Below, piece by piece: positions 1 to 64,000 of a stretch of 64,000 nucleotides of DNA. A program made the translations under genes and the position numbers. The stretch lies in NCBI GenBank assembly GCA_027492035.1, contig JAOZFT010000004.1, forward strand, positions 248,001 to 312,000, given 5' to 3'. Under the pieces are notes generated by a model, which was not told the origin of the DNA, did no database searches, and saw only the letters and a list, made by a program, of their open reading frames with translations. The number at the start of each line of letters is the position of its first letter. Positions within the stretch are counted from its first letter, which is position 1. The DNA comes from Thermoproteota archaeon. GTDB taxonomy: Archaea > Korarchaeota > JAOZGF01 > JAOZFZ01.

Positions 1-936
1 AGAAACTGTGTTGTGGCCTCCTCTAGTTACTAATACGTCGCATGCCTTTAAATAAGGGAATCGATCAGCAACCCAACTATGAATGGATAACCTTTCTGAT
101 CTCCAAGAATAGTTAGAGGAAGGATCTCCCTTGGTTACAATAAAATGAAACCTTTTGTTGAAAGATTTAAAATATTTAATTAGAGGTTTTACTCTTTCAA
201 ACAAGGACTTTCTTTCTCTAGGGGTGCCGGAAATGCTAATATAAATCAAGTTTTTACCTGGCAGTTTTAGTTTCTTTTTTATTTCCTCTTGAGGAGGGTA
301 CTCCTCTGGTTTTCGTAGAAGTATGGGGCCTATGAAGCTAAGTCTTTTCTTGTATTTCTCTAAAACGTTTAAGTGAGACTTGGCAAGAGTGTATGGTGGT
401 TTAAAATCTGGGACGAGAATTTTTTCTCCTTTAGACCAAAAAATATTCAATATATGACTTACAGCTTTCTCTATTCTGGTATGTAAGAATTTGTCGTTTT
501 TATTTTTTACCGTAAATAAGGGTGGGAGTAAAAGCTTTATTTGGTGCACTATGGTTACAATTGGTTTCTGTAATAAAGTGGCAGCTAAAATTGTTGAAAT
601 CCTTGAGTCAGATACTATAACATCTGGGGTCTCTTTCCTTATTAACAAGGCCTCGTTTTGAAGATGGTTAAATAGCGTTTTGAAATATAATGGTCCCTGT
701 TTAAGTGTAGTTTTTGCGTCAACCTCACCTTTTTCGTTTTCGGACCAAACCATAGGGAGTGTTTCATAAACTTTGAAACCTTTGTTCTTTATAATCTTTA
801 CAGCATCTCCGTAACTTGAAAAAACAAGCTTAACATTCCTCTGTTGTATTAAACATTGTGCAACGGCTAAGCATCTACTTGCGTGTCCTAGTCCCATTCC
901 ATTTACGCCAAAATATATCTTTGCTTCTCTTTTCAT
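1..936 (-). CDS. MurG-like family 28 glycosyltransferase, C-terminus cut by window edge
   Basis: The reading frame starts at ATG 936 and stays open to base 1 (312 codons), so the C-terminus lies outside the window. The N-terminus carries a glycine-rich GxNGMGLGHASR segment, the signature of MurG-like nucleotide-sugar transferases. Near the window edge is TRGGHNTVS, which matches the donor-binding G-G-x-N-T element of that fold. The likely role is transfer of a sugar from a nucleotide donor to a lipid or surface glycan; the substrate cannot be told. It ends a minus-strand group with AMMECR1, whose stop lies 2 nt upstream of this start, so co-transcription is likely. Family call good, specificity unknown. 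Confidence 0.8.
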   Translation of the reverse strand, partial: MKREAKIYFGVNGMGLGHASRCLAVAQCLIQQRNVKLVFSSYGDAVKIIKNKGFKVYETLPMVWSENEKGEVDAKTTLKQGPLYFKTLFNHLQNEALLIRKETPDVIVSDSRISTILAATLLQKPIVTIVHQIKLLLPPLFTVKNKNDKFLHTRIEKAVSHILNIFWSKGEKILVPDFKPPYTLAKSHLNVLEKYKKRLSFIGPILLRKPEEYPPQEEIKKKLKLPGKNLIYISISGTPRERKSLFERVKPLIKYFKSFNKRFHFIVTKGDPSSNYSWRSERLSIHSWVADRFPYLKACDVLVTRGGHNTVS

Positions 937-938
937 TT

Positions 939-1541
939 TCAATGTTCCCCTAAAACCTTTTCTACTACCTCCCCTCCAGGTTGAGTTTCACTGAATATTT
1001 GTGCTTGGAATTTATAGATCTCAGTTTCAGGATCCAACCAGGCTTCACTGTTTAAGCCTGCCTTTAAACAAGTGTAAGAAAGGAATTCCTTGGTACTCCA
1101 ATTCTCTTCAACAGGAACTTGGGGCAAGAGTAAACCGGAAAAAGGGCCCTTTTTGATGATAAGGCCGTCTCTCCCTATTTTTATTTGTCTAAAAACTTGT
1201 TTTTTATCTATTGGCTGAGGTGGAGTCAATACACTTACTTCAATGATTATTTCTTTCATTTCTTTCCATGTAACAGCGTGAAATCTAGGGTCTTCCGTTG
1301 CTGCAGCTATGGCTGCGTTTGTCAAGGCTTGGATTAAAGGATAAATTGGCAAAGGAAAACCTATACATCCACGCAGTTCATTGTTTCTGGATCTTTTAAG
1401 AGTTACGAATACCCCTCTCTTCTGTAAAAGTTCCTTGGTGGGCACCCTTTCCGGAACCTTTTTTATTCCCCTTTGTAAATACACCTCAATAACTTCTCTA
1501 GCTGTTTTGACTAAGTACTTCCCTATTTCTAGGTTGAACAT
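939..1541 (-). CDS. AMMECR1 family protein
   Basis: This 200-residue protein is a full-length AMMECR1 domain. The hallmark LRGCIG motif is at residues 56-61 and a conserved EDPRF segment at 83-87. The family is found in archaea, bacteria and eukaryotes. In many prokaryotes it is linked to a Memo-like protein and a radical SAM enzyme (AmmeMemoRadiSam), but neither partner is visible here. The biochemical role is not established. The gene sits between the CBS-domain protein upstream and the MurG-like transferase immediately downstream, in one minus-strand run. Identity is secure, function is not. Confidence 0.9.
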   Translation of the reverse strand: MFNLEIGKYLVKTAREVIEVYLQRGIKKVPERVPTKELLQKRGVFVTLKRSRNNELRGCIGFPLPIYPLIQALTNAAIAAATEDPRFHAVTWKEMKEIIIEVSVLTPPQPIDKKQVFRQIKIGRDGLIIKKGPFSGLLLPQVPVEENWSTKEFLSYTCLKAGLNSEAWLDPETEIYKFQAQIFSETQPGGEVVEKVLGEH

Positions 1542-1570
1542 TTTCTTATAGCCTCTAGTATGTCATTAAT

Positions 1571-2143
1571 TTATGAGGTTTGGGAAGGGCTTAGGTAACA
1601 TTCTTCGCAAACAAATAAGCCATTTTTCAATTTGAGAGAATCACTCCATTTTCCGCATACTTCACATATCCCCACCAGTTGGCTTTCATAACTTGCTATT
1701 AATTCCTCCCCTCTTTCGGCATGCAGCCTCTCTGTTAATATTTCTATAAGATAAGGTGCATACTGCAGAATATCTCTTGAGGAAATTACGCCGACCATTT
1801 TTCCCTTATCCATGACAATTAATCTTCTAATGTTGTTTTTAGCCATTAATTTTGAAGCATCTAACAAACTTTTGTTTGGAGAAATAGTTATTACTGGAGA
1901 TTTATAGATTTGTTTTGCTTTGACTTTTTTTGGATCTAGCTCCTTAGACAAAACTTCTCTTATTAAATCTCCCTCACTCATTACCCCAACTGGTTTACCG
2001 TTACTTACTACCACTATGAACCCTATTTTATGTTCAGCCATTTTTTTCGCTACAGAAACTATGCTGTCGTTTAAGTCACAAGTTATAATGTTCGCCGTCA
2101 TTATCTCTCCTACATTTAAGTTTTTACGCATCCTAGCCATCAA
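1571..2143 (-). CDS. CBS-pair protein with C-terminal zinc finger
   Basis: Two CBS repeats occupy roughly residues 10-65 and 75-130. Each contains the typical VGVMSEGDL / VGVISSRDI strand. A C-terminal zinc-finger-like pair, CEVC near residue 160 and CEEC near residue 180, follows. CBS pairs bind adenosyl nucleotides and usually act as energy or redox sensors. The zinc tail suggests a regulatory or nucleic-acid-linked role, but no target can be named. The start is ambiguous: TTG 2143, ATG 2140 or ATG 2131 lie close together behind an AGGAG sequence. It is probably co-transcribed with AMMECR1, 29 nt downstream. Confidence 0.85.
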   Translation of the reverse strand: MMARMRKNLNVGEIMTANIITCDLNDSIVSVAKKMAEHKIGFIVVVSNGKPVGVMSEGDLIREVLSKELDPKKVKAKQIYKSPVITISPNKSLLDASKLMAKNNIRRLIVMDKGKMVGVISSRDILQYAPYLIEILTERLHAERGEELIASYESQLVGICEVCGKWSDSLKLKNGLFVCEECYLSPSQTS

Positions 2144-2180
2144 CTCCTATCAAACACGGCTTTTATATTAAACAAAAGCT

Positions 2181-4121
2181 TTAGGGGTATATTTTTGTGA
2201 CAAAGGAGCTTCCTGAGGGAACAAATTTCTCTAAACATGAACGAATTTCCTTTAACAATTTTTTTCCTACAGCTCCCTTATAAAAACTTGTAATTTCCTT
2301 AATTATAAAGTTTATAGTAGCCTGTTTTGTTAAATGGTTTGGTGTCAATTTAAAAACTAAGTCGTTTCTTTCACTCTTATACAGGAAAGTTGAGGGGAGG
2401 ATTTGTAGGTAATCATTTACCCTTTTTATTTTTAAAAAAAGTAGTAGAGGAACCTTCCTCATGTATTTCCTTTCACCTTTGACGAAGAAACTTCCGTGGG
2501 GAAGATATTGTCCTGAAGGAGCTGACACCTTAATTTGCTCCCCTCTAGTGAAGTAAACATCAACGGAATTATAGCCCCTTCTCCATGCGGAAGAATAACT
2601 CGCAGTGAAAATTGCAGCTTCTTCCACCTCTTTCTCAGTTATTTTTCTTCGGTCGGTTTTAATTACAGTTGCAGGTGAGCCATGGATATCTGCGTGCAGA
2701 AAAAAGTCCTCTTTAGACATGTGTTTTCTCACAATTGCATTGTTTTGTTTAATGTTTCTCCCTGCTACCACAAGATGATTAAGGGAAGTATACATCCAAC
2801 GATATTGTGAATACCACTTATTAATGAGTAAAATCCCTTCTAGCGGTTCAGTTGGGAGTTGAGGTTTTGATTTAACAGCCTTGATTTTTTGAATTGTGGC
2901 TTTAATTTGTCTTTCAGCCTTCTCAATTTTAGACTTTAATTTTTTAGATTTTTCGTAAAGTTCATTTATTACGTCTGTGACCTTTTTATCAAAGGGAAAA
3001 AGGATTTCGCCTACGTTAGAGCATAAAACAGCTTTCTTTTTGATTCTGTCCACTTTCCATTTAGTGAGGCGCGGAGTTTCATTTCTCTTTAATAACTCTA
3101 AATCCTCTTTTATTTCATCTAGATGAAGAGATGCAAATTCAGCTTTCCTTTTATATGCTTCAGCCTCTGCCAAATATCTCCTCACTGTTTCCCTTTGGCT
3201 TTCCAGTACCCTTTTCAATTTTTCAACTTCTGGTTTCTTCATTTTGACTTGTTTTATAGAATAAAAAAATGAATCAACTGCCTCGTTAAAGGAGTTGAAC
3301 TCTATTCTTCGGAGTTTCTGGTAAAGGGCAAGCTGAAGAGGGGAAAAATCGTAATACTTCGAATCTTTAAGATAAATGTACCCCCTAATTCTTCCTGGTA
3401 GTGCATTAAACAGTTGCTCTCGAAGCTGTTCAATAGATGAAATCAATCTATCGATTTCTTCATCCTTTAAAGAATTTACATGCTCTTTTTCATCCACACT
3501 CGCTCTTTTATGGATTTCTTTTATTTCCTTAGTTCCTAAATTAAGATTTTTGTAGAAAAAGCCGAAAACATCCATTTCCGAGCTTTCTTTAAGCCTGCTT
3601 AAAAGGTCTTTGATCCAGTAATCACTTATAATGCTGATCTTTTCGTTGGGTGGGGGAATATACCTCTCTCCCTTAACTATCTCTCTATGTCTCGTTTTTA
3701 GGGGTCTTAAAGCACGAATTATCTGCCCAGCCGAGTCGGTTAAAATTAAATTTCCATTCCTAAACATTTCAACTATAAGCTTGAATGATTCCTTTCCTTT
3801 AGTTACCGTTAACTGGATTACTCTGTCGAAGTTAATTTGTTTTATTTCAGTAAGAAACCCTCCATTCAAGTATTTCCTCAAAGTCATGGAAAAGGGGGGT
3901 GCAATTTTTTTCTTTTCAATTTTGTGGCTTGTTAAGTGTAACCTTTTACCTAACTCAATAATTAATTCCCTGTTTCCTTGTGACGGTGTATAAAAAATGA
4001 TTGTGAAAAGGTTATTGCTTAACTGATAAATCCTCCTGACTCTACTTTTTAACAAAACATTTTTTAATTCTTCAACTATAAACCTTAAATCTACATTTGA
4101 CATAGCCTTTTCTTCGGGCAT
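2181..4121 (-). CDS. Rqc2/NEMF (NFACT) family ribosome quality control protein
   Basis: At 646 residues this has the full NFACT architecture: an NFACT-N domain (about 1-200), a central helical/coiled-coil section rich in Lys and Glu (about 290-410), and an NFACT-R (DUF814) domain containing HMSKEDFFLHADIHGSPATV near residue 465. Bacterial RqcH and eukaryotic Rqc2/NEMF bind obstructed large ribosomal subunits and direct C-terminal tailing. The archaeal members are inferred to act similarly. Translation may start at the listed ATG or at an internal ATG at 4103 (MSNVDLRF), which matches usual family N-termini better. It is divergent from the EMC6-like gene, whose start is 32 nt away. Confidence 0.88.
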   Translation of the reverse strand: MPEEKAMSNVDLRFIVEELKNVLLKSRVRRIYQLSNNLFTIIFYTPSQGNRELIIELGKRLHLTSHKIEKKKIAPPFSMTLRKYLNGGFLTEIKQINFDRVIQLTVTKGKESFKLIVEMFRNGNLILTDSAGQIIRALRPLKTRHREIVKGERYIPPPNEKISIISDYWIKDLLSRLKESSEMDVFGFFYKNLNLGTKEIKEIHKRASVDEKEHVNSLKDEEIDRLISSIEQLREQLFNALPGRIRGYIYLKDSKYYDFSPLQLALYQKLRRIEFNSFNEAVDSFFYSIKQVKMKKPEVEKLKRVLESQRETVRRYLAEAEAYKRKAEFASLHLDEIKEDLELLKRNETPRLTKWKVDRIKKKAVLCSNVGEILFPFDKKVTDVINELYEKSKKLKSKIEKAERQIKATIQKIKAVKSKPQLPTEPLEGILLINKWYSQYRWMYTSLNHLVVAGRNIKQNNAIVRKHMSKEDFFLHADIHGSPATVIKTDRRKITEKEVEEAAIFTASYSSAWRRGYNSVDVYFTRGEQIKVSAPSGQYLPHGSFFVKGERKYMRKVPLLLFLKIKRVNDYLQILPSTFLYKSERNDLVFKLTPNHLTKQATINFIIKEITSFYKGAVGKKLLKEIRSCLEKFVPSGSSFVTKIYP

Positions 4122-4152
4122 AAAATCATCTGAATCAAAAATTTTTAGGAGG

Positions 4153-5109
4153 ATGGATATGGAACAAACAGAAATAATTTTCTACATACATGTTTCGTCC
4201 GCCGTTTTTTCAGGGCTGATTGCCAGTTTCCTCAACTTGGATGCAATTACTGGTTTCTCTCTTTTCATAATTCTGTATATAAGTGTTTCCCAAGCACTTG
4301 GGCTCCTAAAAATAATTGATATAAAATTATTGGAAAAACCTGGAAAGCTTTATACCACTGGGTTGGTTACTTCTTTAGTAATTTTTATTGTGGTATGGAT
4401 AATTTCCACCAACCTTATCTTAGGAATAGCACCTAAAGTTGTTTTGATTCAATTAACTAATAAACCTGGTGTGGAAAAAATCACTTCCGAAAATTCAGCA
4501 GTAAAATACGTAACCGTTGACGGCTTCAAGTGTAATTCCTACTTCATAATTAAGCCTTACCAAAAAGACTTGAAAAGCGAAGAAGTTTACTTCGGGAAAC
4601 TGGTAAAGGATATTAAAAAGGAAAGGTACATCTTACTTAATGAACAGTTAAAAGAAGGGATCTTTTTTAATGTTAGTGATGAATCTATTCGCCCGTTTAA
4701 AAACTTTGTTGTAAAGGAAAATACAGATATTCAAATTCCTTGGATTTCAGGTAATTACGTTTTTAAAGTTTTTTCCACCCATTTGGTAATGGGTAACAAC
4801 TTGGTTTATTTCAATAACCTTGGTTACTCAGAATTACCTATCAACTTTAGTGGTAAAACATTCTTTTTCACCTTGAAAAAGGAAGGACAAAATGCAAGCG
4901 GAATCAACCTTACAATTTACGGCCCGGTTTTGCCGGAGGGAAACCTTTCCAAGAACAATACCCTAAATCTTTCCTCATTAACACCTTTAATACTACGTGA
5001 AAAAGAGGGTTTATTTGTGGCAAAGCCTCCCAAATATGTTTTAAAGGTTAATAAACCTATTCTGTTGGGGGAAGTTTACATAGTACTTTCTGGTATCCCC
5101 AGCGATTAA
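4153..5109 (+). CDS. EMC6/Rab5ip-like membrane core with extra extracytoplasmic domain
   Basis: The first 90 residues hold three hydrophobic segments (about 9-28, 32-52, 68-92). The third is preceded by a KLYTTG loop that resembles the archaeal and eukaryotic EMC6 (Rab5-interacting) family, a partner of the EMC3/YidC-type insertase. About 220 residues of soluble, beta-rich, Asn-containing sequence follow, which would lie outside the membrane if the N-terminus is inside. Known archaeal EMC6-like proteins are usually just the three-helix core, so the tail is unusual. An EMC3-like DUF106 protein lies in the same window at 60162. The start ATG 4153 follows an AGGAGG sequence. The family call rests on pattern recognition only. 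Confidence 0.55.
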   Translation: MDMEQTEIIFYIHVSSAVFSGLIASFLNLDAITGFSLFIILYISVSQALGLLKIIDIKLLEKPGKLYTTGLVTSLVIFIVVWIISTNLILGIAPKVVLIQLTNKPGVEKITSENSAVKYVTVDGFKCNSYFIIKPYQKDLKSEEVYFGKLVKDIKKERYILLNEQLKEGIFFNVSDESIRPFKNFVVKENTDIQIPWISGNYVFKVFSTHLVMGNNLVYFNNLGYSELPINFSGKTFFFTLKKEGQNASGINLTIYGPVLPEGNLSKNNTLNLSSLTPLILREKEGLFVAKPPKYVLKVNKPILLGEVYIVLSGIPSD

Positions 5110-5110
5110 A

Positions 5111-5974
5111 GTGATCATAGACATGAGAAAAAAACCTTTAGAAAAAGTTTTATGCGGTGTAGTAGGAGATGAAATGTTGAAGCATGTCCCTTCTTCCTTT
5201 GATTTAGTTGGTAACATCGCAATAATTAAAGTGCCTCCTGAACTGGAAAATTACAAATTTAAAATCGGAGAAGCAATATCTAGACTTTATAAGAGCGTTA
5301 AAACAGTTTTAAACGTTTCAAAACCTACTGAAGGAAGTTATAGATTGAGAAAGTATGAGGTAATCTGGGGAGAAGAAACAACCCAAACAATACATAAAGA
5401 ATATGGTTGCAGGTTTAAAGTGGATTTACAAAAGGTTTTCTTTAACCCAAGGCTCTCCTTTGAAAGGAAAAGGATAGTTGATTCCGTCAAACCCTTCGAA
5501 ACAATCATAAACATGTTTGCAGGAAGCGGTATAGTCTCTGTATTAATAGCTAAATGGAAACCAGAAATTGACAAGGTTTACTCGATAGACATAAACCCAG
5601 AAGCTTATCTTTCAATGAAAGAGAACATGTTCTTAAACAAAGTAGAAAACAAGATCATTCCCATACTAGGAAACGCAGAAAAGGTTATTAAAGAATTTCT
5701 CTTGGGTGTAGCAGACAGGGTTATAATGCTCCTACCTTCATTTGCATTAAATTATTTAGAAGCTGCAATAGAGGGTTTAAAGAAAGAAGGAGGTGTAATA
5801 CATTTTTACCATGAATGCCGAGCAGCCAATAAAGATGAAGCCATTAAAAAAACCTTGAATGCTTTAAAAGAAAAATTTAAAAACGACATCTCCTTCAAAT
5901 ACGGAGAGAAAAGAGTTGTTAGGTCTGTATCTCCTCACATATACCACGTCGCGGTTGACTTAGTTTTTAGGTAA
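5111..5974 (+). CDS. trm5: tRNA (guanine37-N1)-methyltransferase Trm5 family
   Basis: The Trm5/TYW2 class I methyltransferase fold is clear: an SAM-binding loop INMFAGSGIVS around residue 135, an acidic strand VYSIDINPEA near 157, and the downstream RVIMLLPSFALNYLE segment corresponding to the catalytic LP motif. Family members methylate G37 next to the anticodon, preventing frameshifting; some archaeal paralogs act in wyosine synthesis. The start is GTG 5111, one base after the upstream stop, or ATG 5123. The 287 residues lack a long N-terminal D1 domain, so it may be an atypical short Trm5 form. Confidence 0.85.
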   Translation: MIIDMRKKPLEKVLCGVVGDEMLKHVPSSFDLVGNIAIIKVPPELENYKFKIGEAISRLYKSVKTVLNVSKPTEGSYRLRKYEVIWGEETTQTIHKEYGCRFKVDLQKVFFNPRLSFERKRIVDSVKPFETIINMFAGSGIVSVLIAKWKPEIDKVYSIDINPEAYLSMKENMFLNKVENKIIPILGNAEKVIKEFLLGVADRVIMLLPSFALNYLEAAIEGLKKEGGVIHFYHECRAANKDEAIKKTLNALKEKFKNDISFKYGEKRVVRSVSPHIYHVAVDLVFR

Positions 5975-6046
5975 TGAACCGAGTTTGTCTAAAAGTAACT
6001 TGTAAATGTATGGTCTACATAAGTGCATATCTGATCTGGAAGGAGA

Positions 6047-8008
6047 ATGAGTGAGTTGGAACTAAATAACCCAACAAAGATGTGGAAAAGGAATTTATCA
6101 GTTTTTATGATTAGCTTCTTTTTCGGGATTTTCTGGGCAGTTCTTCAGGTTGTTTTTGAAGTGATAGGTTATTTTTGGCTTGGAGAAATAGCGATAACCG
6201 CAATGATGTTTACTTATCTCCTCTTCTTCGCCATGAACAAGTTAATGAAACAAAAAACAGGGCAATACAGTGACTATGGGTTCGTTTTCGGAACCATTGA
6301 AATGGTTTTCGGCATAGGATACGGTTATCTTTCTCTCCTAATAAGTCTGATTTTCATGGCTGCTTTACCGGAGAAATTCAGCCCAGTAGCGCAGTATCTC
6401 CCAAACTTTTTACTGCCACCCAAATCTAATCTGGAAAATTTTGTGAACGGGGGAGGGTTCAGTTTTTCATCTTGGCTACCACAAATAATTATCTACTTCT
6501 TTCTTGGTCTAACAATGGTTTTCCTTTCGTTTTTCATTGTTTTATGGGTTAGAAAATTCGTAGTAAGGGATAGTAGAGCCGTTTTTCCAATTGCAGAAGC
6601 AGCTTCAATTCTAATTTCTTCTTTTGAAAGAGGAAACAAAAAAGTTTTAAGGTATGTTTTGCTGGGTGTACTTGTAGGTTACTTTTTGCAAGCCTTTAGA
6701 ACCGGACATATTTTGTGGTTTATGGCTCCAGGTTTCCCAACTTTACCTGAGTATCTTGACTTAAGTTCATATTTACAAAAGTATTTACCAGGCGCGTCCT
6801 TAATGCTTGATTTGAGGGTACCAGTATTCGCTTTCTCTTACTTCATTCCTCTAAATGTACAAATAAGCACTTTCATTTTCTCCGTTATAGCCTATCTCAT
6901 GCTATCCCCCCTGGGAGTGAAGCAGGGGATGATTCCTTGGGAACAAGGTAGAACAGGGTTATTTTATCAACTTTCTGCTGGAAGAACAGGGTTCTACTTT
7001 CTTTACCAAGTTATAGGAGGGTTAATAGCTGTTTCTTGCATCCCATTAGTAATAAAGTGGAGTGAAATGAAGAAAACATCTAAAACTGAGAATAAGAGAT
7101 TAAGGGGAGGAAAAGATAAGATACTACCCCAAAATTATCTTTTTATAGGTTTGCTTACCCTCTTTTTGGTTTCAGTAGTTCTGCTGACCTTGTTGAACGT
7201 TTCCTTTTATATAAGCCTATTTATAGTGTTAGCTAATGTCTTATTCGCAATAGCGAATATCTGGGTTTTTTCTTCGTCAAACTTGTTTATTCCTACCAGA
7301 TGGATGGTGACTAGGTCGCTATTTAATTTCTTCTTCCCTACACATGAAATAAATAAAGAAACAGTAGGGAGCGTAGTAGCTTCTCATGTAGTTGGAGAAA
7401 CAGTGCAACCTGTTTCAGTTACTGGAATGGAAACATTTAAATTAGCTTTTAAAGGGAAAATGGAAGGGAGAAAAATGCTTATAGCCCAAATACTTGGAGT
7501 AACTATTGCATTAGCTGTAACCCTCACCTTCACTATATGGCTATCCTCAACTATCGGAACGTTTACCAGAATTTTCCCTTTACAATCTACAGCGCAGCAC
7601 ATACCCCTAGGGATTATAGGGCTTTTCAAGGACAAGTTAAAAGTAGAAAACTGGTCATCAGTTGGTGTAGGATTTATAGTCTCAACCCTCCTATTCTACC
7701 TTGACAAACTCTATCCCTTTTTAGAGCTTTCTCCCTACGGTTTCATATTAGGCCTTTTCTTTGGTACAAGTTACGGCTTCCTTTTCTTTCTAACTGGCTT
7801 ATTTAAAGTAGCAACCAAGAAATATAAAGAAAAGGTTCTACCGTTTATGATTGGGCTAGGTATAGGCAGCATATTAGAAATTATTGTTTTCCTTTTCTCG
7901 TGGGTGATTTTCAACTTAGGTTATAGCTCCTCTACGGTACCTGGTGTAGCATCTATTGTTATTGCAGCTGCTCTTATTTATGTTATAGTGTTTAGTTTAA
8001 GGGAATGA
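6047..8008 (+). CDS. OPT-superfamily-like polytopic membrane transporter
   Basis: This 653-residue protein is hydrophobic throughout, with roughly 14 membrane segments. The segment DSRAVFPIAEAASILI around residue 178 and the repeated internal layout resemble the oligopeptide transporter (OPT) superfamily and related archaeal transporter-like families. A cytoplasmic Lys/Arg-rich loop (about 345-365) divides the two halves. The substrate could be peptides or metal chelates but nothing in the sequence fixes it. It begins at ATG 6047 behind AGGAG and stands alone, 62 bases before the Sm-like gene. Family call moderate. Confidence 0.55.
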   Translation: MSELELNNPTKMWKRNLSVFMISFFFGIFWAVLQVVFEVIGYFWLGEIAITAMMFTYLLFFAMNKLMKQKTGQYSDYGFVFGTIEMVFGIGYGYLSLLISLIFMAALPEKFSPVAQYLPNFLLPPKSNLENFVNGGGFSFSSWLPQIIIYFFLGLTMVFLSFFIVLWVRKFVVRDSRAVFPIAEAASILISSFERGNKKVLRYVLLGVLVGYFLQAFRTGHILWFMAPGFPTLPEYLDLSSYLQKYLPGASLMLDLRVPVFAFSYFIPLNVQISTFIFSVIAYLMLSPLGVKQGMIPWEQGRTGLFYQLSAGRTGFYFLYQVIGGLIAVSCIPLVIKWSEMKKTSKTENKRLRGGKDKILPQNYLFIGLLTLFLVSVVLLTLLNVSFYISLFIVLANVLFAIANIWVFSSSNLFIPTRWMVTRSLFNFFFPTHEINKETVGSVVASHVVGETVQPVSVTGMETFKLAFKGKMEGRKMLIAQILGVTIALAVTLTFTIWLSSTIGTFTRIFPLQSTAQHIPLGIIGLFKDKLKVENWSSVGVGFIVSTLLFYLDKLYPFLELSPYGFILGLFFGTSYGFLFFLTGLFKVATKKYKEKVLPFMIGLGIGSILEIIVFLFSWVIFNLGYSSSTVPGVASIVIAAALIYVIVFSLRE

Positions 8009-8070
8009 AAGAAAAAAATTAAATAAACTTTTAAAGAAGGATTTTTTTAAATAAAAGAAGTGGTGAGGAT

Positions 8071-8292
8071 ATGAGGCCTCCTCTTACAGAATTAAGGAAA
8101 GCTATTCAGAGTCAAATAACGGTAAGGTTAAAGGATGGAAAAGAGTATAAAGGCAGACTGGAACAGATAGATGATCACATGAATTTAGTGTTGAGTGGTT
8201 GCACTGAAGTAAGCTGCGACGGTGACCCTGTGAAAAGAATAGGAGATGTATTCCTGCGTGGGAACAATATAATGTTTATTATTCTTGGGTAA
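8071..8292 (+). CDS. Sm-like archaeal protein (SmAP/LSm)
   Basis: The 73-residue length and both Sm motifs are visible: Sm1 with VRLKDGKEYKGRLEQIDDHMNL (residues 18-39) and Sm2 with RGNNIMFI near the C-terminus. Archaeal SmAPs form heptameric rings that bind U-rich RNA and take part in RNA metabolism. The start ATG follows a GGTGAGG ribosome-binding sequence. An A/T-rich run upstream (TTTTTAAATA near 8044) could serve as the promoter. Identification is secure. Confidence 0.95.
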   Translation: MRPPLTELRKAIQSQITVRLKDGKEYKGRLEQIDDHMNLVLSGCTEVSCDGDPVKRIGDVFLRGNNIMFIILG

Positions 8293-8422
8293 TTTAGTAA
8301 CCTTGCTAAAGACATTTTCTAAACAGTGCCTTATCCTTAACGTGAAAACTCTATTGTATTTTACATTGAATATGTAAGGTTCTTGGAGGCAAAAAGTGAA
8401 AATCAAGCTGTAAAGGGAGAAA

Positions 8423-8539
8423 TGGGCCGGGTGGGATTCGAACCCACGACCTCCGCCCTTTCGATTTCCTTAATCGTCAAGGCGGCATCATCTCTGGAGT
8501 TGTTACTTAAACAACTTAGCCAGGCTAGACTACCGGCCC
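8423..8539 (-). tRNA. tRNA-Val(GAC) with two introns (D-loop and anticodon loop)
   Basis: The gene is 117 nt. Acceptor strands GGGCCGG/CCGGCCC and the T arm GTGGG-TTCGAAT-CCCAC are perfect. One insert (8492-8517, 26 nt) lies in the D-loop between bases 20a and 21. It folds as a bulge-helix-bulge with a CTGG/CCAG central helix, bulges CTA and AGA, and an inner stem AGTTGTT/AACAACT. A second insert (8459-8474, 16 nt) is at the usual 37/38 site with central helix TTGA/TCGA. Removing both gives a 75-nt tRNA with anticodon GAC and loop TTGACGG. The mature D arm then matches that of the tRNA-Val(TAC) gene at 34656, including the T13-T22 mismatch. Confidence 0.93.
8492..8517 (-). other. D-loop intron of tRNA-Val(GAC)
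   Basis: A 26-nt insert flanked by a CTGG/CCAG 4-bp helix with 3-nt bulges CTA and AGA. Cleavage after the second base of each bulge restores a normal D arm. The inner stem is 7 bp with a 5-nt loop. The outer helix is weak. Confidence 0.85.
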
Positions 8540-8652
8540 ATTGTTGCTACACTTAAAGATTAAACTTAAGCACTGAGAAAAATTATTTTACTCCTCTATA
8601 TAAAAAATTTTCCTCTCGGTAGGGAGGTTGTTACAAAATCATCACTTTATTC

Positions 8653-9027
8653 TCACAAAATCTTATTTTTTGCAGGTTCTATAGATAGGTAAACGCTTGC
8701 ACTCGACTCAATTTCTTTAAAAATGCTTTTTTCTCCACGAAATATAGCCAGTAATCCACCAAAAGAGAAAACAACTGCTTTATCGCTGTATTGTTTAAGT
8801 AAACGTCCTTTCATAAGTATCCTTTCTTCACTACTTTTTTCAGGCTTATTTGTTGAGAGATTAACAACATAGATAGATGAACTCCTTAAATAAGGCAAAA
8901 AATCCCTTGGCAGATCTACTTCTAATGAAATCTTCCTCTCTAGCGAAATAAAGGAGCAGGTAACTATTTTTTTCAGCTTTGTTGAGGCTTTCTTCTCCAG
9001 CTTACATTCTAAGTTTAAAAGCAACAT
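8653..9027 (-). CDS. rpoG: Probable RNA polymerase subunit Rpb8/RpoG
   Basis: No other family fits as well. The C-terminal half contains LMKGRLLK followed by VFSFGGLLAIFRGE, matching the end of eukaryotic Rpb8, where a Y/F-V-M-x-G-x-V strand precedes a S-x-GGLLM-x-L-x-G motif. Archaeal Rpb8 (RpoG) is known from Crenarchaeota and Korarchaeota and is a peripheral polymerase subunit. ATG 9027 is preferred because GGAGGTG lies directly before it, giving 124 residues, close to known RpoG length; a longer GTG start at 9060 is possible. It is transcribed alone, divergent from the cis-prenyltransferase gene. Confidence 0.65.
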   Translation of the reverse strand: MLLLNLECKLEKKASTKLKKIVTCSFISLERKISLEVDLPRDFLPYLRSSSIYVVNLSTNKPEKSSEERILMKGRLLKQYSDKAVVFSFGGLLAIFRGEKSIFKEIESSASVYLSIEPAKNKIL

Positions 9028-9251
9028 ACACCTCCTCTCTACCCAAGAATCAAAAATCACCCCTTCGCTTTTTCTAGGGCCCAGAAACTAAGATCAAAAA
9101 ATAATATCATAATTCTAAAAAGTGAAAGAGAAAATTTTGGAGGGAAGGGATAAGTTTAAAGAAGCATTTTTAAACATTATTTACCCCACTATTTAAAAGT
9201 TTAAGGTAAGGAATCAGGATATGGAAAAAATAGCATTTTACTTCCCTTATT

Positions 9252-10061
9252 GTGGTGAGAAAAACAGTGCAAAGGACCCTCTTCAAATTCATCTATAAAC
9301 TTAGTTCTTTCTTCGGCAGACCCATTTATGAGAGATACCTATACAATGAAGTAAAGAGAGGTAAAGTGCCTAAACATATAGGGATAATTCTTGACGGAAA
9401 CCGCAGGTACGCTATTGAAAAAGGAAAAGAGCCTTGGTGGGGACATTACCGTGGAGCGGAGAAATTAAAAGAAACGTTAGAGTGGTGCCTTGAATTAGGA
9501 ATAAGAAATGTCACAGTTTATGCTTTTTCTACAGAGAACAGTGGAAGGTCAAAAAAGGAGGTAGAAAATCTCTTCAAACTTTTCATTGAAAAATTAAAAG
9601 AAGCCTCAGAAGATGAAAGGATACACAGGAATAAAGTTAGAATAAAGATTTTTGGTAAAAGAGAATACTTGCCCAATGACTTAAAAGAAGCAATAAAAGA
9701 AGCTGAAGAGAAAACAAAGGATTACAGCAATTACCTACTTGGGATATGTCTCCTATATGGTGGAAGACAAGAAATAGTTGATGCTGTAAAGAGGATAGCT
9801 TTAAGTGTTAAGCAGGGGAGAATTGAACCTGAAGAAATATCTGAAAAGGTAATTGAGGAAAACCTTTACACGCAAGGAATGCCTGATCCTGACCTAATAA
9901 TAAGAACTTCAGGGGAAGAAAGGCTAAGTAACTTTCTACTTTGGCAATCTGCATATTCAGAACTGTATTTTTGTGAAACATACTTTCCTGAATTCCGGAA
10001 GATAGATTTCTTAAGAGCAATAAGGGATTATCAAAGGAGAAAAAGGAGATTTGGGAAATAA
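9252..10061 (+). CDS. uppS: Cis-prenyltransferase (undecaprenyl diphosphate synthase family)
   Basis: All family motifs are visible: GIILDGNRRYA (diphosphate/Mg binding Asp), GHYRGAEKL, VYAFSTENSGRSKKEV, LLYGGRQEIVDA and PDLIIRTSGEERLSNFLLWQ with the basic residues that bind IPP, then a C-terminal RRKRRFGK. The enzyme elongates a prenyl diphosphate with cis units to make the polyprenyl carrier that becomes dolichyl phosphate, the lipid used by the STT3 glycosyltransferase at 44057. The start GTG 9252 is adjacent to another GTG codon. Length 269 is normal. Confidence 0.95.
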   Translation: MVRKTVQRTLFKFIYKLSSFFGRPIYERYLYNEVKRGKVPKHIGIILDGNRRYAIEKGKEPWWGHYRGAEKLKETLEWCLELGIRNVTVYAFSTENSGRSKKEVENLFKLFIEKLKEASEDERIHRNKVRIKIFGKREYLPNDLKEAIKEAEEKTKDYSNYLLGICLLYGGRQEIVDAVKRIALSVKQGRIEPEEISEKVIEENLYTQGMPDPDLIIRTSGEERLSNFLLWQSAYSELYFCETYFPEFRKIDFLRAIRDYQRRKRRFGK

Positions 10062-10153
10062 ATCACTTTGAAAAGTTTTAAAAGTAATAGTTCAAAAAAA
10101 TAATTAACTTGGAAAGGTATCTTTAGGAAAAAATTCCATCCTATTTCTGGAAA

Positions 10154-10672
10154 ATGGGTGAGGAGGAGAGGTTGCTCTACAAAGTAACAACTTTAAAGAA
10201 GCAAGTTAAACAATTGACCAAAATTAAAAAGAAGAAAAAGAAAATTTATCTTGTAATCGACGGGCCAAACATTCTTAGGAAGGATTTACCCACTTCCCTT
10301 TCCCTTATTAAGTCAGTCTTAGATGATTTAGGAGACTTAAGAGTCGGTGTAGTCATACTAAACAGAAATGCACCGGAAAAACTAATTGAAGCAGTTACCA
10401 ACCATGGATTTAAGGCTGTTGTTTCCCCTGGCGACCCAATGGTAACCTTAACCATAACAGCCATGGAATTAATTCATGATTCTAAGGCAGATATTTTTGC
10501 GTTGGCTACTAGGAAAGCTGATTTCCTTCCATTGATTATTAAAGCTAAAGAAAAAGGGTTAGAAACTATAATAATAGGTGCTGAGCCTGGATTCAGTGTT
10601 GCACTTCAAAACGCAGCTGATTACTCAATTAACTTAAGCAGAGTAGGGGAAAAAGGAAACGAAAACAGTTAA
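10154..10672 (+). CDS. NYN-domain (LabA/DUF88-like) protein
   Basis: After a basic, coiled N-terminus (residues 1-35, ending in KKKKK) comes a NYN/PIN-like domain. It has LVIDGPNILRK with the first acidic residue, then SKADIFALATRKADFLPLI with the second acidic cluster, and GLETIIIGAEPGFS. NYN domains are usually metal-dependent RNases or nucleotide-binding folds; this archaeal subgroup is uncharacterised. It follows the cis-prenyltransferase by 92 bases, on the same strand. Confidence 0.8.
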   Translation: MGEEERLLYKVTTLKKQVKQLTKIKKKKKKIYLVIDGPNILRKDLPTSLSLIKSVLDDLGDLRVGVVILNRNAPEKLIEAVTNHGFKAVVSPGDPMVTLTITAMELIHDSKADIFALATRKADFLPLIIKAKEKGLETIIIGAEPGFSVALQNAADYSINLSRVGEKGNENS

Positions 10673-10765
10673 ACCTTCTGTCGAAGATAATGGAAAGCAA
10701 AGAATGAATTTAAAAAGAAATAGAAACTTAAAAAAATATGTAGTGACATAGAGTAGTGGATTCTA

Positions 10766-11974
10766 ATGCAACCACCATCTGAAACTTCTTATCTGCGGGT
10801 GGGCTTAAAATATAACCCCTTCTTTTTCCTTTCAAGTGAAGCTATACAAACTTCTCTTCCAATAGAAATAGAGAAAATACATGTATCCTCCGACATAGAC
10901 ACCAAAATAGCCTCAGCACTAAGGGACTCCATAGTCAACAAAAAAAGGAAACTAATTTTCTTAACTGGGGTGTTTGGGTTAGGGAAAACAGAAAGGGCAA
11001 AACTCATCAAAAAAATACTTGAAGAGAAGGGGTTCATTGCAGTGTATATTAAAATAGATACTTCAAACCCGAAAACTCTTGTTCACGTGATACTAAGGGA
11101 ACTAATAAATAAACACCAAGAAATTTACAGCATCCCCTTCTTAGGAAAACTGAAAAAAAGCGAGTTGCATAATGAAATAAGTGTTAGTAACTTGGTTACG
11201 AACCCAGAAAAAACCTTGTTGAAAGTTAAAAAAATCATTAATGAACTTTCCCCTTTTGCTTTGATTTGTGACGAATTAGAAAATGTTTTCCATGCTCATG
11301 TAGATGAACAAAAATTTTTCTTTTCATTCCTTCTTTCTCTCTACAAAATGATGCCTACTAACTCTCTTCTGGTGGTTGCATGCATACCTGCTGCCTTAAA
11401 CCTGTTAAAAAGCTTAAAAAATGACTTTTACCAAGAAATAAATGAAGTAATTCATTTAACTCCTTTAAAAGGGAATGAAAGCCTAAAACTGGTTGAAAAA
11501 AGGATTCAATTAGCTAGAGACAAGAATTTCAACATGGAAAATCCACTTTACCCCTTTACCCAAGAAGCAATTCTTTACGCAAACGAAGTAGCGAAAGGAA
11601 ACGCTAGATACCTACTTAAAATATTAAGAACAGCCTTAGCCACACTAATAGCTGACCCTAATAAGGAAATCGTGGATAAAAAGTTTATAGAGAAAGTTGT
11701 TAAAAACCTTAGATATGAAAAAGCAATAAAGAAAGAAGCTAAAAAGAAAATTAAAGAAGAAGTAATACCACAGGAGTACCTAAATGAACTGAAAGTAATA
11801 ATTAACGAATTTGAAGGAGGGCCTGTTAACTATATCCAGTTAGCGAAAATAAATAAGATACCTGCTGTTTTACAGCTTAGGAAACTGAAAGAAATGGAAA
11901 AAAAGGGTTTAGTGATGGAAGAAGCCGGTAGATTCTACATAAAAGAAGAAATAAAAAGGAGAATACAGAAATAA
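10766..11974 (+). CDS. AAA+ ATPase with C-terminal winged helix, ORC/ExeA-like
   Basis: The 402 residues begin with a YNPFFF segment typical of some AAA+ families. A Walker A motif GVFGLGKT is near residue 73 and a Walker B ALICDELEN near residue 168, followed by a sensor-type strand LLVVACIPAA. The last 90 residues are Lys-rich and end in a winged-helix-like region with VNYIQLAKINKIPAVLQLRKL. The layout resembles Orc1/Cdc6 and ExeA/TniB-like ATPases, but Cdc6-specific signatures are not evident, so an initiator role is not claimed. Confidence 0.6.
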   Translation: MQPPSETSYLRVGLKYNPFFFLSSEAIQTSLPIEIEKIHVSSDIDTKIASALRDSIVNKKRKLIFLTGVFGLGKTERAKLIKKILEEKGFIAVYIKIDTSNPKTLVHVILRELINKHQEIYSIPFLGKLKKSELHNEISVSNLVTNPEKTLLKVKKIINELSPFALICDELENVFHAHVDEQKFFFSFLLSLYKMMPTNSLLVVACIPAALNLLKSLKNDFYQEINEVIHLTPLKGNESLKLVEKRIQLARDKNFNMENPLYPFTQEAILYANEVAKGNARYLLKILRTALATLIADPNKEIVDKKFIEKVVKNLRYEKAIKKEAKKKIKEEVIPQEYLNELKVIINEFEGGPVNYIQLAKINKIPAVLQLRKLKEMEKKGLVMEEAGRFYIKEEIKRRIQK

Positions 11975-12031
11975 ATATATCCCTAGAGTAAGCTATAGTT
12001 ATCCCTTATCTGATTTCTTTTGTAAATTGAG

Positions 12032-12105
12032 GGCCGGAGGCGGGATTTGAACCCGCGTCGAGGGCTCCACAGGCCCCTAGGCTACCAGGCTGCCCCACCC
12101 CGGCC
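12032..12105 (-). tRNA. tRNA-His(GTG)
   Basis: The acceptor GCCGGGG pairs with CTCCGGC (one G-U), the T arm is GCGGG-TTCAAAT-CCCGC, and the anticodon loop CTGTGGA gives GTG. The gene encodes the additional G at position -1 (base 12105), opposite C73, which is the identity element for histidyl-tRNA synthetase. No intron is present. Confidence 0.95.
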
Positions 12106-12451
12106 ACATGTTAAAGAAAGGCTTCAACCTTATAGTGAAGTGTTGAATAATATTTTTTGTTTTAAATAGGTTTTTCAAAGGAAAGCTCAGAAGAGCACTT
12201 TTCCATATGGCTCTCTTTTTTTTAAAAATTTTCTTCTTCATTTAAATGCTTTCACTTTTTACTGCTCTTTTTCATTTATTCTCAAGAATTAAAATTCTTG
12301 AGCCCTATGCTGGGAGAGTTATTCTGAAGTTGTTCGGATCTAAAACACTAAAACTCTCGTTATTTAATGCATCATACAGTATAACACTGCGATTAAAAAG
12401 GCAAATTTAATATACATGAATTTCGTCTGTTTTGAAAATTAATCATCACTA
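12106..12451 (+). other. Non-coding gap, A/T-rich, with one strong inverted repeat
   Basis: No convincing reading frame on either strand. It contains runs of T, a 22-nt inverted repeat at 12281-12302 and nothing else recognisable. It lies between tRNA-His and a broken permease gene, so it may be part of a decayed accessory segment. Confidence 0.5.
12281..12302. repeat. 22-nt inverted repeat
   Basis: CTCAAGAATT and AATTCTTGAG are perfect 10-nt inverted arms separated by AA. The element could form a hairpin (terminator or end of a decayed element) but has no recognisable partner nearby. Confidence 0.6.
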
Positions 12452-13080
12452 TTACGTTATATTCTGTAGAGTCTTTATAGGGATGAATACAAATAATTTA
12501 TCAAATTCATAATAGTTTGATCTAAATATTCCTTTTACTTTAAATTTAGCTTTTATGCCGTTTGGGAATAACAAATAGAAGGTATCACTAACCTTTAAAT
12601 GCATTTCATTTGCTAGTCTATATCCCAAGATAGCTTCATATCCGTTATCATCTGAGAGATAGGTTCCAGAAACTATTATCTTTTTAATATCAGTTACACT
12701 AGACTCATTTTCTGGCGAAATTCCTATGGCTCTACAAAACATTGTACTTGGCAAATTATTTAAATAAATTAATGCATCTGTATTAACTCTAGTTGAAATT
12801 CCAACTATATTTCTTGAGATACTGAAATTTTTTATTAATTTGTGAATAATTTCTTTGGAATTATCTATATAAGCAGTATCCTTAATAGGGAGTATTTTCA
12901 TATGTGCAGTATACAAGTTAATTGTTTTATTTGCTATATCTTCACTCCATCCTGTCATCAAAGCATCGGTAACGACATATGCAATAACACCAGTAGATAT
13001 GGCAATAATTATTAAAGTAATTTTCCATTTTTTTTAGCATATAACTCTTTTTTAGCTATAAAAAAAGCTGCTCTCAACAT
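12452..13080 (-). pseudogene. Broken FtsX/MacB-type ABC permease fragment
   Basis: From ATG 13078-13080 the frame encodes MLRAAFFIAKKELYAKK and then stops early after an 8-base A run (13026-13033 on the plus strand as T). Adding one base joins it to a second frame reading WKITLIIIAISTGVIAYVV (first membrane helix) and then a MacB-like periplasmic core: GISPEN, GYRLANEMHLKVSDTF and FKVKGIF, ending LQNIT. The protein then stops, so the three C-terminal membrane helices of an FtsX permease are missing. No ABC ATPase gene is nearby. I infer a single-base frameshift plus 3' truncation. A TTG start at 12961 could still give a 169-residue product, but it would lack any membrane helix. Confidence 0.75.
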
Positions 13081-13235
13081 ATATCATTCACAACTATTGT
13101 TTATCTATACATAACATATATAAATATTAATTTAAAAGAATAAAGCATAACGATTTTTGTTCCGAAAGTCTGTTCTATATGAGAATTCTCCCAAGCTGGG
13201 TTCTAATTAAGATGTAGAAGGTCATTAAGCATTAA

Positions 13236-13391
13236 AGCCGCCTGGAGATTAAGGAGAGGAAGAAGGAATTATTGAGGATGATTGCCCCAGAAATGATTAG
13301 GCAGATGATACAGAAGAAAGTTGAGAGGATTCTTTCAATGTACCTGCCTAGAGATAAAGTTGTTGAAGCTGAGAAGATTGGGGTAGTATGA
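13236..13391 (+). pseudogene. Gene fragment, unknown family
   Basis: An open stretch after a stop encodes KERKKELLRMIAPEMIRQ and continues to LPRDKVVEAEKIGVV before TGA. It has coding-like composition (Lys/Glu/Ile, heptad-like) but no good start codon at its 5' end. It looks like the C-terminal end of a lost gene. The TGA overlaps the ATG of the next small frame (ATGA), a sign of former translational coupling. Confidence 0.35.
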
Positions 13392-13531
13392 GATGCGAGT
13401 TCCAAAGTATTCAAGAGCTTATGGAATATGTAGAGAAGGAGGCTTGGAGAAGAGCGAAGGCTATACTGGAAAAGAATGGTATAAAGGTACAAGCACCAAA
13501 ATTGAACAGTGGTGCGGGGGGTGGGATTTGA
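13388..13531 (+). pseudogene. 47-codon frame running into tRNA-Leu, likely truncated gene start
   Basis: It begins MRCEFQSIQELMEYVEKEAW with an ATGA overlap with the preceding fragment and ends inside the 3' end of the tRNA-Leu gene (antisense). The first 40 codons look coding, the last few are tRNA sequence. I infer the 5' end of a gene whose remainder was replaced at the tRNA 3' end, a common integration site. No family recognised. Confidence 0.35.
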
Positions 13532-13646
13532 ACCCACGCAGAGCTTCTCACTAGGTATCTTGCACATGAAGTAAGACCTAAGCCTAGCGCCTTTGGCCGT
13601 AACCGTCAATGTTTGGTCTACTTTGACCAGGCTCGGCAACCCCCGC
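13513..13646 (-). tRNA. tRNA-Leu(TAG) with two introns (D-loop and anticodon loop)
   Basis: Acceptor GCGGGGG/CCCCCGC and T arm are shared with tRNA-Leu(CAG) at 27930. A 30-nt insert (13593-13622) in the D-loop has central helix GGTC/GGCC, bulges AAA and AAA, and an inner GTA-ACC/GGTTAC stem. Cutting after the second bulge base gives the normal GGTCAAAGGCGC D arm. A 20-nt insert (13557-13576) sits at 37/38; its central helix has 3 of 4 pairs. The spliced product is 84 nt with loop CTTAGGA, anticodon TAG and a type II variable arm. Confidence 0.92.
13593..13622 (-). other. D-loop intron of tRNA-Leu(TAG)
   Basis: 30-nt bulge-helix-bulge intron with a GGTC/GGCC central helix and symmetrical AAA bulges. 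The removal site is supported by the intronless tRNA-Leu(CAG) gene, which has the same D-arm pattern without the insert. Confidence 0.85.
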
Positions 13647-13655
13647 AGTTTATGA

Positions 13656-13730
13656 TGCCCCGGGCGGGATTTGAACCCGCGTCAATGGCTCGAAAGGCCA
13701 TTATGCTTAACCGGGCTACACCACCGGGGC
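13656..13730 (-). tRNA. tRNA-Glu(TTC)
   Basis: A 75-nt gene with acceptor GCCCCGG/CCGGGGC, anticodon stem ATGGC/GCCAT, loop CTTTCGA (anticodon TTC) and T arm GCGGG-TTCAAAT-CCCGC. It has no intron. It lies 9 nt from tRNA-Leu and 6 nt from tRNA-Asn, in an apparent tRNA operon. Confidence 0.95.
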
Positions 13731-13736
13731 TTATGA

Positions 13737-13826
13737 CGCCGCCGGCAGGATTTGAACCTGCGACCATCTGGTGGCTGCACTTAATTTTTAACAGCCAGAC
13801 GCTCCACCGGGCTGAGCTACGGCGGC
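13737..13826 (-). tRNA. tRNA-Asn(GTT) with anticodon-loop intron
   Basis: Acceptor GCCGCCG/CGGCGGC and anticodon stem TCTGG/CCAGA. A 16-nt intron (13773-13788) lies at 37/38: central helix CTGT/GCAG, bulges TAA and CCA. Splicing gives loop CTGTTAA, anticodon GTT, and a 74-nt tRNA. It is the first gene of the Asn-Glu-Leu minus-strand operon. Confidence 0.94.
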
Positions 13827-13905
13827 TGCCTTTTTAGAGTTGTTGATAACCTTTTTTAGTCCCTTTTTCTTTTTAAAATTTATTAGTTTGATAAGGTTTT
13901 CCCTC

Positions 13906-14451
13906 TCACACCTTTAAATTTTTTTCTTTTCTAGCTCTTTGTCTTCTTTCAAGAAACGAATAGACTGAATTGTGAGGTGCACCATTCAGTAATAGTTGTA
14001 TAGCCCTTTTTGCATCTAGAACATTAAGGTAAGGACCTATTATAGAAACTGTTTTCCCGTACACGGAAATGAAGGTGGATGTATACTTTTCAATTTTTTC
14101 TCTTGCTTTGCCGTTTTTACCTATTATTCGGCCGCGTAATCTTACTAATGAATTTTTTGACCGTCCTGAGTATTCCTCTAAATCTATTATTTCGAGTGTG
14201 TTTTCTTCATCTAACAATTTCAGGGCTTTTTCCGGCGTGAATCCTCTAGCTATCGCTAATATCACATTTTTTGCTGTTAAAGTGTTCATAGCGTCGGCAT
14301 TGTTTATAGGTGTTATTTTTACTTCTCCTGTTTGACTGTCTACCTCGATAATTGTTTTTGTTAATTTCTGTATCTTTGTTTTTGTTTCCCCCTTTTTACC
14401 AATTACTACTCCTATTCTTTGTTTAGGTATGATAATTTCAACGGGGTTCAT
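13906..14451 (-). CDS. KH-domain RNA-binding protein (Dim2/Pno1-like)
   Basis: Two KH domains are visible. The first has IGVVIGKKGETKTKI (residues 12-26), the second RGRIIGKNGKAREKIEKYT (about 110-128), each with the GxxG loop. The 181-residue size matches the archaeal homolog of eukaryotic Pno1/Dim2, a small-subunit assembly factor that binds near the 3' end of 16S rRNA. The gene overlaps the end of RIO1 by 14 bases, and RIO kinases act in the same maturation process, which supports the call. Confidence 0.88.
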   Translation of the reverse strand: MNPVEIIIPKQRIGVVIGKKGETKTKIQKLTKTIIEVDSQTGEVKITPINNADAMNTLTAKNVILAIARGFTPEKALKLLDEENTLEIIDLEEYSGRSKNSLVRLRGRIIGKNGKAREKIEKYTSTFISVYGKTVSIIGPYLNVLDAKRAIQLLLNGAPHNSVYSFLERRQRARKEKNLKV

Positions 14452-15163
14452 TCCCCTTACCTTCTTTTAAAAGTTGCTTCAGGAAAGATAAAGGGTCACC
14501 AGTTGTGACTCCATTTTTTTTAAAGAAGAAAAATATTCTTTCAATGTCTCTCCTTAAAAAATCTAAGGCATAAGGATGCGAAGATAAAACAGCTTGTGAA
14601 ACATCTATTATAAAAGGGATGTCCCAAATCAAGATATTATATTCACTTAAGTCTCCATGGACAAGGTTTGCATTCTTATACATTTTTTCTATGTCCTTCT
14701 TTATAAGGGTGAAGATTTTATTTGCATCGTTGATCTCTATGTCTTTAAGTAAAGGTGCTGGAGTGCCTTTTTCTCCAATAAACTTCATTACAAGGATGTT
14801 TTTTTTGCAGATGATGGGTTTTGGGACATTTACTCCTGCATCGTACATCCTTTTAAGGTTTTTGTATTCTTTAAGGGCCCATAAGTAAACGAGATGCTTC
14901 ATGTCTTTCTTCATTCTTTTAAACCTTAGATCTCCTTCAATATATACTCTTCTCTCTTTAAAGTTACTGGTTAATGTTTTATAAACTTTGATAGCAACTT
15001 CCTTTGCACTCTTTCTCCCATGAAGCAGCACAGCCTCTTTACCTGAATTAATAATTCCCCCTACTTCAGTTATAAATTTCTTTCGGATTAATGTGTAAAG
15101 TGTGAGTAAGGTTTCTTTATCGAAAATGCCTCCATAAATTTTCAAGTCCTCTTTTGTCTTCAT
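14438..15163 (-). CDS. rio1: RIO1-type serine protein kinase
   Basis: The RIO1 hallmark residues are present: the flexible nucleotide loop NSGKEAVLLHG (about 41-51), catalytic Lys in EVAIKVYK, hinge region LVMKFIG, catalytic loop LVHGDLSEYNIL (about 173-184) and the metal-binding IIDVSQAV. RIO1 is an atypical kinase/ATPase required for late small ribosomal subunit maturation. It overlaps the KH gene and follows aIF1A, forming a translation-related cluster. 241 residues is a standard archaeal length. Confidence 0.95.
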   Translation of the reverse strand: MKTKEDLKIYGGIFDKETLLTLYTLIRKKFITEVGGIINSGKEAVLLHGRKSAKEVAIKVYKTLTSNFKERRVYIEGDLRFKRMKKDMKHLVYLWALKEYKNLKRMYDAGVNVPKPIICKKNILVMKFIGEKGTPAPLLKDIEINDANKIFTLIKKDIEKMYKNANLVHGDLSEYNILIWDIPFIIDVSQAVLSSHPYALDFLRRDIERIFFFFKKNGVTTGDPLSFLKQLLKEGKGNEPR

Positions 15164-15209
15164 CCTCCTTTTAGTTTTTCTTCTAAGCAGTTTATCTTCT
15201 GCATCCAGT

Positions 15210-15551
15210 TTAAAGCTCCTCCGTAACTCCCTTAATAAAGTCTAAATACCCCTTCCTTTTAAGCCATCCCACTTGTGAAGAAGTATATCTATGTACTATA
15301 TCTCCTTTTTTTGGTTGAAACGGCCAAAGAGCTACTAAAACAATGTCCCCCTCTTTCATCCAGACCCTTTTCCTAATCCTGCCAGGTATCCTGCAGAATC
15401 TAGTGACTCCATCCGAGCAAAAAACCTTTAAGTGTCCAGCCCCTAGAAATTCAGTTATTATACCTAGCTTTTCTTCTTTTACAGGCAAAATTATTTTGCG
15501 CCCTATTTCTTCATCTGTTTCTCTTTGAACTGTTTTCCTTTTTTTACCCAT
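15210..15551 (-). CDS. eif1a: Translation initiation factor aIF1A
   Basis: An S1/OB-fold protein with the eIF1A pattern: GIITEFLGAGHLKVFCSDG, then RIPGRIRKRVWMKEGDIVLV and a basic N-terminal tail GKKRK. It binds the A-site region of the small subunit during start selection. ATG 15551 is preferred; a TTG three codons earlier (15560) is possible. Its stop is 46 nt upstream of RIO1. Confidence 0.95.
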   Translation of the reverse strand: MGKKRKTVQRETDEEIGRKIILPVKEEKLGIITEFLGAGHLKVFCSDGVTRFCRIPGRIRKRVWMKEGDIVLVALWPFQPKKGDIVHRYTSSQVGWLKRKGYLDFIKGVTEEL

Positions 15552-15563
15552 TCTGATCAACTG

Positions 15564-15872
15564 TTAAGGTTTCACTATTTGAACATGCAGAACTCCCCCT
15601 ATGTTTTTTGAAAATTTTTTGTTTAACACCCCTTTTTTGTCAAGTTCAGTTATTATTTTTGTCCCGAAGATGTTGATTATATCACTCTGGCCCATTAGAT
15701 CAATTATTTCTTTCAGATTTTTTCTCCCTCCATCATAAAACTCTTTATTTATTTCTATTTTTAAACCATTTTGGTAAATTTTTTTGCCAAGAATTTCTAA
15801 GTCACAAATTGCTAGTATAGTTTTTCCATTTTTAATATGTACCTTGGTACAGAAAACAAGGTTGCTGTTCAT
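15564..15872 (-). CDS. DUF424 family archaeal protein
   Basis: The 102 residues follow the DUF424 pattern: AICDLEILGKKI near residue 22-33, a central EFYDGG turn, then a helix and a final VLHVQIV strand. The family is archaeal and its function is not established. It usually sits, as here, among translation initiation factor genes (aIF2-beta 14 nt upstream, aIF1A just downstream), suggesting a translation-linked role. Confidence 0.8.
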   Translation of the reverse strand: MNSNLVFCTKVHIKNGKTILAICDLEILGKKIYQNGLKIEINKEFYDGGRKNLKEIIDLMGQSDIINIFGTKIITELDKKGVLNKKFSKNIGGVLHVQIVKP

Positions 15873-15886
15873 TTACAGCCCTTTTC

Positions 15887-16300
15887 CTATATCTTTTTGA
15901 TAGGGGTTAAAGCTCCACATGCTTCACATTTCAGGTAATGAATCCCTTTCTCTTTAATGATTCTTGTGTCTGGTCTTTCACAAACTGGACATATTACGTA
16001 TAAGTTTATGTATTTCCTTAACTTTTTGTTAAGCCTTGAAAATTGGAACTTCCCATGAAGTAATATTACAGTACCTTTTTTTGTATATGAGGTCCCTAAT
16101 TCTCTGCATAGGAAAAGCAAAATATGGTTTTCGTCTCTGTTCAAAACTCTCCTTACTTCGTTAAAGTTTTGAATCACTGTGCTTGATCCTTCAATGTAAC
16201 CTCTTAGCACAGGGATTTGAAATCTTCCCCCTTTCTTAATTACTAAAGGTGTTTCACTTCTTGCCTTTTCGAGGAGAGAAATGTATTGATCGATTTCCAT
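15887..16300 (-). CDS. eif2b: Translation initiation factor aIF2 subunit beta
   Basis: The alpha-beta core (RGYIEGSSTVIQNF and HILLFLCRELGT) is followed by a C-terminal zinc ribbon with CPVC near residue 112 and CEAC near residue 130. aIF2-beta is part of the heterotrimer that delivers Met-tRNAi. Length 137 is typical of archaeal forms, which lack the eukaryotic N-terminal Lys blocks. It lies in the minus-strand translation cluster. Confidence 0.95.
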   Translation of the reverse strand: MEIDQYISLLEKARSETPLVIKKGGRFQIPVLRGYIEGSSTVIQNFNEVRRVLNRDENHILLFLCRELGTSYTKKGTVILLHGKFQFSRLNKKLRKYINLYVICPVCERPDTRIIKEKGIHYLKCEACGALTPIKKI

Positions 16301-16386
16301 GTTTCCTCATCACTCACTACATTGGTTCTATCCTTCTATAAAAATTTTCTCCCGGATTTTCTTTTTTGTGGGCTTTATATACCACT

Positions 16387-16836
16387 TTATTTTCTATTTT
16401 CTTCTCCAATTTTTTCACTAAATTCCTTTAAATCCTTTTTCTTTGCTCTCTTTTTAAGCCTATGTATTATTTCTAATTTCCGTGTGATAAACCAGTTTGG
16501 GTCAGATACTTTTATGACTAACTCAGGCAATAAGAACCTTCCATTTCCAATTACCTTTATTAACCCTATCACATCCACCAGGTCTCCGAATCCTATCTCA
16601 TGAATAGAGGGAACATAAGCTAAATTAATCGAGAAACCACTACCATCTTCTATTCTCACTACTTCAGTTTCAATTCGTGAATTGTAAGCTATGTTTGTTA
16701 CTACACCCATTACTCTGACCTTTAAAGCTTTAAAGCCGGTGCTGGTTGTTAAAACTGGATTTTTTACTCCAGAGACATATGAAAGCTTAGCTTCACATAT
16801 TTCCTTAATTTTCATTTTGTAAGCTACTTCAAACAC
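16387..16836 (-). CDS. OB-fold protein, RPA-like
   Basis: The 149 residues contain a single predicted OB fold: ALKVRVMGVVTNIAYN, TEVVRIEDGSGFSINLAY and GFGDLVDVIGLIKV are successive strands. It ends in a charged helical tail. This resembles the small single-OB archaeal proteins related to the RPA2 subunit, which bind single-stranded DNA. Neighbours are aIF2-beta and a methylthiotransferase, which do not decide between DNA and RNA. A start at residue 7 (MKIKEIC) is equally plausible. Confidence 0.6.
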   Translation of the reverse strand: MFEVAYKMKIKEICEAKLSYVSGVKNPVLTTSTGFKALKVRVMGVVTNIAYNSRIETEVVRIEDGSGFSINLAYVPSIHEIGFGDLVDVIGLIKVIGNGRFLLPELVIKVSDPNWFITRKLEIIHRLKKRAKKKDLKEFSEKIGEENRK

Positions 16837-16865
16837 TTCTCTCCTGCCTTTTCACTACTTTTAAA

Positions 16866-18158
16866 CTATTCTCTGTTTTCCACTACCACACGACCCTTCA
16901 AAAAATTTACTAAAGCTTGCTCGACAAATGCAACATAAAATTCCCCCGCTTCAATATCACCTTTCAAATGAATAGACTTATAGTTGAATAAACGGCCCTT
17001 GACCATTTTATCTTTCTTTTCAGTAATTAAAACTTCGTGGTTACTGTTCACTAGTTTCATGTTTCTTTCAAGTGAAATGCTTTCAGTTACTTTTCGCAAT
17101 TTTTTAATCCTAGGTTTAAGTTTATGTGGTGGAATAAGAGGCAATGTTGAAGCCTTGGTTCCAGGTCTTGGGAAAAATTTTGAAATATTTACTTTGTCAG
17201 GCTTTATCTCTTTTAAGGCTTGTAGTGTTTTGTTGAAATCTTCCTCTGTTTCAGTGGGATAACCTACTATAACATCTGTAACAATGGTTAAGAGGGGGAA
17301 TTTACTGCGTAAAGTTTTTAGGGTAGATATTACTTCCTCTATTTTATAGGGACGGTTCATGTCTTCCAAAACCTTGTTTGAGCCGCTTTGAATAGGTACA
17401 TGAAGGAAAAGATACATTTTTTGGCTACTGTATACCTTAATTAATTCATGTAAATATTTTCTTGCGAAGTAGGGGTTCATCATGCCTAGTCTGATCTTGA
17501 ACTTGTAAGGCAGTGCAATTATCCTTTTCAGTAAGTCAATAATGGTGGTTTTTAAATCTAAACCGTAAGCGCCTGTGTCAAGTGATGAAAGATATATCTC
17601 TTTTACTTCAGCTTTCAAACTGTTACTTACTTTGGAAAGAATGTCCTTTGCTTCGTAAGAGTAGAATGTCTCGTATATTTTCTTTTCGGCACAGTACGTG
17701 CAATTGAAGGGGCAGCCTTCTGATATTTGAATGATTTCTCTGAACTTGTTTATTCTTTCTTTAGGTAAATGTAGCTTAGGTACCGGCTTGTTTGGAAAAT
17801 AAAGAATCCCTCTCTCTCCATTTAACACTTTTCGGCTTATTTCAACGATTTTATTTATTGCATAAGGCCCTAAAATAGCACCATAATTTGGTATGGCTTT
17901 TATTATGGCTGATAAATGCAGCTTTGTTAGACAACCTGCAACAATGACTGGTTTATTGATTTTTGAGAGTTTCTTTAACTTAAAAAGGATTTTATCCTCC
18001 GTAGGTTTCTTTACCCCGCATGTATTAATTATTATTAGGTCAGATTCTTCTTTTCTGGACTGTACGAATCCTGCATTTCTCAACTGGCCAGTTATTATCT
18101 CTGTATTGCTTTGGTTTAATGCACAACCGTAAGTCTTAATCCAAAATTTCTTCTTCAT
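16866..18158 (-). CDS. tRNA t6A37 methylthiotransferase (MtaB/CDKAL1 type)
   Basis: Three domains in order: UPF0004 with cysteines in KTYGCALN, INTCGV and VAGC; a radical SAM core with the CPFNCTYC cluster near residue 155; and a C-terminal TRAM-like region. The archaeal/eukaryotic branch converts t6A37 to ms2t6A in ANN-decoding tRNAs. ATG 18158 (MKKKFWIKTYGC) is chosen because it matches family N-termini and avoids overlap with gcvPB, whose stop is at 18176; an ATG at 18209 would add 17 atypical residues. Confidence 0.9.
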   Translation of the reverse strand: MKKKFWIKTYGCALNQSNTEIITGQLRNAGFVQSRKEESDLIIINTCGVKKPTEDKILFKLKKLSKINKPVIVAGCLTKLHLSAIIKAIPNYGAILGPYAINKIVEISRKVLNGERGILYFPNKPVPKLHLPKERINKFREIIQISEGCPFNCTYCAEKKIYETFYSYEAKDILSKVSNSLKAEVKEIYLSSLDTGAYGLDLKTTIIDLLKRIIALPYKFKIRLGMMNPYFARKYLHELIKVYSSQKMYLFLHVPIQSGSNKVLEDMNRPYKIEEVISTLKTLRSKFPLLTIVTDVIVGYPTETEEDFNKTLQALKEIKPDKVNISKFFPRPGTKASTLPLIPPHKLKPRIKKLRKVTESISLERNMKLVNSNHEVLITEKKDKMVKGRLFNYKSIHLKGDIEAGEFYVAFVEQALVNFLKGRVVVENRE

Positions 18159-18175
18159 TGTATTCTTTCCAAAAT

Positions 18176-19720
18176 CTAGCCTTTCATCTTGTTTAAAAAC
18201 ATTTTCCAAGAAAGGATAGGATGCCTTGAGGCCTTTACTTCATCCAATCTACCAATTGATGCCTTGAATGGGGCTTTTTTAACTTTTTCAGGGTTAGTTT
18301 CAGCTTCTTTCATTATTTCCAAAAGGGCTTGACAGTAGCCATCGAGGTTTTCTTTTGTTTCACATTCCGTGGGTTCAATCATGAGACAGTTTTTCATTAT
18401 CAAAGGAAAGTTGATTATGGGGGGGTAAAGTGAGTAGTCAAGAAGTCTCTTTGCAACATCTGCTACATTTATTTTTCCAGCCCCTACTTCCGCTAATGAA
18501 ACAACAAATTCATGTTTTCTAACATTCCCTGGTGAATAAACAGGGTCGAAGAGCTTCTTCTCTTTAATTAGTCTTCGGTAAAGATAATTCGAGTTTAGTA
18601 CTGCCATGTCCGAAACTTTGTTTAAACCCTCAAAACCCAGCATGTAAATGTAAATATAAGCCTTTATCAGAACTTCAGTGTTTCCATAATAACTTCTGAC
18701 TTTACCGATGCTGTGGGGGACATTGTAATCTAGAATATACTTATTTCCTTTTTTTGAAATTAATGGGACAGGCAGAAAATCTTTCAATTCCCCTTTTACA
18801 CCAACAGGTCCAGCTCCAGGCCCTCCCCCACCGTGAGGGGAAGCAAATGTTTTATGCAGGTTTAAATGCATTAAGTCAAAACCCATGTCCCTGGCTCTGA
18901 CTTTGCAAAGTAATGCGTTCATGTTGGCGCCGTCCATGTACATTAAACCACCGTAGTTATGTACTAACTTTGAAACTTTCTGTATTTCTTTCTCAAATAT
19001 CCCTAAAGTGTTTGGGACAGTGATCATTGCAGCTGCTGTTCTTTCCGATAAAGCGTATTCTAAAGCATCCAAGTTTATGCATCCATCTTCACCACTTGGA
19101 ATAGTAACCACTTTGAACCCTCCCATAACTGCACTGGCTGGGTTAGTTCCGTGTGCAGAGTCGGGGATTATTATTTCTGTCCTTTTTCCCCCCTCCCCCC
19201 TAAACTTATGGAATGCTTTTATTATGCTTACCCCTGTAAATTCCCCGTTGGCGCCGGCAGCTGGCTGTAAAGTAAACCTATCCATTCCAGTGATTTCACA
19301 AAGCCACTTCTCCAGTTTATAAAGGATTTCAAGCAATCCTTGAACTGTTTCCTCTGGTTGTTGAGGATGTAGGTTAGCCACTAAATTAGGGATGTATTGA
19401 AGTATTTTTGGTGTATATTTCATTGTGCAGCTTCCTAACGGGTAAATGGTTTGGTCAACTGAGAAATTCATTTGTGAAAGCCTAATATAATGTCTCACTA
19501 CTTCTACTTCAGTTAATTCAGGTAAATTAGGTTTTTGTTGTCTAAGTATCACTTCAGGAATTTTCTTTTCAAGAGAGAGATAAAGTTTTTTGAAGAACTC
19601 TTCTTCCGGAAGAGGCAAAATCCCTGTTTTACCCTCTTTTGACAATTCAAAAACTGTAGGTTCCAGTACTTCTTTGCTTTTCGTCCATTTAGCTTGATGA
19701 AAACCGGAACACATCCTCAT
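18176..19720 (-). CDS. gcvPB: Glycine dehydrogenase (decarboxylating) subunit 2
   Basis: The PLP-binding lysine lies in NLHKTFASPHGGGGPGAG, the hallmark of the P-protein C-terminal half; DSAHGTNPASA upstream is also diagnostic. With GcvPA it decarboxylates glycine and passes the aminomethyl group to lipoylated GcvH. At 514 residues it is full length. The ATG overlaps the gcvPA stop by 4 bases, giving tight coupling. GcvT and the L-protein are not in the window. Confidence 0.97.
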   Translation of the reverse strand: MRMCSGFHQAKWTKSKEVLEPTVFELSKEGKTGILPLPEEEFFKKLYLSLEKKIPEVILRQQKPNLPELTEVEVVRHYIRLSQMNFSVDQTIYPLGSCTMKYTPKILQYIPNLVANLHPQQPEETVQGLLEILYKLEKWLCEITGMDRFTLQPAAGANGEFTGVSIIKAFHKFRGEGGKRTEIIIPDSAHGTNPASAVMGGFKVVTIPSGEDGCINLDALEYALSERTAAAMITVPNTLGIFEKEIQKVSKLVHNYGGLMYMDGANMNALLCKVRARDMGFDLMHLNLHKTFASPHGGGGPGAGPVGVKGELKDFLPVPLISKKGNKYILDYNVPHSIGKVRSYYGNTEVLIKAYIYIYMLGFEGLNKVSDMAVLNSNYLYRRLIKEKKLFDPVYSPGNVRKHEFVVSLAEVGAGKINVADVAKRLLDYSLYPPIINFPLIMKNCLMIEPTECETKENLDGYCQALLEIMKEAETNPEKVKKAPFKASIGRLDEVKASRHPILSWKMFLNKMKG

Positions 19721-21123
19721 TCACCTTTCTGGCTTTCTAAAACATCAAAGATATTATTTATAAGCAAGTCTAAGTCTTCTTTTGTATGGATTTCGGTGAC
19801 AGCTAAAATAAGGGAGTTGGTGAGTGCTTCCAAATCGGTGTATTCACTTATTCGGCCAGCTAAAATATCTCTTTTTAACAGTTCCAGCCACACTTCCTTC
19901 GCTCTTGTGGAAATGAATTTTAGAACGAAATCCGAAAAATAAATTGCATTTTTAAAGGGAATCTTCAAATGTTCAGAATTCTTTAAGGCTGAAACCACAT
20001 AAGATGTTTTAGCTAGAATATTTCGTGATATCTCTTCAAATCCTTTCTTCCCTATTAAAGACAGGTAAATAGCTGTTCTGAGGGCGACTAATGCTTCATT
20101 GGTACATATATTAGATGTTGCTCTTTCTCTTCTTATATGTTGTTCTCTATTCGGCAAAGTCATTACGTAGCCGCGTTGGGAACCGTCTAAAGTCGTTGTT
20201 AATCCAATTATTCTACCAGGCATTTGATATATGATTCTCTTTTCTCCTTTACAGGCGAAAATCCCCAATGCTCCTCCTCCGAAACTTAAGGGGTTGCCTA
20301 GTGCCTGTCCTTCACCTATAACTATATCTGCATTATATTCTCCTGGGGGCTTGAAAATCCCTAGTGCGAATGGATTAACGCCTACAATTAGTAGAGCCCC
20401 GGCTTCATGGACTATTTCACTTATTTCTTGGGTTTTTATTTCTATTGTTCCTATGTCGTAAGGAAATTCAAAATAGAAAGCACTTGTCGCTTTTGAAATC
20501 TTATTTTCTAAATCTTCAACGTCCACTGTACCTGTGTTTTTATTGAAATTTATAGTTCTGATTTTCAGTCCAAGAGCTTCCGTGTAAAGCTGTAAAGTTT
20601 TTAACCTGTCTCTCGGTATTATTTTTGGAATTGTTATTTCTCTTCTTTTGTTTATTCTGTAAGCCATTCTTGCGGCTTCACCCAAGGCTGTGTTCCAGTC
20701 ATACATGGAAGAATTAGCTACATCCATTCCTGTGATTTCACAAATTAATGATTGGTATTCAAATAAGCTTTGGAGCATTCCTTGACTTGCTTCAGCAGTG
20801 TATGGGGTATAGGAAGAGTAAAATTCAGTCCTTGAAGAAAGCTCTTCTACAGCATAAGGGATGTAGTGGGGATAGAAGCCTCCGCCTGCAAATATCAGTA
20901 ACTCTTTATTTTTTGAAAGAATGTTTTTGAGGTGGCGCCAAGTCTCGTACTCTGTGTGGGGTTCAGGCAAGTTCATTTTTCCTTTAAATCTTATCTCGCT
21001 AGGTATGTCCTGGAAAAGCTCTTCCATGCTCTTAAATCCAGCCTCTGCTAACATTTCATTGGTATGAGGTATATTGGGTATGAATGGGAAGTAGGGGGGA
21101 GAAGATTTGTTTCTTTCTCTCAT
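19717..21123 (-). CDS. gcvPA: Glycine dehydrogenase (decarboxylating) subunit 1
   Basis: The N-terminal half of the P-protein as a separate 468-residue subunit. It shows the PFIPNIP start, YTPYTAEASQGMLQSLFEYQ and GEGQALGNPLSFGGGALGIFA. It lacks the PLP lysine, as expected for this half. It lies between gcvH (1 nt upstream) and gcvPB (4-nt overlap), so the three are one operon. Splitting into PA and PB is usual in archaea and many bacteria. Confidence 0.97.
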   Translation of the reverse strand: MRERNKSSPPYFPFIPNIPHTNEMLAEAGFKSMEELFQDIPSEIRFKGKMNLPEPHTEYETWRHLKNILSKNKELLIFAGGGFYPHYIPYAVEELSSRTEFYSSYTPYTAEASQGMLQSLFEYQSLICEITGMDVANSSMYDWNTALGEAARMAYRINKRREITIPKIIPRDRLKTLQLYTEALGLKIRTINFNKNTGTVDVEDLENKISKATSAFYFEFPYDIGTIEIKTQEISEIVHEAGALLIVGVNPFALGIFKPPGEYNADIVIGEGQALGNPLSFGGGALGIFACKGEKRIIYQMPGRIIGLTTTLDGSQRGYVMTLPNREQHIRRERATSNICTNEALVALRTAIYLSLIGKKGFEEISRNILAKTSYVVSALKNSEHLKIPFKNAIYFSDFVLKFISTRAKEVWLELLKRDILAGRISEYTDLEALTNSLILAVTEIHTKEDLDLLINNIFDVLESQKGE

Positions 21124-21124
21124 T

Positions 21125-21547
21125 TCACTCCTTCTCTATTTCCTTTATGTAATTTTGATATTGTTCAGAAGTCATCAATTTTTGTTTTTCCAAGCCAAGG
21201 CTTGTGGTTTCTATTTTTGCGAACCAACCGGAATCATAAGGTTGTTCATGGACTATTGCCGGATCTTCCAGTAACTTTTCGTTTAACTCAATTATTTTTC
21301 CTGACACAGGTGAATAAACAGGTTCAGAGCTTTTTTGTGTGTTGACAACTGCATATTCCTCAAATTGTTTCACCGTGTCGTTTACGTTTTTGGTGAATTC
21401 TATGTAAGTTATTTCCCCCAATTTTTGTTGTGCATAGTCACTTATTCCCGTCACAATTTTTCTTTCATCAACCTTCTTTAACCATTCATGCTCTTTTGTG
21501 TAGAGGAGGTTTTTAGGTATGTTATAGGACATTTCCCCTTCACCCAT
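21125..21547 (-). CDS. gcvH: Glycine cleavage system H protein
   Basis: The 140 residues have the biotinyl/lipoyl fold: YTKEHEWLKK at the N-terminus, GISDYAQQKLGEITYIE, and the lipoyl-lysine region VNTQKSSEPVYSPVSGKI with Lys near residue 72. The site reads T-Q-K where many homologs have S-V-K. GYDSGW-like turn at YDSGWFAKIE is conserved. It shuttles the aminomethyl group between P and T proteins. First gene of the gcv operon; an ATG six codons in (MSYNIPKN) is an alternative start. Confidence 0.95.
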   Translation of the reverse strand: MGEGEMSYNIPKNLLYTKEHEWLKKVDERKIVTGISDYAQQKLGEITYIEFTKNVNDTVKQFEEYAVVNTQKSSEPVYSPVSGKIIELNEKLLEDPAIVHEQPYDSGWFAKIETTSLGLEKQKLMTSEQYQNYIKEIEKE

Positions 21548-21640
21548 ATTAATCTCAAAAATTACTTTGTTTAAAATTATTATTCTGGATTTCTTAGGTG
21601 CTGTTCTCCCACATTTAAATTTTTAGTGTTTAAGGAGTCT

Positions 21641-22420
21641 TTAATAAGGGATGTCTCGTATTCCCTCTTGAGTTATAATGAAAGCAGCTTCTCCCACTGG
21701 AAGATAAGGATTGTCAACTAACTTTATTATTCTCTTAGTGTTTCCAGCTTTTCTAATGTGAAGTATAGATATGGGTGTATGGGCCAATATGTGGCCTCCT
21801 GTGGCTACGGCTTCTTTCTCAAATAAATTGTCAGGTATGTCCATTACATGGTTAGTTACCACCACTGCAACGTTTTCGGTTAAGCTTAATCGATTTAGGA
21901 CGTGTAAGTGTTTTTTTAATTCTTGTTGACGTCTAAACAAGTCTTTTCTTCCGTGGAATTCACTCCTGAAATAGTTAATAAGTGAATCAATTACTATAAG
22001 TTTAACGTTCTCTCTCTCAACTAATTCTTTGAGGTTGTTAGTTGCTTTCTTCTGGTCGTCAAGTGACAATGCTTTTTTATAATAAATATTTCTTAAAGTG
22101 ACTGATGGGTCTAGATTTAAGGCTTGTGACATTTGTTTAATTCTTAGAGGGTTAAAAGTTCCTTCAGTGTCTATAAAAGCCGCTTTGCTACTAAGTCCAC
22201 CTAGTTTTTCGGGTAATTGAACATTTACACATAATTGAAAAACAAATTGGGTTTTTCCAGTTCCATATTTTCCATATATTTCAGTGATTCCCCCAGTTTC
22301 GATGCCTCCTCCTAATAACTGATCTACAGACTTACTTCCAGTAGTTATCCTCTTCTTTTGTGAAGAGTATTTTTTTAAGAATTCATGGGCGGTCATGAAA
22401 CCTAAATCTTTGTTTTCCAA
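21641..22420 (-). CDS. RadA/RadB-like recombinase ATPase without HhH domain
   Basis: The RecA core is complete: TGSKSVDQLLGGGIETGGI, Walker A EIYGKYGTGKT (about 40-50), AAFIDTEGTFNPLRI, Walker B KLIVIDSLINYF and VVTNHVMDIP. At 259 residues it lacks the N-terminal helix-hairpin-helix domain of RadA, so it is a RadB-type or shortened RadA paralog acting in homologous recombination or its regulation. It lies 11 nt downstream of a second, more divergent RecA-type ATPase. Confidence 0.8.
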   Translation of the reverse strand: MENKDLGFMTAHEFLKKYSSQKKRITTGSKSVDQLLGGGIETGGITEIYGKYGTGKTQFVFQLCVNVQLPEKLGGLSSKAAFIDTEGTFNPLRIKQMSQALNLDPSVTLRNIYYKKALSLDDQKKATNNLKELVERENVKLIVIDSLINYFRSEFHGRKDLFRRQQELKKHLHVLNRLSLTENVAVVVTNHVMDIPDNLFEKEAVATGGHILAHTPISILHIRKAGNTKRIIKLVDNPYLPVGEAAFIITQEGIRDIPY

Positions 22421-22431
22421 TTTCGCGTCAC

Positions 22432-23106
22432 TTACAAGTCTTCACTGTCCACTATTTTTATTCCATCCTTTACAATTCTATATCTTACTTTACTTCCTTC
22501 TTTCAATCCCTTAACTAATACTGCCTCTTTATAGTTATTTAAATTCACAAGTTTTATTATGTTATCTGGCCACGAAAGCGACATTTTACCTCCAAGTGGC
22601 CATATTTCTTTTGAAACTGCCGAATTAAGTGGTTTATGTATAGCTTGGTTTGTAATTAAAACTTCTAGGTTGAAACTGTTTGATAATTCCTTTAAGCGGG
22701 CAAATTGTTTATTTAACATGAGATTAACCGTTATTCCCCTCTTTTTAACTAAAGCCAACCTGTATAGTTCAGTGAACGAATCAAAAATTACTAGTTTAGG
22801 TTGAATAGAAGAAAGCACTTCTTCTAGATAATTTACCACGGTTAATTGTTCATGGAATGAATTCAATTTACTAACAATAAGGTTTCGTGACTCCTCAACC
22901 AACTCATATCTCTTAATCAAGTACGTTAATTTTTCTTCGAATAAACGCACTCCAGTTGAAAAAAAGAGCACCCTGTTTCCCTTAGATATGTGTTCAAGGG
23001 CATAAAGTATTGACATTATGGTTTTGCCTGTGAAGGGTTCACCAAATATCTCTAAAAAACCGACGTTGTCCCCAAGAACCCTTTTAAAAAGATTAAAGGA
23101 GAACAT
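22432..23106 (-). CDS. Divergent RecA/RadB-family ATPase
   Basis: Walker A GEPFTGKT is at about residues 22-29 and Walker B PKLVIFDSF near 105; VLITNQAIHKP and WPLGGKMSLSWPDNIIKL correspond to the later RecA-core motifs seen in its neighbour. At 224 residues it has the RadB size. The strand around the ATP-cap is shortened. Together with the downstream 259-residue paralog it probably forms a two-gene operon of Rad51-like accessory proteins. Confidence 0.7.
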   Translation of the reverse strand: MFSFNLFKRVLGDNVGFLEIFGEPFTGKTIMSILYALEHISKGNRVLFFSTGVRLFEEKLTYLIKRYELVEESRNLIVSKLNSFHEQLTVVNYLEEVLSSIQPKLVIFDSFTELYRLALVKKRGITVNLMLNKQFARLKELSNSFNLEVLITNQAIHKPLNSAVSKEIWPLGGKMSLSWPDNIIKLVNLNNYKEAVLVKGLKEGSKVRYRIVKDGIKIVDSEDL

Positions 23107-23316
23107 CTTCTATGCTCCAAAGTAAGTCAGTAACCTACCATATTCTAAATTTCTTTTTTAGAATATAGAATAAGTGTGACTCTTTTTTAACTTAACCTCC
23201 CCTTCCACCTTTGGAAACAAGGAAGACTTAGAAATTTACGAGGTCTCATCCCTCCCTAAAACGGCTTTACTCCAAGGTCTCATGGTTAAAAACTATTTTT
23301 TAGGACAGAGTCTCTT

Positions 23317-23631
23317 TCAAAAATTTATTAAAGACAAAAGCAGCATTAGAACTAACCCTGTTAAAGCTAGTTTTTTTCCTTTATAAGGGTGTAAATCAGA
23401 TGCCCAAAGAACTAAACCTATACCTACTAAAGCACCACCCATAGCTTTCAAAATGTTTATGGAAACATCCTTTAAAGTTACAAGTAAATTCTTTGCAGCT
23501 TCCCCGAAATCCTTCAATCCCTCTGAAATACCATGCAACCCAGTTGTTGAAGGTTCAGAGTAGGAAACAACTACGTTAATGCTTAAGAAAAGTATTGAAG
23601 ATAGGAAAAAAAGGAACAGGTGCCTCCACAA
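23317..23631 (-). CDS. Small secreted/membrane protein, two membrane helices
   Basis: Not a recognised family. An N-terminal signal-like hydrophobic stretch (about 5-24) is followed by an amphipathic segment and two more helices (about 62-80 and 87-103) with a short basic loop between them (HPYKGKK). This arrangement is reminiscent of VirB2/TrbC-like pilins but sequence support is weak. It is 10 nt downstream of a type IV pilin-like gene, so the two probably act together at the cell surface. Confidence 0.5.
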   Translation of the reverse strand: MWRHLFLFFLSSILFLSINVVVSYSEPSTTGLHGISEGLKDFGEAAKNLLVTLKDVSINILKAMGGALVGIGLVLWASDLHPYKGKKLALTGLVLMLLLSLINF

Positions 23632-23641
23632 GAAAAATCAC

Positions 23642-23905
23642 CTAAGATAACCCGAACATTTCCTTTAAAATATTTAAAACCCAATTCAAACCACTAGATA
23701 TGCCTGATTCTCCTTGGGCTAGTTTTTCGCTTATTCCTCCCCATAACTGGCTCAACCAGTTAGTTATTTGTGTTACAGGGCTAAGTATAGCAACCATAAA
23801 CAGTGAAATTGAAGCAGCTATCAAAAGAGCCTCTCCTATTACTTCCGAAACCCCCTTATTACTTTTTAGATATTTTTTTAAAAACGAAACAATTAACTGT
23901 AACAT
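23642..23905 (-). CDS. Type IV pilin-like small protein
   Basis: The N-terminus has a short basic leader (KKYLKSNKG) directly followed by VSEVIGEALLIAASISLFMV, matching the archaeal class III signal peptide and hydrophobic assembly helix of archaeal pilins (processing expected near the K-G before VSEVIG). The mature part is only about 65 residues, ending in an amphipathic helix. No prepilin peptidase or assembly ATPase is in the window. Start ATG 23905. Confidence 0.6.
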   Translation of the reverse strand: MLQLIVSFLKKYLKSNKGVSEVIGEALLIAASISLFMVAILSPVTQITNWLSQLWGGISEKLAQGESGISSGLNWVLNILKEMFGLS

Positions 23906-24025
23906 CCCTAGATTACCTTCTTCCTTAAAAAATTGAAGCCCTTATTTTATTGTAAAGATCTTGGGAAGAAGAATTTTGCTTCAACTTTTTTGAAAACAAA
24001 GTTCATTTAAGTAGAGAGAGAGGAA

Positions 24026-25369
24026 ATGAAAAATAAAAAACAAAGTTTACTAAGGCTAGCTCTTAATCAGTTAATTGAGAAAGGGCTAGTAAAAGTTTAT
24101 AGCGAAGAAATTCTACTGAAGCATGTGGCTGAGCTGCAAAGGGAGAACCAAGGCACCCCTCTCTTTTTTAAAAAAGTGAAAGGAGGAAAAGGCCTTTTCA
24201 GAACATCCTTTTTAACAGGTTTATTCAGCAACAAAAAACTTATTTCTTTAATGCTTAATGTAGATGAAAATAGTTTAAGAGATAAATTACTTGAAGCCAT
24301 GTTTTCGAAAGGGAAGGTGCAAATATCAACTGGAGACAAGTTTGAAATGGAAGCCTTCTATAACCCTGACTTACTTAGTCATCTACCAATTCTTAAACAC
24401 TATGAAAGAGAGAAGGGACCATATATTACTTCCTCTGCTGTTATAGCTAAGGACCCGGAAACTGGCAGAATGAATGTTTCAATACATAGAATGACTCCCC
24501 TAAAGAAAAATTTTCTAGTTTTAAGAGTGGTTGAAGGGAGAGATCTCTACAATTTCGTAGAGAAAGCTAAGACAAGAGGAGAGAATTTACCTGTAGCAGT
24601 GATTATAGGGTTCGATGCAGCTTTAATGCTATCTGCAGCCACTTCCCTCCCAGGAAAAAACGAGCTTGAAATGGCATCTGTTTTAAGAAACAGGCCGGTT
24701 GAATTAGTTAAATGTGAAACAGTGGACGCTTACGCTCCTGTAGATGCTGAAATAATTTTGGAAGGGGAAATATTAACTAGAAAATCGGAACTTGAAGGCC
24801 CGTTTGTGGAAATAGGCGGCGTCGATGTAGTAAGGAGGCAGCCTATTCTTGAAATCAAAGCTTTGAAAATGAGGAAAGACGCAATTTATTACGACATATT
24901 ACCGGCAAGTGAAGAACATGCTTTGCTCATGGGCCTAACCAAGGAACCCTTAATATATGCAGCTGCTAAAGAAAAAGTTGATTTAGTAGATGTTAAAATG
25001 ACTCGTGCAGGAATGTATTGGCTGGAAGCAGTGATAAAGATAAGGAAGAGAAGGAATGGGGACCCCTTAGCCGCTGCCTTTGCAGCTATTAACGTTCATC
25101 CAAGCCTGAAAAGAGTAATAATTACCGATGAGGACGTTGAAATAAATAATTACATAGAAGTAAGCAGAGCTATACTTACTAGATGTTATCCCCCAATGGA
25201 CGTGTATGTCTTCACAGGAATTCCAGGTTCAAGTTTAGATCACTCCAACATTCGAAAAGTAAAATTGTATAACTCAGGTAATAGAAAAGAAATATTTATA
25301 GAGTTGCCTCCAGCGAAAATTGTAGTCGACGCTACATGGAAAGGTCCTAATGAATTGCTTAAAAACTAA
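24026..25369 (+). CDS. UbiD-family prenyl-FMN decarboxylase
   Basis: The UbiD fold is recognisable over the whole 447 residues: GRMNVSIHRM, LPVAVIIGFDAALMLSAATS, AEIILEGEI, EGPFVEIGG and ITDEDVEINN are family landmarks. UbiD enzymes use prenylated FMN made by a UbiX enzyme. In archaea one member acts as trans-anhydromevalonate-5-phosphate decarboxylase in the modified mevalonate pathway. The HMG-CoA synthase cluster 4 kb away makes that role plausible here, but this is inference. The gene stands alone; its end overlaps the convergent HD gene by 11 bases. Confidence 0.88.
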   Translation: MKNKKQSLLRLALNQLIEKGLVKVYSEEILLKHVAELQRENQGTPLFFKKVKGGKGLFRTSFLTGLFSNKKLISLMLNVDENSLRDKLLEAMFSKGKVQISTGDKFEMEAFYNPDLLSHLPILKHYEREKGPYITSSAVIAKDPETGRMNVSIHRMTPLKKNFLVLRVVEGRDLYNFVEKAKTRGENLPVAVIIGFDAALMLSAATSLPGKNELEMASVLRNRPVELVKCETVDAYAPVDAEIILEGEILTRKSELEGPFVEIGGVDVVRRQPILEIKALKMRKDAIYYDILPASEEHALLMGLTKEPLIYAAAKEKVDLVDVKMTRAGMYWLEAVIKIRKRRNGDPLAAAFAAINVHPSLKRVIITDEDVEINNYIEVSRAILTRCYPPMDVYVFTGIPGSSLDHSNIRKVKLYNSGNRKEIFIELPPAKIVVDATWKGPNELLKN

Positions 25370-26624
25370 AGGAGCTACCTAAAACTTTCAATGCTTCCTT
25401 AGAAACTTTTTCCTTAAACTCCTTTGTAGTGTAGATCCTTATTACGTCGAAATGCCTCTTCAATAAATTAACGAATTCTGAAAACTCAGATATCAACCCT
25501 AAAAATTCAACTTCTCCTTTTACACGCTTAACTACCGGAAAATGAGTCAATCTCTCCTCTTTAACCTGATAAGGAATTGAAGGCAGGGTAGGTGTGTCAA
25601 TTATAACAAACTCTTTATCAACCCCGGCCTCCTCAGCTATCTCCAGTTCAATACTCCTTTTAACTTCCTCATTGGTTATTATCCTCGTGAGCAAGTCCTC
25701 CTCTGGCTGAAGCATCCTTTCAAAGGCAACTTTGAAAAGTCTCCTTTGAACTAACATTTCAAAAAAGTACTTCGCCCTCTTCAAGTTTTCATCCACCGGG
25801 TTAATATTTCGAAGCTGTCTAAGTTTTTCAAAAACAAATACATCATCTAGTCTTAAGTAATTTAAGGGTTCTGTCAATTGATCCAAACCTAAATAGTCAG
25901 AGGCTAGTTTCATTGAGTTGGAAAGCAGAAGTTCAGCGGATCTCACTGTTTTGTGGTAATAAACATTTTTAAACATCTCGAATCGTGCAATTAAAAACGC
26001 TTCTAAAGCTGATAAACCACCATAATCAATAGCTAAGCCTTCATTCAGCACTTCTAAGCTATAAATAAGCCTGTAAATATCTATTTTTCCGTATTCCACC
26101 CCCGTAAAATAAGAATCCCTCACCAGATAATCCATTTTATCCACATCAATAACTCCTTTTATTATTTTTCCAGGTATACCTTCTCCCTTTAAAACCGAGA
26201 CAACTTCCTTCAGCTGAAAACCAAGGTCCTCAATTAACTCCCTTAAAGAAGATTGTTTAATGATCCACAAAGTTAATTCTTCATGTCCTTTGGCCAAAAC
26301 AGATTTCAAAGCTTCCTCAAAAACGTGGCTGAAAGGTCCGTGGCCTATATCGTGAAGCAGGGCACAAACCTTCACTAACTCCATTTCTTCTTTGCTCAAC
26401 ACATTCTTTTCAAGTAATTGTGACGCTGTCCTGTCAGCTAAATGGAAAGTCCCCAGTGAATGATCAAACCTGGTGTGTACAGCCCCAGGATAAACTAGAT
26501 AAGCAGCTGCCAACTGCTTGATATTCCTTAATCTCTGAAAAAAGAGGGTATCTACTATTTCCATTTCATTTTTTGACAGGCGAATGTAGTTATGCACCGG
26601 ATCCTTTATTTCGACATAATCCAC
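25359..26624 (-). CDS. HD-domain phosphohydrolase (SAMHD1/dGTPase-like)
   Basis: The HD metal site is complete: TRFDHSLGTFHLA (His), VCALLHDIGHGPFSHVFE (HD pair) and IDVDKMDYLVRDS (Asp). This signature and the 421-residue length match the SAMHD1-like dNTP triphosphohydrolase branch. Substrate is not certain; dNTPs are most likely. Its 3' end overlaps the end of the ubiD gene on the other strand. The PRC-barrel gene lies 19 nt upstream and may be co-transcribed. Confidence 0.88.
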   Translation of the reverse strand: MDYVEIKDPVHNYIRLSKNEMEIVDTLFFQRLRNIKQLAAAYLVYPGAVHTRFDHSLGTFHLADRTASQLLEKNVLSKEEMELVKVCALLHDIGHGPFSHVFEEALKSVLAKGHEELTLWIIKQSSLRELIEDLGFQLKEVVSVLKGEGIPGKIIKGVIDVDKMDYLVRDSYFTGVEYGKIDIYRLIYSLEVLNEGLAIDYGGLSALEAFLIARFEMFKNVYYHKTVRSAELLLSNSMKLASDYLGLDQLTEPLNYLRLDDVFVFEKLRQLRNINPVDENLKRAKYFFEMLVQRRLFKVAFERMLQPEEDLLTRIITNEEVKRSIELEIAEEAGVDKEFVIIDTPTLPSIPYQVKEERLTHFPVVKRVKGEVEFLGLISEFSEFVNLLKRHFDVIRIYTTKEFKEKVSKEALKVLGSSFSF

Positions 26625-26643
26625 AGAACCACCGAAATAGTTA

Positions 26644-26985
26644 CTAAGCCTTTTTCTTATAGAGGAAGTTCTGGATTTCTCTGCGGATAAGTATTATGTC
26701 TCTTTCGTTCATGCTACGAATGTTTTCGAACGATTCAGAAACTTTCACGATGTTCCCCACTGCATTAATTTTTTCAATTGGAACCTCTAATTCAATGTTT
26801 CTGCCCTGTGAATTAATTCCTTGAATCAAGATGCTTAATTTAGCCTCAGGAAAAGTAAATTTCAAAGACTTAACTACACCCACATACTTAGCATCTTTAT
26901 CAACCACTGCCTTACCTATAAATAAGCCTGGGAATTTTTTCTCAAACAACTCAGTTGACCCTGTCAGAGCAATCACCATCGCCAA
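26644..26985 (-). CDS. PRC-barrel-like protein
   Basis: The 113 residues include FIGKAVVDKDAKYVGVVKSLKF, a typical PRC-barrel beta hairpin, then a second set of strands and a final Arg/Lys-rich helix. PRC barrels occur in RimM and in small archaeal proteins of unknown role, often linked to RNA processing or cell division. No catalytic residues are evident. It precedes the HD gene on the same strand. Confidence 0.6.
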   Translation of the reverse strand: MAMVIALTGSTELFEKKFPGLFIGKAVVDKDAKYVGVVKSLKFTFPEAKLSILIQGINSQGRNIELEVPIEKINAVGNIVKVSESFENIRSMNERDIILIRREIQNFLYKKKA

Positions 26986-27040
26986 AATTCACTTTTTTAG
27001 ATAATTTGAGGTTTTCTTACTCGAAACATTTTTATATTTC

Positions 27041-27391
27041 TTACTGTTTTTCCTCCTTTAAAGTAATGGAATCCATTATTTCAATTAATTTCTTAAACAA
27101 AGATAACTGCAAGTTTAAAATATTCAACGTTTCCCTTATTTCTTCCTTTTCCTCCTCCCCCAATTTACTCAACAAGTCCGAATAACTTGAAATTTTCCCT
27201 AAAAGGTTTTTCTTCAAAGAGAAAAAAACCCCTAAGTCTTTGCTATAACCCTTTCTCTCCTTTTTCAAGAAAATTACTTCTCTTTTACAGTTGGGACACC
27301 AAGTTTTTCCATTCTGTTCAAACAGGGGGGATTTACAAATAGGACATATTTCAGGCAGCATCTTAGCCCCTTTCTTCAATAACTCAGCCAT
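27041..27391 (-). CDS. Sjogren/scleroderma autoantigen 1 (p27/UPF0148) family zinc ribbon protein
   Basis: GAKMLPEICPICKSPLF followed by TWCPNCKRE forms a CPxC...CPxC zinc ribbon directly after a short helix, the pattern of the archaeal UPF0148/autoantigen p27 family. The rest is coiled and acidic. Function is not established. ATG 27391 is chosen; TTG 27421 would add ten residues. It is 55 nt upstream of the PRC-barrel gene. Confidence 0.85.
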   Translation of the reverse strand: MAELLKKGAKMLPEICPICKSPLFEQNGKTWCPNCKREVIFLKKERKGYSKDLGVFFSLKKNLLGKISSYSDLLSKLGEEEKEEIRETLNILNLQLSLFKKLIEIMDSITLKEEKQ

Positions 27392-27626
27392 TTCTTTAAT
27401 GTTCCCACCCAAAAAAATCAACTCTTAAATTTTTATCAAGTTATACAAAGGCAGTGTAGGATAATGTCTCCTTTTCTCAATTAAATGGAAGAAAGAGAAA
27501 ATTTAAAAATTAACGCTAGTTAAGTATGAAGTAGCTCTGCTACGGAAACGTGACTGCTGAAAGTAATGAATAAAAAGAAGTAAATGTTCCTTTTTCTCGG
27601 TGACAAATCAATTCCAGGTGGCTTCT

Positions 27627-27896
27627 ATGAGTAAAGAAGAAAAATATAAAGAAACAATAAATAGGATAGTCTCTATTCTAAGAAGTATAATAGAAGACAC
27701 TTCTGTCCCAAGAAATATAAGAAAAACAGCAAATGAAGCAATAACAACTCTCCTGAACAAAAACCAAACACCGGGTTTGAGAGCCAGTATCGTTACTTCT
27801 ATCCTTGATGAAATAAGTAACGATCCAAACATGCCTATGCATACAAGAACAAAAATATGGGCATGTATGAGCCAATTAGAAACAATAGTTGATTAA
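27627..27896 (+). CDS. UPF0147 family protein
   Basis: All-helical 89-residue protein with the UPF0147 core: VSILRSIIEDTSVPRNIRK and ISNDPNMPMHTRTKIW, two repeats of a D-x-S/N-x-P turn. The family is confined to archaea and has no known function. ATG 27627 follows AGGTGG and gives the usual family length; a GTG at 27600 would add nine residues. tRNA-Leu(CAG) follows after 33 nt. Confidence 0.9.
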   Translation: MSKEEKYKETINRIVSILRSIIEDTSVPRNIRKTANEAITTLLNKNQTPGLRASIVTSILDEISNDPNMPMHTRTKIWACMSQLETIVD

Positions 27897-27929
27897 AGTT
27901 TCTGCCATGAAAAATATTTAGCTTTTCCG

Positions 27930-28014
27930 GCGGGGGTTGCCGAGCCAGGTTAAAGGCGCTAGCTTCAGGAGCTAGTGGATAAGCCCTGCGTGGGTTCAAA
28001 TCCCACCCCCCGCA
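27930..28014 (+). tRNA. tRNA-Leu(CAG)
   Basis: An 85-nt type II tRNA without intron. Acceptor GCGGGGG/CCCCCGC, anticodon stem CTAGC/GCTAG, loop TTCAGGA (anticodon CAG), variable arm TGGATAAGCCC-type and T arm GTGGG-TTCAAAT-CCCAC. Its uninterrupted D arm is a useful reference for the intron-split tRNA-Leu(TAG). Confidence 0.95.
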
Positions 28015-28057
28015 TAACTTAAACCTGTTTAAATTTCTCAATGGAGGAAAAAATCCG

Positions 28058-28573
28058 GTGAAACCTTGGGAATATATAATTCGAAGCATCTCCCGAAACG
28101 AAATAGATAATGTGATAAGGATTAACCGGGAATGCTTGCCCGAAAATTATTCCCGTTTCTTCTTCGAAGAAATCTTTAGGAATTTCCAAAGGTATTTTTT
28201 AGTAGCCGAATTTAACGGCAAAATTGTTGGTTACGCCATGGCTCGTGTGGAAACAATATTTCATTTGTTTAAATTGCAAAAAAAACTTCATTTAATCTCA
28301 ATAGCAGTGCTTCCATCCTTTAGAAGAATGGGGATCGCCTCTTCACTCCTTAAAAAACTGGAGGAAGAAGCAGTTTCGGCGGACATTTTTTCAATTTTTT
28401 TAGAAGTGAGGGTAAGTAATTACGGAGCTCTTTCATTATACAGAAAGATGGGTTTTAAAATGGTTCAGGTTTTGAAGAAATATTACAGGGACGGCGAAGA
28501 CGCTTATTTAATGGAAAAAATATTGTCGAGGGGAATGGGGCCGCCCGGATTTGAACCGGGGTTTCTCGGATGA
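28058..28573 (+). CDS. GNAT-family N-acetyltransferase, RimI-like
   Basis: A GNAT fold with ISIAVLPSFRRMGIASSLLKK (the acetyl-CoA-binding R/Q-x-x-G-x-G/A loop) and VRVSNYGALSLYRKMGF (beta5-alpha4). The best guess is protein N-terminal acetylation, like archaeal Ard1/RimI, but other substrates are possible. The start is GTG 28058 with GGAGG upstream. The final 12 codons overlap the 3' end of the convergent tRNA-Pro gene, and the last residues are translated tRNA sequence. Confidence 0.8.
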   Translation: MKPWEYIIRSISRNEIDNVIRINRECLPENYSRFFFEEIFRNFQRYFLVAEFNGKIVGYAMARVETIFHLFKLQKKLHLISIAVLPSFRRMGIASSLLKKLEEEAVSADIFSIFLEVRVSNYGALSLYRKMGFKMVQVLKKYYRDGEDAYLMEKILSRGMGPPGFEPGFLG

Positions 28574-28626
28574 ACACTCTCGAGAGCCCGAGTCTCGAAG
28601 GCTAGACCTAGCTACCCCACGGCCCC
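28536..28626 (-). tRNA. tRNA-Pro(CGG) with intron in the variable loop
   Basis: Acceptor GGGGCCG/CGGCCCC, anticodon stem CGAGA/TCTCG with an intact 7-nt loop CTCGGGC (anticodon CGG, G37), T arm CCCGG-TTCAAAT-CCGGG. The variable loop is 20 nt. It holds a 16-nt intron (28563-28578) with central helix CTCG/CGAG and bulges AGA and AAA. Cutting after the second bulge base restores a 4-nt variable loop AGAC and a 75-nt tRNA. Confidence 0.9.
28563..28578 (-). other. Variable-loop intron of tRNA-Pro(CGG)
   Basis: 16-nt bulge-helix-bulge insert outside the canonical 37/38 site, located just 3' of the anticodon stem. The CTCG/CGAG helix and AGA/AAA bulges fit archaeal endonuclease recognition. Confidence 0.82.
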
Positions 28627-28757
28627 CCTAATCCTTTACTTTTACTTAAGTAATTTTACGTTCAATTTTTCTAGGCAGTGAAACATTTATCTTTTTAAGT
28701 CCTATTCCTTAAATTTATTTTTGTTGTTTTTACTTTCAAAATTGAAAGGTAGATTTT

Positions 28758-29492
28758 GTGCTGTCAGAATTCATAAAGGATAAGTTAGCGGCTAGAATAG
28801 CTGGAGAGATAGTTCTATCTAAAAACCCGGGAGAAACCATGAAAAAATGGAGATTAATCTTTGGCGTCAGGCAATTGCAGTTAGCCAGTTTTTTAGGTTT
28901 CTCACCAAGCGTAATTTCGGACTATGAAGGGGGAAGGAGAAAATCACCAGGTTCACAAATAATAAGAAGGTTTGTTCTATCTTTAATAAAAATAGATGAA
29001 CTCAAGGGAGGAGAAAAACTTAACGAATTGGCAACTAAGCTTTACCCTGAATTTCTCACTCCTGCACTTGTTGACATGGGTGAATTCACTTTCCCTGTGA
29101 AAATAAAAATGATTCAAGAAGTCTTGGAAGCTAAAGTGCTTTATGGTACAGAGGAATCTCTAAACAGCACAATTTATGGGTATACAATAATTGACAGTAT
29201 AAAAGCCATAAAAACACTCTCCGGGGATGATTTTCTGAAATTCTTTGGACTTACAACCCAAAGAGCCTTAATTTTCACAAAGGTTGGAAGTGGAAGGTCA
29301 CCAATGGTTGCAATAAGAGTTAGAGGCTTTAAACCTGCAACTGTTATACTTCACGGCCCTGAAGAAGTGGATCCTCTAGCTATAGAACTAGCAAAAATAG
29401 AAAACTTGCCTTTGATGGTTTCAAGGTTACCCACTCCTGAAGAAATAGCTAAGAAAATACGTTCCTTAATGGAGAGAGGGGGAGGAATATAA
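28758..29492 (+). CDS. XRE-type HTH regulator linked to HMG-CoA synthase
   Basis: An N-terminal helix-turn-helix of the XRE/lambda-repressor type (WRLIFGVRQLQLASFLGFSP, about 31-50) precedes an archaeal C-terminal domain of about 150 residues that may bind a ligand. Such proteins commonly neighbour HMG-CoA synthase genes in archaea and are thought to regulate the mevalonate pathway. Here it is directly upstream of that cluster and of an inverted repeat (29497-29528), a candidate operator. Start GTG 28758. Confidence 0.8.
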   Translation: MLSEFIKDKLAARIAGEIVLSKNPGETMKKWRLIFGVRQLQLASFLGFSPSVISDYEGGRRKSPGSQIIRRFVLSLIKIDELKGGEKLNELATKLYPEFLTPALVDMGEFTFPVKIKMIQEVLEAKVLYGTEESLNSTIYGYTIIDSIKAIKTLSGDDFLKFFGLTTQRALIFTKVGSGRSPMVAIRVRGFKPATVILHGPEEVDPLAIELAKIENLPLMVSRLPTPEEIAKKIRSLMERGGGI

Positions 29493-29496
29493 ATTA

Positions 29497-29528
29497 GTTT
29501 ATTAACGTAAAATAATTTATTAATAAAC
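29497..29528. promoter_or_regulatory. Candidate operator: 9-bp inverted repeat before the HMG-CoA synthase operon
   Basis: GTTTATTAA and TTAATAAAC form perfect 9-nt inverted arms separated by 14 nt. The repeat abuts the predicted TATA element at 29531, where a bound regulator would block TFB/TBP. The upstream XRE regulator is the obvious candidate. Confidence 0.5.
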
Positions 29529-29530
29529 GA

Positions 29531-29545
29531 AAAATTTATAAATAA
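29531..29545 (+). promoter_or_regulatory. Likely TATA box of the HMG-CoA synthase operon
   Basis: AAAATTTATAAATAA is a strong archaeal BRE/TATA-like sequence. It lies about 165 nt upstream of the TTG start codon, implying a leader of roughly 140 nt that contains a CCCTTTAAAGGG palindrome. Confidence 0.5.
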
Positions 29546-29699
29546 GTATGTAATAAAAGGCTTAATTTACCAAGCAACACCCTTTAAAGGGGTTAAATGG
29601 AAGTCCAGTTTCCAAATTCTTTTTGCAGTGTCAACAGTAATCATCTTTCAAAGTTAAAGGCACCATTTTCTTCTGCAGTTATTTTCATGAGGTGATCCA

Positions 29700-30761
29700 T
29701 TGAAAAACAAAATTGATGTCGACATACTAGGTTGGGGAGGATATGTCCCAATTTACAGGATTTCAGTTGATGAAATAAGTAAAGAATGGGGTGAAAACCC
29801 TTTAAAATGGAGAAAAATGCTTGGGTTATGTGAAAAATCAGTCCCTTCCCTAGACGAGGACTCAACCACACTGGCTGTGGAGGCATGTAAAATTTGCTTA
29901 AAAAGGGCTCAGGTGGATCCCTCTGAAATTACTGCCATTTATGTAGGCACTGAGTCGAAAGCTTACGCTGTAAAACCCACTTCCACAATTATAGCTCAAG
30001 CGCTAGGGTTATCGCCATCTATTTCTTCCGCAGATATGGAATTCGCTTGTAAAGCTGGCACTGAAGCCTTAACCGTCTGTATGAGCCAAGTTATCTCGAG
30101 AGGAGGGGTGGGTTTAGCCATAGGGACCGATACTGCTCAAGGCAGACCTAAAGATCCCCTAGAGTACTCTGCCGGAGCTGGAGCTGCTGCATTTATTTTG
30201 GGCAGTAAACACTCTAAAAGGGAGTCAGCTGCAAAAATCCTTTTTCATTACTCCTATGTTACTGACACACCTGATTTTTGGAGAAAGAATGGCGATAAAT
30301 ATCCCTGCCATGCTGAAAGATTTACCGGCTCCCCTGCATACTTCAAACATACAGTGAATGCAGCTAGAACATTAATGAAAACAGTTGGAACTAACCCTTC
30401 AGATTACCAGCATGTAATTTTTCACCAGCCTAATGGTAAGTTTCCTCTTAAAGCCGCTAAACTTTTAGGGTTCGTTAAGAAACAGCTAAAATATGGTTTA
30501 CTGGTGGATAAGATAGGGAATACTTACTCAGCTAATTCCCTTCTTGGACTTGTTTCAGTTTTAGATAATGCAGCCCCAGGCGATAAAATATTGCTTGTGT
30601 CCTTCGGCTCAGGAGCTGGTAGTGACGCCTTCCACTTAGAGGTTCAAGAAGGAATAAGTGAAAAGAAGAGGTTAGCTTTACCGCTTGAAAAATTCATTAA
30701 CAGAAAAATAAATGTTTCCTATGGGTCTTATGTTAGGAAACGTGCAATGCTTTATGTTTAA
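29700..30761 (+). CDS. Hydroxymethylglutaryl-CoA synthase
   Basis: Archaeal HMG-CoA synthase, 353 residues. The nucleophilic Cys lies in ADMEFACKAGTEAL (about 111-124), with YVGTESKAYAVKP and HQPNGKFP as other landmarks. It condenses acetoacetyl-CoA with acetyl-CoA. In archaea it forms a complex with the thiolase and DUF35 protein encoded next to it, channelling the intermediate. The start is TTG 29700 behind GAGGTGAT. Confidence 0.95.
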   Translation: MKNKIDVDILGWGGYVPIYRISVDEISKEWGENPLKWRKMLGLCEKSVPSLDEDSTTLAVEACKICLKRAQVDPSEITAIYVGTESKAYAVKPTSTIIAQALGLSPSISSADMEFACKAGTEALTVCMSQVISRGGVGLAIGTDTAQGRPKDPLEYSAGAGAAAFILGSKHSKRESAAKILFHYSYVTDTPDFWRKNGDKYPCHAERFTGSPAYFKHTVNAARTLMKTVGTNPSDYQHVIFHQPNGKFPLKAAKLLGFVKKQLKYGLLVDKIGNTYSANSLLGLVSVLDNAAPGDKILLVSFGSGAGSDAFHLEVQEGISEKKRLALPLEKFINRKINVSYGSYVRKRAMLYV

Positions 30762-30785
30762 TTAACTGTTTAAGGTGTTTTTATT

Positions 30786-31943
30786 TTGAGAAGGGTTGTC
30801 ATGGCTGGCTACGGCTTAATCAGGGTTGGTGAGCATTGGAATAAGTCATTAAGGCACTTAGGTGCTGAAGTCTACTTGGATTTAGTTAGCAGGGTTGGTG
30901 AAGTGAAAATAAATAAAGTGTATGTCTCAAGCCTATTTGCCGCGGAGTCATCTCATCAATATCTATTTGCTCCCCTACTAGCGGACCATTTAGGTTTAGA
31001 GCATGTTCCTGCTACAAGAGTAGAAGCTGGAGATGCTTCTGGTGGAATAGCTGTTCATGAAGCGTTTTTAAGTATAAAATCAGGAATGTTTGACAGTGTC
31101 TTGGTTATTGGTGCAGAGAAAATGACAGAGCATGTTGCTTCTATTTCTACAGAGAGTAGAGCAAAACTACTTGATTCAAAATATGAATCCCCCCACGGTT
31201 TAACTTTGGCAGGTACTTATGCATTAATGATGCGTGAATACATGGACAAATACTCTGTACCAAGAGAAGCTTTCGGCATGTTTTCTGTAGAAATGCATAA
31301 AAATGCAGTAAATAACCCGTACGCCCAATTAAGATTTCCAATTACCCTAGAAAAGTATTTTGAATCACCTACAACAGCTGACCCTTTAAAACTCTACGAT
31401 TGCGCCCCTATAAGTGACGGAGCTGCAGCTTTGCTCCTAACTTCCCTAGATTACGGGAAGGAAATCAGCGACTCATTAGTTGAAATAAAGGCTAGTTCAG
31501 CAGCCACAGATAATTTCTCAATTATTGACCGTGACTCTATACTTGAACTTAAAAGTACAAGTAAAGCTTTAGAAGAAGCTCTTTCAGAAGCCAAAGTTAA
31601 GAGAAGAAACATTGACGTCTTAGAAATACATGACTCCTTCACAATTGCCGCTTTCCTTTCTCTTGAAAGTTTAGGTTTCTCACAGAAAGGCAAAACTCAT
31701 GAACTTGTTTTAAATAATTATTTCTCCAAAGATTCAGATTTACCTGTTAACCCAGGTGGTGGATTAAAAGCTAGAGGCCATCCTATGGGAGCAACAGGTG
31801 TTTATCAGCTTGTGGAAAGCTATATGCAACTCACTGGTGAAGCTGGTCACTTCCAAGTACCTGACCCGAAAAATATCCTTGTTCAAAATATGGGGGGCAC
31901 AGGTTCCATTACTGCAGTTCATATTTTAAGTAGAATCGAATGA
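30786..31943 (+). CDS. Acetoacetyl-CoA thiolase (archaeal)
   Basis: A 385-residue thiolase-fold protein of the archaeal acetyl-CoA C-acetyltransferase group: EAGDASGGIAVHEAF near the active-site region, HDSFTIAAFLSLE, and GGGLKARGHPMGATGVYQ with the catalytic His. It supplies acetoacetyl-CoA to HMG-CoA synthase. The start is TTG 30786. Its stop overlaps the DUF35 start (ATGA), indicating coupling. Confidence 0.94.
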   Translation: MRRVVMAGYGLIRVGEHWNKSLRHLGAEVYLDLVSRVGEVKINKVYVSSLFAAESSHQYLFAPLLADHLGLEHVPATRVEAGDASGGIAVHEAFLSIKSGMFDSVLVIGAEKMTEHVASISTESRAKLLDSKYESPHGLTLAGTYALMMREYMDKYSVPREAFGMFSVEMHKNAVNNPYAQLRFPITLEKYFESPTTADPLKLYDCAPISDGAAALLLTSLDYGKEISDSLVEIKASSAATDNFSIIDRDSILELKSTSKALEEALSEAKVKRRNIDVLEIHDSFTIAAFLSLESLGFSQKGKTHELVLNNYFSKDSDLPVNPGGGLKARGHPMGATGVYQLVESYMQLTGEAGHFQVPDPKNILVQNMGGTGSITAVHILSRIE

Positions 31944-32359
31944 GAAAGAGATGGTTACTTGTGGCTAGTGCACCTCAGGTATGGAGGGAATCAAAGCAAA
32001 GGTATAAATTAATAGGTTTCGAATGTGAAAACTGCAAAAGACCCTTCTTTGTTGAAAGGGTAATCTGTCCCAACTGTAAATCAAGGAAAATAAGGGAAAT
32101 AAGGTTGGGTGCTGAAGGAACAGTAGAAAGCTTTACTGTCATATTTAACCCACCTAAAAAATTTGAGTACCACTCCCCTTATATAATTGGGTTAATTAAA
32201 TTGAAGAAAGGGGTTAAAGTAATTGGGCAAATTGTTGATTGTCTCCCTCAAGAGGTTAAAGTAGGGTTGGAAGTGGAAGTCTCCTTCAGAATTGTTTCTA
32301 AAGATGAAGACACGGGTTTAATTATGTATGGCTATAAATTTAGACCTAAAATCTATTAA
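31940..32359 (+). CDS. DUF35 OB-fold/zinc ribbon scaffold protein
   Basis: A zinc ribbon (CENCKRPFF and CPNCKSRKI, residues 30-53) followed by an OB fold with GAEGTVESFTVIFNPP and KVIGQIVDC. DUF35 proteins bridge thiolase and HMG-CoA synthase in archaea and bind the CoA pantetheine. The ATG overlaps the thiolase stop by four bases. Third gene of the mevalonate-entry operon. Confidence 0.93.
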   Translation: MRKRWLLVASAPQVWRESKQRYKLIGFECENCKRPFFVERVICPNCKSRKIREIRLGAEGTVESFTVIFNPPKKFEYHSPYIIGLIKLKKGVKVIGQIVDCLPQEVKVGLEVEVSFRIVSKDEDTGLIMYGYKFRPKIY

Positions 32360-32370
32360 AAACAACTTCT

Positions 32371-32727
32371 CTACTTTCCTGATTTTAATTTAAGGATTGC
32401 ACCAGCTAAATCTCCCTTTTCCTCAATTAACGCTTTTTTAGCTGCTTCATAATCAACTCCAGCTTTTTCTGCAACCAAGGCAATATCCTCTTCGGGTATC
32501 TCTAATTCTTCCTCTATCTCCTCTTCTATTATTTCCCCCTCGATTTGAATAACCTTTCTTGGACCGTAGCTTACAACTGAAACTACAGGATCGTAAACAA
32601 CGAGTTTTTTTTCATTTCCCTCCAGAACAACTTTATTTATATCTTCTAAAGGCTCAATACTAACCCCCATTTTCTTCATTAACCGTGTTATCTCTCTTTG
32701 ACTCGGCATTTTTCTTAAAGGCTTCAA
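32371..32727 (-). CDS. nac: Nascent polypeptide-associated complex protein (aNAC)
   Basis: The NAC domain (residues about 10-70, with ITRLMKKMGVSIEPLEDI and VSYGPRKVIQIEG) is followed by an acidic linker and a C-terminal UBA domain (DIALVAEKAGVDYEAAKKAL). Archaeal NAC is a homodimer that binds ribosomes and nascent chains. A downstream ATG (MPSQREIT) is an alternative start. Convergent with the DUF35 gene. Confidence 0.95.
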   Translation of the reverse strand: MKPLRKMPSQREITRLMKKMGVSIEPLEDINKVVLEGNEKKLVVYDPVVSVVSYGPRKVIQIEGEIIEEEIEEELEIPEEDIALVAEKAGVDYEAAKKALIEEKGDLAGAILKLKSGK

Positions 32728-32920
32728 GTAAATCCCTCCCTAAGTTTTCGGCTCTAAGTAGTTGCGTTAAGTTTTTAAACTGCTTAAATATAAATTAAGT
32801 GTTTAAATTTTAAAAACATATCAAACTATTCCTTTAACAAGGAAGAATTTAACCATTTTAAACTAAACCTAACACCTTTAACGGAAACAATAAAAACCTA
32901 AAGGGGAAAATGGGGGAATT

Positions 32921-33445
32921 ATGTTTTGTGAAATTTGCGGGAAAAAAATAACCTCTACCCTCTACCGAATAACTCTTGAGGGGAGTGTGTTAATAGTTTG
33001 TAAAGAGTGTTCAGTTTTTGGAGAAAATGCAAAACCCTATATACCCAAAAAAACTGTACCTAAACCAAAAGAAAAAAGGGGGACTAAAGAAACCCGGTAT
33101 AAGAAAAATCTCAAGGTAATTAAGGAACCAAAAGATAAAGGTTTCGACGAAGAGTATGAGATAGTTGAGAATTACAGTGAAATAATAAAGGGTATAAGAT
33201 TGAAACTAGGCTTAAAACAGGAAAAATTTGCAGAAATCCTCAATGAAAAAACTTCCTTAATTAAGAAAATAGAAAAAGGAGCTATAGAACCCTCTTTAGA
33301 TCTTGCAAGGAAAATAGAGAGAAGGTTTAATGTAAAAATTATCAAAGAAAAGGTCCAGGAAGAAGTATTAAATTCCAAGTTTTCAGGTAAGGAAGAAGCT
33401 TTAACTTTAGGTGAAATAGCAAGAATCAAAGAGAAGCGTAGTTGA
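32921..33445 (+). CDS. mbf1: Multiprotein bridging factor 1 (aMBF1)
   Basis: An N-terminal zinc ribbon (MFCEICGKKI and CKECSVFG) is joined by a basic linker to an XRE-type HTH, with GIRLKLGLKQEKFAEILNEK around residues 90-109. This is the archaeal MBF1 architecture. In archaea it binds the ribosome; the eukaryotic protein is a coactivator and acts against frameshifting at collided ribosomes. 174 residues is usual. Confidence 0.92.
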   Translation: MFCEICGKKITSTLYRITLEGSVLIVCKECSVFGENAKPYIPKKTVPKPKEKRGTKETRYKKNLKVIKEPKDKGFDEEYEIVENYSEIIKGIRLKLGLKQEKFAEILNEKTSLIKKIEKGAIEPSLDLARKIERRFNVKIIKEKVQEEVLNSKFSGKEEALTLGEIARIKEKRS

Positions 33446-33455
33446 AGGCCCTTTC

Positions 33456-33980
33456 CTATATAGCAATTACTTTTTTTCCCTTTTCTGAAGGCAAAATTTT
33501 TACTTTAGCATTAGGGTATTTAAAATAAATTTCTCTTCCATCAAATAACCTATCCAGAAAAACAGCTAATGCAGCTATTTCGGAATGTGGTTGGTTAGTT
33601 ACTGAAATGTTATAATCTGAAACTTCATACACCCAACCAGGCACTTTCTCCGCTCCTACCACAACCATGATTTTTTTTTCCTCCCTAAGTTCATTCACTT
33701 TTTCCAATAAGGGCACACCATACATCGTTAAATGAACAACCACCCCTCCCTTCTTTCTCCATTCCAGAACTAGTTCTCTAGGTTTTTCGGTTGAGTTTAC
33801 TTGGAACTTTCCTCCAAAGATTTCACAAACCCTTTTTACCCTTTCTTCTATTTCTTTTTCGTAAATGTTTGCGAAAATTATTTCCTTAGCTCCGAAGGCT
33901 CTAGCAACTAAAGCTACATGTGTACTAACTCTTTTATCCCTACTTAACCTATGCCCAAGCCTTAAAACCACAATTTCCAT
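33456..33980 (-). CDS. trm56: tRNA (cytidine56-2'-O)-methyltransferase Trm56
   Basis: VVLRLGHRLSRDKRVSTHVA at the N-terminus is the distinctive aTrm56 opening. The SPOUT knot follows with VVVGAEKVPGWVYEVSDYNI and VTNQPHSEIAALAVFLDR. The enzyme 2'-O-methylates C56 in the T loop of archaeal tRNAs. At 174 residues it has the SPOUT core without long extensions. Convergent with mbf1, with 10 nt between stops. Confidence 0.95.
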   Translation of the reverse strand: MEIVVLRLGHRLSRDKRVSTHVALVARAFGAKEIIFANIYEKEIEERVKRVCEIFGGKFQVNSTEKPRELVLEWRKKGGVVVHLTMYGVPLLEKVNELREEKKIMVVVGAEKVPGWVYEVSDYNISVTNQPHSEIAALAVFLDRLFDGREIYFKYPNAKVKILPSEKGKKVIAI

Positions 33981-34098
33981 TAATCCTCTCCATTTTTGGA
34001 AAGGGATAAATGTATAAATTTATATTTTTCATTTACCCTTACAACCTCTTAAAAACAAAAAAAGTTAAATTCTTCCAGTTTAGAAAGGGGAGGCTTTT

Positions 34099-34614
34099 AT
34101 GTCACTTACTTTGCAACATATTGAGAAGTATCCTTTTTTTGATGTTATTGAGCAAATAGCAGGAGAAGAAGCATGTGAAATAGTGAAATCTCTTCTCTTC
34201 GAAGATAAAACAATTAAAGAGATAGCTAAAGACACAGGGTTAAAAATTAACTTAATAAGGAAAGTACTGTATAAATTAAACAAATACTATATTGCCACTT
34301 ACGAAAAAAGCGAGAAGAAAATAAACCCTATCTTCAGGGAGTTCACATGGAGATTTAACCCTCAAGCAGTTGTGAAGTATGTAGAGAAGAGAAAAGAAGT
34401 TCTAATTGATAACTTAAAAAAGAACCTTAATTACCTAAGCCAAAAACAAGTATTCTTCTGCGGAAACCAAGGCTGCTCAACCTATGATTTCGAAAAAGCC
34501 TTTGAATTAAATTTTAAATGCCCTAACTGTAATACCGCTTTGAAACTTCTAGATTCCACAACTACAATAAATAAAATAAAGACCTTCCTAAGCAAAGTCT
34601 ACACAAATTACTAA
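34099..34614 (+). CDS. tfe: Transcription factor E (TFE alpha)
   Basis: An N-terminal winged helix (about 5-85, with IKEIAKDTGLKINLIRKVLYKL) is followed by a coiled linker and a C-terminal zinc ribbon, CGNQGC and CPNC around residues 121-145. TFE stabilises the open promoter complex by contacting the polymerase clamp. The start ATG follows GGGGAGG. The tRNA-Val(TAC) gene begins 42 nt after its stop. Confidence 0.95.
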   Translation: MSLTLQHIEKYPFFDVIEQIAGEEACEIVKSLLFEDKTIKEIAKDTGLKINLIRKVLYKLNKYYIATYEKSEKKINPIFREFTWRFNPQAVVKYVEKRKEVLIDNLKKNLNYLSQKQVFFCGNQGCSTYDFEKAFELNFKCPNCNTALKLLDSTTTINKIKTFLSKVYTNY

Positions 34615-34655
34615 TGGAAACGATCTTATTTTAAATTTGTTTATCCTAAACCTGT

Positions 34656-34745
34656 GGGCCGGTGGTCTAGACGGCTATGACGTCGCCCTTACGTGACATT
34701 TGCTGAGTAAGGCGGAGGTCGTGGGTTCGAATCCCACCCGGCCCA
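34656..34745 (+). tRNA. tRNA-Val(TAC) with anticodon-loop intron
   Basis: Acceptor GGGCCGG/CCGGCCC and T arm identical to tRNA-Val(GAC). A 16-nt intron (34694-34709) at 37/38 has central helix CTTA/TGAG and bulges CGT and TAA. Splicing yields loop CTTACGA and anticodon TAC in a 74-nt tRNA. The D arm has the same T13-T22 mismatch as the other Val gene. Confidence 0.94.
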
Positions 34746-35420
34746 CTAAATTTTTTTAAGTGAATCCTTAAGTTTTTAACATGGCTTCAACCTTTAACTT
34801 AACTTGATGAGAGTTGCCAATAAATATTCTTACCTTCTTTCAGGATGTGGATGTTCAATAACCTCTCCGCCTCCCCTAATCATGATAGGGTGAGTTAAAA
34901 CCTAAAAGATCACCAAAAAGACTAAAGCCAATAATTACGTATAAAACGCCTTGGTGCATCCTCCCCCATTTTTCATCTCACTTCTCCTTTACTCCCAAAA
35001 TGTTTAAAGTCTGCGTTTAAATAAATACAATTCAAATAAATCCTTCTAGTTTAAAACGCTATGTCTTTGTACAGTTGTACAAACCACTTGCACAAGGAAA
35101 GGTTGACACTGTTGGGGACACCATTCCCAACGTCATTGAAGAGCTTATATCGTAAAAAAGAGGAGGAAATTTACAATAAAATTATAAAACGATTTTGAAG
35201 AGAAGCAGAAAGGACCGACGTTTAGAGCTGGTTTTAGATTTAAAAACGCTCATATGAGAAGTGATATATGGTTGATCCCTCGAATTTATTCTTAAGAAGG
35301 ATTCTTCTGTTACAATTTTAACTAATACACTAACTAATCTTTCTTTTCTTATATATCTTATATAATAAGCGTTCTCATTTATTGATTTAATTAGCTTATT
35401 CGTTACTTGCCTATAAGGCT
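34746..35420 (+). other. Decayed intergenic region with gene remnants
   Basis: No intact gene. On the plus strand, about 35013-35155 is open and encodes VFVQLYKPLAQGKVDTVGDT and on to IEELIS before TAA, a coding-like C-terminal end without a start codon. Other stretches are A/T-rich with scattered stops. Together with the frameshifted remnant just downstream it marks a patch of gene loss next to tRNA-Val. Confidence 0.45.
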
Positions 35421-35760
35421 TTATAGCTTGGAAATAGCATAAATCCAGAAATTCACGTCCAAAGTTTCCAGAGTCTCTTTTTCATCTTTGTCGTAGATGT
35501 AAATTGTGCCACTCCTAACTTCACCAGCTAATTTCTCGTCTCCTTTGGAGATCCATTCAACTTTAAGCTCGTAGCCTAGCCTAAACTTGTTTTTCAATCT
35601 CTCAATCTCTTTTTTAAGCTCCTTCCTAAGTTTAAAGCTTAACCCTTTTAAAGCTCGATTAGTTCTTCCTTTCTATGGTTTAAGGCATCCTCTTCACTAT
35701 GTTTCCTTTTGTAAAGGGTTTTCTTTGTTGATTTACCCTGTTCCTTTTAAAAAAAGAGAT
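35421..35760 (-). pseudogene. Frameshifted remnant of an unknown archaeal gene
   Basis: Reading leftwards, one frame encodes KRKHSEEDALNHRKEELIEL and stops. A second, overlapping frame continues LRKELKKEIERLKNKF, then ELKVEWISKGDEKLAGEV, IYIYDKDEKETLETL and ends SKL-stop. Joining needs one frameshift, so the gene is broken. The sequence is strongly coding-like (charged helix, then beta strands) but I do not recognise the family. No start codon fits the 5' end. Confidence 0.5.
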
Positions 35761-35823
35761 AGTTAAAAAGGAAACTTAAGTTTTTAAAAAGTGGAGTTTT
35801 GTGTTTGGAGGTGTTTTGAATTA

Positions 35824-36264
35824 ATGAGGGTTTGTGTTACATCTCACTTTTCGATCGCTCACGTTGTGAAAAGACGAAACAGCTGGGAGACACTTCACGG
35901 CCATAATTACAAGGCTGTTTTATGTGTTGAAAAAGAATTAGATGAATTAGGGATGGTTATGGATTTTAAAGACTTAAAACTTGTTTTAAATGGAATAATT
36001 AAGAAACTGGATCATAAAACTCTCCTGCCAAGTAAAAACAAGGAAATTAATTTACGACTTGAGGGAAATTTAGCGTCTTTTCAAATTAGAAATAAAAAAT
36101 ACACTTTACCCTTGGAAGATGTAGAATTAATTCCTACCACGAATGTAACCGCTGAAGAAGTTGCACTCTACCTAGTTTCTAAATTAAGAGAAAAAATTCA
36201 GGCTTCAAAACTTGAGTTATCAATTTACGAAAGCCCTGACATGTTTGTGGTTGAGAGGGTTTAA
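35824..36264 (+). CDS. 6-pyruvoyltetrahydropterin synthase family protein (COG0720), ExxHGH type
   Basis: Zinc ligands are visible in TSHFSIAHV and HGHNYKA. The stretch SWETLHGHN gives E-x-x-H-G-H and there is no Cys at the usual catalytic place, unlike QueD. In characterised relatives this substitution produces 6-hydroxymethyl-7,8-dihydropterin from dihydroneopterin, replacing FolB. The dihydropteroate synthase gene 3 nt downstream supports a pterin-cofactor role. ATG 35824 is chosen because GGAGGTG lies 8 nt before it. Confidence 0.82.
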   Translation: MRVCVTSHFSIAHVVKRRNSWETLHGHNYKAVLCVEKELDELGMVMDFKDLKLVLNGIIKKLDHKTLLPSKNKEINLRLEGNLASFQIRNKKYTLPLEDVELIPTTNVTAEEVALYLVSKLREKIQASKLELSIYESPDMFVVERV

Positions 36265-36267
36265 AAA

Positions 36268-37479
36268 ATGTTTCTGAAGGCTGAACTTGGGAAATTGAAA
36301 GTAGGTCTTGGAGAAAAAGTTGCGGTAGTAGCTGTAATGAATTTAAGTCCTGAATCCTTTTATAAACCCTCTGTGCAAACGCGTGAAAATGCTTTAATTT
36401 ATGCACAGAAATGTATAGAGGAAGGAGCAGATATAATAGACGTGGGGGCTGTTTCCTCTGCCCCCCCAAGTATTTACGGGTTAAAGGAAAAAATTTCTGT
36501 TAGAGAAGAAATTAAAAGATTAGAACCCGTACTAAAGGAGCTAACGGCCAATTTAAGCATTCCTCTTTCTGTGGACACTCACAGGTGGGAGGCAGCAGAA
36601 TTAGCCCTTAAAAAGGGTGTAAACATTATAAATGACATTAGTGGATTTAAAAAAGACTTGAGAGTGGCGGAGAAAGTGGCTGAATACGGTGCATCAGCTT
36701 TCCTTATGGCTTGTAAACAGGAGCCAGGCGATGTTTGTGGAATAAATGAAATATGTAAAGTTTTGGGTGATAGCTTAGCTATAGCTTCATCTTCAGGTGT
36801 GAACCTTAACAAAATTGTTCTTGACCCGGGAGTAGGATTTGGCAAAGATCCACAATGTGACTTAAAAATATTAAGGGATTTAAGGAGGTTTTACTTGTTG
36901 GGTAGGCCCATCATGGTTGGTGTTTCCCGTAAACACTTTATAGGTGAATGCTTAGGAGGAGTTCCCCCTGAGGAAAGACTAATAGGTTCTTTAGCCGCAA
37001 CTTCCATTGCTGTTTTTAAAGGTGCACATGTAATCCGCACCCATGACGTTAAGGAAACTGTTGAAGCAGTGAAAGTTGCTGAAAGAATTAGAGGAGACAT
37101 TAAGACTTTGTCTTCTGGTTGCGTTTCAGCTGTGGACATAGATTTTTTGGAAACATGTGAGGACTTAGAAAATTACTTGTTTACGTTGGGGGTTGGTAAA
37201 GAAGGGATTAAAAGAATGCGTGAGAAGGGAGTGTTTCATGTTTTCCTTTTACGAAACTTAAGCACTCCTGCAGTGTTGGTTTTAAAACAATTATTCCTTG
37301 CTGCGGGGGGTGAGTTAGCAACTCATAAAGATGTCATAGATTTCAATATTGAGAGGTCAGATGTTTTAGTTTTAGCTACTGAGGAACAAGTTAGGAAAGT
37401 TGTTAAGAACCTTAGAACAAACTCTTTTGGTTTAAGAGAGGTTAAGTTTGTACTTGAAAGAATGTTGGAGATGGGATAG
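36268..37479 (+). CDS. Dihydropteroate synthase-like protein
   Basis: The pterin-binding TIM barrel is clear: VVAVMNLSPESFYKPS, GADIIDVGAVSSAPP, LSVDTHRWEAAELALKKG, INDISGF, LDPGVGFGKD and GVSRKHFIG. A further C-terminal 130 residues are not part of the bacterial enzyme; they recall the longer archaeal DHPS-like proteins proposed to act in methanopterin-type cofactor synthesis. Length 403. It follows the PTPS-family gene by 3 nt and precedes the dephospho-CoA kinase gene. Confidence 0.88.
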   Translation: MFLKAELGKLKVGLGEKVAVVAVMNLSPESFYKPSVQTRENALIYAQKCIEEGADIIDVGAVSSAPPSIYGLKEKISVREEIKRLEPVLKELTANLSIPLSVDTHRWEAAELALKKGVNIINDISGFKKDLRVAEKVAEYGASAFLMACKQEPGDVCGINEICKVLGDSLAIASSSGVNLNKIVLDPGVGFGKDPQCDLKILRDLRRFYLLGRPIMVGVSRKHFIGECLGGVPPEERLIGSLAATSIAVFKGAHVIRTHDVKETVEAVKVAERIRGDIKTLSSGCVSAVDIDFLETCEDLENYLFTLGVGKEGIKRMREKGVFHVFLLRNLSTPAVLVLKQLFLAAGGELATHKDVIDFNIERSDVLVLATEEQVRKVVKNLRTNSFGLREVKFVLERMLEMG

Positions 37480-37509
37480 TATGCTTTTTAAGGGATTTAA
37501 AGGTGGTTT

Positions 37510-38022
37510 GTGACGATATCTCGTGATTTACGTCTTTCAGCTGGAACTCTTGAGAAGGAATTGAAGAAACCGAAAGGAGAACTTTTCAAGAAGTTTCAGG
37601 AACTTGATAAAGTCTTGTTAGAAGCCAAGTACTTAGTTACTGTCGGTGACTTTGTTTCCTTTTCAGCTTTAGAAAACAATATTCAACCTAACCTGATGAT
37701 TATAGATAGGAAAGTTGAAAGGAAAGAATTTGTTTTTAGAATCCCAAACAACTACCTTCTGCTTAACACAATCAACCCTAAAGGGTTTGTAACTGTTAAG
37801 GCTTTTAAGGCTGTTAAAGAATCACTTAAACTTATTGGGACTGGTTTTAGGGTTTGTTTAATTGTTTGTGGTGAGGAAGATTTGTTAGGGTTCCCGGTTG
37901 TTTTACTTTTCCCATTAAGCACTGTAATGTTGTATGGGCAGCCTGGTGAAGGAATTGTAGCTGTCAAAATAGATAACGAAAGCAAAAACGAAGCAAAAAA
38001 GCTTCTTTCCCTTTTTGAGTAA
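37510..38022 (+). CDS. GTP-dependent dephospho-CoA kinase (DUF359)
   Basis: The DUF359 landmarks are present: VGDFVSFSALENNIQPNLMIIDRKVER, KAVKE, VCGEEDLLGFPVVLLFPLS and VMLYGQPGEGIVAVKI (quoted in part). This archaeal enzyme performs the last step of CoA synthesis with GTP. The start GTG 37513 or the TTG/GTG nearby cannot be separated. It ends a three-gene cofactor operon with the PTPS and DHPS genes. Confidence 0.9.
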   Translation: MTISRDLRLSAGTLEKELKKPKGELFKKFQELDKVLLEAKYLVTVGDFVSFSALENNIQPNLMIIDRKVERKEFVFRIPNNYLLLNTINPKGFVTVKAFKAVKESLKLIGTGFRVCLIVCGEEDLLGFPVVLLFPLSTVMLYGQPGEGIVAVKIDNESKNEAKKLLSLFE

Positions 38023-38033
38023 GGGTCTCTTTT

Positions 38034-39140
38034 CTAACTTAACCAGTCCCTTTCCTCCATTTTCTTAGGAATGTAGACATCTGACAAGTAAGTTATGTTT
38101 TTTGAACACAAGGCCTGGACTTCAGCTTTTTCCTTCCTTTCTAGCATTAACTGGAATTCTTCTTGGTACCTTTTGTTTTTAAACCATGGATAATTACTTA
38201 TTTCACTTAACCTTTTTATATCTGCTTCAGTCATTTTTAACCTTGCATATTTAGGCACTTTATATTTATCTAAGTCGCTTGGAAGTAGGCCAAGTAATTT
38301 AGCGTCTTGTGTGGCTAGTCTAGGTGTGTCGAAAGAGAGCTGTATAGAACCTCTTTTATAAACGCTTGCTATGTAAAAACCGTAAGGGTCGCTGTCCACC
38401 AAAATATAAACTGGCAGTTTCAATTCTTCCCTTAATCTTTTAACGAATCTACGAGTTGCTACATCTGCTTGACCTTTACCTGTGACAAGTATACACTTCT
38501 GTTTCTTCCATATTTTGTCTTCAACCAGTCTGAAAAAAGCTGCATCCTTTTCAATCACTAAAACGTACTCTGCACCATAATCTACAAATTCTACTTCGTC
38601 CACTAAGGGAGTTATTGACCAACCGCCTGTGCCCAGTCTGGAGCAATCAATTAAATCCCCCTTATCCCTGATTTTTATTTCCCCTACGCAAACTCCTTTC
38701 GCACTTGCAATTACTCCTAAGTTTTCTCTGTATACCCCCATCATAGCCGCTATGTCTTCTATTATTGCGTCTGATTCATTCTGCGTCTCAAAAATATATG
38801 CTCTGTTATAGAAGATGTCTCTTAACTGGGCGTGAATATTTCTTCTTAAAAGTTCAGTTATTGTGGAACTTACAGCAACTGTTTGAGTGAATTTTCTGAC
38901 GTTTTTCATGTTAAAGAAGTCTCTTTTCATTAAAATCTTTTTCAATAGAATTAAGTCTTTCTCTTCATCGTAAACTACTACCTCCTTTTTTCTAGCAGGT
39001 ATTTCAAGGAAAGGGTTTTGTCTTTTCCTTATTTGTGAAAGGATTCTAAGGAAAATTTCATTTAACATTTTGTCAATTAGTTTTTCCCTTTCTATTTTCT
39101 CCGCAAGAATTATATATTCCTCATTTTCCTTCTTTTTCAA
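38034..39140 (-). CDS. top6A: DNA topoisomerase VI subunit A
   Basis: A Spo11/Top6A protein of 368 residues. The winged-helix CAP region has LRDIFYNRAYIF with the catalytic Tyr candidate, and the Toprim domain has LVTGKGQADVATRRFV and the metal-binding VDSDPYGFYIASVYK. It makes the transient double-strand break in an A2B2 enzyme that relaxes supercoils and decatenates. Its ATG overlaps the top6B stop (4 nt). Confidence 0.97.
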   Translation of the reverse strand: MKKKENEEYIILAEKIEREKLIDKMLNEIFLRILSQIRKRQNPFLEIPARKKEVVVYDEEKDLILLKKILMKRDFFNMKNVRKFTQTVAVSSTITELLRRNIHAQLRDIFYNRAYIFETQNESDAIIEDIAAMMGVYRENLGVIASAKGVCVGEIKIRDKGDLIDCSRLGTGGWSITPLVDEVEFVDYGAEYVLVIEKDAAFFRLVEDKIWKKQKCILVTGKGQADVATRRFVKRLREELKLPVYILVDSDPYGFYIASVYKRGSIQLSFDTPRLATQDAKLLGLLPSDLDKYKVPKYARLKMTEADIKRLSEISNYPWFKNKRYQEEFQLMLERKEKAEVQALCSKNITYLSDVYIPKKMEERDWLS

Positions 39141-40666
39141 GTGAAACCTCCTCCCGATATTTTCTCAGAAACAAAGTTGAGAAATTCTCTTCTCACCTTT
39201 TCTTCATCCACTCCCTTCACTGTTTCAGCTATGAATCTTGAAACAAGTTCTGCGTGTTTACTGAATAATTTGAAAGCCTTCATTTTCCTTTCCTTTGCCT
39301 CTTTTTTATGCAGGAAATTTTGTAACTCTTTACAAACTTTTAAAATACCTAAATGTATTTCTCTTCTTATTTCAGGTTTGTTTGCAATGTATTCCTTACC
39401 TAAGGTTTTGTAAGGTACACTTGTTGAACAGATATGTACAAAGACAGCTAAGGGTGAATTTGTCTTTACATCATACCTTTTCCAATTTATTTTCTTTATT
39501 ACTCTTGTTGAAACGTCGTTCCATTCATCGTAGAGTAAAGGTATCCTGTTTGCGAATCTGTACAGTTTAATTTCTTCATTTACAGGGATCTTGCCACCCC
39601 AAGCTAAAGCCACTTCCACAATGAAAGGGTGTCCTTCATAGGCTTTCGGTGGTCTTTGAGTGGCGGTTACAAATTCAGGTTCCAAAACCCTTTTTATACC
39701 CATTACAAACGTCTCTACCCCTATCGGAGCAAGTGAAGATGCATCTGGAGGCTTTATTCCTTCGAAATTCCTTAGCCCTTTCACTATCCTTCTTTTCTCT
39801 CCTTCGCTTAACTCTTTAACCCTTTTATTTGGATCCACTTTTGCCATTTCCAAAATCTTTAGACTTGTTTTCTTCCCTAAAGCTTGAAACTCCTTTCTAA
39901 GAAAATTAATTACTTTATCCCTTTCTCTCCTCCTGCATAATCTGTTAAATAATTCGAAATTCGCTCCTTTTGGGTGAGGTTTTGATTCCTTCGGTGTGGA
40001 AGGTACTTCTTTTGTTACTCTTCCATAAATGATTCTGTTTCCATCAGGCTCAATAAATTCGATAGTTGCGTAGGGGGCAACCATTGCTGTTTGTTTTATA
40101 TACTCTATGATTTTGTCTCTAGACCTTTTATAGTTTCCCTCAATCCATAACTCTATGATTGTCCCATGTTTATTTGTATTATTTAATTCAACAGCTTCTT
40201 CTAGGTTTCTAGGTTCTGTGACAGGTAAATTGTTTAATATGTCAATCTTTATTTTTAAATCGGTTATGTAATCCTTAGTGATCGAAACAACATGTACTGG
40301 CTTCTGAGTTGTTATTTGCCCATACATAACGGCCATTGTTCCTCCCATTCCGAACCTTCCCCTATGCTGTTTCATCATGTACTTTGAAGAATAAAAAACT
40401 TTGCCGAAGCTTTCAGGTATGTTTTCTGGTGGAATACCAGGTCCGTTATCTTCAACTACTATCTTGAACATATTCTTCTCTTCTTCTTCCAGTTTCACTT
40501 TTATATCAGGTAAATAACCAGCTGTTTCGCAAGCGTCTAAACTGTTTTCCACAAGTTCACGTACTGCAGTATAAAGTGCTCTACCAGGGTTGTCAAAACC
40601 ACAGACATCCATGTTTTCATAAAAGAAGTCAGCTGGTGATTTCTCTTTGAAGGTTTCATTACCCAT
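39137..40666 (-). CDS. top6B: DNA topoisomerase VI subunit B
   Basis: GHKL ATPase motifs in order: ELVENSLDACE, VEDNGPGIPPENI, RGRFGMGGTMAVMYG; then the H2TH region and the transducer domain (KPPDASSLAPIG to CSTSVPYKTLGKE). It couples ATP hydrolysis to strand passage with subunit A, encoded immediately downstream. 509 residues, near the usual archaeal length. Upstream intergenic DNA to the rhomboid gene (157 nt) must hold divergent promoters. Confidence 0.97.
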   Translation of the reverse strand: MGNETFKEKSPADFFYENMDVCGFDNPGRALYTAVRELVENSLDACETAGYLPDIKVKLEEEEKNMFKIVVEDNGPGIPPENIPESFGKVFYSSKYMMKQHRGRFGMGGTMAVMYGQITTQKPVHVVSITKDYITDLKIKIDILNNLPVTEPRNLEEAVELNNTNKHGTIIELWIEGNYKRSRDKIIEYIKQTAMVAPYATIEFIEPDGNRIIYGRVTKEVPSTPKESKPHPKGANFELFNRLCRRRERDKVINFLRKEFQALGKKTSLKILEMAKVDPNKRVKELSEGEKRRIVKGLRNFEGIKPPDASSLAPIGVETFVMGIKRVLEPEFVTATQRPPKAYEGHPFIVEVALAWGGKIPVNEEIKLYRFANRIPLLYDEWNDVSTRVIKKINWKRYDVKTNSPLAVFVHICSTSVPYKTLGKEYIANKPEIRREIHLGILKVCKELQNFLHKKEAKERKMKAFKLFSKHAELVSRFIAETVKGVDEEKVRREFLNFVSEKISGGGFT

Positions 40667-40823
40667 TGCACTTTTCCTCTTTAATTTTGATGTTTATGGA
40701 AAGAATTTTATTTTTTTTAAAATGTTTTAAAAGAATACTGATAAAGTAGTTATTCGTTCAAATTTAAATTATTTCCTTGCGATCGTCCTTTCTTGTTTCG
40801 ACAATTTTTTTAGGTGAGAAGAA

Positions 40824-41420
40824 ATGCATTTTCTCCTAATAACCTTTTTCGCTGGTTTGTTTTCATTCATAACAGGTTATTATCTTTACCGTAAACTCAA
40901 AATCCCCTTCACTAGCTTCATTTTTTCTCTCCTTCTTTTCGCATATTTAACCACCACTTCAGAAAACTTCTTCATTTCTATACCTTTCAACTACGTAGTT
41001 GATTTCGCTATGAACCTAGACACTTTCGTAAGGGGAAAATACTATGTAGCAGTTACATCTATTTTCCTGCATTTTAACTTTTTCCATTTATTCTTCAACT
41101 GTTTCGCTTTGTATCTGTTTGGAAAGTTTTACGAGGAAGTTTATGGTGTAAAGAAAGCATTCATTGTTTTCTTTCTTTCAGGAGTTATCTCAAATTTAGC
41201 ATACTCTGTTGCATTGCCTAAAGTTTACAGCTTAGGTGCTTCAGCCGCTATCCTTGGAATGTTCGGTGGTGTACTTTCCTATAAGCTCCAACATAAAACC
41301 AGTTTACTTCCAGACTTAGTAGTTGCCATTTTTTTAGTTTTAGGCGGCGGATTGCCTAACGTAAACATTGTAGCTCACTTAACAGGATTAGTTACTGGTT
41401 TTCTGTTATCTAAAAAATAA
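40824..41420 (+). CDS. Rhomboid-family intramembrane protease
   Basis: Six or so membrane helices in 198 residues. The rhomboid catalytic pair is visible: Ser in SLGASAAILGMFGG (GxSA) and His in NIVAHLTGLVTGFL. FLHFNFFHLFFNCFALYLFG matches the helix 2 H-x-x-x-N region. Substrates are unknown. Two hairpins follow its stop (41444-41474) and may end its transcript. Confidence 0.9.
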   Translation: MHFLLITFFAGLFSFITGYYLYRKLKIPFTSFIFSLLLFAYLTTTSENFFISIPFNYVVDFAMNLDTFVRGKYYVAVTSIFLHFNFFHLFFNCFALYLFGKFYEEVYGVKKAFIVFFLSGVISNLAYSVALPKVYSLGASAAILGMFGGVLSYKLQHKTSLLPDLVVAIFLVLGGGLPNVNIVAHLTGLVTGFLLSKK

Positions 41421-41443
41421 AAAGGAAACACTGTAATGAAATA

Positions 41444-41474
41444 TTCCTGAAAACAGGAACCTCCTTTGCGGAGG
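41444..41474 (+). terminator. Tandem hairpins after rhomboid gene
   Basis: TTCCTG-AAAA-CAGGAA (41444-41459) is directly followed by CCTCC-TTTGC-GGAGG (41460-41474). Both stems are perfect. They lie between the rhomboid stop and the tfb promoter palindrome, so they may terminate upstream transcription or form a leader structure. Confidence 0.45.
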
Positions 41475-41482
41475 AGGAAAAA

Positions 41483-41512
41483 TTATTTAAATTTTTCGAA
41501 AAATTTAAATAA
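41483..41512. promoter_or_regulatory. 30-bp perfect palindrome upstream of tfb containing TATA-like sequences
   Basis: TTATTTAAATTTTTC and its exact complement GAAAAATTTAAATAA form a gap-free 30-bp palindrome ending 3 nt before ATG 41516. Each arm has a TTTAAAT core. If the right arm is the TATA box, transcription would start near 41533, exactly at a second ATG (41534), giving a leaderless tfb mRNA. Confidence 0.55.
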
Positions 41513-41515
41513 AAA

Positions 41516-42511
41516 ATGGTAAATGATTACTTGATGAGAGAGAAAAGCGAAAAAACAAAAAAGAAACTGGTAATGGAAGAAATTACGAAATGTCCCTATT
41601 GCGGGGCAGATTCCAAGTATTTCTTCACAGACTCTAGGGAAGGAAAAATAATTTGTACAAAATGTGGGACAATAATCAGTGAAAGAATAATTGATAGGGG
41701 ACCTGAGTACCGTGTCTTTGACTCTGAAGATGTTGGGAAAGTAAGAGCTGGACCTCCTATTAGCCCAAGAGCCCTAGATTTAGGAGTAAACACAATAATA
41801 ACAGCAACAGGTGCAGAATACAGTGCAGGAAAAGTAAGGGACACGATTCTATATCACAGATTAAAAAAAATGGACAGCAGAACAAAAATGCATAATTCAC
41901 AAAGAAGGAATTTTGTAAAAGCAACCAGAGTTTTGGATAAAGTCACGCCAATCCTGAACCTGCCAGGTTACGTAAAAAATGAAGCCATAAAAATCTATAA
42001 ATACGTCCTACAGAACGATTTAGTAAAGGGCAGAAGTGTTGTCCCAATGATAGCTGGTGCAGTTTACATAGCCTGCCGCAGACACCAAATTCCACATCCG
42101 CTTAGACAAATAGCTCAAGCCTTCAATATAAAAGAGAAAGAACTTGGAAAAAGTTCAAGGCTTCTGATGAAAAAAGTAGGGATAAAAGTTTTACCTGCAG
42201 ATCCTGTAAGTTACGTACCCCAACTCTGTGCAAAACTTGGCCTACCCCCAAAAATCCAAACACTGGCTATGCAAATAATTGAAGAAGCAAAAAAAAGGAA
42301 CCTAGCCATAGGCAAAGACCCTAAAGGAACATCTGCGGCAGCTGTCTACTTAGCATGCAGGCTCCTAAAAGAACGGCAGACCCAACGGAAACTAGCTGAA
42401 TCAGCCGGTGTAACAGAAGTAACAGTTAGAAATAGGTACAAAAACATGAGAAAGGGGCTCATGGATTTAATAAATAAATATGAGAAAAAGAACAAAACAG
42501 GAGAAACCTGA
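41516..42511 (+). CDS. tfb: Transcription initiation factor TFB
   Basis: Zinc ribbon CPYCGADSKY...CTKCG (residues about 25-45), B-finger region VFDSEDVGKVRAGPP, then two cyclin repeats (PGYVKNEAIKIYKYVLQ and IGKDPKGTSAAAVYLACRLL). TFB recruits RNA polymerase to TBP-bound promoters. The start is uncertain: ATG 41516, ATG 41534 or ATG 41573; a palindromic TATA region just upstream favours the second as a leaderless start. 331 residues at most. Confidence 0.96.
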   Translation: MVNDYLMREKSEKTKKKLVMEEITKCPYCGADSKYFFTDSREGKIICTKCGTIISERIIDRGPEYRVFDSEDVGKVRAGPPISPRALDLGVNTIITATGAEYSAGKVRDTILYHRLKKMDSRTKMHNSQRRNFVKATRVLDKVTPILNLPGYVKNEAIKIYKYVLQNDLVKGRSVVPMIAGAVYIACRRHQIPHPLRQIAQAFNIKEKELGKSSRLLMKKVGIKVLPADPVSYVPQLCAKLGLPPKIQTLAMQIIEEAKKRNLAIGKDPKGTSAAAVYLACRLLKERQTQRKLAESAGVTEVTVRNRYKNMRKGLMDLINKYEKKNKTGET

Positions 42512-42605
42512 AGGGTACCAATTCAGCCAGGCCGCATGGAGTTAATAAATTTCTAAAGTTTCTTGGCTGTTTTCTCGTTAAAACTCTTCCCTTTTACGTA
42601 TTGTT

Positions 42606-42908
42606 CTAATCAATTTCTATATTATCTTCGTTGAAGCCAAACTTCACCAGTAACTCAAGAGCCCTTCTCCTATGGTCCCCCTGCAGAATAATGTTCCCAT
42701 TTTTAACAGTTCCTCCGCAAGCAAGTTTACTTTTTAATTTCACAGCTAAATCTTGGACATTGATATCTTTCCCATCAAGTCCCTTTATTACTGTAACCAT
42801 TTTGCCAAATCTTTTCTTTTCAGCTGTAATAGTTATAAGCTGTTCTCCTTTAGCAACTCCCTCAAACAGTTCCTTAGGTAAACCCCACTTCTTCACTATC
42901 TCACTCAT
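42606..42908 (-). CDS. eif1: Translation initiation factor aIF1 (SUI1)
   Basis: The SUI1 fold is evident in 100 residues: [40 protein letters not shown] and [12 protein letters not shown]. aIF1 monitors start-codon selection on the small subunit. Convergent with tfb, 94 nt between stops. Secure identification. Confidence 0.95.
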
Positions 42909-43198
42909 AGCCTACTTTTCCACCTGACAAAAGTAAAGCACTGTGCAAACCTTCCTTTATACTCTAACCCTATATCTCATTACCCTTTCACACACTAATA
43001 CATTATAATACCTTATTTAAATTTTTGCCAAAAACCAAAATGAAACAGGCAGCAAAACCAACTAAATTCTTTCCTTAACTTAAAAATTTTCAAAAAACAA
43101 CGGCCACAAAAAACAAAAAAATTAAAAACAAATAAAGATAAAAAAAGTAAACTTAAAACCTAGTAAAGGAAATCTTTTCAACATGGAAGGGTGCTTCT

Positions 43199-43342
43199 AT
43201 GTACATTTGTGAAAGATGCGGAAAAGAAATATCGCGAAAAGAACTAGAAGAAACACCAGGCATCCTAAGATGTCCAGAATGCGGCTTCCATGTCTTCATA
43301 AAGAAAAGGCCGCCGATAACAAAAAAGGTCAAGGCAATATAA
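43199..43342 (+). CDS. rpoP: RNA polymerase subunit P (Rpb12)
   Basis: A 47-residue protein beginning MYICERCGKEISRKELEE with a second pair CPECGF, forming the single zinc ribbon of Rpo12/RpoP, then a basic tail. The length is typical. The start is ATG 43199, behind GGAAGGG. The signal peptidase gene follows after 20 nt on the same strand. Confidence 0.92.
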   Translation: MYICERCGKEISRKELEETPGILRCPECGFHVFIKKRPPITKKVKAI

Positions 43343-43362
43343 AGGGAAAGGCGTAAAAAGTA

Positions 43363-44022
43363 ATGTTCACAGAACAAACACCGGAAAGAACACTAAAAAA
43401 AACAGTAACAAATAATAGGAACCCAGTAAACAAAATAAACAAAACAAAAAATAGCAACCAACCCAAAAAAGAAATAATAGACGCAGCAATAATAATACTT
43501 GTAACATTATTGATAAGTCAGCTGCTCTACCAAGTCCTAGCAATAACCCTAGGCATCCCCTTCCCAATACTCTATGTCTCAAGCCCATCTATGACTCCAA
43601 CCATAAACATAGGAGATCTAGTAATAGCGAAAAACATAAAACCAAGCCAAATAAAAGAAGGGGACATAATAATATTTAAAACACAAAGATCAACAGTCTA
43701 TCCCTACCCCATAATCCATAGAGTAATCAAGAAGGTGACAATAGACAACACCCTCTACCTTTACACAAAGGGGGATAACAACCTAATACAAGACCCATGG
43801 AACCCAATAAGCGAAAAAAGAGGAGACGAGATAATAGGAGAGCCCCTATTCATAATCCCGAAAATAGGATACGCGGCTATGTTCCTGCAATCGCCAATAG
43901 GAAAAGCAATCTCAATCCTATACATAATCCTCAGTTTTATCTACCTAGCGGGAACAGAGAACCTCAAAAAATTTTTAAAACCCAAAAACAAAAACAATAA
44001 AAAAGGAACGAAAGAAACATAA
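43363..44022 (+). CDS. Signal peptidase I (archaeal/ER type, S26B)
   Basis: A membrane helix (about residues 42-68) is followed by YVSSPSMTPTINIGDLVI with the catalytic Ser, IIHRVIKK with the His that replaces Lys in ER-type peptidases, and TKGDNN with the Asp. A second C-terminal helix lies at about 172-195. It removes signal peptides at the outer face. The N-terminal 40 residues are basic and cytoplasmic. The region is strikingly rich in A and C on the plus strand. Confidence 0.9.
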   Translation: MFTEQTPERTLKKTVTNNRNPVNKINKTKNSNQPKKEIIDAAIIILVTLLISQLLYQVLAITLGIPFPILYVSSPSMTPTINIGDLVIAKNIKPSQIKEGDIIIFKTQRSTVYPYPIIHRVIKKVTIDNTLYLYTKGDNNLIQDPWNPISEKRGDEIIGEPLFIIPKIGYAAMFLQSPIGKAISILYIILSFIYLAGTENLKKFLKPKNKNNKKGTKET

Positions 44023-44056
44023 AGGAAAAGAAAAAATAAAGAAGAGGCCTAAGCAA

Positions 44057-46132
44057 ATGAAAAAAACAACGAAACAACAAAAAAACAAAGAAAAAAACCT
44101 GCCAAGTACTCAATTAACTACTTCAACAAAGATTCTGCTTAAAATAAAAAATATAACACTTACAGAAAAAACAAAGCAAGCAATAACTTACACGCTAGTA
44201 ACCATGGCATTCATACTCTCAATTTACATCCGTCTACAACCAGCCTTAAGATTCGGGCCATATTTAACAGGAGACGACCCAGTTCTACACTATAGGCTAA
44301 CAAAATACGTAGTAGAAACAGGAAAACTGCCAGAAATAGATCCATTAGCCTGGTATCCATGGGGACAACACGTAACGCAGGCATTCCCTATCTTACATTA
44401 CTACCTAGGAGCATACCTCTATAAACTAACTCACCTAATACTTCCAAACCTGGACCTCTATACGTTCACGGTATACGAACCAGCCTACTTCAGCTCGCTA
44501 GCAATACCCCTAACCTACCTGATAACAAAAAAAATATGGAACAGAACAGCAGCAATATTCTCAACATATTTCGCAGCTCTAAACGGAGGATACTTAACAA
44601 GGACAATAGCAGGATTCTACAGACATGAACAATTCGCAATTCCCTTCATACTACTCTCACTCTACTTTACAATAACAGCCACCCAAACAAAAACACTCAA
44701 AAAAACAATCTTATACTCCCTCCTATCAGCCTTAGCAATCTTCACTTCAGCGGGATTATGGAAGGGGTACAGGTACCTACCAACAATATATGCATTAACA
44801 ACCTACCTCCTAATTCTACTGGAAAAAGCAAATCAAAAAAACTTAATAGCATTAACCCTCCCAACCATAGGAGAACTTATAGCAATCCCTATTTATCCAG
44901 AACTAACAGCTCACAAACTCCAAATAGACCATTACTTGGTAATCTCAGCCTTTTTTGCGGCAGCTGCAACACCACATTTCCAGAAACAAAAAACACGCCT
45001 TAAAAAATCCTTGCCGCCAATAATATTAGGAGCAATAATTGTAGCAGCCACCTACACATTGCTACACCCAACACTAGAAGGGAGACTGCAACTAATGCTA
45101 ACCCCGATAAGACAGCCAAAACTAGGAGACGTAAGATACACAGTAGCAGAACACGCCTCAGGAACATACTTCTTAAACTACATAAACTTCGGAGTAATTT
45201 ACATGGTAGCAAGTATAGCCCTGCTCTTATGGAGAAGAAGAAACGTAAACGACTACTTAATACCCTTAACAGTGATAATTTCACTTTATTTCAGCATAAG
45301 CCTAGTAAGAGTAGCGCCGCTCTACGCTGCATTCCTAGCACCAATCACCGGAATACCACTGGCATACGTAATAAACAAACTAAAACAAAAATGGGACACT
45401 ATGTGGTATATCTACCGCCAAACAACCAAGAAAAAGAAAGCGAAAAAAAGGAAGATAAAACCAAACACAAAACTGATAACCCCAACACTCCTGCTAACCT
45501 CATTAATAATACTGACACTACCCTACACAGGCTACCAAGGCTACATAATGGCGCATTCCTACCCACTAGGGTTAGCAACCTACAAAGGAAACCAAAGCGA
45601 ATGGTTCCAAGCATTAGCCTGGATAAAAAGCAACACAACGCCAACAGACATAATAGGTTCATGGTGGGACTATGGTTATTGGTTTGAGACTTATTGTAAC
45701 CGTTCAACTTTAGCTGATGGTGCTACAACTAACAGTAGTCAAATTAAGTTGTTAGCTAGGGCTTTCATGTCTGATGAGGCTTCTGCTTGGCGTTTCTTTA
45801 AAAGGTTCAATGTAAGTTACGTGGTCGTGGATGCTTTCCAGGAAATGGGTATCGGCTCCAAGCATCCCTTCTATGGTTTTGGTACGGGATCTAACTATAA
45901 ATGGACGGCTATGGCTGCAATTTTTGGTGTTTCAGCTAAAGATTACGTTAAATTTCAACAGACGCAGCAAACCGGTTATTTGTTCCTTCCCACAAGTTTG
46001 GCCCTGAATACTACCATTTTTAAGCTTTGTAGTTACCCTGAGTTTGGGAAGCAGTTAGGTATTGAGTTACAGTATTTTGAACTCGTTTATAAGTCTGAAC
46101 CTTATCCCGTGTATGTTTACAGGGTTAAATAG
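44057..46132 (+). CDS. aglB: Oligosaccharyltransferase STT3/AglB
   Basis: A GT-C glycosyltransferase of 691 residues with about 12-13 membrane helices. TGDDPVLHYR (first DxD-like site), the IDPLAWYPWGQH loop and the catalytic WWDYGYWFETY motif near residue 536 are present. It transfers a lipid-linked glycan to Asn in N-x-S/T sequons. Base composition changes abruptly at about 45655: the first three quarters are A/C-rich in the coding strand, the last quarter T/G-rich. The upstream signal peptidase shares the A/C-rich pattern. Confidence 0.95.
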   Translation: MKKTTKQQKNKEKNLPSTQLTTSTKILLKIKNITLTEKTKQAITYTLVTMAFILSIYIRLQPALRFGPYLTGDDPVLHYRLTKYVVETGKLPEIDPLAWYPWGQHVTQAFPILHYYLGAYLYKLTHLILPNLDLYTFTVYEPAYFSSLAIPLTYLITKKIWNRTAAIFSTYFAALNGGYLTRTIAGFYRHEQFAIPFILLSLYFTITATQTKTLKKTILYSLLSALAIFTSAGLWKGYRYLPTIYALTTYLLILLEKANQKNLIALTLPTIGELIAIPIYPELTAHKLQIDHYLVISAFFAAAATPHFQKQKTRLKKSLPPIILGAIIVAATYTLLHPTLEGRLQLMLTPIRQPKLGDVRYTVAEHASGTYFLNYINFGVIYMVASIALLLWRRRNVNDYLIPLTVIISLYFSISLVRVAPLYAAFLAPITGIPLAYVINKLKQKWDTMWYIYRQTTKKKKAKKRKIKPNTKLITPTLLLTSLIILTLPYTGYQGYIMAHSYPLGLATYKGNQSEWFQALAWIKSNTTPTDIIGSWWDYGYWFETYCNRSTLADGATTNSSQIKLLARAFMSDEASAWRFFKRFNVSYVVVDAFQEMGIGSKHPFYGFGTGSNYKWTAMAAIFGVSAKDYVKFQQTQQTGYLFLPTSLALNTTIFKLCSYPEFGKQLGIELQYFELVYKSEPYPVYVYRVK

Positions 46133-46605
46133 TTCTTTCCTTATCCTGGGAATTTCTGGATTCCCAGTAGTTTTGTAGCTTTTATTGAATATTTTCTGGT
46201 ATCCTCTTTCCTTTAGCTTTCTCTTTCGTGTCGATGTCATCCATTTTATTGCTGGGTTTTCTTTTAATTTTTTGGGTTGAATTCTTTTATTCTAGTAGAT
46301 GCATGATACTGGAGAATCTTTCTATTTATTGCTTTTTTGAGTGTTTTCCTCCTCTTGAGTTGTTTGCTTATTTTCCTTTTTTAGCTGTTTTTCCGTTCCT
46401 TTTTCTGTGTTCTTCCAGTTTAGGTAAAGAAAAGAAGTTTTGCCAGGTTACATGGACTCCTCAAGCTTATTCCTTTTAAAGAAACTTGTTGCAGGGTCAA
46501 CAATTAAGAAAGCTGTTGAGGAAGCAATTAAAGAGGTTGGTGTGGACCCTTTTTCAGAATTCAAACCCATTACTATCCTCTGTGGAGAGAAGGCCGGAAA
46601 CTATC
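46133..46605 (+). other. Intergenic region, T-rich, with a possible gene remnant
   Basis: The first 300 bases are T-rich and show no convincing gene. From about 46440 a plus frame reads LPGYMDSSSLFLLKKLVAGS then IKKAVEEAIKEVGVDPFSEF before running into the convergent TIM gene. Its composition is coding-like but there is only a TTG start and the end overlaps TIM, so it is probably the tail of a lost gene. Confidence 0.35.
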
Positions 46606-47301
46606 CTAAACCCTCTTTAACCCCTTTTTTAAACCTTCAACTAAATCCTGTAATGCTTTTTTAGGGTTTTTTGCTTTTACAACTCCTGAAGAAATAAGTA
46701 CTCCCTCTGCACCTAACTTAATTGCTTCCTCCACATCCTCTTGGCTTTTTATCCCTGCCCCGCACACTACATGAATTAACCTATTTACATTTTTAATTAT
46801 TTTCACTGATTTTTTGAGAGTAGCTGGTTTACTTTTTGAAACAGAAGATGGCCCGCTTATTAACTCAGGCGGTTCATAAGCTATTATGTCTGGTTTGAAA
46901 GCTGTTAAGCTTAAACATTCCTCGAGAGTGCCTGCACATACACAGCTTAAAAGCTCCTCTTTCCTACATTCTGAAATCAAAAACCTAATCTCTTTTAGAT
47001 TGAGTGGATGTTCGGAATGATTAATTATTGTCCCTATTGCTCCTGCCTTTTTTGCAGCTAAAACCGTGAAGAAACCTGTGTTTCTACCTGGCTTTACCGG
47101 GTCTATATGTTGAGCTAAAACAGGCAGGTTGACATTTTTTTTTACTCTGTAAATGTCTGATGATTGAACAGCAGCTAATATCTCTACATTCTCGCTTTCA
47201 CGTACATTTTTAATTATTTCTGCAAGTTCAATAGCTTTTTCCCCTGTGGCTTCTGGATATGTTTTAAAGTTTATGATAATGACTGGAAAACTGATTTCCA
47301 A
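46606..47301 (-). CDS. tpiA: Triosephosphate isomerase
   Basis: The archaeal short TIM: IIINFKTYPEATG with the substrate Lys, LPVLAQHIDPVKPGRNTGF, TIINHSEHPLNLKEI with the catalytic His, IAYEPPELIS with the catalytic Glu, and CGAGIKSQEDVEEAIKLGAEGVL with the phosphate loop (quoted in part). It interconverts DHAP and glyceraldehyde-3-phosphate. 231 residues is the usual archaeal, tetrameric form length. Confidence 0.96.
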   Translation of the reverse strand: MEISFPVIIINFKTYPEATGEKAIELAEIIKNVRESENVEILAAVQSSDIYRVKKNVNLPVLAQHIDPVKPGRNTGFFTVLAAKKAGAIGTIINHSEHPLNLKEIRFLISECRKEELLSCVCAGTLEECLSLTAFKPDIIAYEPPELISGPSSVSKSKPATLKKSVKIIKNVNRLIHVVCGAGIKSQEDVEEAIKLGAEGVLISSGVVKAKNPKKALQDLVEGLKKGLKRV

Positions 47302-47342
47302 TTTTTCTCCTCCAAATTTTTTGTCTTTTCAGTTGTGTAGGT

Positions 47343-48362
47343 TTAAGTTGTTACATCCTCTTTTAAAATAACAATGTTTGTTCTTCCATATCCCCTCTTC
47401 TCAAGTATGCCCTTCTCCTCCAGTTTAGAAATTATTTTTGAAACAGTTGCTTTTGAAAGACCCATTTTTAATGGAAGTTCTTTTTGCTCTATCTTTCCAC
47501 CCTCCTCCTTTATTATTTCAATCAACTTTTTCTCGTCTTGTGTCAACAAAGTTGTCTTTATTATTTCCCTCCTTCTTCTGAAAAACAGTATAGCTATAAC
47601 CCCTATTGTCAAGGAGGAGGTAATTATTAAGATTTGTGTAAGATAAAGTGGTTGAGGGCTTGGGGAGGGAGTGGCGCTATTTAGTTGCTGGCTTAAGTTA
47701 TAGGTTATCATTATAAGAGGGGACTCCCTAGTTAGGTTTACAAATTTCCAGCTGAACCTTTTCCTTAAACCTATGGATGTATTGATTACAGGTTTCGGGT
47801 TTATGACAGGTAATGGGGGAATAGGTAAAAGGTCTGCTTTCTCAGGTAAAAGCGCGGTTACGTCAACTTCCCCTATTCTGACGTATTTCAAAGCTTTAAA
47901 AATAAAAGTGAAAAACTTATGGTTTTCATTATTGACTTCATGCCTTATGTATGTTCTGCCTTCTGTTTTTTCAGGTGAAGAAAATGTTACAGTTAATAGG
48001 GATGTTTCCCCTTTCTTTAATGTTTTGTTTAAATCTAGTTTAAGAAATGTTTCGTTAATATTCAAGTTTGGGTTAAACACCTCAACCACTGAAACTTTGG
48101 CAGCATCTGAAAAAATATTTCTGGGAGAAATTGCGTAAATGAACAGCGTTGGATTGGTTAAATTATCGGTTTCTGCCCTTATTTTGATTTTCATTTCGAA
48201 ATTCACATTATTTCTTCCTAAGTCAATAAATACTTCAGCTTTTTCGATGCTGTACATTGCTTCATTATTAGGTGGGGCATGTAATGGTTGAAACAGATCC
48301 GGAAGTAAAATAAGTAAAACCGTGGAAAGTAAAATTGTTTCTGCTGCTTTATGATGTTTCAT
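47343..48362 (-). CDS. Membrane-anchored winged-helix regulator
   Basis: Order of parts: a signal-like helix (about 11-27), a roughly 200-residue extracytoplasmic beta-rich domain with several N-x-S/T sites, a Pro/Ser linker, a membrane helix (about 244-264), and a C-terminal winged helix (KKLIEIIKEEGGKIEQKELP...LSKATVSKIISKLEEKGIL). The design suggests signal reception outside and DNA binding inside. Ligand and targets are unknown. The architecture is known among archaeal MarR-like membrane regulators. Confidence 0.75.
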   Translation of the reverse strand: MKHHKAAETILLSTVLLILLPDLFQPLHAPPNNEAMYSIEKAEVFIDLGRNNVNFEMKIKIRAETDNLTNPTLFIYAISPRNIFSDAAKVSVVEVFNPNLNINETFLKLDLNKTLKKGETSLLTVTFSSPEKTEGRTYIRHEVNNENHKFFTFIFKALKYVRIGEVDVTALLPEKADLLPIPPLPVINPKPVINTSIGLRKRFSWKFVNLTRESPLIMITYNLSQQLNSATPSPSPQPLYLTQILIITSSLTIGVIAILFFRRRREIIKTTLLTQDEKKLIEIIKEEGGKIEQKELPLKMGLSKATVSKIISKLEEKGILEKRGYGRTNIVILKEDVTT

Positions 48363-48423
48363 CCTTTTTTCTTCACCTTTTCAGGGAAGTTAATTTTCTA
48401 TTTAATTTCTTTTTAAAGGAACT

Positions 48424-48996
48424 TTAAAGGAATAAGCCTTCCTCCATAAGTTTCCTTCTAACTTCGTAAATGGCTTTATATATTTCTTCCAATTTCTTTG
48501 TGCCTGTGCATACAAGTTTACCCGTTCGGAAAAGCAAAAACGTGGCTTTAGGTTTTTTTTGTCTATAAATTAAACCTGGGAATTGTTCAGGCTCATAATT
48601 CGCCCCTTCTAGCTTTAAAATAGCTTTTTCTAAATGTATCTGTCTTTTAATGTCTGCTGAAGCCACTATGTTTTCGACTTTAAGTTTTGGCGGGCTTTTA
48701 AGTTTTATCCCTATTTTTCCAAGTTTCTTAATTATCCTTTCTAAGGCGTAATTTGCATCTCTTTCAGATTGAGTGCCTGTGCATACAAGTTTACCTGTTC
48801 CAAAAATTAAGAATGCTGCTTTAGGCTTCTTTAATTTATAAATTAAGCCTGGGAACTTTGAAGGGTTATAGTCAGCCCCCTCAGCTTTTAATTTTTTTGC
48901 GATATATTTTAAATCGAGTTCTGTACCTAAGTCAATTGAACTTACGGTGTTTTGAACTTTCACTTCAATTTCTTCAACAGCCAAATGAATCGCCAC
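48424..48996 (-). CDS. tbp: TATA-box binding protein
   Basis: Two direct TBP repeats are visible, each with a FPGLIYR.KKPKA.FLIF.TGKLVCTG core (residues about 45-70 and 135-160). The pseudo-symmetric saddle binds the TATA box and recruits TFB. 190 residues is the normal archaeal length, with a very short C-terminal tail. It is the only TBP gene in the window. Confidence 0.97.
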   Translation of the reverse strand: MAIHLAVEEIEVKVQNTVSSIDLGTELDLKYIAKKLKAEGADYNPSKFPGLIYKLKKPKAAFLIFGTGKLVCTGTQSERDANYALERIIKKLGKIGIKLKSPPKLKVENIVASADIKRQIHLEKAILKLEGANYEPEQFPGLIYRQKKPKATFLLFRTGKLVCTGTKKLEEIYKAIYEVRRKLMEEGLFL

Positions 48997-49072
48997 ATCT
49001 TATTCTTGTTCCTCCCTCAAAAAAATGCAGGGATTTTGATAGGTGTTTAAAGTTTATTTCTTTTAGCTCTTT

Positions 49073-49864
49073 TTAAATTTCACTGCAGTTTCTGAAGTAT
49101 GAGCTGAAACTGCTGTAAAACAGATCTTCCTCTCTGCTGATTTTCATTTCCTCACTGAATGTTCCTTCACAAAATTCTACAGGAGCTTCTCTAACTAGAA
49201 CGAAAGGGGTTAGTTCGTTTCTCTCTTTCAAATAAAGTTCAGCTATACAGGCTAAATTGTCAGCCACAGCTCTCCTTGTAAATTTCATTTTCTTCCCATA
49301 CAAATCCTCCTTCCCTCTTTCATCTATAACTGGTTTAAAACCTGAAACGGCAAGTGCAACGCCTATGTTTCCTTTTCTTAAAGGCTGGGTTTTACTGTCA
49401 ACTATCAAAATCCCTACCTTTTTTCTTCCTGTCCTCCTCAAAATTTCTTCTCTGAAGTTTTTAGCCACCATCCAGGGCTTTCTTGGATGTAGCACAGCAT
49501 ATCCTTTAGGAACGTTAGAAAGATCAATCCCAGCATTCGCAATTAAAATTCCATCCTTTAAAGTATAAACCACGCCTTTGATTCCTCCAATTATTTCATC
49601 AGCTTCCCTTAAAATCAATTCAGCCAATGCAGCAGGTATATTGTACTTTTTGGCTAGTCTTTCCCCCTCAACACTTGGTTTAACACTGAATAAACTCTTT
49701 ATTCTTCCTTGGGAGACAGACACCACTTTACTTGTCACCACAATTATATCTCTGTTTCTAATTTCTAAATTGTTTAAATGTAAAGTTTTGAAAAAGAAGG
49801 TGTAAAGGTTTTCTCTGAAATTCATCACATTGCTTTTCAAACCGTAAACTTCCACAATGCGCAC
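49073..49864 (-). CDS. cofE: Coenzyme F420-0:L-glutamate ligase family protein
   Basis: The CofE fold is recognisable: DIIVVTSKVVSVSQGRI near the N-terminus, ILIANAGIDLSNVPKGYAVL, KKVGILIVDSKTQPLRKGNI and GVALAVSGFKPV (quoted in part). CofE adds glutamates to F420-0. No other F420 genes are in the window, so the role is inferred from the family. The gene is divergent from nothing close; a small membrane gene lies 29 nt upstream on the same strand. Confidence 0.85.
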   Translation of the reverse strand: MRIVEVYGLKSNVMNFRENLYTFFFKTLHLNNLEIRNRDIIVVTSKVVSVSQGRIKSLFSVKPSVEGERLAKKYNIPAALAELILREADEIIGGIKGVVYTLKDGILIANAGIDLSNVPKGYAVLHPRKPWMVAKNFREEILRRTGRKKVGILIVDSKTQPLRKGNIGVALAVSGFKPVIDERGKEDLYGKKMKFTRRAVADNLACIAELYLKERNELTPFVLVREAPVEFCEGTFSEEMKISREEDLFYSSFSSYFRNCSEI

Positions 49865-49893
49865 CCCGCGTGGATGCTTTAAACCTTTAGAAC

Positions 49894-50031
49894 TTACTTC
49901 TTCCTCTTCTTATTCTCTCCATTACTTGCTTCTTCTCTTTTTAAGGCGTTTATTATTTGATAAGCCGATAAAACTACAGCTATTGCTGCCACCACCGCTT
50001 CCTGAAGTTGATAAAAACTGTATATGTTCAT
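49894..50031 (-). CDS. Small single-pass membrane protein (45 residues)
   Basis: ATG 50031 is preceded by AGGAGGGAG at ideal distance. The product has one hydrophobic helix (VVAAIAVVLSAYQIINAL, residues 13-30) and a basic tail ending KKRKK, giving an N-out or short hairpin anchor. No family is recognised. It lies just upstream of cofE on the same strand, so co-transcription is likely. The strong ribosome-binding site is the main evidence that it is a gene. Confidence 0.5.
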   Translation of the reverse strand: MNIYSFYQLQEAVVAAIAVVLSAYQIINALKREEASNGENKKRKK

Positions 50032-50252
50032 TCTTTCACTCCCTCCTCTTTTTTTATGAAAAAGGCATCTTTAAGGAGGAACCCTTTTTTAAATTTTCAA
50101 AAAAGGAAAAATTTTTTAAACCCTTTAAAAATAGGGAAGTTTTTGAAAACTTCAAGTTACCTCTCCTTCCTCACTCGAAAATTTAAACATAAAATTTATT
50201 AACCTTGCAAAAGGGGAGTTTTAAGGGTCATCAACTTTTTGTAACACCGTAT

Positions 50253-50266
50253 AAACCATATGGTTT
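50253..50266. promoter_or_regulatory. 14-bp perfect palindrome upstream of the ribosomal operon
   Basis: AAACCATATGGTTT is a gap-free palindrome about 60 nt upstream of the likely TATA box. It is a candidate site for a dimeric regulator. The rest of 50032-50381 holds A/T-rich promoter DNA and no gene. Confidence 0.35.
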
Positions 50267-50326
50267 TTCAGTTTTCAAAGGGAAACTGGAGCCTTTTCCA
50301 TTTAACAATTGAGGGAAAATGGTTTG

Positions 50327-50335
50327 TTTAAATAT
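50327..50335 (+). promoter_or_regulatory. Likely TATA box of the ribosomal protein operon
   Basis: TTTAAATAT lies 47 nt before the L22 GTG start at 50382, which would place the transcript start near 50360 with a short leader. Confidence 0.45.
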
Positions 50336-50381
50336 TTCAAGGAGCATTTCCGAAACCAAGAAATTAAGTGGAAAAATTTAA

Positions 50382-50864
50382 GTGAAGAAAATGCCTAAAA
50401 TAAAGTACTCACTGACTCAAGTAAATGATGAAGCCACTGCAAAATCAATGGGAAAAGATTTGGACTTGTCTTTGAAAAAAACCCGTGAACTTTGCAAATT
50501 AATTAAGGGAATGCATATTGATAAAGCAAAGAAGACTTTGCGGAACATAATTGAGAAAAGGCAAGCTGTCCCTTTTAAACGTTTCAGATCTGGTGCAGGA
50601 CATAAGAAAAACCTGCAAAAATGGGATTCAGGCAGGTACCCTGCCAAGTCAGCTAAAGAAGTGCTTAAAGTAATTGAGAATGCAGAAGCTAATGCTGAGG
50701 ACAAGGGATTAGAGCTTGAAAAATTATGGGTGAAACATGTGCTTGTTAAAGAAGGCCCAAAACTGGAAAGAGTTTTTTACCGGGCAATGGGGAGGTCAAC
50801 CCCGAAAATCCGGAGACTTGTTCATTTAGAAGTCATCCTTGAAGAACGTGAAGGGAGGGAATAA
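50382..50864 (+). CDS. rpl22: Ribosomal protein L22 (uL22)
   Basis: A 160-residue archaeal uL22: LKKTRELCKLIKGMHIDKAK near the N-terminus and PKLERVFYRAMGRSTPKIRR in the conserved hairpin that lines the exit tunnel. It opens this operon; S19, L2, L23, L4 and L3, which usually precede it in archaea, are not upstream. Start GTG 50382 or ATG 50391. Confidence 0.96.
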   Translation: MKKMPKIKYSLTQVNDEATAKSMGKDLDLSLKKTRELCKLIKGMHIDKAKKTLRNIIEKRQAVPFKRFRSGAGHKKNLQKWDSGRYPAKSAKEVLKVIENAEANAEDKGLELEKLWVKHVLVKEGPKLERVFYRAMGRSTPKIRRLVHLEVILEEREGRE

Positions 50865-50866
50865 AG

Positions 50867-51613
50867 ATTCCAGAGAAGAAGTCCATACTGACAGATTTCA
50901 TAAAGGATGGGTTAATTCATGCAGACTTAGATGAGTACTTGTCGAAAGAACTTAAAAGGTCGGGTTATCACAGTGTCAATTTAATAAAAACCCCCTTGGG
51001 TACAAGAATACATATTAAAGCTGAGAGACCTGCTTTAGTCATAGGTAGGCATGGTCAAACAATAAAATATTTGACAACTGTTTTCAGGGAGAAATTCATG
51101 CTGGAGAATCCGCAAATAGAGGTTATTCAACTGGATGAACCTTCCCTTTCAGCTAAAATAATGGCGAACAAAATAGCCAGTGCGATAGACAGGGGAATAA
51201 GGTATAGGTCAGCTGTAAATGTTGCGTTTAGGAGAATAATGGCTTCAGGTGCAGTAGGGGCTGAAATACTTATTTCAGGAAAATTAATCAGTAAAAGATC
51301 TAGAAGTGTAAGATTTAGAGAAGGTAAAATGATAAAAAGTGGTTACCCTAAGGAAATTTTTGTGGATGTGGGGAAAGATTTTGCTTTGTTAAAAACAGGG
51401 ATTGTAGGGGTTAAAGTTAAAATTTTGCAGCCTAACTACGTGGGAGCAGACGTTATTTCGATAAAGGAGGATATAGCAGAGAAATTGATGGAAGGAAGGA
51501 GGAAAGAAATAGCTGAAACGCAACAGACCGAGTTAGTTACTGAAGCGGTTGCAGAACCTGAAAACAAGTCTGAAGAAGGAATTGAAGGAGAAAAAACAGG
51601 AGAAGAAAATTAA
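50867..51613 (+). CDS. rps3: Ribosomal protein S3 (uS3), probable AUU start
   Basis: KH domain LVIGRHGQTIKYL and C-terminal domain (GVKVKILQPNYV) identify uS3. The conserved N-terminal helix, PEKKSILTDFIKDG then DEYLSKELKRSGYH, is encoded upstream of the first standard start (TTG 50939). In that frame the only candidates after the TGA at 50849 are ATT 50867, ATA 50861 or CTG 50888. ATT is preferred: GGGAGGG lies 7 nt before it and it is 3 nt after the L22 stop. The C-terminal tail is acidic. Confidence 0.9.
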   Translation: MPEKKSILTDFIKDGLIHADLDEYLSKELKRSGYHSVNLIKTPLGTRIHIKAERPALVIGRHGQTIKYLTTVFREKFMLENPQIEVIQLDEPSLSAKIMANKIASAIDRGIRYRSAVNVAFRRIMASGAVGAEILISGKLISKRSRSVRFREGKMIKSGYPKEIFVDVGKDFALLKTGIVGVKVKILQPNYVGADVISIKEDIAEKLMEGRRKEIAETQQTELVTEAVAEPENKSEEGIEGEKTGEEN

Positions 51614-51638
51614 AGCTTGTTTTGGAAGAGGGAATTAA

Positions 51639-51830
51639 ATGAAACTAGCTGAAATTAAAAAACTATCCAAGGAGGAGCGTAAGAAGAAATTGAAACAGCT
51701 AAAAGAAGATCTTTGGAACCTTAGGATTCAACAAAAAGCTGCAGGTACTCTAGAGAATCCCTCCGCAATTAAGACTCTGAAAAGAGACATAGCAAGGTTA
51801 CTAACTCTGTTGAGGGAAGAAGAAAGGTGA
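51639..51830 (+). CDS. rpl29: Ribosomal protein L29 (uL29)
   Basis: A 63-residue two-helix protein: AEIKKLSKEERKKKLKQLKEDL then NPSAIKTLKRDIARLLTLL (quoted in part). It sits at the exit-tunnel rim and contacts SRP and chaperones. The stop overlaps the next start by four bases. Confidence 0.95.
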   Translation: MKLAEIKKLSKEERKKKLKQLKEDLWNLRIQQKAAGTLENPSAIKTLKRDIARLLTLLREEER

Positions 51831-52114
51831 TAACCCAAAAAAACATTTACTACCATGAATTGATAGGTTTAGAGGTTGAAATAACAAATTCAACCAATCC
51901 TTCCTTAATAAAGAGAAAAGGGAAGGTAATTTTTGAAACCAGGAACATGTTGTTTATAAGTGATTCCGCTAAACCATCAAAAGAAATTAAAATCCCGAAA
52001 GCTATTTGTTGCTTTAGGTTTAAGCTGCCTTCCGAAAAGGAGGTTGAAGTGAAGGGGGATCTTTTGGTTGGAAGACCTGAAAAAAGACTTAAATGTAAGA
52101 GAGTGAGGAAATGA
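51827..52114 (+). CDS. rnp1: Ribonuclease P protein component 1 (Rpp29/Pop4)
   Basis: A 95-residue Sm-like barrel with YYHELIGLEVEI, KGKVIFETRNMLFI and KIPKAICCFRFKLP, the archaeal Rpp29 pattern. It partners Rpp21 in RNase P, which cuts pre-tRNA leaders. Its place between L29 and S17 is conserved in archaea. GTG start overlapping the L29 stop. Confidence 0.93.
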   Translation: MITQKNIYYHELIGLEVEITNSTNPSLIKRKGKVIFETRNMLFISDSAKPSKEIKIPKAICCFRFKLPSEKEVEVKGDLLVGRPEKRLKCKRVRK

Positions 52115-52425
52115 GAAAAATTAAAGGTTTCACTCCGCCTAAAGAAGAATGTAAAGACAGAAATTGTCCTTGGCACGGTAATTTAGCGGTGAGGGGGAGA
52201 ACCATCAAGGGAAGAATAGTTAAGTTTAAGGCTGACAAGACAGCCGTTCTTTTAATTGAAAGAATCCGCTACGTTAAAAAATATTTAAGGTATGAAAAAA
52301 GGGAAACCAAGGTTTCAGTCCATGTTCCTCCATGCATCCCCTTAAAAGAGGGGGATAATGTAGTTGTTGCAGAGTGTCGGCCAATCAGTAAAACAAAAAG
52401 TTTTGTTGTGTTGCAGAAAATTTAA
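52111..52425 (+). CDS. rps17: Ribosomal protein S17 (uS17)
   Basis: The OB-fold uS17 of archaeal type (104 residues): DRNCPWHGNLAVRGRTIKG near the N-terminus and VHVPPCIPLKEGDNVVVAEC (quoted in part). It binds 16S rRNA helix 11. ATG overlaps the preceding stop by four bases. Confidence 0.96.
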   Translation: MRKIKGFTPPKEECKDRNCPWHGNLAVRGRTIKGRIVKFKADKTAVLLIERIRYVKKYLRYEKRETKVSVHVPPCIPLKEGDNVVVAECRPISKTKSFVVLQKI

Positions 52426-52451
52426 AAAATCTCGGTAAAGGAGGAAGAGAA

Positions 52452-52880
52452 ATGCCTAGACTAGGGATTAAAAGGAAAAAAGGGGTAGCTTTTAAACCCA
52501 AACTAACTAGAGGATTACCTGTAGGGAGTAAGATAACCTGTGCTGACAATTCAGGGGCTAAAATCCTTCAAATAATTGGAGTTATAGGTTACAAAGGGAA
52601 ACATAACAGGTACCCCTCCGCAAGTATAGGGGATATGGTGTCGGTTACTGTGAAACAGGGGGCCCTGAAATTAAGGAAACAAGTAATGAGGGCAATAATT
52701 ATAAGGCAGAGGATGCCTTTTAAAAGGCCTAACGGTTTACATGTGACATTTGAAGATAATGCAGGAGTTCTTGTGGATAAGGAAGGTAAACCCTTAGCTT
52801 CAGAAATAAGGGGACCTATAGCAAGGGAAGCTGTTGAAAGATGGCCTGAATTATCTAAAATTTCCTCAATAGTGGTTTAG
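52452..52880 (+). CDS. rpl14: Ribosomal protein L14 (uL14)
   Basis: A 142-residue uL14 with GSKITCADNSGAKILQIIGV, IGDMVSVTVKQGA and the C-terminal EAVERWPELSKI. It forms an intersubunit bridge. ATG follows GGAGGAAG. Its last base is shared with the next start. Confidence 0.96.
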   Translation: MPRLGIKRKKGVAFKPKLTRGLPVGSKITCADNSGAKILQIIGVIGYKGKHNRYPSASIGDMVSVTVKQGALKLRKQVMRAIIIRQRMPFKRPNGLHVTFEDNAGVLVDKEGKPLASEIRGPIAREAVERWPELSKISSIVV

Positions 52881-53272
52881 TGGTGAATAAAGTAATGGGT
52901 ATAACTAAATCTAAGCAGCCGAGGAAGCAAAGGAAGTTTCTTTACAAAGCTAAGTGGCATATAAGGCATAAACTTTTAGCTGCGCCTTTATCTGAAGGCT
53001 TAGCTGATCAACATGGAGTGAAATCTCTTCCTGTGAGAAAAGGAGATACTGTACTTGTTGTTAGGGGAGATTATAAAGGAACGGAAGGGAAGGTAGCCGG
53101 TGTAGACTACAAAAAACTTAGGGTCCATGTCGAAAACGTCAAGAAGAAAAAGGCAGACGGTTCTGAATATTATTTTCCAATCCACCCCTCAAAGGTTGTG
53201 ATTACAAAACTTAATTTAAAAGACGAAAGAAGAAAAGCTATAATTGAAAGGAAAAAGGCTTTAGTAGAGTAG
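52880..53272 (+). CDS. rpl24: Ribosomal protein L24 (uL24)
   Basis: A KOW-domain protein of the archaeal type: SKQPRKQRKFLYKAKWHIRH at the N-terminus and VVRGDYKGTEGKVAGVDYKK (KOW). It initiates large-subunit assembly. GTG 52880 is listed; an ATG four codons on (52892) also fits. Confidence 0.95.
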   Translation: MVNKVMGITKSKQPRKQRKFLYKAKWHIRHKLLAAPLSEGLADQHGVKSLPVRKGDTVLVVRGDYKGTEGKVAGVDYKKLRVHVENVKKKKADGSEYYFPIHPSKVVITKLNLKDERRKAIIERKKALVE

Positions 53273-53281
53273 GCGAAAGAA

Positions 53282-54013
53282 ATGTCAAAGAGTTTAAAAA
53301 GATTTTCAGCTCCTCCTTTGTGGAGGATACCAGTTAAAAAATTTAAGTGGGTGACTAGACCAAGTCCAGGCCCCCACCCAAAAAATTTCTCTATCCCATT
53401 ACTCTTAATTCTCCGTGACGTTTTAAGGATTGTTAACGATTCATCTGAAGCAAGGAAAGTAATAGGTAACAAAGAAGTTTTGGTTGATGGTGTACCACGT
53501 ACAAATTACAAGTTCCCTGTGGGTTTAATGGATGTTTTAGAAATACCTAAACTTGGCTTAATCTACAGAATACTGCCAACCCCTAAAAAAACCCTTGAAC
53601 CCATACCTATTCCTGAAGAAGAGAAAAATTTAAAATTGTGCAGGATAGAAAATAAAAAAATTAACAAAGGCAACAATATCCAATTAAATCTTCACGACGG
53701 CCGAAACGTTTTACTTAAGCCTAACATCACCCTTCTTAAAGAAAAAGTTTATAGAAGGCTTGACAGTTTACTTTTAACTGTTCCTCATCAAACTTTAAAA
53801 GAGCATGTTGAATTTAGTGAAGGTCATTTTGCTTTAGTGGTTAAGGGTAAACATATGGGTGCAGTAGGTGAAATAACTTCTATGGATGAAGGGTTTAAAA
53901 ACGCAACTGTAACTTTAAACACAGAAAAGGGAGAAATAAAAACAAGAAAAGATTTCGTTATGGTTATAGGGGAAAAAAAGCCTCTTTTAGCCTTTAATTT
54001 AACTAAGGAGTAA
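53282..54013 (+). CDS. rps4e: Ribosomal protein S4e (eS4)
   Basis: The 243 residues contain an S4-like RNA-binding region (SSEARKVIGNKEVLVDGVPR), a central domain and a C-terminal KOW. It starts with the eS4 pattern LKRFSAPPLWRIPVK. Archaeal and eukaryotic specific. Nine bases separate it from L24. Confidence 0.96.
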   Translation: MSKSLKRFSAPPLWRIPVKKFKWVTRPSPGPHPKNFSIPLLLILRDVLRIVNDSSEARKVIGNKEVLVDGVPRTNYKFPVGLMDVLEIPKLGLIYRILPTPKKTLEPIPIPEEEKNLKLCRIENKKINKGNNIQLNLHDGRNVLLKPNITLLKEKVYRRLDSLLLTVPHQTLKEHVEFSEGHFALVVKGKHMGAVGEITSMDEGFKNATVTLNTEKGEIKTRKDFVMVIGEKKPLLAFNLTKE

Positions 54014-54022
54014 TGACCCTAA

Positions 54023-54553
54023 ATGATAGCTGAAAACCCTATGAGGAAGGTAAGGATAGAAAAAGTTGTTATTCACTCTTGTGTGGGTAAATCAGGTGAA
54101 GCTTTGGAGAAGGCAAGTAAAATAATAGAAAAAATTTCTGGACAGAAACCTGCAATCAAAAAAGCAAAGAAAACCATCAGGGACTTTGGGATTCATAAAA
54201 GAGAACCAATAAGTGTTATGGTTACTTTAAGAGGAAGAAAAGCTGAAGAAGTTTTTGACAAGGTTTTGAAAGCTGTAGATAATAAAGTAAAAATTTCTTC
54301 ACTAGATAATCAAGGAAATTTAGCGTTTGGTATAGAGGAGCACATTGACATTCCTGAAATGAAATACGACCCCGATTTAGGTGTGATAGGGCTTGATGTA
54401 ATCGCCTGTCTAGAAAGGCCAGGTTATAGAGTTAAAAGAAGGAGAAGGGAAAAGAGAAAAATACCTAAAAAACATAGAATAACACGTGAAGAAGCAATTA
54501 ATTTCTTTAACGAAAGATTTGGTGTTGAATTTATTCAGTCTGTTGCCCCTTAA
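54023..54553 (+). CDS. rpl5: Ribosomal protein L5 (uL5)
   Basis: Conserved uL5 landmarks: NPMRKVRIEKVVIHSCVGKS, KKTIRDFGIHKREPISVMVT and DPDLGVIGLDVIACLERPGY (first and last quoted in full length of the motif). It binds 5S rRNA and P-site tRNA. 176 residues, normal length. Confidence 0.96.
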   Translation: MIAENPMRKVRIEKVVIHSCVGKSGEALEKASKIIEKISGQKPAIKKAKKTIRDFGIHKREPISVMVTLRGRKAEEVFDKVLKAVDNKVKISSLDNQGNLAFGIEEHIDIPEMKYDPDLGVIGLDVIACLERPGYRVKRRRREKRKIPKKHRITREEAINFFNERFGVEFIQSVAP

Positions 54554-54575
54554 CTTCTGTGAAAGGTGAACGGTG

Positions 54576-54740
54576 TTGAGTGAATCGAATAATAAACAAA
54601 TAAACGTGGAGGGGAAGGTTCGGAGATGTAGAAGATGCGGGAGAGTTGGACGTGGTTTAATAACAAAATATGGGTTAAACCTGTGTAGACAATGTTTCAG
54701 GGAAATTGCTCCTAAACTAGGCTGGAAAAAATACGAATAA
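54576..54740 (+). CDS. rps14: Ribosomal protein S14 (uS14), zinc type
   Basis: A 54-residue protein with [12 protein letters not shown] and [18 protein letters not shown], the zinc-binding archaeal uS14. The start is TTG 54576 behind AGGTGA, because no ATG occurs before the zinc motif. Its position between L5 and S8 is the conserved one. Confidence 0.92.
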
Positions 54741-54751
54741 GAACAGGTGTT

Positions 54752-55156
54752 GTGAGGAGAAGAGAGTTGGTTTCAGATATTTTATCGAATGCTTTAATAA
54801 ACATATACAACCACGAAGCCATTGGGAGGGAGAACTGCTTAATTTACCCTGCTTCAAAACTTTTAAAGGAAGTGTTAAGGGTAATGCAAAGGCATGGCTA
54901 CATTGGTGAATTCGTTTATATTGATGATGGACGTGGAGGAAAGTTTAAAGTGTCTCTTCTTGGACGAATAAATAAATGCATGGCTATAAGGCCGAGATTT
55001 TATGTAAAAGTGAAAGATTTGGTTGAATGGGAACAAAAATATTTACCTGCAAATGACATGGGTATATTAATATTAACGACACCTAAAGGGGTCATGACCT
55101 CTAAGGAAGCTAAAAAGAAGGGGGTAGGTGGTCTTCTGTTAGCCTTTATTTACTAG
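54752..55156 (+). CDS. rps8: Ribosomal protein S8 (uS8)
   Basis: The archaeal uS8 of 134 residues: VSDILSNALINIYNHEAIGR and the C-terminal GILILTTPKGVMTSKEAKKK motif that contacts helix 21 of 16S rRNA. GTG start 54752, 11 nt after the S14 stop. Confidence 0.96.
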   Translation: MRRRELVSDILSNALINIYNHEAIGRENCLIYPASKLLKEVLRVMQRHGYIGEFVYIDDGRGGKFKVSLLGRINKCMAIRPRFYVKVKDLVEWEQKYLPANDMGILILTTPKGVMTSKEAKKKGVGGLLLAFIY

Positions 55157-55173
55157 AGATAAGGTGAACAATC

Positions 55174-55719
55174 ATGCCTTTAACATACCTAATTGAGGAG
55201 AAGATACCCGTCCCTGAAGGAATTAATGTCACGATTAAACCAGGAGAAATACATGTTAAGGGACCTAGAGGGAAATTATTCAGGGAATATGATGAAAGAA
55301 AAATTTCCGTTAAGAAAATAAATAACGAAGTGGTTTTGAGAGTTATTTTCCCTGGTAAAAGAAGGAAGGCGTACCTCTATACAATTAAAAGCCACATAAA
55401 TAACATGTTTACTGGGGTTACTAAAGGGTTCAGGTATAGATTGCGGGTTGTCCAAACACATTTCCCTATAGAAGTTGCTGTTGAGGGGAGGAAGGTTTTA
55501 ATAAAAAACTTTATAGGTGAGAAGAAGCCTCGTGAAGCGGAAATCGTGGGTGATGTAAAGGTAACTGTAAACGGTAAAGATGTGGTAGTGGAGGGAATAA
55601 ATAAAGAAGATGTTGGACAAACAGCTGCAAACATCCAATTGGCAACTAAAATAAAGGATAAGGATGTTAGAAAATTCATTGACGGAGTCTACGTCTACAA
55701 AAAAGAGGTAATTAAATGA
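55174..55719 (+). CDS. rpl6: Ribosomal protein L6 (uL6)
   Basis: Two L6 repeats in 181 residues, with IPVPEGINVTIKPGEIHVKG and the C-terminal KDVRKFIDGVYVYKKE typical of the archaeal form. It binds near the sarcin-ricin loop. Its stop overlaps the L32e start. Confidence 0.96.
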   Translation: MPLTYLIEEKIPVPEGINVTIKPGEIHVKGPRGKLFREYDERKISVKKINNEVVLRVIFPGKRRKAYLYTIKSHINNMFTGVTKGFRYRLRVVQTHFPIEVAVEGRKVLIKNFIGEKKPREAEIVGDVKVTVNGKDVVVEGINKEDVGQTAANIQLATKIKDKDVRKFIDGVYVYKKEVIK

Positions 55720-56120
55720 AAACTGTGAAGGAGCTTCAATTTTTAATAAAGAAAATTAAAAAGAGAAAGCCTAAGTTTGTTAGGGTCGACAGTTGGCGTT
55801 ACAAAAAACTTAATCCCCGCTGGAGAAAGCCAAGGGGTACTGACAGTAAAGTAAGGAGGAGATTTAGTGGGAGAACTCCTCTTCCAGACCCTGGTTACCG
55901 GACAGCTAAAAGAATTAGAGGGCTTCACCCTTCAGGCTACAAGCCTGTTTTGGTTTCAAACATGAGAGATTTGGAGCGAATAAATAAAGATTTTGAAGCT
56001 GCAATCCTTTCAAGGACCCTAAGTAAGAGAAAAAAAGTAGAAATCCAAAATGAAGCATTACAAAGAGGAATAAAGGTACTTAACCCTGTAAAATCAACTA
56101 TGGAAGAAGGAGAGTTATAA
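55716..56120 (+). CDS. rpl32e: Ribosomal protein L32e (eL32)
   Basis: A basic 134-residue protein with FVRVDSWRYKKLNPRWRKP and GLHPSGYKPVLVSN, diagnostic of eL32. Start overlaps the L6 stop (ATGA); its stop shares a base with L19e. Confidence 0.95.
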   Translation: MKTVKELQFLIKKIKKRKPKFVRVDSWRYKKLNPRWRKPRGTDSKVRRRFSGRTPLPDPGYRTAKRIRGLHPSGYKPVLVSNMRDLERINKDFEAAILSRTLSKRKKVEIQNEALQRGIKVLNPVKSTMEEGEL

Positions 56121-56569
56121 TGAGCAATTTAAAAATACAGAAAAGATTAGCTTCACAGATTTTAAAAGTTGGAACCGGTAGGGTTTGGATCAACCCAGAA
56201 AAAACAGGTTTGGTGGAGACAGCTATAACTAGGGAATCTGTTGCAAAGTTGATAAGTGAAGGAGTGATTAAGAAAAGGAAAGTGAAAGGGACAAGTAGAG
56301 CAAGAGCTAGAATCCGTCATTTCAAAAGAAAGAAAAGGTCAAGGACCCCTGGCAACAAGAAAGGGTCAAAATATTCTATAGTTTCTAGAAAAAGAAGATG
56401 GGTCATGAAAACAAGAGCCCTAAGAAAATTTATTAAGGAATTAAAGGGAAGGAGGAAGATCTCTAATGAAGTTTACCGGAAACTTTACAGAATGATAAGT
56501 GGGGGGTACTTTACATCCAGAACTCATGTTAAGTTCTACTTGACAAGGCACGGTTTGTGGAGGAGATAA
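56120..56569 (+). CDS. rpl19e: Ribosomal protein L19e (eL19)
   Basis: A highly basic 149-residue protein: IQKRLASQILKVGTGRVWIN, then RRRWVMKTRALRKF-like region (RKRRWVMKTRALRKF) and C-terminal long helix. It forms intersubunit bridges. Member of the archaeal/eukaryotic set. Confidence 0.95.
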   Translation: MSNLKIQKRLASQILKVGTGRVWINPEKTGLVETAITRESVAKLISEGVIKKRKVKGTSRARARIRHFKRKKRSRTPGNKKGSKYSIVSRKRRWVMKTRALRKFIKELKGRRKISNEVYRKLYRMISGGYFTSRTHVKFYLTRHGLWRR

Positions 56570-56570
56570 G

Positions 56571-57164
56571 GTGGGGAAGAAAAGAATTTATAAAGTTCCC
56601 TTTAAAAGGAAAAGGGAGGGAAAAACAAATTACTATAAACGTTTGACCCTGCTTAAGTCTAAAAAATTACTTGTAGTTCTAAGGGGATCTTTGAAACATT
56701 TCAGGGTTCAATTCGTGGAACCGAAAATAGAAGGAGACAAAACAATAGTCTCCGCTTGGTCTCAGCAACTTATTAAAAAGTATGGGTGGAAAGCTCCTAC
56801 AGGGAACGTCCCTGCAGCTTACTTAACAGGTTATTTATGCGGGAAAAAAGCCACAAAGTTAGGGATAAATTTTGCAGTTCCATATTTCGGGCTTCACAGA
56901 TCCACTAAAGGAAACAGGTTATTCTCCGCCATTAAAGGATTAATAGATGCAGGTGTTACTGTTCCATGTGAAGAAAAAATGCTACCTGAAGAAGAAAGGG
57001 TGAAAGGTGAACATGTGGCAAGTTACGCCCAGGAAATACTGGAGGAAAACGAAGCCCTGTACTACAAAAGGTTTTCGGGTTATTTATCGAAAGGGTTAAA
57101 ACCTGAGGACTTACCTAACCATTTTGAGGTTGTTAAAAAAAGGATTGAAAGTGATTTCTCGTGA
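56571..57164 (+). CDS. rpl18: Ribosomal protein L18 (uL18)
   Basis: A 197-residue archaeal uL18 with YKVPFKRKREGKTNYYKRL at the N-terminus and AYLTGYLCGKKATKLGI. It binds 5S rRNA with L5. Start GTG 56571, one base after the L19e stop; its stop overlaps S5. Confidence 0.96.
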   Translation: MGKKRIYKVPFKRKREGKTNYYKRLTLLKSKKLLVVLRGSLKHFRVQFVEPKIEGDKTIVSAWSQQLIKKYGWKAPTGNVPAAYLTGYLCGKKATKLGINFAVPYFGLHRSTKGNRLFSAIKGLIDAGVTVPCEEKMLPEEERVKGEHVASYAQEILEENEALYYKRFSGYLSKGLKPEDLPNHFEVVKKRIESDFS

Positions 57165-57787
57165 GTGAGCAAGAGTGGTATCCAAAAACTAAGTTAGGAA
57201 GGATGGTGTTTAATGGAGAGATAACTTCAATAGATGACATTTTCAAGTTAAACAAAAAAATTAAAGAGCCTGAGATAGTTGATTTCCTTCTACCAAACCT
57301 TGAAAGTGAAGTAGCTGATATAACCCTCGTCCAGAGACAAACAGATGCAGGTGAAGTTAGTAGATTCAGAGTAGTTGTTGTAGTAGGTAACAGAAGTGGA
57401 TATATTGGTGTAGGTAAAGGAGTTGCTAGAGAGATACCTACAGCCATTAAAAAGGCAACTCAAAACGCTAAGTTAAACCTTCAACTGGTAATTAGAGGGT
57501 GTGGGAGCTGGGCGTGTGGATGCGGTGGACAGCTTCATAGTTTACCCTTCACAGTTGAAGGTGCAAGCGGGTCTGTACGTGTAAAAATAATTCCAGCCCC
57601 TAGAGGTGTGGGTTTAGTTACCGGTGAAAAAGCTAAAACTGTTTTAAAGCTTGCCGGTATTTCAGATGCTTGGGTGAAAACTAAGGGGAACACTAGAACA
57701 ACTTTAAACTTTGTCGTAGCCACTTATAAAGCATTAACACAAACAACCAAGGTGATTACTAAGGAGGATTGGAGGATAAAATTATGA
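57161..57787 (+). CDS. rps5: Ribosomal protein S5 (uS5)
   Basis: The double-stranded RNA-binding fold (RFRVVVVVGNRSGYIGVGKG) and C-terminal domain (GSWACGCGGQLHSLPFTVEG; APRGVGLVTGEKAKTVLKLA) define archaeal uS5. It lines the mRNA entry and affects fidelity. 208 residues. GTG start. Confidence 0.96.
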   Translation: MSEQEWYPKTKLGRMVFNGEITSIDDIFKLNKKIKEPEIVDFLLPNLESEVADITLVQRQTDAGEVSRFRVVVVVGNRSGYIGVGKGVAREIPTAIKKATQNAKLNLQLVIRGCGSWACGCGGQLHSLPFTVEGASGSVRVKIIPAPRGVGLVTGEKAKTVLKLAGISDAWVKTKGNTRTTLNFVVATYKALTQTTKVITKEDWRIKL

Positions 57788-58269
57788 GCTCTGGAAACGG
57801 GAAGAAGAAACTGGTTGTGGTAAGGGTGAGGGGAAGGGTTGCACCCCGAGAAGTAAATAAAACACTTGAACTTTTGAACATTAAAAAGAAGTTCCGGGCT
57901 ACTTTGGTTGATAACTGTCCCTCTTACCTTGGAATGTTAAACCATGTACGTAATTACATAGCGTGGGGTGAAATTTCCAAGGAAAACTTGGTTACCCTTT
58001 TAAGGAAGAGAGGGAGGCTAATAGGTGACAAGCCTTTAACAGATAAGTATTTAGAAAGGAACACAGACTTTAGCTCAGTAGAGGAGTTAGCTGAAAAAAT
58101 TTATAATTGCGAGTGTTCACTTAAGGATGTAAAAGGTTTGAAGAAATTTTTCAGGTTAAGGCCCCCAAAGAAAGGGTTTAAGGGGTCAATTAAAAAATCT
58201 GTGGAGAACAGGGGTATTCTCGGTTATCACGGTGAAAAAATTAATGAATTGATTGCAAGGATGATTTAG
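57784..58269 (+). CDS. rpl30: Ribosomal protein L30 (uL30)
   Basis: KLVVVRVRGRVAPREVNKTL begins the L30 fold; the archaeal C-terminal extension contains LRPPKKGFKGSIKKS. ATG 57784 overlaps the S5 stop (ATGA) and is preferred to a TTG five codons upstream. About 161 residues. Confidence 0.95.
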   Translation: MSSGNGKKKLVVVRVRGRVAPREVNKTLELLNIKKKFRATLVDNCPSYLGMLNHVRNYIAWGEISKENLVTLLRKRGRLIGDKPLTDKYLERNTDFSSVEELAEKIYNCECSLKDVKGLKKFFRLRPPKKGFKGSIKKSVENRGILGYHGEKINELIARMI

Positions 58270-58280
58270 GAGGTTAAGAA

Positions 58281-58730
58281 ATGACTACAAGGAAAGAGAA
58301 AAGGTCAAGGAAATTCAGAGGATTAAAAACTCATGGTTGGGGAATAAAGAGCCACAGAAAAAGTGGCTATAGGGGGGGTTTCGGTAAAGCAGGGGGTCAT
58401 AAGCATCACTGGACAAAGGTTTTAGTTGAGGAACCCGACTACTTCGGAAAAGGAATGAGAGGGATTAGAAGACCCAAAAAACTAATTAAAGCCCCTAAAA
58501 CCGTGAACTTAGGTTATATAGAGGAAAAGTTAGATGAACTTGTAAGTAGAAAGTTGGTGGAGGAAGAAGGCGGTGTTTTTAAAGTTGACGTTAGGAAGTT
58601 AGGGTTTGAAAAGGTTTTAGGGGAGGGGAACGTGAACCATAAGTTGCATATTTTGGCATTTAAGTTCTCACGTAAAGCTGTTGAGAAAATCGAGGGCAAA
58701 GGAGGCAAGGTAACTGTTTTGGAGGGGTGA
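58281..58730 (+). CDS. rpl15: Ribosomal protein L15 (uL15)
   Basis: The Gly/Arg-rich N-terminus KFRGLKTHGWGIKSHRKSGY and HKHHWTKVLVEEPDYFGKG are typical of archaeal uL15 (149 residues). It precedes secY, as in nearly all prokaryotes. Confidence 0.95.
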   Translation: MTTRKEKRSRKFRGLKTHGWGIKSHRKSGYRGGFGKAGGHKHHWTKVLVEEPDYFGKGMRGIRRPKKLIKAPKTVNLGYIEEKLDELVSRKLVEEEGGVFKVDVRKLGFEKVLGEGNVNHKLHILAFKFSRKAVEKIEGKGGKVTVLEG

Positions 58731-58733
58731 CTT

Positions 58734-60140
58734 TTGGATTTCTTAGAGGTTTTAGCCAAGATTTCAAAGTATATTCCTGGAGTTAAAAACCCTAAAAGAC
58801 ACGTAACCTTAAATGAAAAAATACTTTGGACAGGAATTGTTGTAGTGATTTATTATGTTTTAACCCAAGTTCCTCTTTACGGAATCCCTAAAGTGACAAC
58901 GGATTACTTGGCACAGTTAAGGTTTATTTTTGCAGGTGCAGCTGGAACTTTACTTGAACTGGGTATAAGTCCCATAGTTACGGCAGGCATAATACTCGAA
59001 CTCTTTGTCGGTTCCAAAATAATTGAATTGGATTTAACTTCTGCTGAGGACAGAGCAAAGTTTACAGCTGCGCAGCGAACCTTCTCGATAATAATGATAA
59101 TTTTTGAAGCCTCAATTTATGTTTTCGGCGGCAGATACGGGAGAGTGGGGGAAGTTATTTCTTTAACCACTGCTTCGCTTTTATTTTTCCAACTTTTCAT
59201 CGGCAGCTACATAACTCTACTTCTGGATGAGTTAACTTCAACTTGGGGAATAGGTAGCGGTATAAGCTTATTTATTGCTGCCGGTGTTGCCCAAACAATT
59301 TTCTGGGAGACATTTTCTCCCCTTAAAGACAAGTACGGAAATTACATTGGAGCCCTTTTTGCGTTGATAGGCAGCGGCGGAGCTGTGTGGTATAGGGAGG
59401 GATACCCCTCCATGGTTGGTTTATTAGCAAGTGTTGTTGTTTTTGTTGTGGTTATTTTTCTTCAAACAGTTCAAGTTGAAATACCCATATCTTATGGTTC
59501 AGTTAAGGGGATGAGGGGGAAATATCCAATCAGTCTACTTTATATTTCAAACATTCCCATAATATTTGCGTCTACACTGTTTGCTGATGTCTATTTAATT
59601 TCTCAAATGCTTTGGAGTAGGTTTTCAACTTCTACCAATGAATTGTTGAGGAGACTTGTTTCCTTAATAGGGACTTATGAAGTTACAGAGACAGGCAGAC
59701 TCTCCATAAAAGGTGGTTTATGCTACTACTTAACGTCGCCTTATGGGCTTCATTCAGCCATGAGCGACCCTTTAAGGTCAATTATTTACACTGTGGTATT
59801 AATTATAGTAAGTGTAATTTTCGGTGTAGTATGGGTTGAACTTTCCGGCATGGATGCAAAATCGATAGCTAAACAATTTGTTTCAAGTGGAATGACAATT
59901 CCAGGTTTCAGGTCAAGCTACAAAGTTTTAGAAAAAGTTTTAAGTCGATACATTTACCCCGTAACAATCATAGGTGCAATATTGGTAGGTGTGATAGCTG
60001 CATTCGCTGACTTTTTCGGTTCCATAGGTAGAGGCATGGGCATTTTATTAGCAACCATGATTTTGTGGCAGTTCTACCAATCACTTGCTAGAGAACAGAT
60101 TCAAGAGGCCCACCCATTAATAAGGAGGTTTATGAAGTAA
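58734..60140 (+). CDS. secY: Protein translocase subunit SecY (Sec61 alpha)
   Basis: A 468-residue protein with ten membrane helices and the plug-region sequence GISPIVTAGIILELFVGSKI. The long loop QVEIPISYGSVKGMRGKYPI and the C-terminal tail ahead of the stop bind ribosomes. It forms the translocon with SecE and Sec-beta, not seen here. TTG start 58734, 3 nt after L15. Confidence 0.97.
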   Translation: MDFLEVLAKISKYIPGVKNPKRHVTLNEKILWTGIVVVIYYVLTQVPLYGIPKVTTDYLAQLRFIFAGAAGTLLELGISPIVTAGIILELFVGSKIIELDLTSAEDRAKFTAAQRTFSIIMIIFEASIYVFGGRYGRVGEVISLTTASLLFFQLFIGSYITLLLDELTSTWGIGSGISLFIAAGVAQTIFWETFSPLKDKYGNYIGALFALIGSGGAVWYREGYPSMVGLLASVVVFVVVIFLQTVQVEIPISYGSVKGMRGKYPISLLYISNIPIIFASTLFADVYLISQMLWSRFSTSTNELLRRLVSLIGTYEVTETGRLSIKGGLCYYLTSPYGLHSAMSDPLRSIIYTVVLIIVSVIFGVVWVELSGMDAKSIAKQFVSSGMTIPGFRSSYKVLEKVLSRYIYPVTIIGAILVGVIAAFADFFGSIGRGMGILLATMILWQFYQSLAREQIQEAHPLIRRFMK

Positions 60141-60161
60141 TAAGGGGAAAAGGGAGGAAAT

Positions 60162-60704
60162 ATGTTTTTTGAAGGTTTTATTACGGGAATTTTGAAATGG
60201 CTTTACGGCTTAGTTAAGTGGTGGATTGTTCCACCTAGATCAATGGTCTTCACTTTAATATTAGCTCTTATTCTCAACATTGTCTCAGCTTCTTTCCAGA
60301 AACTTTTAGTTGATGTTGATGAACTTAGAAGAAGCCTTAAAAAGGTTAAAGAGTTTAATGAACTTAAAAAGAAAGCCCTGCTAACTAAAGATAAAAAACT
60401 TATGGCTAAAGTTAAGAAAGAGGAGCCTGCGATTTTGAAGATTCAATTAGAGATTTCTAAAAAACAAATGATGCCTACATTTATAATGTTGCCTTTAATA
60501 CTTGTTTTTTGGTGGATTTTCTACCCTTTCTTTACAGCAATGCCTGTGGTTAAACTCCCCTTCTCCGTGCCTTTCTTAAGCTTATTTCATGGAAACCATA
60601 TATTGTCAAATGATTTGTTAGGGTTCCTTGGCTGGTACATAATTGTTTCTTATTCACTTTACCCCTTTGTGCAAAAACTTTTCAGGATCCCTAGTCTAAG
60701 TTAA
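60162..60704 (+). CDS. DUF106 family EMC3/YidC-like membrane insertase
   Basis: Three membrane helices (about 24-45, 105-125, 150-170) with a charged coiled hairpin between the first two (VDELRRSLKKVKEFNELKKK). DUF106 is the archaeal branch of the Oxa1 superfamily that includes EMC3 and TMCO1, which insert membrane proteins beside SecY. It follows secY directly. The adenylate kinase gene often found between secY and DUF106 in archaea is absent. Confidence 0.9.
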   Translation: MFFEGFITGILKWLYGLVKWWIVPPRSMVFTLILALILNIVSASFQKLLVDVDELRRSLKKVKEFNELKKKALLTKDKKLMAKVKKEEPAILKIQLEISKKQMMPTFIMLPLILVFWWIFYPFFTAMPVVKLPFSVPFLSLFHGNHILSNDLLGFLGWYIIVSYSLYPFVQKLFRIPSLS

Positions 60705-60733
60705 ATTTTTATGTGGGGGAAGAGGTTCCAGCT

Positions 60734-61000
60734 ATGAGGAAGAAATCAGGTAACGTGAAGAGAATACATAGAAAGACACCAGGTAACCGCACCACTTTAA
60801 TTTATAAAAGAAAGAGACATGGCAAGGCAGTTTGTGCAGTTTGCAGCGCTAAATTGCCAGGTGTACCTACTGGACCGAAAAGTTTAATGAGGAATCTTCC
60901 TAAATCTAAAAAAAGGGTTAACAGGAAATATGGAGGATGCTTGTGTTCTAGGTGTATGCGCGTCCAAGTCACAAAGGAAGTGCGAGGAATTCTTTCATGA
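60734..61000 (+). CDS. rpl34e: Ribosomal protein L34e (eL34)
   Basis: An 88-residue eL34 with KRIHRKTPGNRTTLIYKRKR and zinc-type pairs CAVCSAKLPG and CLCSRC. ATG 60734 gives the usual family length; a GTG at 60713 would add seven residues. The stop overlaps the kinase start. Confidence 0.92.
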   Translation: MRKKSGNVKRIHRKTPGNRTTLIYKRKRHGKAVCAVCSAKLPGVPTGPKSLMRNLPKSKKRVNRKYGGCLCSRCMRVQVTKEVRGILS

Positions 61001-61542
61001 CTAAACACGTTGTAGCGATTTCAGGTAAAGCGGGAAGTGGCAAAACGACTGTCGCTAAGGAACTAGCTCGAAAACTAAATTTAAGATATGTTTCTGCAGG
61101 TTTATTTTTTAGGAAACTCTGTAAAGAAAGGGGAGTTGATTTCCAGTTTCTTCACAAAGAAGCTGAAAATGATCCTTCAATAGATAAGAAAGTAGATGAT
61201 ATGTTAAGGAAAGAAGCTGAAAAGGGTAATGTGGTTTTAGAAGGCAGATTAGCATGTTGGATGGCTGCAGAAAACGCAACAGTTAAAGTTTATTTGTTCG
61301 CTTCCGAAAAGGAAAGGGTGAAGAGAATAGCGGAGAGAGATAACTTAAGCTACGAAGAAGCTCTTAAACAAATTCTAAAGAGGGAAGAAAGCAACAAAAG
61401 AAGATATCTTAAATACTACAGCCTAGACCCTGATGAAGCATCCATTTGTGACATTTTGATCAACTCTTCAAAGTGGAAGCCTCATCAAATAGTTGAAATT
61501 ATTAAGAAAGCATATTTCTTACGGGAAAAGGAGGTGGAATAA
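60997..61542 (+). CDS. cmk: Cytidylate kinase (archaeal)
   Basis: The P-loop AISGKAGSGKTTVAKELARK is at residues 7-26, followed by RYVSAGLFFRKLC (NMP site), VVLEGRLACWMA and the lid RIAERDNLSYEEALKQI. It phosphorylates CMP/dCMP. ATG 60997 overlaps the L34e stop (ATGA), giving 181 residues. Gene order L34e-cmk-L14e-cbf5 is conserved in archaea. Confidence 0.93.
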   Translation: MTKHVVAISGKAGSGKTTVAKELARKLNLRYVSAGLFFRKLCKERGVDFQFLHKEAENDPSIDKKVDDMLRKEAEKGNVVLEGRLACWMAAENATVKVYLFASEKERVKRIAERDNLSYEEALKQILKREESNKRRYLKYYSLDPDEASICDILINSSKWKPHQIVEIIKKAYFLREKEVE

Positions 61543-61814
61543 TGTCTCTTTTTGAAGTAGGCAGGGTTTGTGTTAAAAAAGCTGGGAGAGAAGCTGGGCG
61601 TTTCTGCGTCATTGTGGATTTAATAGATAAAAACTATGTTTTGGTTACGGGGCCAAAGCAATTAACAGGTGTAAGGAGAAGGAGAGTTAACATTGACCAT
61701 TTGGAAATAACTAAACATAAAATCAACATCTCCAAAGGAGCTGATGACGACGAGGTAGTGAAGGCTTTAAATGAATCAACACTGCTTAAAATTTTTCAAG
61801 GAAGGAAGAAATGA
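61542..61814 (+). CDS. rpl14e: Ribosomal protein L14e (eL14)
   Basis: A KOW-like 90-residue protein: FEVGRVCVKKAGREAGRFCV and VLVTGPKQLTGVRRRRVNID (the latter quoted as the core). It shares one base with the cmk stop and four with the cbf5 start. Confidence 0.95.
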   Translation: MSLFEVGRVCVKKAGREAGRFCVIVDLIDKNYVLVTGPKQLTGVRRRRVNIDHLEITKHKINISKGADDDEVVKALNESTLLKIFQGRKK

Positions 61815-62778
61815 ATAAAGGGATGGATGAGTGGCTTACAAAAACAAGATATGAAAAGCCAAATTTGTACAAAGGATGGAGCAGTGAAAAAGATGTACCC
61901 CAATTATTAAATAAAGGAATTGTTCCAGTTGATAAGCCTCCCTCAATGACTTCAACGGCTGTTGTGGAATGGGTTAAATCCCTCTTCCATGTATCTAAGG
62001 CAGGTCATTTAGGAACCCTAGACCCCTACATAAAGGGGAGGGAAATCCTAACGTTACAGGGGTCTTACCTGTAGCCCTCGGTAAAGCCTGTAAAGTTGCT
62101 GATTTATTGCTTAAAACAGAAAAGGAATATGTTGGAGTGATGAAGCTTCATCGAGATATTCCAGAAGAAAATGTACGTAATGTTTTTGAAGTGTTTAAAG
62201 GGGAAATATATCAGGTTCCCCCCTCCAGGGCGGCTGTGAAAAGGAGTTTGCGCGTAAGAAAAATTCATGAACTGAAACTTTTACAGAAAAAGGGTAAATT
62301 CGTTCTGTTTCAGGTGAACTGTCAATCAGGTACTTACGTAAGGAAACTCTGCGTCGATATCGGCAGGGTTTTGAAAGTAAGAGCTAACATGGTTAGTTTA
62401 CGCAGAATAAAAACTGGAACATTTCACGAAGATCAATCCTTCACTTTACCACAAATAACCCTCGCTTATTATTTGTGGAAAACTAGGGGGGTAGAGGAGC
62501 CGATAAGGGAAGTTGTTAAACCACTAGATTCAGTCCTTAACAATTTGTTACCTGCAATATTAATCAAAGACTCTGCAGTCGAACCTGTTAAGAACGGTTT
62601 TCCGTTAATGATCCCAGGAATCATAGCTTTATCCAGTAAGGTTCCGAGAGGAGGCATTGTCTCTATTCAAAAATTAAACGGGGAAATAATTGCAGTTGCA
62701 AAAACGGTTTTATCTTCTGAAGAAATTTACAAGAAGAAAAGGGGGGTTGCAGCGAAACCTATCAAAGTTCTTGTCTAA
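61811..62778 (+). CDS. cbf5: tRNA/rRNA pseudouridine synthase Cbf5 (dyskerin homolog), gene split by an intron
   Basis: Exon 1 (61811-62021) encodes the N-terminal region and VDKPPSMTSTAVVEWVKS, ending in AGHLGTL. Exon 2 (62045-62778) continues with DPNVTGVLPVALGKA and then the TruB core (AAVKRSLRVRKIHELKL, GTYVRKLCVDIG) and a C-terminal PUA domain (VEPVKNGFPLMIPGIIAL). The 23 bases between fold as a bulge-helix-bulge, and their removal gives a 314-residue Cbf5. Without splicing the frame stops at 62074 after 87 residues. Cbf5 is the catalytic subunit of H/ACA RNPs and also acts on tRNA U55. The ATG overlaps the L14e stop. Confidence 0.93.
62022..62044 (+). other. Archaeal BHB intron in cbf5 pre-mRNA
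   Basis: Elements in order: outer helix TTAGGA/TCCTAA (with one extra A on the 5' side), central 4-bp helix CCCT/AGGG, 3-nt bulges AGA and AAA, inner helix CCCC/GGGG with loop TACATAAA. Cutting after the second base of each bulge removes exactly 23 nt and joins G|AT, forming the codon of the catalytic Asp (T-L-D). Confidence 0.9.
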
Positions 62779-62858
62779 AAAGAAATTTTAAAAACGTATA
62801 CCTTACCCTTATTTCTTAAAGGGTAAAATGTTTTTGCTGCTTAATTTGTTGAAAGATT

Positions 62859-62962
62859 GCCGGGGTACTCCAGCCAGGTAGGAGGCGGGCCTGGAGAAAT
62901 TTCTTTTAAACAAAAAGCCCGTGGCTCTTGGAGCCTCGTGGGTTCAAATCCCACCCCCGGCG
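62859..62962 (+). tRNA. tRNA-Ser(GGA) with anticodon-loop intron
   Basis: Acceptor GCCGGGG/CCCCGGC with discriminator G73, D stem CTCC/GGAG, anticodon stem CGGGC/GCCCG, and a type II variable arm. The anticodon loop is 26 nt; taking a 19-nt intron at 37/38 (62897-62915) leaves loop CTGGAGA, anticodon GGA and an 85-nt tRNA. The intron is A/T-rich and no good 4-bp central helix is seen, unlike the other introns here. Confidence 0.88.
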
Positions 62963-62966
62963 TCTC

Positions 62967-63371
62967 TTATTTTTCCCTTTCTTTCTTAACAGCGAACTCT
63001 GGGAAGAAAAAAACTTCTCTGCCTACTTTCTCAACTTCCTCAAAATCTATGTAACATATCCCCTTACGTGCTAAATTGGTAAGTAGGTCTTTTGCGTCAT
63101 CGATGGGTATTTGCAGCTCTTCAGCAACTGTTGAAACAGTTAATTTTCCATTGTAGGCTTCCGCTAATCTAAGTACTGGACTTTCAAGTCTTAAACTTTT
63201 AGGTTTCCTTGTTCCAAAAAATAGGGTTAGTCCTGCTAAAGCGAAGAAAACAAAACCTGTCAGGATTCGTTGAGGTGCAAAAACAGAGGCAATTATAAAA
63301 AGAATACCTAAGAAGGCAAGTATTGTAGAGGATATGTACAATAACGCCTTAATTACTTGTCTCTGTTTCAT
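62967..63371 (-). CDS. Membrane protein with C-terminal winged-helix-like domain
   Basis: Two membrane helices (IKALLYISSTILAFLGILFI and ILTGFVFFALAGLTLFFGT) are followed by a cytoplasmic winged-helix-like region (SPVLRLAEAYNGKLTVSTVA...DAKDLLTNLARKGICYIDF). ATG 63371 is preferred because it avoids overlap with the upstream PspA-family stop at 63397. The layout suggests a membrane-bound regulator or adaptor. Adjacency to PspA hints at an envelope-stress role, which is inference. Confidence 0.6.
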   Translation of the reverse strand: MKQRQVIKALLYISSTILAFLGILFIIASVFAPQRILTGFVFFALAGLTLFFGTRKPKSLRLESPVLRLAEAYNGKLTVSTVAEELQIPIDDAKDLLTNLARKGICYIDFEEVEKVGREVFFFPEFAVKKEREK

Positions 63372-63396
63372 TTCTATTTTGCACGCTGCTTGATTT

Positions 63397-64000
63397 TTAG
63401 GTTTCGGCTTCAAGTTTTTTAATTTCTTCATCCACTCTACTTTTTATCCTTTCCTTCTCCAACTCTTTCTCTAATATATCTCTTTCTTCTTCGTCCATGT
63501 AGTTTATGGCCCCCCCTGTAGCTATTAACTCATCTATGGCTGCACTTTTGGCTTTTAAGTCATTTATTTTTTCTTCAGCCCTTCTCACTATTGCACCAGC
63601 GTTAGCGGCGTCGTTCGACAGTCCAGTCAGCGTTTCCTTTATTTCTTTCTGTGCTTCAGCGGTTTCATACTGGGCCTTCAACATCTCCTTTTTTGCAGCA
63701 AAGGAATCAACTTTAGTCCTTAAAGTTTCTCTTAATGTTTTCAGCTTCTCTTCATCTTTTTTCATCGATTCTATTTCTTCATTTAGTTTTCTCAGCTGCT
63801 CTTCCAGAAGTACCTTCCTCTCAATAGCCATCCTCGCTAAGTCTTTTCTCCCAAGTTTCATGGCTTCTTCTGCATTCTCCTCATTTTTCCTGATTTTCTC
63901 TTTTATCCTCTCTCTCCTGAACTCTAACTTTTTTCTGGCAGCAATAGCTGTTGTTAAGCTCATATCTACGTTATGGAGTTGTTGAATCATTTTTTCGTAA
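63397..64000 (-). CDS. PspA/IM30 family protein, N-terminus beyond window edge
   Basis: An almost entirely coiled-coil protein: IAARKKLEFRRERIKEKIRK, EEAMKLGRKDLARMAIERKV and a C-terminal acidic helix. The pattern of heptads and the DLARMA segment fit PspA/IM30/Vipp1, which stabilise membranes in an ESCRT-III-like manner. The frame is open upstream of ATG 63990 and reads YEKMIQQL, matching the usual PspA start region, so the gene continues beyond base 64000 and the first helix is missing here. Confidence 0.75.
   Translation of the reverse strand, partial: YEKMIQQLHNVDMSLTTAIAARKKLEFRRERIKEKIRKNEENAEEAMKLGRKDLARMAIERKVLLEEQLRKLNEEIESMKKDEEKLKTLRETLRTKVDSFAAKKEMLKAQYETAEAQKEIKETLTGLSNDAANAGAIVRRAEEKINDLKAKSAAIDELIATGGAINYMDEEERDILEKELEKERIKSRVDEEIKKLEAET

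Follow-up and report, generated by a model that had tools for sequence, protein, structure and literature searches.

Background

The closest described system is the bulge-helix-bulge (BHB) intron in cbf5 of the Desulfurococcales and Sulfolobales (Watanabe 2002; Yokobori 2009, PMC2738675). Published cbf5 introns are 16-44 nt long (PMC2738675, Table 1), and their splicing has been reported by cDNA for several crenarchaea; the authors of the 2009 paper held that intron removal is required for Cbf5 activity, proposed a negative regulation, scored Korarchaeum cryptofilum as lacking a cbf5 intron and placed the gain of the intron in the ancestor of two orders (PMC2738675). A 2020 paper named crenarchaeal cbf5 as the only other reported mRNA BHB intron and called its function unknown. 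In 2009, and still in 2020, the sole BHB intron within archaeal protein-coding sequence was regarded, in the papers we found, as a crenarchaeal trait, and we found no report in the open literature of a cbf5 intron in Korarchaeota, Bathyarchaeia or Asgard archaea.

The BHB introns of archaeal tRNAs and rRNAs share the recognition motif, and presumably the enzymes (EndA and RtcB), with the intron described here, but the latter lies in an mRNA and its fold makes use of codons that the protein's function keeps fixed. The BHB intron of Haloferax HVO_1309 (PMC7714728) is likewise an mRNA substrate of the splicing endonuclease; it is located in the 5' UTR leader, whereas that of cbf5 interrupts a catalytic codon.

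The insert analysed here occupies positions 62022-62044 (+ strand) of the window, the whole 64,000-nt stretch of DNA under study, and lies at exactly the site published for the Desulfurococcales and Sulfolobales (PMC2738675), an identity that had gone unnoticed when the insert was first pointed out, together with the suggestion to align it with the crenarchaeal intron positions. We propose that it is, almost certainly, a BHB intron of the cbf5 pre-mRNA, the korarchaeal counterpart of the crenarchaeal one, predicted to be spliced by EndA and RtcB.

The cbf5 gene of the window

The window comes from a 1.87-Mb genome that is 93% complete, a draft in 42 contigs, and that appears to represent a deep, non-crenarchaeal lineage, a korarchaeal family distant from Korarchaeum. 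The gene order is secY, an unnamed ORF, L34e (below its curated cut-off), (d)CMP kinase, L14e and cbf5, with exon 1 of cbf5 overlapping the 3' end of the L14e gene. Exon 1 (61811-62021, + strand, from the ORF list) comprises 70 codons plus base 1 of the catalytic Asp codon and matches positions 4-69 of the CBF5 profile TIGR00425. Exon 2 (62045-62778, + strand) supplies bases 2 and 3 of the Asp codon, followed by 243 codons and a stop; it matches profile positions 71-311, contains the TruB_N, TruB_C_2 and PUA domains, scores above cut-off with both NF003280 and TIGR00425, and thus passes the family cut-off alone. The sole profile position missing between the exons is 70, the Asp of GTLD-P, whose codon is split G/AT. 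Joining the exons at AG^A and AA^A gives acc cta g/at cct aac gtt aca ggg, which reads T-L-D-P-N-V-T-G. An unspliced message would be limited to an 87-residue stub, so that splicing would be needed for Cbf5. A scan of viral contigs using cbf5 exon 1 gave no match.

The intron and its fold

The 23-nt intron, ACCCCTACATAAAGGGGAGGGAA, scores 68.4 bits with covariance model R1 at 61996-62064. Folding places a 6-bp outer exonic helix between UUAGGA (62009-62014) and UCCUAA (62046-62051), all on the + strand, and a 4-bp inner stem between CCCC (62023-62026) and GGGG (62035-62038). Between them lies the 4-bp central helix, supported by both folding and comparison, in which the exonic arm CCCU (62016-62019), whose base 2 is the Thr wobble base, pairs with the intronic arm AGGG (62039-62042). 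Sequence and comparison define the two 3-nt bulges, AG^A (62020-62022) and AA^A (62043-62045), with predicted cuts at 62021/62022 and 62044/62045. An unpaired A at 62015 faces the AAA bulge, which makes the outer junction a 1x3 internal loop and the whole a slightly relaxed BHB.

In local folding the minimum-energy structure is the BHB, at -19.1 kcal/mol. In a wider context at 37 C there are rival pairings of comparable energy, and the BHB pair probabilities are about 0.24-0.75; at 70 C the BHB is often, yet not always, dominant, with values that vary from about 0.46 to 0.87 with the context folded. Shuffling of the 23 nt yielded a 4-bp central helix in 1.3% of cases and a central helix together with a 4-bp inner stem in 0.0015%. 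Given this rarity, and since different inserts of the same architecture stand at the same position in nine other korarchaeal genomes, the BHB of the window is not due to chance.

The intron thus separates letters 1 and 2 of the Asp codon, carries a 4-bp central helix and 3-nt bulges, and leaves an open frame when removed at the predicted cuts, as do the cbf5 introns to which we assign it. The coordinates, frames, bulges and helices are as given in the original prediction, and cutting after base 2 of each bulge restores the protein motif as it had said, with TIGR00425 bracketing the Asp at position 70. Its description of the intron as very short does not hold; 23 nt is an ordinary length, well within the published 16-44 nt and the 13-41 nt found here.

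Covariation and exon bias at the site

The pairing rule, fixed in advance from the window, makes exon bases -6 to -3 the partners of intron bases -6 to -3. All 35 of the first introns collected satisfy it, versus 0-2 of 35 for slid controls, and all four central pairs are formed in 78 of 79 distinct introns. The arms change in concert, CCCU being found with AGGG or GGGG, CACU with AGUG or GGUG, CUCU with AGAG or GGAG, CCUU with AAGG and CUUU with GAAG. The Thr wobble base pairs with intron base -4 in 78 of the 79, compared with a mean of 54.9 and a maximum of 66 over 100,000 permutations. When the alignment was made blind to structure, 92.8% of cells were paired versus 78.9% after shuffling, with covariation of 0.435 versus 0.176. 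The only one of the 79 to break the 4-bp rule is locus L183, which has CCCU against GGUU and to which a shifted or longer bulge may apply.

Codon usage in the flanking exons differs accordingly between genes with and without the intron: Leu is encoded by CTA in 66 of 79 intron-bearing genes versus 10 of 82 intronless ones (p=4e-21), and similar biases for GGG, ACC and CCC codons occur in intron-bearing genes only; the p-values given here count related sequences as independent. Silent exon positions at this site are held by the splice motif. The 79 introns range from 13 to 41 nt in length and fall in all three length phases, and their inner region is not conserved. The 13-nt intron, in cbf5 of the small-genome archaeon G085 (locus L052, 1141-1199), is below the published minimum of 16 nt and has almost no room for an inner helix.

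Distribution of the intron

Ten of 29 korarchaeal genomes, from all five family groups, carry an insert at the Asp codon, measuring 15 to 33 nt where complete. Intact cbf5 is present in 18 of the 29, all in two genera, g4 and g7, and one genome has no detectable cbf5. Genera g7 and g4 are taken by us to include Methanodesulfokora and Korarchaeum cryptofilum, respectively. On the Cbf5 tree the intact korarchaeal genera are nested among intron-bearing ones, suggesting loss; the intron looks ancestral within Korarchaeota, with one or two clean losses in lineages including Korarchaeum and Methanodesulfokora.

For a wider survey, a covariance model was built from 35 introns; checked intron-bearing genes score at least 42 bits with it and intronless genes at most 40 bits. 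By this model (E up to 1e-6), about 183 of the 398 Thermoproteota sampled, spread over roughly 50 family groups, carry the intron. It was also detected in 16 of 227 Asgard genomes, all 16 reading four of four central pairs, and in 11 of 236 genomes of a small-genome phylum, five of the 11 by model score alone. A scan of loci located the insert at the identical base in Bathyarchaeota, Thermofilaceae, a Methanomethylicota bin, Desulfurococcales, Sulfolobales and Caldisphaera, as well as in several Asgard bins of Jordarchaeia type. The same-site scan found it absent in the sampled euryarchaea, Hadesarchaea, Lokiarchaeota, Hodarchaeota, Thorarchaeota and Pyrodictium. One Njordarchaeota bin (G780) contains both an intact and an intron-bearing cbf5 (L109, L247), and the contig with the intron-bearing gene is probably foreign to the bin. 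Other Asgard introns are located on contigs of >800 kb and >270 kb.

Splicing endonuclease and tRNA introns

The splicing endonuclease EndA is encoded at one locus in the window's genome, by a 378-aa ORF in which two endonuclease domains are fused. Its C-terminal half matches the crenarchaeal catalytic alpha subunit (2cv8, 3ajv_B), with His and Lys in the crenarchaeal alpha register, and its N-terminal half is a degenerate unit. This N-terminal half is divergent, showing a candidate loop GQYKPEDS versus the commoner korarchaeal YPKG or YPRG. The original prediction had advised a check for a heterotetrameric endonuclease, and the genome has the fused two-domain EndA instead: the crenarchaeal (alpha-beta)2 enzyme is encoded by separate alpha and beta genes, whereas here one ORF holds both. 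The architecture is like that of the korarchaeal two-unit EndA, a single gene with a degenerate N-terminal and a catalytic C-terminal unit, which has been described as a special type with a crenarchaeal-type broad-specificity loop (PMC4033280, where Fujishima 2011 is cited as the source for this two-unit enzyme and its specificity loop). Fused EndA at a single locus is found in 28 of 29 korarchaeal genomes, with or without the intron. Most of the intron-bearing genomes checked in Asgard archaea, Bathyarchaeota and other groups encode EndA as two separate genes, and the three-unit ARMAN-type EndA was not seen in the two members of the small-genome phylum that were checked. An RtcB gene is present in the window's genome.

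Non-canonical introns are known from the tRNAs of Korarchaeum (PMC4033280), and three tRNA genes of the window deserve mention. The first (62859-62962, + strand), just downstream of cbf5, scores 46 bits with Rfam and was overlooked by ARAGORN; by eye it has a long variable arm and an anticodon-loop intron of ~19 nt. The second (8423-8539, - strand; Rfam 45 bits), also overlooked by ARAGORN, is by eye a Val GAC tRNA; it has both a D-loop intron and an anticodon-loop intron, a non-canonical arrangement that agrees with a broad-specificity endonuclease. The third (13737-13826, - strand) has an ambiguous anticodon in ARAGORN and possibly contains an intron.

We propose the following route for maturation of the cbf5 message. 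As the transcript folds, exon CCCU would pair with intron AGGG; the fused two-domain EndA, expected to act as a dimer, would cut after base 2 of each 3-nt bulge, as its homology and structure suggest; and RtcB would rejoin the exons to give GAU-CCU and an unbroken T-L-D-P-N-V-T-G. The same site is thus presumably served by the fused enzyme in the korarchaeal host and by a two-gene enzyme in the Desulfurococcales and Sulfolobales. That a BHB intron is removed here by the tRNA splicing endonuclease, and that this removal would be obligatory for active Cbf5, had both been predicted, and comparison among archaea argues strongly for both. The same prediction held that Cbf5 output could be limited by endonuclease capacity, a suggestion akin to the negative regulation proposed in 2009.

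Alternatives to splicing

Two other readings of the insert do without splicing. An insert of 23 nt shifts the frame and the genome is a draft, as would be expected of an inactivating indel or an assembly error that makes the gene a pseudogene or an artefact; however, related and distant genomes have different inserts at the same phase and of the same architecture, and both exons are otherwise intact. A second intact cbf5, which the original prediction had named as evidence that would favour such inactivation, was not found in this 93% complete genome, where cbf5 is single. We give next to no credence to this reading, nor to one in which the insert is skipped in translation, by programmed bypassing or frameshifting, and never cut from the RNA. 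Skipping would result in the same protein, and no result favours it over splicing; against it, the conserved and covarying element is the very BHB that EndA recognises, with cuts at both bulges, the inserts vary from 13 to 41 nt through all three phases with no conservation of the inner region, and the crenarchaeal homologues have been reported as spliced by cDNA. The comparative data, the intact exons and the single gene accordingly led us to reject translational skipping, a pseudogene and a second copy of cbf5.

Origin of the intron

A spliced BHB intron at this codon may have reached the korarchaeal gene in several ways. Acquisition of the whole cbf5 from an intron-bearing crenarchaeon is suggested by the divergence of the Cbf5 proteins of the window and of korarchaeal genome G001, which stand apart in the free tree. 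However, holding all Korarchaeota together as one Cbf5 clade is not rejected (p-AU 0.979) and gives a likelihood better than that of the free tree by 54 units, so there is no sign of cbf5 transfer from Crenarchaeota; moreover, the closest protein to the window's Cbf5 is that of G001 itself (54% identity), and other korarchaeal families carry the intron. Such an acquisition is very improbable.

A single clade of intron-bearing Cbf5 proteins is rejected (p-AU 8.5e-8) and the sampled tree requires 13 intron changes, a non-monophyly that agrees either with many losses of an old intron or with recurrent gain. In the form GGG-ACC-CTA-GAT-CCC, the invariant GTLDP motif has self-complementary codons (GGGA with UCCC); the protein code therefore provides most of the outer helix, a circumstance that would help repeated gain and long retention alike. 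The korarchaeal intron could accordingly have been inserted independently at the same codon, the GTLDP codons being half a BHB and a repeat target; both the rejected clade and the outer-helix pairs, largely dictated by the protein motif, speak for this. The phase, however, is always identical, down to the single base, across at least four phylum-level groups. With clean losses suggested in Korarchaeota and documented in the literature for Desulfurococcales, an old intron with many losses fits too, and rejection of the single clade does not separate loss from gain. We regard independent insertion as a serious contender that nevertheless falls short of being probable. The other candidate is an intron that the common ancestor of Korarchaeota, Thermoproteota and at least some Asgard archaea already had, which would put its origin long before the ancestor of Desulfurococcales and Sulfolobales, and that was kept at the catalytic codon and lost many times; this we advance tentatively, as an unlikely but by no means negligible history.

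Significance

The BHB intron of this locus is genuine, of ordinary size and at the classical cbf5 site, and we found no earlier report of it for the lineage; this kind of intron is already known, and the wide distribution is the new part. An intron at the same base in Korarchaeota, about half of the sampled Thermoproteota, Jordarchaeia-type Asgard archaea and a small-genome phylum reopens the time of its origin, and also the question of whether introns land preferentially at the catalytic motif. In practical terms, gene finders will break Cbf5 in intron-bearing genomes, and an mRNA can be added to the predicted substrates of the fused korarchaeal endonuclease. If the intron was indeed ancestral, it would be older than the archaeal lineage from which eukaryotes arose and would rank among the oldest known introns of protein genes.
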